From positions 1 to 27,236 of the forward strand of contig CM032194.1 in the NCBI GenBank assembly GCA_018985225.1: a DNA stretch of 27,236 bases. The letters are read 5' to 3'. The notes under the pieces are model-generated. The model did no database searches. It worked only from the letters and a program-made list of their open reading frames with translations, and had not been told where the DNA came from. Positions 1 through 27,236 of this stretch are shown here, piece after piece (positions within the stretch are counted from its first letter, which is position 1; each line of letters begins with the position of its first letter). This DNA is from Amoeboradix gromovi (Eukaryota; Sanchytriomycota; Sanchytriomycetes; Sanchytriales; Sanchytriaceae). The translations under genes and the position numbers were made by a program.

Positions 1-57
1 AGATTTATTAAGTTTATTTAGGTTTAGAAACTAAAGAAAAGGAAAACTTAAGAAAAG
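1..57. repeat. Hairpin element, family B
   Basis: Nested palindrome with outer arms TTATTAAG/CTTAAGAA and inner arms around a GTTTAGAAA loop. This copy crosses the point where the circle was cut; its left part is at 27115-27137, and the whole copy is repeated at 27115-27194. Confidence 0.85.
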
Positions 58-271
58 AAGAGAAGAAATAACGAAGAAATACACTAATGAAGCCCATCCA
101 AACAAAAAAACCACACGAAGTAGAGAAAAGGAAAAAAGGAAAATTTCTTAAGGTTCTTTAGGTATTAAACTAAAGAAGGAAAAAATCTTAAGAAAAAGGA
201 AAAAAGAAAAAGGAGAAGGGAGGAAAATAAGAAAAAAAGTGGAGGAAAGAGTTGAAGGATGAGGATAAATA
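58..271. other. Purine-rich spacer before tRNA-Met
   Basis: Mostly A/G-rich sequence holding one 50-nt compound hairpin (145-194). I see no reading frame of protein-like composition and no RNA gene; the first 42 bases are repeated at the window end because the molecule is circular. Confidence 0.6.
145..194. repeat. Compound hairpin element (family A, 50 nt)
   Basis: Outer arms TTCTTAAG/CTTAAGAA enclose an inner TTCTTTAG/CTAAAGAA hairpin with loop GTATTAAA. The inner module is bordered by GG on both sides. Confidence 0.9.
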
Positions 272-344
272 AGTGAATTAGAGTAGTTGGTTAACTCGTT
301 AGACTCATAATCTAAAGCCACGGGTTCAAGTCCTGTATTCACTA
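272..344 (+). tRNA. tRNA-Met(cat), first copy
   Basis: Cloverleaf with a perfect 7-bp acceptor AGTGAAT/ATTCACT, D stem GAGT/ACTC, anticodon stem TTAGA/TCTAA around loop CTCATAA, T stem ACGGG/CCTGT and discriminator A. Anticodon CAT could serve initiator Met, elongator Met, or Ile (AUA) if C34 is changed to lysidine; sequence alone does not settle which. It is the tRNA immediately upstream of cox1. Confidence 0.93.
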
Positions 345-401
345 AGAGAAAAACTCGAATAGAAATAGGAGAGATAAAAGGAAAGCCTATTATTCGAAAG
401 T

Positions 402-451
402 TTCTTAAGGTTCTTTAGGTATAAAACTAAAGAAGGATAAAATCTTAAGAA
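402..451. repeat. Compound hairpin element (family A, 50 nt)
   Basis: Same build as the copy at 145-194, with inner loop GTATAAAA. It sits in the leader between tRNA-Met and cox1. AG stands on both sides if the arms are extended by one T/A pair. Confidence 0.9.
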
Positions 452-527
452 AAGGAATGAGTTCCAATATAAAAGATAGTGGATTAAAAGACACGTCAAT
501 AAAGAGAAAAAAGGAAAAAGGAGAAAA

Positions 528-5190
<4,663 letters not shown>

Positions 5191-5233
5191 ATAAAGATTA
5201 AAAATTAAGATATATATACTTAGAACTAAAAAA

Positions 5234-5299
5234 GAACTCATAAAGGTTAATTAGTGCAATTATAAGTACTAATAGAGGTTCAAATTCCTCTTGAGTTCA
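5234..5299 (+). tRNA. Aberrant tRNA-like element (identity unclear)
   Basis: Perfect 7-bp acceptor GAACTCA/TGAGTTC and a T arm AGAGG/CCTCT with the TTCAAAT-type loop, but only 66 nt long. The D arm is reduced to at most two pairs, and the best anticodon stem (AGTGC/GTACT) closes an 8-nt loop AATTATAA. That loop could present TAT (Ile, AUA), TTA or ATT. The acceptor matches that of tRNA-Glu (9747-9818), so it may be a decayed copy, or a D-arm-poor functional tRNA. The 17-nt end of the T arm is repeated directly downstream (5282-5314). Confidence 0.45.
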
Positions 5300-5330
5300 A
5301 ATTCCTCTTGATTTCAAAAAAACATTATTT

Positions 5331-5401
5331 GTCATATTAGTATAATGGTAGTATGCTTGACTTCCAATCAGGTGGTATGTGTTCGATTCACATATATGAT
5401 A
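5331..5401 (+). tRNA. tRNA-Gly(tcc)
   Basis: Acceptor GTCATAT/ATATGAT (first pair G-U), anticodon stem CTTGA/TCAGG around CTTCCAA, T stem ATGTG/CACAT. Wobble T34 should read all GGN codons. Confidence 0.93.
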
Positions 5402-5409
5402 ATAGAAAA

Positions 5410-5456
5410 TTCTTAAGGTTCTTTAGGTATTAAACTAAAGAAGGATAACTTAAGAA
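5410..5456. repeat. Hairpin element, family A, 3-nt shorter
   Basis: Compound element with normal inner module but a shortened right spacer (GATAA before CTTAAGAA). Between tRNA-Gly and tRNA-Thr. Confidence 0.88.
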
Positions 5457-5480
5457 AAGAAGAGAAGAAAAAGGAAAAAG

Positions 5481-5555
5481 GCCTACTTAGCTCCAATTGG
5501 CTAGAGCTCCGATCTTGTAAATCGAGGGTTATCAGTTCGAATCTGGTAGTAGGCA
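5481..5555 (+). tRNA. tRNA-Thr(tgt)
   Basis: Perfect acceptor GCCTACT/AGTAGGC, anticodon stem CGAT/ATCG around CTTGTAA, discriminator A. Only one base separates it from tRNA-Cys. Confidence 0.94.
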
Positions 5556-5556
5556 A

Positions 5557-5631
5557 AGAGTTGGTAGCATAATAGGTAATGCAGTTAATTGCAGATTAAC
5601 GTGATGTTGGTTCGAAACCCATCCAACTCTA
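5557..5631 (+). tRNA. tRNA-Cys(gca)
   Basis: Perfect acceptor AGAGTTG/CAACTCT, anticodon stem GTTAA/TTAAC around TTGCAGA, discriminator A. Confidence 0.93.
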
Positions 5632-5638
5632 TATTATA

Positions 5639-5697
5639 TCTTCTTTATTAAGGTTCTTTAGGTATTAAACTAAAGAAGGTATAATTCTTAAGAAGAA
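5639..5697. repeat. Extended hairpin element, copy 1
   Basis: Inner module with loop GTATTAAA inside longer outer arms CTTCTTTATTAAG and CTTAAGAAG. The element plus following AAATATAA-type flank is nearly repeated at 7486-7560, suggesting copying of a larger unit. Confidence 0.85.
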
Positions 5698-5739
5698 GTA
5701 AATATAATATTAAAAATAAATTATAAAAAATAGATCTTA

Positions 5740-5796
5740 AGATTTATTAAGTATCTTTAGGTTTAGAAACTAAAGAAAAGGAAAACTTAAGAAAAG
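5740..5796. repeat. Hairpin element, family B
   Basis: Preceded by AAAAAATAGATCTTAAG, the same upstream flank as the family B copy at 17860, so the two arose from one longer unit. Confidence 0.85.
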
Positions 5797-5810
5797 AAAA
5801 GAAAGAAGAG

Positions 5811-5884
5811 GAGGATATAGCTCAATTAGGTGGAGCAGTCGACTTTTAATTGACATGTTGTGGGTTCGAGTCCCATTATCCTCT
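5811..5884 (+). tRNA. tRNA-Lys(ttt)
   Basis: Perfect acceptor GAGGATA/TATCCTC, D stem GCTC/GAGC, anticodon stem GTCGA/TTGAC around CTTTTAA. It directly precedes nad2. Confidence 0.94.
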
Positions 5885-5900
5885 AAGAAAAAAGATAAGT

Positions 5901-5910
5901 AAAATAAATA
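5901..5910 (+). promoter_or_regulatory. AAAATAAATA motif upstream of nad2
   Basis: Lies 14 bases before the nad2 ATG and is followed by a GA-rich leader. The same motif recurs before most protein genes; it may be an mRNA 5' processing or ribosome-recognition signal. Confidence 0.5.
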
Positions 5911-5924
5911 GAAGAAGAAGAAAA

Positions 5925-7247
5925 ATGATATTATTGATGATGTTATGAGCAGTGATACTAGGTGCTGAAGGGACAATAGGAAGAGCAAGAGTAGCACAAG
6001 GAAAAGGAGCAATATGAGTAAAAAGAGTAATGATAACAAGTTTAATATGAGCTAGTATAATAAGTTTGAATAGTATAGTAAGTCTATGGGTATGAGAACA
6101 AGGAATAGAAGAAGGGAATCCACTATATAATGGGTACTTTCAGTGAACACAAATAGGAGGAATACTAGAAGTATTTACGTATATAATAGGAATAGTATTA
6201 ATAAGAAAGGAATGGGGAATAGAAAAAGTATTGTCACTGTGAGGAATAGTAATATTGTTATATGCGAATGACTATATATCATTTTATGTAGCATTAGAAT
6301 GTCAAAGTTTAGTATTATATATATTAGCTTCAAGAGATTCAGTAAGTTCAGGTTTAAAATATTTTGTAATAGGTAGTTTATCTTCAGCTATAATATTATT
6401 AGGTATAGCGATAATATATAGTCAAACAGGGGTAACAGATATAACAATGATAAATAATATAATATTGAGTAGTGAAATAGGATATGAAGAGATAATATGA
6501 GGAAGAAGATTAATAATCGTAGGTATATTGATAAAATTAGGGGTACCACCATTCCACTTATGAAACATAGATATAATGGATAGTTCAAAAACAGATATAA
6601 CAGCTTGATTTGGAACAATAAGTAAATTATCACTTTTATATATATTAAGAATTATAACACCTTCTTATGGTGAAGAATATAATTTAGGATTTTTCATAAT
6701 AATAAGTCTATTAGTAGGGACATTTATGGGGTTAATACAAAATAAGATAAAAAGATTATTAGCATATAGTGGTACTATACATCTTGGGTTTATTTTACTA
6801 GGTCTACATGGTTTTACATCAGCAGAAGGATTACAAATAGAAACGGGATATATAAGTTGAATATTCTATATAGCACAATATTTTATGGCTTTAATAGTAG
6901 TATTGATAATAATACAACAAGTAAACGCAATATATATACAGGATCTAAAAATAAATAATTTTAGTACGGCAATTTTAATCATAAATCTACTTTCTTTAGC
7001 AGGATTCCCACCTTTATTAGGTTTCGTAGGAAAATTTATTATATTAAAAGGAGTGATAGGGCAAGCTTTTTTAATATGTTTAATTGCGATGATCATCTCA
7101 GTCTTTAGTTTCTTTATCTATTTTAATGTTATAGGCCTAATTCAAATCGATAAAACTCATTATATTACTAGTCTGTCCGATGCCTGACTTATAACGACAT
7201 GAACTCTCTTACCTCTTGTTCTTTTTTTCTCTTATTTAGCTAATTAG
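5925..7247 (+). CDS. nad2: NADH dehydrogenase subunit 2
   Basis: Proton-pumping membrane subunit of complex I, antiporter family. 440 residues, multiple hydrophobic helices. Family motifs are evident: YANDYISFYVALECQSL, SSGLKYFVIGSLSSAIILLG, KLGVPPFHLW, and NKIKRLLAYSGTIHLGFIL. Start ATG 5925 follows a GA-rich leader; it is the first ATG after tRNA-Lys in frame. Stop TAG 7245. Codon choice changes along the gene: the first two thirds prefer A-ending codons (ATA, TTA, GGA), the last 200 bases use many T- and C-ending ones (ATT, ATC, CTT, TTC). Confidence 0.95.
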
Positions 7248-7261
7248 TCTGTCTTTTATTA

Positions 7262-7333
7262 GAGGGTATGGTCTAATGGTAAGACACAAGGTTGTCAACT
7301 TTGCCGATGTAGGTTCAACTCCTATTACCCTCG
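7262..7333 (+). tRNA. tRNA-Asp(gtc)
   Basis: Perfect acceptor GAGGGTA/TACCCTC, anticodon stem CAAGG/CTTTG around TTGTCAA, discriminator G. Starts 14 bases after the nad2 stop. Confidence 0.93.
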
Positions 7334-7363
7334 TATATTTACTCGGGAATATTTTACATCTTT

Positions 7364-7445
7364 GGAAAGGTCACATAGTGGTTAGTGTAGGCGTTTGCTA
7401 AACGTTGCCCAACAAGGCTCATGGGTTCAAATCCCATCCTTTCTA
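7364..7445 (+). tRNA. tRNA-Ser(gct)
   Basis: Acceptor GGAAAGG/CCTTTCT (first pair G-U), anticodon loop TTGCTAA, and the long variable arm expected of Ser tRNAs. Reads AGY codons. Last + strand gene before the strand switch. Confidence 0.92.
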
Positions 7446-7485
7446 TAAATATATAAAGTTTCTTTAGGTATCAAAAAATTAATAA

Positions 7486-7560
7486 TCTTCTTTATTAAGG
7501 TTCTTTAGGTATTAAACTAAAGAAGGTATAATTCTTAAGAAGAAGTAAATATAAGATTAA
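7486..7560. repeat. Extended hairpin element, copy 2
   Basis: Near-identical to 5639-5713, including the downstream GTAAATATAA flank. Sits between convergent tRNA-Ser(gct) and tRNA-His. Confidence 0.85.
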
Positions 7561-7638
7561 ATATTAAATTAACTAAAGAAAAGGATAAAACGTAAACCCC
7601 TTCATTTTAATTAAGCTCTAGCATTATGTTATAAGAAA

Positions 7639-7673
7639 GAGAAAGAAGAGAAAGAAGAGAAAGAAGAGAAAGG
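7639..7673. repeat. 9-nt tandem repeat GAGAAAGAA, almost 4 copies
   Basis: Three exact units plus a partial one. Pure purine on the + strand. Confidence 0.85.
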
Positions 7674-7677
7674 AAAA

Positions 7678-7749
7678 TGCAGATAAAGGGAATTGAACCC
7701 TTGTCTTAGTGACCACAACACCACGAATTGACCACTATTCGATATCTGC
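7678..7749 (-). tRNA. tRNA-His(gtg)
   Basis: Acceptor GCAGATA/TATCTGC, anticodon stem TGGTG/CACTA around TTGTGGT, discriminator A. No genomic G precedes position 1 (the base is C), so any G-1 would have to be added after transcription. Confidence 0.92.
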
Positions 7750-7753
7750 GGGG

Positions 7754-7830
7754 ATACCCATTATAGGAGTTGAACCTATATCAGATGACTTAGAAGGTCA
7801 TTGCTCTAATCCAGTTAAGCTAAATAGGCA
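7754..7830 (-). tRNA. tRNA-Arg(tct)
   Basis: Acceptor TGCCTAT/ATGGGTA with G-U and U-G pairs, anticodon stem ATGAC/GTCAT around CTTCTAA. Reads AGR, the main arginine codons here. Confidence 0.9.
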
Positions 7831-7858
7831 AAAGGGAAGTAAAAGGGGAAGGAGAGAA

Positions 7859-8197
7859 CTATTTAAGGGGAGTAGGAGTAGATAAGGATTGGAGTTCATA
7901 AATTAAACCGACAGTAAGAATGACTAAAAGTAAAATAAAAGCTCAATAACCAAATCAACCTAAAGTGAAAAAGACACTAGCATAAGGAAAGACTAAAATA
8001 ACTTCAAGGTCAAAAATTAAAAATAATAAGGCGATAACGTAGAAACTTATATCAAATCTCTGTCTTGCATCACCGATCTCTAAGATACCACATTCGAAAG
8101 GAGAAAGTTTTTCAGTGTCACTTTGATAGATGGCACTGATAATACGATTCAAACCAACTAAAACGAAAACGAGGGCGATACTAATAATATAATACAT
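7859..8197 (-). CDS. nad3: NADH dehydrogenase subunit 3
   Basis: Small membrane subunit of complex I, 112 residues, three hydrophobic helices. The conserved loop SPFECGI near residues 32-38 holds the cysteine exposed during the active/deactive transition, and FDLEVILVFPYA marks the second helix. Start ATG at 8197; stop TAG at 7861-7859. The AAATAAAT motif lies 11 bases upstream. Codons often end in T, the mirror of the A-ending choice in + strand genes. Confidence 0.95.
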
Positions 8198-8208
8198 TGT
8201 CTTATTTT

Positions 8209-8216
8209 ATTTATTT
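8209..8216 (-). promoter_or_regulatory. AAATAAAT motif upstream of nad3
   Basis: Eleven bases before ATG, repeated in tandem as AAATAAATAAAT on the minus strand. Confidence 0.5.
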
Positions 8217-8225
8217 ATTTAATAT

Positions 8226-8275
8226 TTCTTAAGTATCTTTAGGTTTAGAAACTAAAGAAAAGGAAAACTTAAGAA
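8226..8275. repeat. Hairpin element, family B with TTCTTAAG left arm
   Basis: Has the GTTTAGAAA inner loop of family B but a perfect TTCTTAAG/CTTAAGAA outer stem, an intermediate between families. Confidence 0.87.
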
Positions 8276-8293
8276 AAAGAAAGAGAAAAAAGA

Positions 8294-8364
8294 TAAGGAA
8301 TCTGGGGGTCGAACCCAAGTCTTTGTTATCAAAAAACAATATTTTACCACTAAATTAATTCCTT
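8294..8364 (-). tRNA. tRNA-Gln(ttg)
   Basis: Perfect acceptor AAGGAAT/ATTCCTT, anticodon stem TTGTT/AACAA around TTTTGAT, discriminator A. Confidence 0.92.
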
Positions 8365-8369
8365 AAAAA

Positions 8370-8441
8370 TACCCTAATCATGAATCGAACATGAATAACA
8401 TCAATTAACAGTTGAGCGCTCTACCATTGAGCTATTAAGGC
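8370..8441 (-). tRNA. tRNA-Asn(gtt)
   Basis: Acceptor GCCTTAA/TTAGGGT with G-U first pair, D stem GCTC/GAGC, anticodon loop CTGTTAA in stem TCAA/TTGA. Confidence 0.92.
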
Positions 8442-8451
8442 AAGAAAGAAA

Positions 8452-9243
8452 TTATTGAGAACCTCATCAATAAACGATACTGAAGACAAACAAGAAAATA
8501 AGGTCGACAATATGTCAATATCAAATAGCAGCTTCTAAACCTAAATGGTGAGATTTAGAAAAATGAGATAATCTAAATGCACCAACTGCTAAAAAAGAAG
8601 CACCAATAAGAACATGTAGACCATGACAAGTAGTAATAATAAAGAAGGCGCTACCATAGACAGAATCAGCCATAGTATAAGGAGCTAATTGGAATTCAAC
8701 ATATTGAAGAGCTAAGAAGAAAAAACCAAGTAGGACAGTAATAATAAGGCCTAATCTAGCTTCTTTTTCTTCACCAGAGATTAATTTTTCATGAGCTCAA
8801 GTAAGAACGGCACCAGAGGATAATAAAACAACGATATTTAAAAGAGGTACGCCTCAAGGGTCAATAACGGAAATACCGACAGGAGGTCAAGAAGAACCTA
8901 ATTCAATATTAGGGGATAGACTACTATGTAAGTAAGCTCAAAAGAAAGAAGCAAATAAACAACATTCACTTACAAAGAATAATATAACACCTAATTTTAA
9001 ACCACTTTTAACTTTAACAGTGTGTAACCCTTGATAAGTACCTTCAACAACTACATCTTTTCATCATAAAGTAGCGGATAAAAGTAATAAGATAAGACCA
9101 GTTGATAAGATTAATCAACTATGCTGGACACTATTAAATTTCATTATTAGACCTGCTGCAAATACAAAAGCTGAGAAAGCTGAAGAGATAGGTCATGGTG
9201 ATGCTTCAACGATATGATAAGGATGTTTAATAGGGTAGTTCAT
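8452..9243 (-). CDS. cox3: Cytochrome c oxidase subunit 3
   Basis: Core complex IV subunit, 263 residues, seven hydrophobic helices. It begins MNYPIKHPYHIVEASPWP and ends FSIVYWWGSQ, both typical; the paired Trp codons near the end are TGA TGA, so a standard-code reading would truncate it. GTYQGLHT, FWAYLHSSL and GLHVLIGASFL are family segments. Start ATG 9243 fits the conserved N terminus. tRNA-Asn follows 10 bases after the stop. Confidence 0.96.
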
Positions 9244-9258
9244 ATTATTAATTATTTT

Positions 9259-9266
9259 ATTTATTT
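9259..9266 (-). promoter_or_regulatory. AAATAAAT motif upstream of cox3
   Basis: Fifteen bases before the ATG on the minus strand. Confidence 0.45.
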
Positions 9267-9270
9267 AATA

Positions 9271-9318
9271 TTTATTAAGGTTCTTTAGGTATTAAACTAA
9301 AGAAGGATAACTTAAGAA
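9271..9318. repeat. Hairpin element, family A, shortened right spacer
   Basis: Left arm TTATTAAG (one base off TTCTTAAG), inner module with GTATTAAA loop, then GATAA and CTTAAGAA as in the 5410 copy. Confidence 0.87.
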
Positions 9319-9348
9319 AAGAAAGAATAAATTGATTTTTAAGAAAAA

Positions 9349-9419
9349 CAAGAGTGCCGGGATTTGAACTCGAATTTCTCCGTTTGAAGCGGAGTATTCT
9401 ACCATTGAATTACACTCTC
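9349..9419 (-). tRNA. tRNA-Trp(tca)
   Basis: Anticodon stem CTCCG/CGGAG around CTTCAAA. Anticodon TCA reads UGA and UGG, direct support for table 4. Acceptor GAGAGTG/CACTCTT with G-U first pair, discriminator G; one A-C mismatch in the T stem. Confidence 0.94.
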
Positions 9420-9420
9420 A

Positions 9421-9504
9421 AAGCACCAATTAAAGCACTAATTAAAGCACCAATTAAAGTACCAATTAAAGTACCAATTAAAGTACTAATTAAAGTACCA
9501 ATTA
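9421..9504. repeat. 12-nt tandem repeat, 7 exact-length units
   Basis: Units AAGCACCAATTA varying only at C/T in positions 4 and 7; 84 bases filling the gap between tRNA-Trp and tRNA-Val. A replication-slippage array, likely variable between isolates. Confidence 0.95.
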
Positions 9505-9516
9505 GAATAATTTAGA

Positions 9517-9588
9517 TAAGCAATACCAGACTTGAACTGATAACCCACGCTTTGTAGGAGCGGCGCTCTACCATTGAGCTAATTGCCT
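9517..9588 (-). tRNA. tRNA-Val(tac)
   Basis: Acceptor AGGCAAT/ATTGCTT, D stem GCTC/GAGC, anticodon loop CCTACAA in stem CGCT/AGCG, discriminator A. Confidence 0.92.
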
Positions 9589-9597
9589 AGAAAAGGA

Positions 9598-9672
9598 TAT
9601 CCACCATGGGACTTGAACCCATAAAAATACACGTTTTTAAGACGTGCGCGTATACCATTCCGCCAGGTGGAC
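9598..9672 (-). tRNA. tRNA-Leu(taa)
   Basis: Acceptor GTCCACC/GGTGGAT with G-U first pair, TGGCGGAAT D region typical of Leu, anticodon stem CACGT/ACGTG around CTTAAAA. The variable region is short for a Leu tRNA. Reads TTA, the dominant Leu codon. Confidence 0.92.
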
Positions 9673-9684
9673 AAAGAGAAAAGG

Positions 9685-9744
9685 AAGATTTATTAAGTTT
9701 CTTTAGGTTTCTTAACTAAAGAAAAGGATTTTATACTTAAGAGG
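9685..9744. repeat. Hairpin element, divergent copy
   Basis: AGATTTATTAAG outer left arm and inner CTTTAG/CTAAAG stem with loop GTTTCTTAA, right spacer GGATTTTATA. Confidence 0.8.
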
Positions 9745-9746
9745 AA

Positions 9747-9818
9747 TAAACTCAAGGAGAATTGAACTCCTGCCCAACGCATGAAAAGCGATTGTACTAA
9801 CCATTATACTATGAGTTC
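9747..9818 (-). tRNA. tRNA-Glu(ttc)
   Basis: Acceptor GAACTCA/TGAGTTT, anticodon loop TTTTCAT in stem CGC/GCG, discriminator A. Shares its acceptor 5' strand with the aberrant element at 5234. Confidence 0.9.
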
Positions 9819-9828
9819 GAGAAAACAA

Positions 9829-10533
9829 TTAACTAACATCTTTTAAATAGCTAGCAGTTAATACGACGAAGACATATGCTTGTAGAAAAGCGATAACGAC
9901 CTCTAAACCAATGAAGACGGAGATAAAGAGAATAGGGATAAATTTAAAGATAAAGAGAGTATTAGTCAACATAAATTTGTATGTAAAGTTACCAAGTATA
10001 TGTAACAAAGCATGACCACTTAAAACATTAGCAAATAATCTTATACCTAAGCTAAAAGCTCTTGCGATATAAGAAACTAATTCGATAATAGAAAGAAGGG
10101 GGATTAATCAGGTTGGTGTACCAGCAGGTAAGAAAAGAGCAAAGAATTTAGAATGATAATTTCTAAGACCAATAATAGTAACACCGACCATAATAGGGAA
10201 AGAGAAACCAACAGTAACAATTAAATGAGAAGTAGGAGTAAAAGAATAAGGAACCATACCAAGAATATTACTAATTAAAATGAAAATAAAGAGGCTAAAT
10301 AAAAAAGGGAAATAGGATTGTTTACCTAATTGTTCTCTTACAGCTTCTAAGATAGTAGATAAGAGAGATTCTTTAACAATATTAGATCTACCGATGATAA
10401 TTTGTTCTTCGGCATTATATCTAACAAAGAAGATTAAGAAGATGAGATTAAGGATTAAGAAAAGAGATAAATTTGTAATAAATGAAAAAACAGTAAAGAC
10501 TTCGAATTGTTCTAAAGGGTTATATATTAACAT
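9829..10533 (-). CDS. atp6: ATP synthase subunit a
   Basis: Membrane stator of complex V forming the proton half-channels, 234 residues. The key arginine is R165 in SLGIRLFANVLSGH, which faces the Glu of subunit c (atp9). Helices preceding it include ILGMVPYSFTPTSH. Start MLIYNPLEQFEV is typical of fungal mature subunit a; fungal precursors often have a few more residues upstream, which are absent here. No AAATAAAT motif is visible in its short leader, which it shares with divergent nad4. Confidence 0.95.
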
Positions 10534-10603
10534 AATTATAATTAAATTCTTACTTAATTTTTAGTCAGAAAATAAAGAAATTAACGAATAAATAAATAAT
10601 ACT
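10534..10603. promoter_or_regulatory. Divergent atp6/nad4 intergenic region
   Basis: Seventy AT-rich bases between oppositely oriented start codons, the only divergent gene pair in the circle. It must contain, or lie downstream of, initiation for both directions unless transcription of each strand starts elsewhere. AAATAAAT at 10590-10597 precedes nad4 by six bases. No consensus promoter recognised. Confidence 0.4.
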
Positions 10604-12109
10604 ATGTTGTTAACATTAATTTTAATACCATTAATAGGTAGTTTGGCTACGCTTATAATAACACCGTTAGAAGAGAAGGGAAAAGAAAAGGGAAGAGGAA
10701 AAGAAGTAGCATTGATAACAAGTATAGGGACATTTATATACTCATTATGAATATGATTACTATTTGATAATAATGTGTATGCATTTCAATTTGGGGAGAT
10801 AAATAATGAGTGGGGAATAGAGGTAGGAATAGATGGAATATCATTATATTTGATATTATTAACAACATTATTAACAGTACTAATAATAATGAATGGACCA
10901 TTTGATACATATTTTCTATTTTGATTATTAATATCGGAAAGTATATTAATAGGGGTATTTAGTATACTAGATATACTATATTTTTATATATTATTTGAAA
11001 TGGTATTAATACCATTATATTTTATAATAAGAAGATCGATAGAGATATATCCATATAGGAAGAATAAGATACAAAGAGCAATATATAAATTATTAGGATA
11101 TACACTGATGGGATCATTTGTAATGTTATTAGGGATGATATTATTATATATACAAACAGGAAATACGAATTATACATATTTATTAAGTATAGCTGAAATA
11201 GTAGATAGTACAGATCCATTATTTATGAATTCGCCGATAAAAATAATATGAATATGTTTCTTTGTTGCTTTTGCTGTGAAAGTACCAGTAATGCCTTTTC
11301 ATGTATGATTACCAGAAGCGCATAGTGAAGCACCAACAGGAGGATCAATGTTATTAGCAGGGGTGTTATTGAAATTAGGGACATATGGAATGATAAGATA
11401 TTTAATACCATTATTTCCAAATACGACAATGTACTTTAAACCATTTGTAGAAGTATTATTAGTAGTAAGTATTATATATAGTTCTTTAACGATATTAAGA
11501 CAAGTAGAGATAAAGAAATTCATAGCTTATTCATCGATATCGCATATGAATCTTTGTTTATTAGGTTTATTTTCAGGTGAATATGACTCTTTAGCGGGAG
11601 CTTATTTAATAATGATAAATCATGGTTTAATATCAGCAGGACTATTCTATTGTGCAGGTATATTATTTAACAGATATTCATTAAGAGCTATAAAATATTA
11701 TAGGGGGTTAATAATAACGATGCCAGTATTTAGTATAATTTTCTTTATATTGAATTTAGCGAATATAGGATTCCCACCATTTGCTAGTTTTGTATCAGAA
11801 GTATTAATATTTATCGGATTATTTAAACATTCGTTAAGTGTCTCATTTATAGCTAGTATATCTATAATATTAGGTGGAGCGTATGGTATATGATTTATAA
11901 CAAGAATAATATATGGTAAAGCAAAAGCAAATAATATACAATTAAACAAAGAGGAAACAAAAGAAGGAAAGATAATAATATTATCAAATGATGTAACAAA
12001 AAAAGAATTTCTTATATTATTTATACTTATAACTCTTTCGCTGATATTAGGTTTATTCCCGAGTATTATATTAGATGGTATAACTTTTCCTATTAGTAAT
12101 ATTTTGTAA
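10604..12109 (+). CDS. nad4: NADH dehydrogenase subunit 4
   Basis: Proton-pumping antiporter-like subunit of complex I, 501 residues, about 14 helices. Conserved stretches: ILFEMVLIPLYF with the essential Glu, KVPVMPFHVWLPEAHSEAPT, AGVLLKLGTYGMIRY, KKFIAYSSISHMNLCLLGLF and NIGFPPFASFVSE. Start ATG 10604; stop TAA 12107. A Lys/Glu-rich insert (KEETKEGK) lies near the C terminus. Confidence 0.96.
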
Positions 12110-12112
12110 TAT

Positions 12113-12162
12113 TTCTTAAGGTTCTTTAGGTATAAAACTAAAGAAGGAAAAAAACTTAAGAA
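12113..12162. repeat. Compound hairpin element (family A, 50 nt)
   Basis: Begins three bases after the nad4 stop; inner loop GTATAAAA. Confidence 0.9.
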
Positions 12163-12184
12163 AAAGAAAGAGGTAAAAAGAGAG

Positions 12185-12267
12185 GGGGTTGTGGCTGAAT
12201 GATTTAGGCGATCCACTGTAAATGGATAGACTCGCGTCTAATGTAGGTTTGATTCCTGCCAACCTCA
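12185..12267 (+). tRNA. tRNA-Tyr(gta)
   Basis: Acceptor GGGGTTG/CAACCTC, anticodon stem ATCCA/TGGAT around CTGTAAA, long variable arm, discriminator A. Confidence 0.92.
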
Positions 12268-12287
12268 AGAATAATAATTATAAATAA

Positions 12288-12359
12288 GAGACCATAGCAT
12301 AAAGGTAATGCTCCCCACTCATAATGGGAAAGATACAGGTTCGAATCCTATTGGTCTTA
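12288..12359 (+). tRNA. tRNA-Met(cat), second copy
   Basis: Acceptor GAGACCA/TGGTCTT with G-U first pair, D stem GCAT/ATGC, anticodon stem CCCA/TGGG around CTCATAA. The G-C-rich anticodon stem recalls initiators, but in inverted C/G order. One of the two CAT tRNAs may serve Ile AUA. Confidence 0.92.
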
Positions 12360-12398
12360 GAAAGGTTCTTAAGAAAAGAAAGGAGGGAGAGATAGGAG

Positions 12399-12422
12399 TT
12401 CTTTAGGTTTATTTCTAAAGAA
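12399..12422. repeat. Lone inner hairpin module (24 nt)
   Basis: Arms TTCTTTAG/CTAAAGAA, loop GTTTATTT, with GAG on both sides. Same loop and flanks as the rns copy at 15587. Confidence 0.88.
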
Positions 12423-12434
12423 GAGGAGGGAAAT

Positions 12435-12525
12435 GCACATTGGTGCTACAAGATGGTATAACAGTACTGATTTGACAGGATCAACCAAAAGAGAAATTGT
12501 GAAGGAAGGTTAGAAAGGAAGAACG
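12435..12525 (+). pseudogene. Displaced small-subunit rRNA-like fragment
   Basis: Its first 31 bases are identical to 24559-24589 inside the rnl group I intron. Its last 46 (12480-12525) match rns 16325-16370 with about four differences. The front half carries GTGCTACAA, as in the 3' domain of small-subunit rRNA, and the order of parts is the rRNA order. I read it as a partial, internally shortened rns copy that differs from the resident gene. Confidence 0.65.
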
Positions 12526-12529
12526 GTAA

Positions 12530-12769
<240 letters not shown>

Positions 12770-12780
12770 AGAAATAAAAA

Positions 12781-12830
12781 TTCTTAAGGTTCTTTAGGTA
12801 TAAAACTAAAGAAGGATAAAAACGTAAGAA
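12781..12830. repeat. Compound hairpin element with one arm change
   Basis: Fifty nt, as in intact copies, but the right arm reads CGTAAGAA, breaking one outer pair. Confidence 0.88.
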
Positions 12831-12836
12831 AAAAGG

Positions 12837-12907
12837 GGACTCATTGAGAAGGTCAGTAGACTTGATAGAAAAATCAGGAATAATAGGTTCGATACCTATG
12901 GAGTTCA
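12837..12907 (+). tRNA. Aberrant tRNA-like element (identity unclear)
   Basis: Six-pair acceptor GGACTC/GAGTTC and a good T arm ATAGG-TTCGATA-CCTAT. The D arm is poor (at best three pairs) and the anticodon hairpin CTTGAT/ATCAGG closes only six bases, AGAAAA. If pairing is relaxed to CTTGA/TCAGG, the 8-nt loop TAGAAAAA contains GAA, but a regular tRNA-Phe(gaa) exists at 18420. It may be a decaying copy or an unusual tRNA. Confidence 0.45.
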
Positions 12908-12910
12908 AAA

Positions 12911-12950
12911 AGAGAGGAAAAGAGAGGAAAAGAGAGGAAAAGAGAAGAAA
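12911..12950. repeat. 10-nt purine tandem repeat, 4 units
   Basis: AGAGAGGAAA three times, then AGAGAAGAAA. Directly follows the tRNA-like element. Confidence 0.9.
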
Positions 12951-12960
12951 AAGAGAGGGT

Positions 12961-12987
12961 TTCTTAAGAAGGAAAAAATCTTAAGAA
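12961..12987. repeat. Short hairpin element
   Basis: TTCTTAAGAA then GGAAAAAAT and CTTAAGAA; an outer module with altered loop. Confidence 0.75.
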
Positions 12988-12998
12988 AAAGGGGGGGG

Positions 12999-13070
12999 AG
13001 GTATATCGTCCAAAGGAAAGGGCAGCATAATACGGATGTGAAGATGTGGGTTCGAGTCCCGCTATACTTG
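12999..13070 (+). tRNA. tRNA-Arg(acg)
   Basis: Acceptor AGGTATA/TATACTT, D stem GTCC/GGGC, anticodon loop ATACGGA closed by four pairs with a G-A mismatch at the stem base. Reads the rare CGN codons. Discriminator G. Confidence 0.88.
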
Positions 13071-13092
13071 GTGAAATAAAGAGAGAAGAAAG

Positions 13093-14922
13093 ATGTATAT
13101 ATTATTATTATTTATACCATTATGAAGTACAATAATAGTATCAATATGGGGAAGAAAATTAGGACGTGAAGGGACATATTGAATGAGTATAATATCATTA
13201 ATATTAGTAGTACTAATGTCAATAATAGGGATATATGAAGCAGGAATAGAGCAAATGACAGGAAGAATAGTATTAGGAAGTTGAATAGAAACAGAAGATA
13301 CAAATATAAGATATGGGTTTATATATGATCCATTAGCATTAGGAATGGTATTTGTAATAGCATTTATATCATTAGTAGTATTTATATTCTCAAAGGATTA
13401 TTTAGCAGAAGATCCATATATAATAAGATATTATTCAAATTTATCATTTTTTGTATTATTTATGATAATATTAGTATTAAGTGAGAATATGATATTAACA
13501 TTTTTATCGTGAGAAGGAGTGGGAATAACATCATATCTATTGATAAATTATTGATATACGAGAAGAGATTCAAACCTATCAGCAATGCAGGCAGTATTAT
13601 TGAATAGAGTAGGAGATTGAGGATTTTTAATAGCAATATTTATAATAAATATGTTATATTATACACTAGATTATAATACGTTAAGTATAATAGCAGAGTA
13701 TAGTCCACAACCGACAAATATAATAGCAATGATAAATATGATGATATTAATAGCAGGGATAGCGAAATCAGCACAAATGATATTGCATACATGATTACCA
13801 TCAGCAATGGCAGCACCAACACCAATATCAAGTTTATTACATGCGGCGACGATGGTAACATTAGGGGTGTATATATTGATAAGAGGAGCAGTAGTATTGA
13901 ATGGGATAAGTAATATATTATTGATAATATATTTTATAGGAGCATTAACATCATTAGTAGCATCATTAACAGGGTTTAGTCAATTTGATATGAAGAAAGT
14001 AATAGCTTATTCAACAAGTAGTCAAATAGGGTATATGATAACAGCATGTGGATCACAAGAATATGGAATAGCATTTAATCACTTAGTAAATCATGCATTT
14101 TTTAAAGCATTTTTATTTATAAATGCAGGGTCAATAATACATCATTTAAAAGATGAACAAGATTTCAGGAATATAGGAGTATTAATAAAATCAAATACAT
14201 GACTACATTTTGCATATCTAATAGGGACAATGAGTTTAATAGCGATGCCTTATTTTTCAGGATTTTACTCAAAAGATCTGATATTAGAAGATTTAGCACA
14301 TAGTTGATCAATAACAGTATCAGGGAGAATAGTATATTATTTACAATTATTAACAGCATGTATAACAACGATATATTGTGTAAGATCATATATATACATA
14401 TTTATGACAGATACATCAGCGACATATATACCAATAAAAGAATATAGAGTATGACCATCAATAATATTAAGTGTACCAACATTAATAGCTGGTTATTTAT
14501 TAAGTGATCTTTTAGTAGGACCAGGGACAGCATATTGAGATGGGAATGGATTGACAAAAATAAACGAGAATGAAGTAGAAGAAGATGAAATATTAATAAT
14601 GACAGTAATGATATGTCTAATAGGTACAGCATTAGGATATATATTTACAGTAGCACCACAAATAATAGGAAAATTGAATATAGGAAAAGAACGTTTTTAT
14701 TTTGACCATTTATATAATAATGTTATAGCGTCGACGATCCTAAAAGAAGGAAAACTAACAGGGCAAAAAATAGATAAGGGGATAATAGAAGAATTAGGAT
14801 ATAAAGGTTTATCGAGAATATATAATTCGTATAGGTATAATACATTAGATTCAGGGTTTTTACCTAACTATATTCTTTATCTTTTCATAGGTTTAATAAG
14901 TATCTCAGCTCTAACAATCTAA
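13093..14922 (+). CDS. nad5: NADH dehydrogenase subunit 5
   Basis: Largest antiporter-like proton-pumping subunit of complex I, 609 residues. Recognisable stretches: LTFLSWEGVGITSYLLINYW, MQAVLLNRVGDWGFL, MILHTWLPSAMAAPTPISS, LLHAATMVTLGVYILIR, FDMKKVIAYSTSSQIGYM and HAFFKAFLFINAGSIIH. The acidic NENEVEEDE segment is an odd hydrophilic loop near residue 494. Start ATG 13093 comes after GAAATAAAG, a weaker form of the leader motif. About the last 200 bases switch to T/C-ending codons. Confidence 0.96.
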
Positions 14923-15094
14923 CTGGAAAATTTCTTAAAAAATCTTAAGAAAAAAGAAGAAGAAGAAAAAGGAAATTAGAACTAGCAGAGAGTTTATTAA
15001 GTTTATTTAGGTTTAGAAACTAAAGAAAAGGAAAACTTAAGAAAAGAGAGGTAAGAGACATGAATTAAAGGAAAAATTAAGATGAAAAAAGAAA
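14923..15094. other. nad5-rns spacer
   Basis: Contains a short hairpin (TTCTTAAAAAATCTTAAGAA near 14931) and a family B element at 14991-15045; no gene seen. Confidence 0.6.
14991..15045. repeat. Hairpin element, family B
   Basis: Outer TTATTAAG/CTTAAGAA, inner stem with GTTTAGAAA loop. Lies about 50 bases upstream of the rns 5' end. Confidence 0.87.
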
Positions 15095-15187
15095 TTATAA
15101 AGTGTAAAAACGGGTTTGAAAATAGCCCAGGATGAATGCGAGTCATTAGCTTAAAACATGCTAGTCAAAGAAAAGAAAACCCAAAGT

Positions 15188-15237
15188 TTCTTAAGGTTCT
15201 TTAGGTATAAAACTAAAGAAGGAAAAAAACTTAAGAA
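15188..15237. repeat. Compound hairpin element inside rns
   Basis: Fifty-nt family A element in the 5' domain, right after AAACATGCTAGTC and a short variable stretch. Loop GTATAAAA. Confidence 0.9.
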
Positions 15238-15586
15238 AGGGGGAAGTAAAAGAGGCGAACAGGTGAGAAAGGACAAGAGCAACTCAGAAGAGAGAAGGAG
15301 AAAAGTCTTGCGGAAGGAAGATAAAACTTGTAAGTGGTTTAGGGGGAAGCATCTAAGAAGATGAGTTTATTATTCTTAAAGAAAAAATCGAAAAGGAAAT
15401 AAACAGACCGAGGATCCATAGTGAATCTTATTGGATGATTCACCACAATGGTACAGAAAAAAGGACCATCGAATTGCGCAGCAGTTAGGAATATTGGTCA
15501 ATCAACTAGAAAAGGAGGAAAAAGGGTTGGAACCAGCTAAATGACATAAAAAAAGTAAACTGAAAGGAATACAACGAACCGAAGAG

Positions 15587-15610
15587 TTCTTTAGGTTTAT
15601 TTCTAAAGAA
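15587..15610. repeat. Lone inner module inside rns
   Basis: Arms TTCTTTAG/CTAAAGAA, loop GTTTATTT, GAG on each side as a possible target duplication. Confidence 0.88.
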
Positions 15611-15751
15611 GAGGGGAGGAAAAGAAGTTAGAAAGATAACTAGCAGAAAAGGTCTAGCTAAAAATCTCGTGCCAGCAGCTGCGGTAAAACGGGTAGACCA
15701 AGCATTATCCTAGAGAAATAGGCAAAAAGTGTAGAAAAGATGGAAAGAAAA

Positions 15752-15777
15752 TTACTTAAGGATAAAATCTTAAGTAA
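15752..15777. repeat. Outer module inside rns with compensated arms
   Basis: Arms TTACTTAAG/CTTAAGTAA, loop GATAAAAT. Relative to TTCTTAAG copies both arms carry the complementary change, so the stem is kept. Confidence 0.85.
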
Positions 15778-15819
15778 AAAAGAGAGAATAGGAAGAGAAG
15801 TCAAAGGAATGGTAGATGG

Positions 15820-15839
15820 AAGGATAAAATCTTAAGAAA
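15820..15839. repeat. Half hairpin module inside rns
   Basis: AAGGATAAAATCTTAAGAAA: loop and right arm of the outer module without a left arm. Possibly a decayed copy. Confidence 0.7.
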
Positions 15840-16623
15840 TATATTAGAAGGCCAAAGAGCAAAGGCATTTGACTACAAACTATTGACATTGAACTACGAA
15901 AGCCAGGGTAGCGAAAAAGATTAGAGACCTTATTAGTCCTGGCTGTAAACGAAGAGCCCAAAGAAATAAAGAAGGGTTCCGCCTCAAAAGTACGGTCGCA
16001 AGATTGAAATTGAAATTCTTAGACGGCTCTTAAAACTGGCAGTGGAGCATGAAGTTTAATTTGATAACCCGCAAAAACCTTACCTATCCTAGAAACACGA
16101 AGCTGAAAAGAAGAGTGAACAGGTGCTGCATGGCTGTCGTAAGTTCATATTGTGAAAGATAATGGACAAGAAATCATAAGTAGGGGAAAATTTACCGACA
16201 AAATGAAAGAGGACAAGTCATTATGGCCCAGATGGATAGGGCTTAATTTGTGCTACAAAAAGGAAAACAAAGTCTATAAACATGTAAAAGTGGAAAAAAA
16301 GACGAAAGTGAAAGAATTTCGAATATCAACCAAACGAGAAATTGTGAAGGGAGGTTAGAAAGGAAGATCGGATAATAATTTGAAAATCAATTATTTGAAG
16401 TAGGAATTGCTAGTAATCGTAAATAAGTTTGTTACGGTGAACAGATCACTAAAGAGTGTACTAACCGCACATCAAGGTCTAGGAGAAAGGAGGAGAGGAA
16501 ACTATTAGAAATAGTAGTTACTACTGATAATCAACCGGATTTAAGTTGTCACAAGGTAGCTGTTGGGGAACCAGTAGCTGAATGGTAAAAAAAAAAGAGG
16601 AAAAAAGGGGAAGAAAAGGAAAA

Positions 16624-16727
16624 TTTCTTATAAAATCTTAAGAAAAAGGAGAGAAGAAAGAGGAAAGTTTATTAAAGTTCTTTAGGTATTAAACTAAAGA
16701 AGGATAAAAAGGAAAAAATATTAAGAA
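16624..16727. repeat. Two hairpin elements downstream of rns
   Basis: A short one (TTCTTATAAAATCTTAAGAA, about 16625) and an inner-module element (16665-16727) with TTTATTAAAG on the left, loop GTATTAAA, and a longer right spacer ending ATTAAGAA. Confidence 0.8.
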
Positions 16728-16740
16728 AAGGGAGGAAGAT

Positions 16741-16750
16741 AAAATAAATA
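16741..16750 (+). promoter_or_regulatory. AAAATAAATA motif upstream of nad1
   Basis: Eleven bases before the nad1 ATG, followed by GAAAGAAAGAG. Confidence 0.5.
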
Positions 16751-16761
16751 GAAAGAAAGAG

Positions 16762-17670
16762 ATGATAATAAATATGATTAGTAGCCTAATAATAATAATA
16801 TCAGTATTGTTAGCACTTGCTTATTTAACATTAGCGGAAAGAAAAGTAATGGCAAGTATGCAAAGAAGGATAGGGCCAAATGTAGTAGGAATATACGGAC
16901 TAGGACAACCGATAATGGATGGGGTAAAATTAATATTAAAAGAAGCAATAACACCAACACATGCGAATAAAATATTATATAATTTAGCGCCAATAGGGAG
17001 TCTAATAATGGCATTAATATTATGAACAGTAATACCAATAAATGGAATAACATATATAGATATGACGTATGATATATTATACATATTAGCAATATCATCA
17101 GTATCAATATTAACAGTATTATGAAGTGGGTGGTCATCAAACTCAAAATATTCATTCTTTGGATCATTAAGATCGACATCACAAATGATATCATATGAAG
17201 TAATAATAGGATTTATAATATTAACAGTGATATTTATGACGAATGAGACGCCGAATTTAACAAAAATAATAGAAAATCAAGAAAGTGTATTAAATATATT
17301 TACATTATTACCATTATTCTTTATGTTTTTAATTAGTATAGTTGCAGAGACGAATAGAGCACCGTTCGATCTACCAGAAGCAGAATCAGAACTAGTATCA
17401 GGGTTTAATACAGAATATGCAGCAGCGCCATTCGCACTATGATTTATATCAGAATATGGGAATATAGTATTTATGTCGTTATTAACAGTAAATCTATTTT
17501 TAGGAGGAAAGATGATATGACTACCAATTATATTGTTTTATTTTATATGAATAAGGGCTGCCTATCCAAGATTTAGATATACAGATTTAATGAGTCTATG
17601 TTGAGAATCATTGTTACCTTTAACAATAGGGTTTATAATAATAGTACCGAGTTTAATAATGATAGGATAG
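16762..17670 (+). CDS. nad1: NADH dehydrogenase subunit 1
   Basis: Membrane subunit at the foot of complex I that helps form the ubiquinone channel, 302 residues, eight helices. Signatures: [19 protein letters not shown] near residue 21, [16 protein letters not shown], and the acidic quinone-channel loop [20 protein letters not shown] near residue 195. Start ATG 16762 gives a conserved N terminus; a second ATG lies four codons on and cannot be excluded. Strong A-ending codon use throughout. Confidence 0.96.
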
Positions 17671-17696
17671 AGATAAAGTAAATAAAGAGAAAAAGG

Positions 17697-17837
17697 ATGG
17701 CACAATTAAAAGTATTATATTTCATAAATAGTCTAACATGAAGTTATCTAGTATTTTACATAACATATTTAATAGTGGGTAAAGTATTTTTACCATATCA
17801 ATTAAAAGCTCAATTATTACGTGCTAAATTACAATAA
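17697..17837 (+). CDS. atp8: ATP synthase subunit 8
   Basis: Small stator subunit of complex V, only 46 residues. MAQLKVLYFINSLTWSYLVF corresponds to the fungal MPQL-x-PFYFxN start, with Ala for the usual Pro; a single hydrophobic helix is followed by a basic tail QLKAQLLRAKLQ. Twenty-six bases after nad1, with GTAAATAAAG between, so the two are probably on one message. Confidence 0.9.
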
Positions 17838-17921
17838 GATTTATTAAGGAAAAAATAGATCTTAAGATTTATTAAGTATCTTTAGGTTTAGAAACTAAAG
17901 AAAAGGATAAAATATTAAGAA
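17838..17921. repeat. Hairpin element, family B, with long left flank
   Basis: Starts at the atp8 stop. AGATTTATTAAGG, AAAAAATAGATCTTAAG, then the family B core ending GGATAAAATATTAAGAA. Shares its left flank with the 5740 copy. Confidence 0.85.
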
Positions 17922-17928
17922 AGAAAAG

Positions 17929-18002
17929 GAGAGAGTGGCGGAATAGGTACACGCGTCTTGTTTAGGCCAAGAAAACTGCAGGTTCGACTCCTGTCTCTCT
18001 TA
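17929..18002 (+). tRNA. tRNA-Leu(tag)
   Basis: Acceptor GAGAGAG/CTCTCTT with G-U first pair, TGGCGGAAT D region, anticodon stem TCTTG/CAAGA around TTTAGGC. Reads CTN. Confidence 0.93.
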
Positions 18003-18008
18003 AGAAGT

Positions 18009-18018
18009 AAAATAAATG
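18009..18018 (+). promoter_or_regulatory. AAAATAAATG motif upstream of nad4L
   Basis: Fourteen bases before the nad4L ATG at 18033. The ATG within it is in another frame. Confidence 0.5.
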
Positions 18019-18032
18019 AAAAAAAAGGGGGG

Positions 18033-18305
18033 ATGGTATATAAATTAGCGATGATAATATTTATAATAGGGTTCATCGGATATATAACAAATAGGAAGAG
18101 TATATTGTTTATGATAATAGCATTAGAAATAATGTTACTAGGGGTAGCATATATATTTATATATAATTCAATATTTTTCGATGATATATATTCTTTAAAT
18201 TATGCACTGTATGTACTAGTGTTAGCTGGTGCTGAAGCAGCGGTAGGATTAGGACTGTTAATATCTTTCTATAGAAGAAGAGGATCATTAGAGTTCCCAG
18301 TATAG
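18033..18305 (+). CDS. nad4L: NADH dehydrogenase subunit 4L
   Basis: Small complex I membrane subunit, 90 residues, three helices. The helix ALEIMLLGVAYIF and the conserved AGAEAAVGLGLL carry the two membrane glutamates of the proton path. The start at 18033 gives the family length; an upstream in-frame ATG at 17958 lies within tRNA-Leu and is not used. Unlike in many fungi, nad4L is not next to nad5. Confidence 0.95.
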   Translation: MVYKLAMIIFIIGFIGYITNRKSILFMIIALEIMLLGVAYIFIYNSIFFDDIYSLNYALYVLVLAGAEAAVGLGLLISFYRRRGSLEFPV

Positions 18306-18400
18306 AAGGAAAATTTCCTTTTTCTTAAGAAAAAAAAAATAAGATTTATTAAGTTTATTTAGGTTTAGAAACTAAAGAAAAGGAAAACTTAAGAAAAGAA
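18306..18400. repeat. 95-nt block: GGAAAATTTCC + palindrome + family B hairpin
   Basis: Immediately after the nad4L stop. Order: palindrome GGAAAATTTCC, TTTTTCTTAAGAAAAA palindrome, then a family B element. The same block follows cob (19699) and, lacking the first palindrome, the rps3-like gene (27115). Confidence 0.9.
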
Positions 18401-18419
18401 GAGAAGAAAAAGGAGAAAG

Positions 18420-18492
18420 GCTTAATTAGCTTAAAGGGTAGAAGCACTAGTCTGAAAAACTAGGGAAGGTAGTTCAAATCTACCATTAGGCA
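18420..18492 (+). tRNA. tRNA-Phe(gaa)
   Basis: Acceptor GCTTAAT/ATTAGGC, D stem GCTT/AAGC, anticodon stem CTAGT/ACTAG around CTGAAAA, discriminator A. Confidence 0.93.
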
Positions 18493-18497
18493 GAAAT

Positions 18498-18507
18498 AAA
18501 ATAAATG
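18498..18507 (+). promoter_or_regulatory. AAAATAAATG motif upstream of cob
   Basis: Fourteen bases before the cob ATG, starting six bases after tRNA-Phe. Confidence 0.5.
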
Positions 18508-18521
18508 AAAAAGAGGAAAAG

Positions 18522-19658
18522 ATGAAAGGAAATCCATATATAACAATAGTAAATAGTTATTTTGTAGATAGTTCAGTACCATCGAATCTATCTTATATGT
18601 GAAGTTTTGGGTCATTATTAGGAATATGTCTAATAGTACAAATAGTGACAGGAGTAATATTAGCAATGCATTATACAGCAGAAATAAATTTAGCATTTAT
18701 AAGTGTAGAGCATATACAAAGAGATGTAATGTATGGATGATTAATACGTTATATGCATGCAAATGGAGCAGGGTTCTTTTTTATATTTGTGTATTTACAT
18801 ATAGGACGTGGGTTATATTATGGGTCATATATGAGACCAAGAACAGTAGTATGATCAGTAGGAGTGATAATATTTTTTTTAATGATGGCGACAGCGTTTA
18901 TAGGATATGTATTACCATTCTCACAAATGAGTTATTGAGCAGCGACAGTAATAACAAATTTAATGTCAGCTATACCATGAATAGGGGGAGATTTAGTGGG
19001 GTTTATATGAGGAGGATTTAGTGTAGATAATCCGACATTAAGTCGTTTTTTTAGTCTACATTATTTGTTACCATTTATAATAGCATTATTAGTATGTATA
19101 CATTTAATAGCATTACAAGAAGCAGGGTCAGGAAATCCGACAGGGATATCAGGAGAAGTGGATAAAGTACCATTTCATCCATATTATACATATAAAGATA
19201 CAGTAGGATTTATATTATTCTTTTTAGCATTAATAACATTTGTAGCATTTTTTCCGACTTATTTATTACATTCGGATCATTTTATACCAGCTAATCCATT
19301 AGTAACACCAACGCACATAGTACCAGAATTTTATTTCTTGGCACAATACGCGATATTAAGGTCAATACCAAATAAATTATTAGGTGTAATAGCGATGGCA
19401 GGGTCAATAGCAATACTATTAATAATGCCAATAGTAGAAACATCAAAAATAAGAGGGTTAAGATTTAGACCGTTAGCTAAATTTACGTATTGATTATTTA
19501 TAATAAATTTCTTTATCCTTGTCTGAATAGGGCAATGTGTACCTCAATTTCCGTATGATATAATAGGACAAGTATGTACAGGATACTATTTTGCTTATTT
19601 TATAATAATAGTACCGGTAACAGGGCTGATAGAGAATGTATTAAACGAAATAAAATAG
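18522..19658 (+). CDS. cob: Cytochrome b
   Basis: Quinol-oxidising membrane core of complex III, 378 residues, eight helices, two b hemes. Heme ligands lie in RYMHANGAG and [11 protein letters not shown] (helix B region) and in [16 protein letters not shown] (helix D). [20 protein letters not shown] is typical of the Qo side. Unusually, the Qo-site motif normally PEWY reads PEFY ([17 protein letters not shown]), and the following FLP is FLA. Translation uses TGA as Trp many times. No intron. Stop TAG 19656. Confidence 0.97.
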
Positions 19659-19698
19659 AAAAATAAATGATTAACAAAAGAAAAAATAACAAAAGAAG

Positions 19699-19789
19699 AG
19701 GAAAATTTCCTTTTTCTTAAGAAAAAAAAAATAAGATTTATTAAGTTTATTTAGGTTTAGAAACTAAAGAAAAGGAAAACTTAAGAAGA
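19699..19789. repeat. 95-nt block, copy after cob
   Basis: Near-identical to 18306-18400, including GGAAAATTTCC and the TTTTTCTTAAGAAAAA palindrome; the family B end reads CTTAAGAAGAG. Confidence 0.9.
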
Positions 19790-19803
19790 GAAGAAAAAGA
19801 GAG

Positions 19804-19877
19804 GGGGGTATAGCTCCAATTGGTAGAGCAACTGCTTTGCAAGCGGGTGGCTGTGGGTTCGAGTCCCACTATCTCCA
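19804..19877 (+). tRNA. tRNA-Ala(tgc)
   Basis: Acceptor GGGGGTA/TATCTCC with two G-U pairs, D stem GCTC/GAGC, anticodon loop TTTGCAA in stem CTGC/GCGG, discriminator A. Confidence 0.93.
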
Positions 19878-19883
19878 AGAAGG

Positions 19884-19924
19884 AAAGTTTATAAAGTTTC
19901 TTTAGGTATTTAAACTAAAGAAAG
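19884..19924. repeat. Inner hairpin, variant
   Basis: GTTTCTTTAG/CTAAAGAAA stem with loop GTATTTAAA, lacking a clear outer module; between tRNA-Ala and tRNA-Ser. Confidence 0.78.
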
Positions 19925-19947
19925 AGGATATAAATAAATTGTGTATT

Positions 19948-20031
19948 GGGAGTATCGCATAAAGGTAGTGTAATGGTCTTGAGTACCATCGAGAGTAAAT
20001 CTCATTGTAGGTTCGAATCCTACTGCTCCTA
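19948..20031 (+). tRNA. tRNA-Ser(tga)
   Basis: Acceptor GGGAGTA/TGCTCCT with G-U pairs, anticodon stem ATGGT/ACCAT around CTTGAGT, long variable arm GAGA/TCTC, discriminator A. Reads TCN. Confidence 0.92.
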
Positions 20032-20039
20032 AGGAGGAT

Positions 20040-20049
20040 GAAATAAATG
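20040..20049 (+). promoter_or_regulatory. GAAATAAATG motif upstream of nad6
   Basis: Ten bases before the nad6 ATG, with GGAGGAT directly before it. Confidence 0.48.
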
Positions 20050-20059
20050 AAGGAAAACA

Positions 20060-20626
20060 ATGATAAACATAATAAACATGTTAATACCAATAATAATAAT
20101 AACAGCGATAATAACAATATTAAGTAAGAAAATAGAAACATCAGTGTTTAGTCTAGTATTAACATTTGCATTATCAGGTGTAATATTTATAAGTATAGGA
20201 GTACCATTTTTTGGGTTTATATATTTATTAGTATATACAGCAGCGATAAGTATACTATTCTTATTTGTAATAATGATGCTGGATTTACCAAATCCAATGG
20301 CAACAATAACAGATAGAATAACAAGGGGAGTAATATTTACAATAATGATAGGGTTATTCATAATAGTGATATACAAAAATATAACATCGAAGGTGGTAGG
20401 GGAGATGAGTAAAGGAAAGATATGGGAAAGAGAAGAAACACCAGAGATGATAAAATATCATCAAGAATGGGCAATACAAACATTAGATACAATGCAAGGA
20501 TTAGCATATACATTATATACAGAACAAGTAAGTTTACTAATATTGATAGCAATAATATTATTAATAGTGATGGTAGCAATAATAAATTATCTATATACGA
20601 CGACAACAAATAATATAAACAAATAA
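20060..20626 (+). CDS. nad6: NADH dehydrogenase subunit 6
   Basis: Membrane subunit of complex I, 188 residues, five helices. The third-helix signature is FFGFIYLLVYTAAISILFLFVIMML, with the flexible pi-bulge region expected there. A charged loop GKIWEREETPEMIKYHQEW occupies the middle. The C-terminal helix ends in a polar tail TTTTNNINK. Start ATG 20060 follows the leader motif. Codons end almost only in A in the 5' half. Confidence 0.94.
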   Translation: MINIINMLIPIIIITAIITILSKKIETSVFSLVLTFALSGVIFISIGVPFFGFIYLLVYTAAISILFLFVIMMLDLPNPMATITDRITRGVIFTIMIGLFIIVIYKNITSKVVGEMSKGKIWEREETPEMIKYHQEWAIQTLDTMQGLAYTLYTEQVSLLILIAIILLIVMVAIINYLYTTTTNNINK

Positions 20627-20649
20627 TATTGAATTATAAATAATATAAA

Positions 20650-20675
20650 ATTTCTTATAAAATCTTAAGAAAAAG
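20650..20675. repeat. Short hairpin element
   Basis: TTCTTATAAAATCTTAAGAA, the same short form as at 16625, downstream of nad6. Confidence 0.75.
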
Positions 20676-20701
20676 GAAATAAGAAGGACTATTTACATCA
20701 A

Positions 20702-20774
20702 CTGAAGTTGGTGTTAATAGGTAACATATTCTCTTTGGGAGAGTTTGCTGCAAGTTCGAGTCTTGCACTTCAGA
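20702..20774 (+). tRNA. tRNA-Pro(tgg)
   Basis: Perfect acceptor CTGAAGT/ACTTCAG, D stem and loop GTGTTAATAGGTAACAT, anticodon loop TTTGGGA, discriminator A. Two bases before tRNA-Ile. Confidence 0.92.
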
Positions 20775-20776
20775 AA

Positions 20777-20849
20777 GATGCTATAGTTAAATAGGTAGAA
20801 CACTCGGTTGATAACTGAGAAAATATGGGTTCGACTCCTGTTGGCATTA
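20777..20849 (+). tRNA. tRNA-Ile(gat)
   Basis: Acceptor GATGCTA/TGGCATT with G-U pairs, anticodon stem CTCGG/CTGAG around TTGATAA. Reads ATT/ATC, not the abundant ATA. Confidence 0.93.
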
Positions 20850-20858
20850 AAAAAGAAA

Positions 20859-20913
20859 GTTTCTTAAGGTTCTTTAGGTATAAAACTAAAGAAGGATAAA
20901 AAACTAAAGAAAA
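20859..20913. repeat. Compound hairpin element, altered right arm
   Basis: Inner loop GTATAAAA; the right outer arm reads ACTAAAGAA instead of CTTAAGAA, as if copied from the inner arm. Confidence 0.82.
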
Positions 20914-21061
20914 GAGGAAAAATTAAGAAGAAAAAGATATCACATAACAATGAAAAAGAATAAAGGGCGATTGGTGGAAAACTAGTCATATTAAACGAGT
21001 TAACGTATATAGAAATAGTGAATAACACAGTTTACTCATCTTAAAAAGCAAATTAGAAAAG

Positions 21062-21085
21062 TTCTTAAGGATAAAAACTTAAGAA
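21062..21085. repeat. Lone outer module inside rnl
   Basis: TTCTTAAG/CTTAAGAA with loop GATAAAAA; AAAG stands directly on both sides. Confidence 0.88.
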
Positions 21086-21124
21086 AAAGGAGTAAGCTAA
21101 GTTTTACAAGAGAAATCAGAAAAA

Positions 21125-21174
21125 TTATTAAGGTTCTTTAGGTATAAAACTAAAGAAGGAAAAAAACTTAAGAA
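21125..21174. repeat. Compound hairpin element inside rnl
   Basis: Fifty nt, left arm TTATTAAG, inner loop GTATAAAA. Nearly identical to the copy at 21581. Confidence 0.88.
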
Positions 21175-21580
21175 AAAAGAGGCTAAACCTAGCGAACTGA
21201 AGCATCTAAGTAGCTAGAGGAAAAGAGATTTGGTAAGTAGCGGCGAGCGAAAGTCAAGAAGAAGAAAAAACGAGAGTAGAAGGTAAAAACTTCAGAAGAA
21301 AGAGGAAACTCTAAAACTAAATACGATAATATGAACGATAGTGGAGAGTACCGTGAGGGAAAGTTGAAAAGAACCTAAGCTTATTTAAGCGAACCAAAAT
21401 AGCTAAGTTGAGTGAAAAGGGGGGAAGTTAAATGAGTAAAAAAAGGAGTGAAATAGAACAGGAAACCAAGAAGCCTAAAAGCAGTCTGAGGAAGAGAAAA
21501 TCTGAAGGCGTACCTTTTGCATAATGGGTCAGCAAGTTTATTAGTATAGCAAGATAAAAAGTCTAGAGGAAACTGAAAAA

Positions 21581-21630
21581 TTATTAAGGTTCTTTAGGTA
21601 TAAAACTAAAGAAGGAAAAAAACTTAAGAA
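21581..21630. repeat. Compound hairpin element inside rnl
   Basis: Fifty nt with TTATTAAG left arm, preceding the GACCCGAAAC segment of domain II. Confidence 0.88.
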
Positions 21631-21896
21631 AAAGAGAGTTATGCTAATAAGACCCGAAACAAAGTGATCTATTGATGGTCAGGTAAAGAAAGAGAGACCG
21701 AACAGAAGACTGTGGCAATAGTCTCTGAAGAACTGTCAATAGCAGTGAAAAGCTAATCGAACTTTGAAATAGCTGGTTCAGTGTGAAATCTATAAAAGTA
21801 GATAGGTAAAAAAGAAAAAATGGAGGGTATAGCACTGAATTGAAATAACAAAAATTTAATCTAAGAATAACCATTTAACCCACAAAACCAAAACCT

Positions 21897-21921
21897 TTCT
21901 TAAGGATAAAAAACTTAAGAA
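21897..21921. repeat. Lone outer module inside rnl
   Basis: Arms TTCTTAAG/CTTAAGAA, loop GATAAAAAA. Extended by one pair it is flanked by ACC on both sides. Confidence 0.85.
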
Positions 21922-21954
21922 AACCAGAAAGTAAAGAAGAAGGAAAAGGAAAAT

Positions 21955-22004
21955 TTCTTAAGGTTCTTTAGGTATAAAACTAAAGAAGGATAAAAACTTA
22001 AGAA
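21955..22004. repeat. Compound hairpin element inside rnl
   Basis: Fifty nt, inner loop GTATAAAA, only 33 bases downstream of the lone outer module at 21897. Confidence 0.9.
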
Positions 22005-22111
22005 AAAGGGGGTACTATTTACTGGTCGGACTTATAGTGATAAGATTATAGGTCGAGAGGGAAACAGCCCAGATCATAAGTTAAGGTCCCAAAAGAAATC
22101 AAAGTACAAAA

Positions 22112-22136
22112 TTTATTAAGGATAAAATCTTAAGAA
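22112..22136. repeat. Lone outer module inside rnl
   Basis: TTATTAAG/CTTAAGAA, loop GATAAAAT. Confidence 0.83.
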
Positions 22137-22346
22137 AAGGTAAGTTGATAAAAAAAAAGTGATAAGAATATTTCCCAACCCCTATAGTAAAAAGTAGGAG
22201 GTAATAAAAATAAGCTAAATGTGGGCTTGGAAGCAGCCATCATTAATAGAAAGCGTTACAGCTCAAAGAGTGGATTAAGGGAGATAGAAAATATAAAGGG
22301 TCTAAAAGGAAAACCGAAACTATGATAGACTAAGAGACTTAAAAAA

Positions 22347-22370
22347 TTATTAAGGATAAAAACTTAAGAA
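22347..22370. repeat. Lone outer module inside rnl
   Basis: TTATTAAG/CTTAAGAA, loop GATAAAAA. Confidence 0.83.
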
Positions 22371-22748
22371 AAAAGTAAGAAAAGTAGGAGGTAACACTGT
22401 ATTCCATAAGTGGGAAGAAGGAAAAATGAAAATTTAACTGGACAAATTGGAAGAAAGAATGCTGACATGAGTAATTAAAAATAAGAGGATATTCCCCTAA
22501 AGTTGAAGAGAAGGAAATAGACGCTTTCTAAGATTGAGACTAAAGTTAAGATCGATGAAAAAAAGGAGCGTATCAACCGACAAAGGACAACGAGCTGGTA
22601 AACAGTGAAGGGGAAAAGGGAGAAACATTGTTAAGGAACTCGGCAAAATGAATGCGTGATTTAGGTATAAGCATGACTAGTTGGAAACAAAACTTAAAAA
22701 AAGGAGTAGAAGACGAGTGACATAAAAAAGGGAAGAGCGACTGTTTAC

Positions 22749-23534
22749 GTGCGACGTGACAGCTCATATTCAATACTCCTTGTGAGTCTTGAGTTTTGTC
22801 CCTCATGTATCTATCCTGACATGCGTTGAGAGTAATCTCTAGGTGTGGAGCTCAGGAGACAAAGTAGCCTAAGGGAGCGAGATATAATACAGCACTAGGA
22901 CAAATGGTAACGTGAAAGTATGAAGAGGCATTATATATTCAGGTTATGTTTTCGTAAACTGGCATAACAGGATGAATAGCGAAGTATATAGTGTAGAGTA
23001 CTTGTCTAAGGTGTTGTTTGGTGGATATGAGTGAACACGGTAAGCCCAATGGGATTGATGTTGAAAAACAGAAAGGAAGAGACGTAAGTGGATTTATCTC
23101 CCAGTGGGTAGACGAGATAGGAGAAAGCAAATGGTCACTTGTAATGAGTGATATAGACTCTTTTGAGTTGATCCGAAAGGGTGCAAAATTCCTTAAGGTG
23201 GTTAGGTCTAATTGATTACTTTGCCTCTTCTTATTAGTGTGTAATGCACATGCAGGATAGTGACCTTAGCTCCTGGAAAGCATGATGGGTGGCGTAATCA
23301 GGTAAGAGTAGGAGCCGTAACCACTAGAATAAATAGCCAAATAATAAAGAAATATGATAAGAAAACAAAATAAAATATTAGAAGCATATAAGTTAGGAAA
23401 CAAGAAGAAATGTTTGTACTCTATAATGCTCCTGTCCCAAGAGGGCAGGTCGTACTGCTTGAGCTGTATGCGGTGAAAGTCGCACGTACAGTTCTGAGGG
23501 GGGGAAAATCCTGAGAAGGAAATACCTATCCCAA
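22749..23534 (+). mobile_element. ORF-less group II intron in rnl
   Basis: About 786 nt. The 5' end GTGCGACG fits the group II GUGYG rule. Domain V is the 34-nt hairpin at 23461-23494, with arms GAGCTGTA/TACAGTTC, the AGC triad and a GAAA tetraloop, followed by a domain VI-like hairpin. IBS1 GTTTAC (22743-22748) is fully complementary to an EBS1 candidate GTAAAC at 22954-22959. Joined exons read TGTTTACCAAAAACAC, the normal rnl sequence, although the 3' cut could be one base later. No reverse transcriptase ORF. Base composition is visibly richer in G+C than the rest, suggesting transfer. Confidence 0.9.
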
Positions 23535-24558
23535 GCAAAAACACAAAAGTTAGCAAGAAAAAGAAATTTAAAGTATTAGCTTTGACACCTGTCCGGTGTC
23601 TCCAAATGAAAGTAGTGTATAACTAATTAAATTGAGATAAACGACCGCCTTAACTCTGAGGGTGCTAAGAGTAGCAAAGTCCATTGGCTAATAATTGTAG
23701 TCCTGTGAAGGGTGTAACGACTTTTCCGCTTTCTTAACAATGAGCCTGATGAAATTGAAACAGCTGTGCAGATGCGGTAGACCATTAGCTAGACGAGAAG
23801 ACCCTATGAAGCTTAACTGAAACCTTAGACAAGGATAAGGAGAAAAATGTGGAGAACATATTGAAAATAATCACTCAAAAACGAAAGTAAAAGAGAAAAA
23901 TCTAAGGTAGAGAGTTTGACTGGGGAGGTGGCCTGTAAAAGAGTAACACAGGTATATCGAAGGTATGATAATAAATTAGAGAGAAAAATAACGTGTAAGA
24001 ACTCTAATCTAAATAAAGTTAATGGCATAAAAAAATCATGCTTGACTGTAAGACTGAAAGGTCGAGCAGGTACGAAAGTAGGACATAAGATCCTGGAGTT
24101 GAGATATACTCTGGATAAATTGATAAAAGCTACTCTAGGGATAACAGCCTAATACTACTTAAGAGTCCATATTGACAGTAGTGTTTGGGACCTCTAATAA
24201 CATTGGGGTCGTAATTGGACTAAATGCTAAAACAGCCATACCATAAGTTAACTACCACTAGGATAGTTAATGTTATACAAAATAAGCCGTGTATAAATGA
24301 TAGATTATTATCTATTAAGATGGTTGTAAAGGTATATTTGAGAAGATATATTTGTGGCCAATCAGCAGGTAACCAAATATTACAATATTCAACTACAACT
24401 GACTTATAAAAGGTCAAACTAAAGGAAAAGTAGAGAGGTAATAAAGTAGGAACCTCAACGACTATATGTCCAACTAAAGAAATTTAGAAGAGATAGTCTA
24501 AACAATAATGTAAATTATTGAAGTTATTTATTTTAATTCTTTATCTCAATTCCTCCAC

Positions 24559-24595
24559 GCACATTGGTGCTACAAGATGGTATAACAGTCCTGAT
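24559..24595 (+). pseudogene. rRNA-like fragment inside rnl intron
   Basis: GCACATTGGTGCTACAAGAT and the following bases equal 12435-12465 exactly for 31 nt. The wording resembles small-subunit rRNA (ACGTGCTACAA...GTCCGGATTGGA) better than anything in an intron. It differs strongly from the resident rns at that place. Confidence 0.55.
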
Positions 24596-24646
24596 TGGAC
24601 TAATACTAATAAAAGAGAAGAACGGGAAGAGATTAAAAAATAATAG

Positions 24647-25303
24647 ATGAATAAAGAGATAAAGAAATTAGGAGGTAAATTACATGACATTATGATAGGT
24701 ATCTCATTAGGAGATGCACACATTAGAACAAAAACAAAGGGAAAATCATGAACATTAAGATTTAACCAGGGACAAAAAAACAAAGAGTACTGTATCCACG
24801 TATATGAACAGTTCAAAGCTCTGTGTAATAATCCACCAAAAATAACAACAGATAAAGACATGAGGTCCGGTAAATTAGTAGAATATCAAAAAATAACTTG
24901 ACAAACAAGGGTAACAGCAGAATTACATTATTATGGACATTTGTTCTATAAATGAGATGCTTTTAAACCCAGAAGAGTGGGTTCAGGGATAGGTACATTT
25001 GTGAAAGTGATACCAGTTAACATAGAAGAATTAATCAGTCCTATAAGTTTAGCTTACCTGTATATGGATGATGGACATTTACAATTAGATATAAACAATG
25101 GAACTAAAGGAGCATATCTATGTTTAGGTGGATTTACTCAAAGTGAAATATTGTTATTAGTTGGTGTGTTAAACAAGAAATGAGGATTCGATGCAAGAAT
25201 ACATGAACAGAAAAGAATATATATACCTCAAGGAAGTTTAACTAAGTTTTATAGTGTTATAAAACCACATATCATTGATTCAATGAAATATAAAATAAAA
25301 TAA
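24647..25303 (+). CDS. LAGLIDADG endonuclease, I-SceI-like type, in rnl intron
   Basis: Free-standing homing endonuclease ORF of 218 residues, preceded by TAA TAG in frame, so ATG 24647 is a firm start. Motif 1 is MIGISLGDAHI near residue 21 and motif 2 SLAYLYMDDGHL near residue 136; each ends in the catalytic Asp. Arrangement and wording (ISLGDA, YWFMDDG-like, IKPH near the end) follow the I-SceI branch (Pfam LAGLIDADG_2), different from the cox1 intron proteins. In yeast the relative I-SceI is carried by a nearby rnl intron, but at a different site. Ends KPHIIDSMKYKIK. Trp codons are TGA. Confidence 0.93.
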
Positions 25304-25750
25304 CTTACTTAAAAAGGTGTTGATCAAATATCGTATAAATCCTTTTTGCGATGTCGGCTTAGCTTATCCTGGCGCTGAAGAAGGTGCCAAGGGTTGGACT
25401 GTTCGTCCATTAAAAAGCTACGTGAGCTGGGTTCAGACCGTCGAGAGACAGGTCGGATTCTATCTACTAATGGGAGAAAGAAGGAAAAAAGAAAGCCTAG
25501 TACGAAAGGATCGGTATAACTAGAGCCTATAGTATAACTATTGATTAATAGAGATCATTGTAGTTTAGCCACGCTCTTAAGGATAAGAACTGAAAAAATA
25601 TCAAGTTTAAACCCTATTTTGCTATCTTAAAGTGACTAACTCTAGATCAGGGTATAGGTTGAATGTGAAAGTAATGAGAATTATTAAGCATAACAATACT
25701 AATATGTCAACTTTTTCATTGTTAGATATCTTTACATAGATATGTTAGAC

Positions 25751-25800
25751 TTCTTAAGGTTCTTTAGGTATTTAACTAAAGAAGGAAAAAATCTTAAGAA
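25751..25800. repeat. Compound hairpin element (family A, 50 nt)
   Basis: Just after rnl; inner loop GTATTTAA, outer arms perfect. Confidence 0.9.
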
Positions 25801-25815
25801 AGAGGAAGGAGGAAG

Positions 25816-25870
25816 GTTTATTAAGTATCTTTAGGTTTAGAAACTAAAGAAAAGGATAAAATATTAAGAA
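25816..25870. repeat. Hairpin element, family B
   Basis: TTATTAAGTAT left side, GTTTAGAAA loop, GGATAAAATATTAAGAA right side, as in the copy ending at 17921. Confidence 0.86.
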
Positions 25871-25880
25871 AGGAGGAGAT

Positions 25881-25890
25881 AAAATAAATA
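25881..25890 (+). promoter_or_regulatory. AAAATAAATA motif upstream of cox2
   Basis: Eleven bases before the cox2 ATG, preceded by GGAGGAGAT. Confidence 0.5.
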
Positions 25891-25901
25891 GAAGAAAAGA
25901 A

Positions 25902-26627
25902 ATGTTAATAATAAAAAATGATATAGCAAAAGACTATCAATGAGAATTTCAGGACCCTGCAACAACATGATTTGAAGGAATAATAGACCTACATAGTTAT
26001 ATAATGGTATATGTAATGATATTATTAATAGGAGTATTATGAATATTAAGTACAATAATAATGCAATCAATAAAAGGAAGTAAATGAAACAATGAGTTTA
26101 CATATAAATATAATGTAGAGGGAAGATTATTAGAATTTGTATGGACATTGTTACCAGCAGTAATATTAATAATGATAGCAATACCATCCTTTAAATTATT
26201 ATATTGAATGGATGAAGTGATAGATCCAGTAATAACAATAAAAGTGATAGGATTACAATGATATTGAGATGTTGAATTCTCAGATATAGTTGGATACTCG
26301 AGTTATATGGTACCAACTGAGGAATTAGAAGAAGGGCAATATAGATTATTAGAGGTGGATAATAGAATAGTAGTACCAGTAGATACAAAAATAAGAGTAA
26401 TAGTAACAAGTGGAGACGTAATACATTCATGAGCAGTACCATCATTAGGTATAAAAACAGATGCAATACCAGGAAGATTGAACCAAACATCAATGACTTT
26501 GAATAGAGAAGGGGTGTTTTATGGGCAATGTTCGGAATTATGTGGAGTAGGGCATGCATTTATGCCAATAGTAGTACAAGGAGTGAAATTGGAGGAGTAC
26601 ATATTATGATTAGAAAGTCAAAGATAA
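25902..26627 (+). CDS. cox2: Cytochrome c oxidase subunit 2
   Basis: Complex IV subunit that takes electrons from cytochrome c, 241 residues. Two N-terminal helices (about 29-52 and 75-95) anchor a cupredoxin domain in the intermembrane space. CuA ligands are in [14 protein letters not shown]210, C214, H218 and M221, with the earlier His in GDVIHSWAVPSLG. QWYWDVEFSD is the aromatic electron-entry patch. The N terminus is short, so little presequence would be removed. The rps3-like ORF starts two bases after its TAA stop region, a likely shared message. Confidence 0.97.
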
Positions 26628-26628
26628 A

Positions 26629-27138
26629 ATGAGAAAAGAAGATTTAAATTGAAAAAAATGGAAGGAAAATAGAATAGGGGAAATAATAGAGAAAGGAAGA
26701 CAAGAAAAATGAACATGGAAAATGAAAGAGAATAAGATAGGATATAAAAGAAATGAGAGTGTAATATTAACTGATGAAAAGGATAATAAATGAATAGGTG
26801 GAAATAAGATAGAGATGCCGGAGAGAGGGATAGGATATTTAAATTTAAGATTGTTAGAAAAGTATATAACTAATAGTCAACAAAAAGGATATAAACCACC
26901 GGCAATAGAGAAGATAAGAACAGGGAAGATAGAAATAAAGGGAATAAGAGTAGAGAAAGGAGGAAATATAATGAATGAAACAAGGAAGAATATACAAAAA
27001 GAAACAATAGGAACATTTAAAAATAAATTAATAAGAAAGTTAGATTTTCCATTATACAATAGAAGAGCTATAATAGGACATAAGATAAAAATAGCGTGAT
27101 CAGTAAATGAAAACTTTTTCTTAAGAAAAAAAAAATAA
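26629..27138 (+). CDS. rps3: Putative ribosomal protein S3 (rps3-like)
   Basis: 169-residue basic, soluble ORF, needing TGA as Trp at several codons, starting one base after the cox2 stop. The C-terminal half recalls bacterial-type uS3: LRLLEKYITNSQQKG (helix before the domain), IEIKGIRVEKGG in the place of the conserved GIKIxVSGRLxG, and DFPLYNRRAIIGHKIKIAW in the place of the IDYxxxxxxTxxGxIGVKVWI ending. It is far shorter than most fungal Rps3 and lacks a recognisable KH domain. Its last codons (FFLRKKK, stop TAA at 27136) come from the hairpin repeat that follows. Identity is inferred from weak motifs and from rps3 being the only commonly expected gene otherwise missing. Confidence 0.55.
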
Positions 27139-27194
27139 GATTTATTAAGTTTATTTAGGTTTAGAAACTAAAGAAAAGGAAAACTTAAGAAAAG
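27115..27194. repeat. 95-nt block, copy at the genome junction
   Basis: TTTTTCTTAAGAAAAA palindrome and family B element, overlapping the 3' end of the rps3-like ORF. Continues across the circle join. Confidence 0.88.
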
Positions 27195-27236
27195 AAGAGA
27201 AGAAATAACGAAGAAATACACTAATGAAGCCCATCC
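27138..27236. repeat. Terminal redundancy (equals 1-99)
   Basis: Read base for base, these 99 bases equal the first 99 of the window. The simplest reading is a circular molecule of about 27,137 bp that was written past its start; a linear molecule with direct terminal repeats is less likely. Confidence 0.93.

Follow-up and report, generated by a model that had tools for sequence, protein, structure and literature searches.

The mitochondrial DNA (mtDNA) of Amoeboradix gromovi probably carries miniature, non-coding mobile hairpins that form two sister subfamilies, insert at short, mostly purine targets and nest one kind inside the other. The window, meaning the whole stretch of 27,236 nucleotides that was analysed, is a complete circular mtDNA of 27,137 bp whose first and last 99 bases are identical. 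Its G+C content is 30.7%, compared with 35.5 to 36.5% in three 10-kb nuclear stretches; the published description gives 27,055 bp and 30.69% G+C for the mtDNA and 36.27% G+C for the nuclear genome, and places Sanchytriomycota, the phylum of A. gromovi, as sister to Blastocladiomycota (PMC8371127). Both rRNA genes are present, 24 tRNA genes are predicted, and cox, nad, cob, atp and LAGLIDADG open reading frames (ORFs) are found with TGA read as Trp (code 4). Rfam intron matches are confined to 22788-22943 and 23459-23534, and group II intron signatures occur in rnl. By our own reading, ORF 26629-27138, for which no Pfam family was found, would be rps3, and a small ORF would be atp9. The first cox1 intron (528-3300) seems to carry two successive LAGLIDADG ORFs (one to 2186, the other at 2229-3188).

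Two short palindromic modules make up the elements. The outer module is TTCTTAAGGATAAAATCTTAAGAA, with the stem TTCTTAAG/CTTAAGAA, and the inner module is TTCTTTAGGTATTAAACTAAAGAA, with the stem TTCTTTAG/CTAAAGAA; both are AT-rich, with 5 of 24 bases G or C. Each occurs alone, and they are combined in compounds of two classes. In the first class (C1), TTCTTAAGG is followed by the inner module, GG and the rest of the outer module. In the second (C2), TTATTAAG (once TTCTTAAG) is followed by T and a 25-nt inner module, then AAG and the rest, in all 8 copies tested. The copies, together with the ORF that holds two of them, are as follows.

145..194, + strand, C1 compound: outer TTCTTAAGG, inner of 24 nt, GG and outer right half; 9-nt direct repeat AAAGGAAAA on the flanks (one T aside)
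402..451, + strand, C1 compound: inner module at 411..434; when emptied, identical to the lone outer of 2257; AAG repeated on the flanks (one T aside)
5410..5456, + strand, C1 compound: shorter, with the 21-nt outer form
5645..5694, + strand, C1 compound: outer stem extended; near-copy of 7492-7541; flanking repeat absent
7492..7541, + strand, C1 compound: outer stem extended; decayed half inner ahead of it at 7447-7480
9272..9318, + strand, C1 compound: outer of the 21-nt form; runs antisense within the block of minus-strand genes
12113..12162, + strand, C1 compound: starts 3 nt past the nad4 ORF (end 12109)
12781..12830, + strand, C1 compound: one change in the outer arm; after the small ORF read as atp9
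15188..15237, + strand, C1 compound: inside rns
16669..16727, + strand, altered C1 compound: outer loop longer
20861..20911, + strand, altered C1 compound: outer right arm changed
21125..21174, + strand, C1 compound: at the rnl 5' end
21581..21630, + strand, C1 compound: inside rnl
21955..22004, + strand, C1 compound: inside rnl; empty form equal to the lone outer at 21062
25751..25800, + strand, C1 compound: in the rnl-cox2 spacer; AGA repeated on the flanks (one C aside)
5..54, + strand, C2 compound: outer TTATTAAG, T and 25-nt inner, AAG and rest; repeated at 27142 through the 99-nt end overlap
5744..5793, + strand, C2 compound
8226..8275, + strand, C2 compound: antisense to the adjoining minus-strand genes
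9690..9740, + strand, C2 variant: in the minus-strand gene block
14994..15043, + strand, C2 compound: 6-nt AGAGAG flanking repeat (one base aside on each side)
17869..17921, + strand, C2 inner in a 24-nt outer form
18346..18395, + strand, C2 compound: left flank common to 19738 and 5 (larger copied segment)
19738..19787, + strand, C2 compound: left flank common to 18346 and 5
19890..19935, + strand, C2 variant: degraded outer around the inner
25818..25870, + strand, C2 inner in a 24-nt outer form
2257..2280, + strand, lone outer: in frame in the LAGLIDADG ORF; AAG on both sides
2846..2869, + strand, lone inner: in frame in the LAGLIDADG ORF (SSLGIKLKN); TAG on both sides
12399..12422, + strand, lone inner: loop GTTTATTT; GAG on both sides
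15587..15610, + strand, lone inner: within rns; flanked by GAG left and right
12961..12987, + strand, outer with AAG twice and without an inner: footprint-like, TTCTTAAG then AAGG; flanking repeat absent
15752..15777, + strand, outer-like hairpin: inside rns; stem lengthened, TTACTTAAG/CTTAAGTAA
21062..21085, + strand, lone outer
21897..21921, + strand, lone outer of 25 nt: AACC flanking repeat (one T aside)
22113..22136, + strand, lone outer
22347..22370, + strand, lone outer: one arm mismatch, TTATTAAG
14932..14951, + strand, short-loop outer of 20 nt: similar hairpins at 16625-16644 and 20652-20671
2229..3188, + strand, LAGLIDADG ORF: read with code 4; reading frame already open at 2187; flanked by cox1 exons; holds in-frame copies of a lone outer and a lone inner

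The modules far exceed chance expectation and are specific to the mtDNA. The inner pattern, scanned on both strands with up to 2 mismatches, was found at 18 sites (36 rows) against 0.01 expected from 100 dinucleotide shuffles, and the outer pattern at 5 sites against 0.00 expected. Across the assembly (6.78 Mb, 366 contigs), a combined pattern was found at 22 sites, all on the mitochondrial contig and all on the + strand, with 0 sites on the reverse strand and 0 for a backward control pattern. Among the 28 inner copies compared (the decayed copy at 7460 excluded), the right arm is identical in all 28, the left arm varies and the loop takes seven forms. The outer and inner modules are identical at 17 of 24 positions, one stem pair having undergone a compensated change in both arms. 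Because this likeness was reached by only 0.4% of random stem-loop pairs of the same make-up, in one simple simulation, they probably represent sister subfamilies of a single AT-rich hairpin. An earlier note on this DNA, which correctly located all 12 of the sites that it listed (six 50-nt compounds, three lone outers and three lone inners), had taken the modules for two independent units. Two types do exist, each alone and combined, but their independence is doubtful given this probable kinship. The catalogue further adds seven intact C1 copies (5410, 5645, 7492, 9272, 12781, 21125 and 21581), the C2 class, the two lone copies in frame in an ORF and the copies in both rRNA genes.

The nesting itself is precise. 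Removing 24 nt plus one GG, the arithmetic given in the earlier note, restores an outer module in 13 of 13 C1 compounds tested (the altered compounds at 16669 and 20861 excluded). The emptied form of 402 is the lone outer at 2257 letter for letter, and that of 21955 the lone outer at 21062; the other 11 emptied forms differ from the lone outers by 1 base in seven cases and by 4 in two, and the last two belong to the 21-nt form. For the C2 class, no lone outer matching the empty forms of the 8 copies tested was found in the mtDNA. Insertion had also been thought to favour one spot in the outer module. The inner module plus a short repeated target was indeed recovered, but no one fixed spot, since C1 inners stand after AAGG with GG repeated and C2 inners after AAG with AAG repeated. 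Outers exist in 21-nt and 24-nt forms, each of which occurs with C1 and with C2, and these four pairings argue for more than one nesting event, or else for recombination or repeated insertions and deletions. It can be suggested only tentatively that this family makes its compounds by self-nesting, with a module homing on the AAG(G) where the stem of its sibling meets the loop, and doing so several times.

The direction of change can also be read the other way. If the compound were the original form, lone outers would be losses by replication slippage across the palindrome, between AAGG and AAGG, deleting exactly 26 nt. Short repeats around a palindrome are a classic slippage substrate, the 21 intact compounds tested exceed the 5 full-length lone outers, and the same outer variants occur both filled and empty. 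Moreover, the outer at 12961, with AAG twice and the inner absent, is like an excision footprint. However, the lone inners at 2846, 12399 and 15587 have no outer at all, and C1 and C2 differ in inner type and in repeated bases. The lone outer at 2257 also lies within an ORF, where a 50-nt compound would bring stops in every frame, as seen in all three frames of the two compounds tested. Origin by slippage is thus considered unlikely, and gain of the inner module is favoured over its loss, without being proven.

Two lone copies lie in the LAGLIDADG ORF. Each module has one open frame out of three, and the ORF uses that frame in both cases. The lone inner at 2846 adds nine residues, SSLGIKLKN, to the frame open from 2187 to 3188. 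Among the best 120 of 510 homologs, 107 have no residue aligned to these nine and 13 have 1-9 residues. The ORF counts 24 residues from anchor SFQ to anchor RLN, where 94 of the same 120 homologs have 14, 117 have 12-20 and 3 have a longer stretch of 32 or 33. Removing 27 nt (the 24-nt module and one TAG) leaves 15 residues, so that the emptied protein would be ordinary among its homologs. For the lone outer at 2257, the stretch from SLN to WK measures 20 residues as against 11, 7 and 8 in three comparable homologs, an excess of nine over the nearest; these lengths were counted by eye, 11 of the 120 homologs being aligned there and three keeping a comparable stretch. In one homolog (P0001), TLRTEILR stands in the place of the outer-encoded VLKDKILR, with 4 of 8 residues identical, so this copy may align otherwise, and its case is weaker than that of the inner at 2846. 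A second homolog (P0002) has SSLKN at the inner site, which could be an older or shortened related element in another organism, or chance; a scan of a contig collection for the DNA encoding P0002 found no relative. Short mitochondrial insertions are otherwise represented by the ultra-short elements of Podospora and the byp elements of Magnusiomyces, the latter within coding genes. Here, both ORF copies preserve the reading frame and therefore call for no ribosomal bypass.

Direct repeats at the element borders provide the second line of evidence. They were examined for 32 elements, the near-copies at 5, 7492 and 19738 and the altered copies at 9690, 19890 and 20861 being excluded. With one base set aside per side, the total match was 100 compared with 67.8 when right flanks were permuted (p 0.0001), and 23 of 32 elements had a repeat of at least 3 nt (p printed as 0.0000 in 20,000 shuffles). 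With no base aside, the total fell to 37 against 22.6 (p 0.0026; 10 of 32 elements), and the count among the compounds alone was 3 of 19 (p 0.13). When one element end was shifted by 1 nt, 24 of 32 elements had repeats of at least 3 nt, whereas neighbouring sequence averaged 4.6 (p 0.0003, the lowest value that the test can give), a null that is lenient in that element edges are A-rich. Repeats peak at the edges, with a total of 81 when one left base is dropped, whereas 64 control cells had a mean of 26.7 and a maximum of 46. The most telling repeats are AACC (21897), AGAGAG (14994), AAAGGAAAA (145), TAG (2846) and GAG (15587). AG is part of many repeats, but the flanks are purine-rich and 9 of the 24 repeats are runs of AAA or AAAA only; in 8 of 32 elements the repeat is shorter than 3 nt, and at 12961 and 5645 there is none. 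The earlier note's claim of mobility is thereby supported, by the in-frame copy at 2846 and by these flanking repeats. The A-run repeats and the weaker result at exact edges slightly lower confidence in the mobile-hairpin reading, which is still held to be the probable one.

The position and orientation of the copies speak to a possible function. A copy is present in 19 of the 22 spacers of at least 60 nt and in none of the 17 shorter ones, with gene limits placed by hand and atp9 counted as spacer. One of the three long spacers without modules, between two tRNA genes, is filled by a 12-nt tandem repeat (9408-9509). The fold of C1, one stem enclosed in another, is better than that of shuffled sequences, with z from -2.5 to -4.0 as RNA (three copies) and from -3.6 to -4.5 as DNA; C2 is barely above shuffles (z -1.1 and -1.6 as RNA, -1.6 as DNA). 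The spacer distribution and the good folding of C1 (z -2.5 to -4.5) would suit functional RNA hairpins that act between genes as transcript ends or as processing signals, with gene conversion keeping the copies uniform. However, all 22 exact sites lie on the + strand, even in the minus-strand gene block, where three copies (8226, 9272 and 9690) are antisense; that orientation follows the chromosome and not the genes argues against a simple signal for RNA processing. Stem pairs are also often broken (a mismatch occurs in 8 of the 28 inner copies and in 18 of the 30 outer ones), and copies lie inside an ORF and both rRNA genes, at 15188, 15587 and 15752 in rns and at 21581, 21897, 21955, 22113 and 22347 in rnl. 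Such a signalling role is accordingly given very little credence. In the rRNA alignments, the copies are located where lengths differ from the Rfam models (85 positions around 15188 in rns as against 31, the model being 54 shorter; 58 around 21581 in rnl as against 15, the model being 43 shorter), a coincidence that may reflect insertion but does not thereby prove it.

An origin of the copies as by-products of segmental duplication and recombination among AT-rich spacers would suit the 10 of 435 copy pairs that share flanks (at least 20 of 30 bases on one side; examples are 5/18346/19738 on the left and 5645/7492 on the right). It is held to be highly improbable, as the remaining 425 pairs stay below that level on both sides, the direct repeats peak at element edges and the excess in the ORF is module-sized. 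The 10 pairs with common flanks do imply that some copies spread within larger segments. One such segment, with C2 at its right end, is present at 27118-27199, 18322-18403 and 19714-19795, where 28 to 30 of the 30 left-flank bases agree. The copy at 27118 seems to provide the ORF read as rps3 with its final codons and stop. The stretches 5638-5720 and 7485-7567, each holding a C1 compound with an extra outer stem and 96% identical over 83 nt, likewise look like a larger copied unit.

Under the mobile-hairpin reading, a module would enter a short target that is mostly purine and often ends in AG, leaving a few bases of that target (mostly 2-4) on both sides of itself, the flanking repeats thus being interpreted as target duplications. 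Inner modules would have landed in outers more than once, giving C1 with GG repeated and C2 with AAG repeated, and compounds would later have moved as units, some with flanking segments. The least certain part is the mechanism, which might be a DNA-level event at a staggered break, the hairpin being copied in by a template-switching polymerase, possibly with help from the intron-encoded LAGLIDADG nucleases, the obvious local candidates for the enzyme. LAGLIDADG nucleases make 4-nt staggered cuts. A route through RNA finds less favour, since the mitochondrial contig showed no reverse transcriptase: a PF00078 profile search of the assembly gave none there and at least six matches on at least four nuclear contigs. 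Among the 16 frames of at least 60 aa around the rnl intron, the 8 searched gave no reverse transcriptase domain and one weak DUF1048 match (E 0.19).

A further likeness concerns the small-subunit rRNA. Positions 15820-15838 of rns share 19 nt (AAGGATAAAATCTTAAGAA) with the outer module, compared with a maximum of 15 in 200 shuffles of the element-masked genome. This stretch aligns to the 690-loop hairpin (helix 23) of the small-subunit rRNA, and the outer module may come from that hairpin or may have overwritten it.

The elements are of a known hairpin-element kind, but what sets them apart is that they are AT-rich, that one unit nests in another with target bases repeated, and that copies the size of a module stand in frame in an intron ORF. 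A description of nested AT-rich mitochondrial modules was not found in the literature searched, a search that most subscription papers and the primary Allomyces, Podospora and byp papers lay outside, and the word hairpin does not occur in the main text of the sanchytrid genome paper (PMC8371127). Three papers that came up for nesting use the word nested in other senses. The GC clusters of Saccharomyces mtDNA (GC42, GC18) are described as GC-rich palindromes, whereas the modules here are palindromic but AT-rich; the clusters are flanked by short direct repeats (AG or ACT), and they also undergo mergers (PMC4478555). The short repeats in excess here, many of which include AG, may be comparable, though 9 of the 24 are A runs and the flanks are purine-rich. 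Merger in yeast joins and shuffles units, and the yeast GC-cluster text of Wu and Hao 2015 does not contain the word nested (PMC4478555); here one unit lies inside another, and target bases are repeated.

The double-hairpin elements of Allomyces and fission yeasts are likewise described as mitochondrial, located in spacers and rRNA genes, built of two stems and thought to be mobile (PMC10085805, PMC4618339). Allomyces is a blastocladiomycete and so belongs to the sister line of Sanchytriomycota (PMC8371127). However, the fission-yeast elements were found by a G+C content above 75% (PMC10085805), compared with 5 of 24 bases here, double-hairpin elements are described as two adjacent stem-loops (PMC4618339) where C1 is a stem within a stem, and the Allomyces elements reportedly have no duplications at their flanks, according to a citation in PMC2800124. 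Membership of the double-hairpin family was rejected on the grounds of stem-in-stem build and AT-richness, as against adjacent stems and GC-richness, with dispersal in spacers and rRNA genes in agreement. Identity with group I or group II introns was rejected as well, the elements measuring 20-60 nt and Rfam introns being matched only at the two sites given above. Some repetitive hairpin elements of sponges are also very AT-rich, with copies in rRNA and less often in protein genes, but the doubles of Vaceletia are described as tandem insertions rather than nested ones, and the mechanism of transposition could not be judged according to that account (PMC2800124). The palindromic A/T microsatellites of Fusarium mtDNA are likewise AT-rich, optional between species and putatively mobile, but are plain A-run/T-run palindromes without fixed modules, unlike those described here (PMC7218506).

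The case for mobility is built within a single genome, from features internal to it rather than from presence or absence at a homologous site. Relatives were sought in a viral-contig collection with the C1 pattern, the inner pattern, cob, nad5, P0002 and P0121, and in a genome-contig collection with the inner pattern; none was found in either, and both may leave out near records. The pattern matches, in 8 (nad5), 15 (P0002) and 16 (P0121) stretches, encoded no relative. A cob protein search gave a best identity of 78%, then up to 66%, among the best 120 of 8000 scored, and named no close relative.

How mobile hairpins move in mitochondria and how compound ones originate has stayed open, and many cases show only scattered copies. 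Here, one genome of 27 kb combines empty and filled forms, both modules alone, an in-frame excess and flanking repeats, so that rules of insertion become readable; these can then be tested against the known sister species Sanchytrium tribonematis, whose mtDNA measures 24,749 bp (PMC8371127). The nesting suggests how compound mitochondrial hairpins can be built and, if true, self-nesting would offer the lineage sister to that of Allomyces a general way of making two-stem mitochondrial elements.
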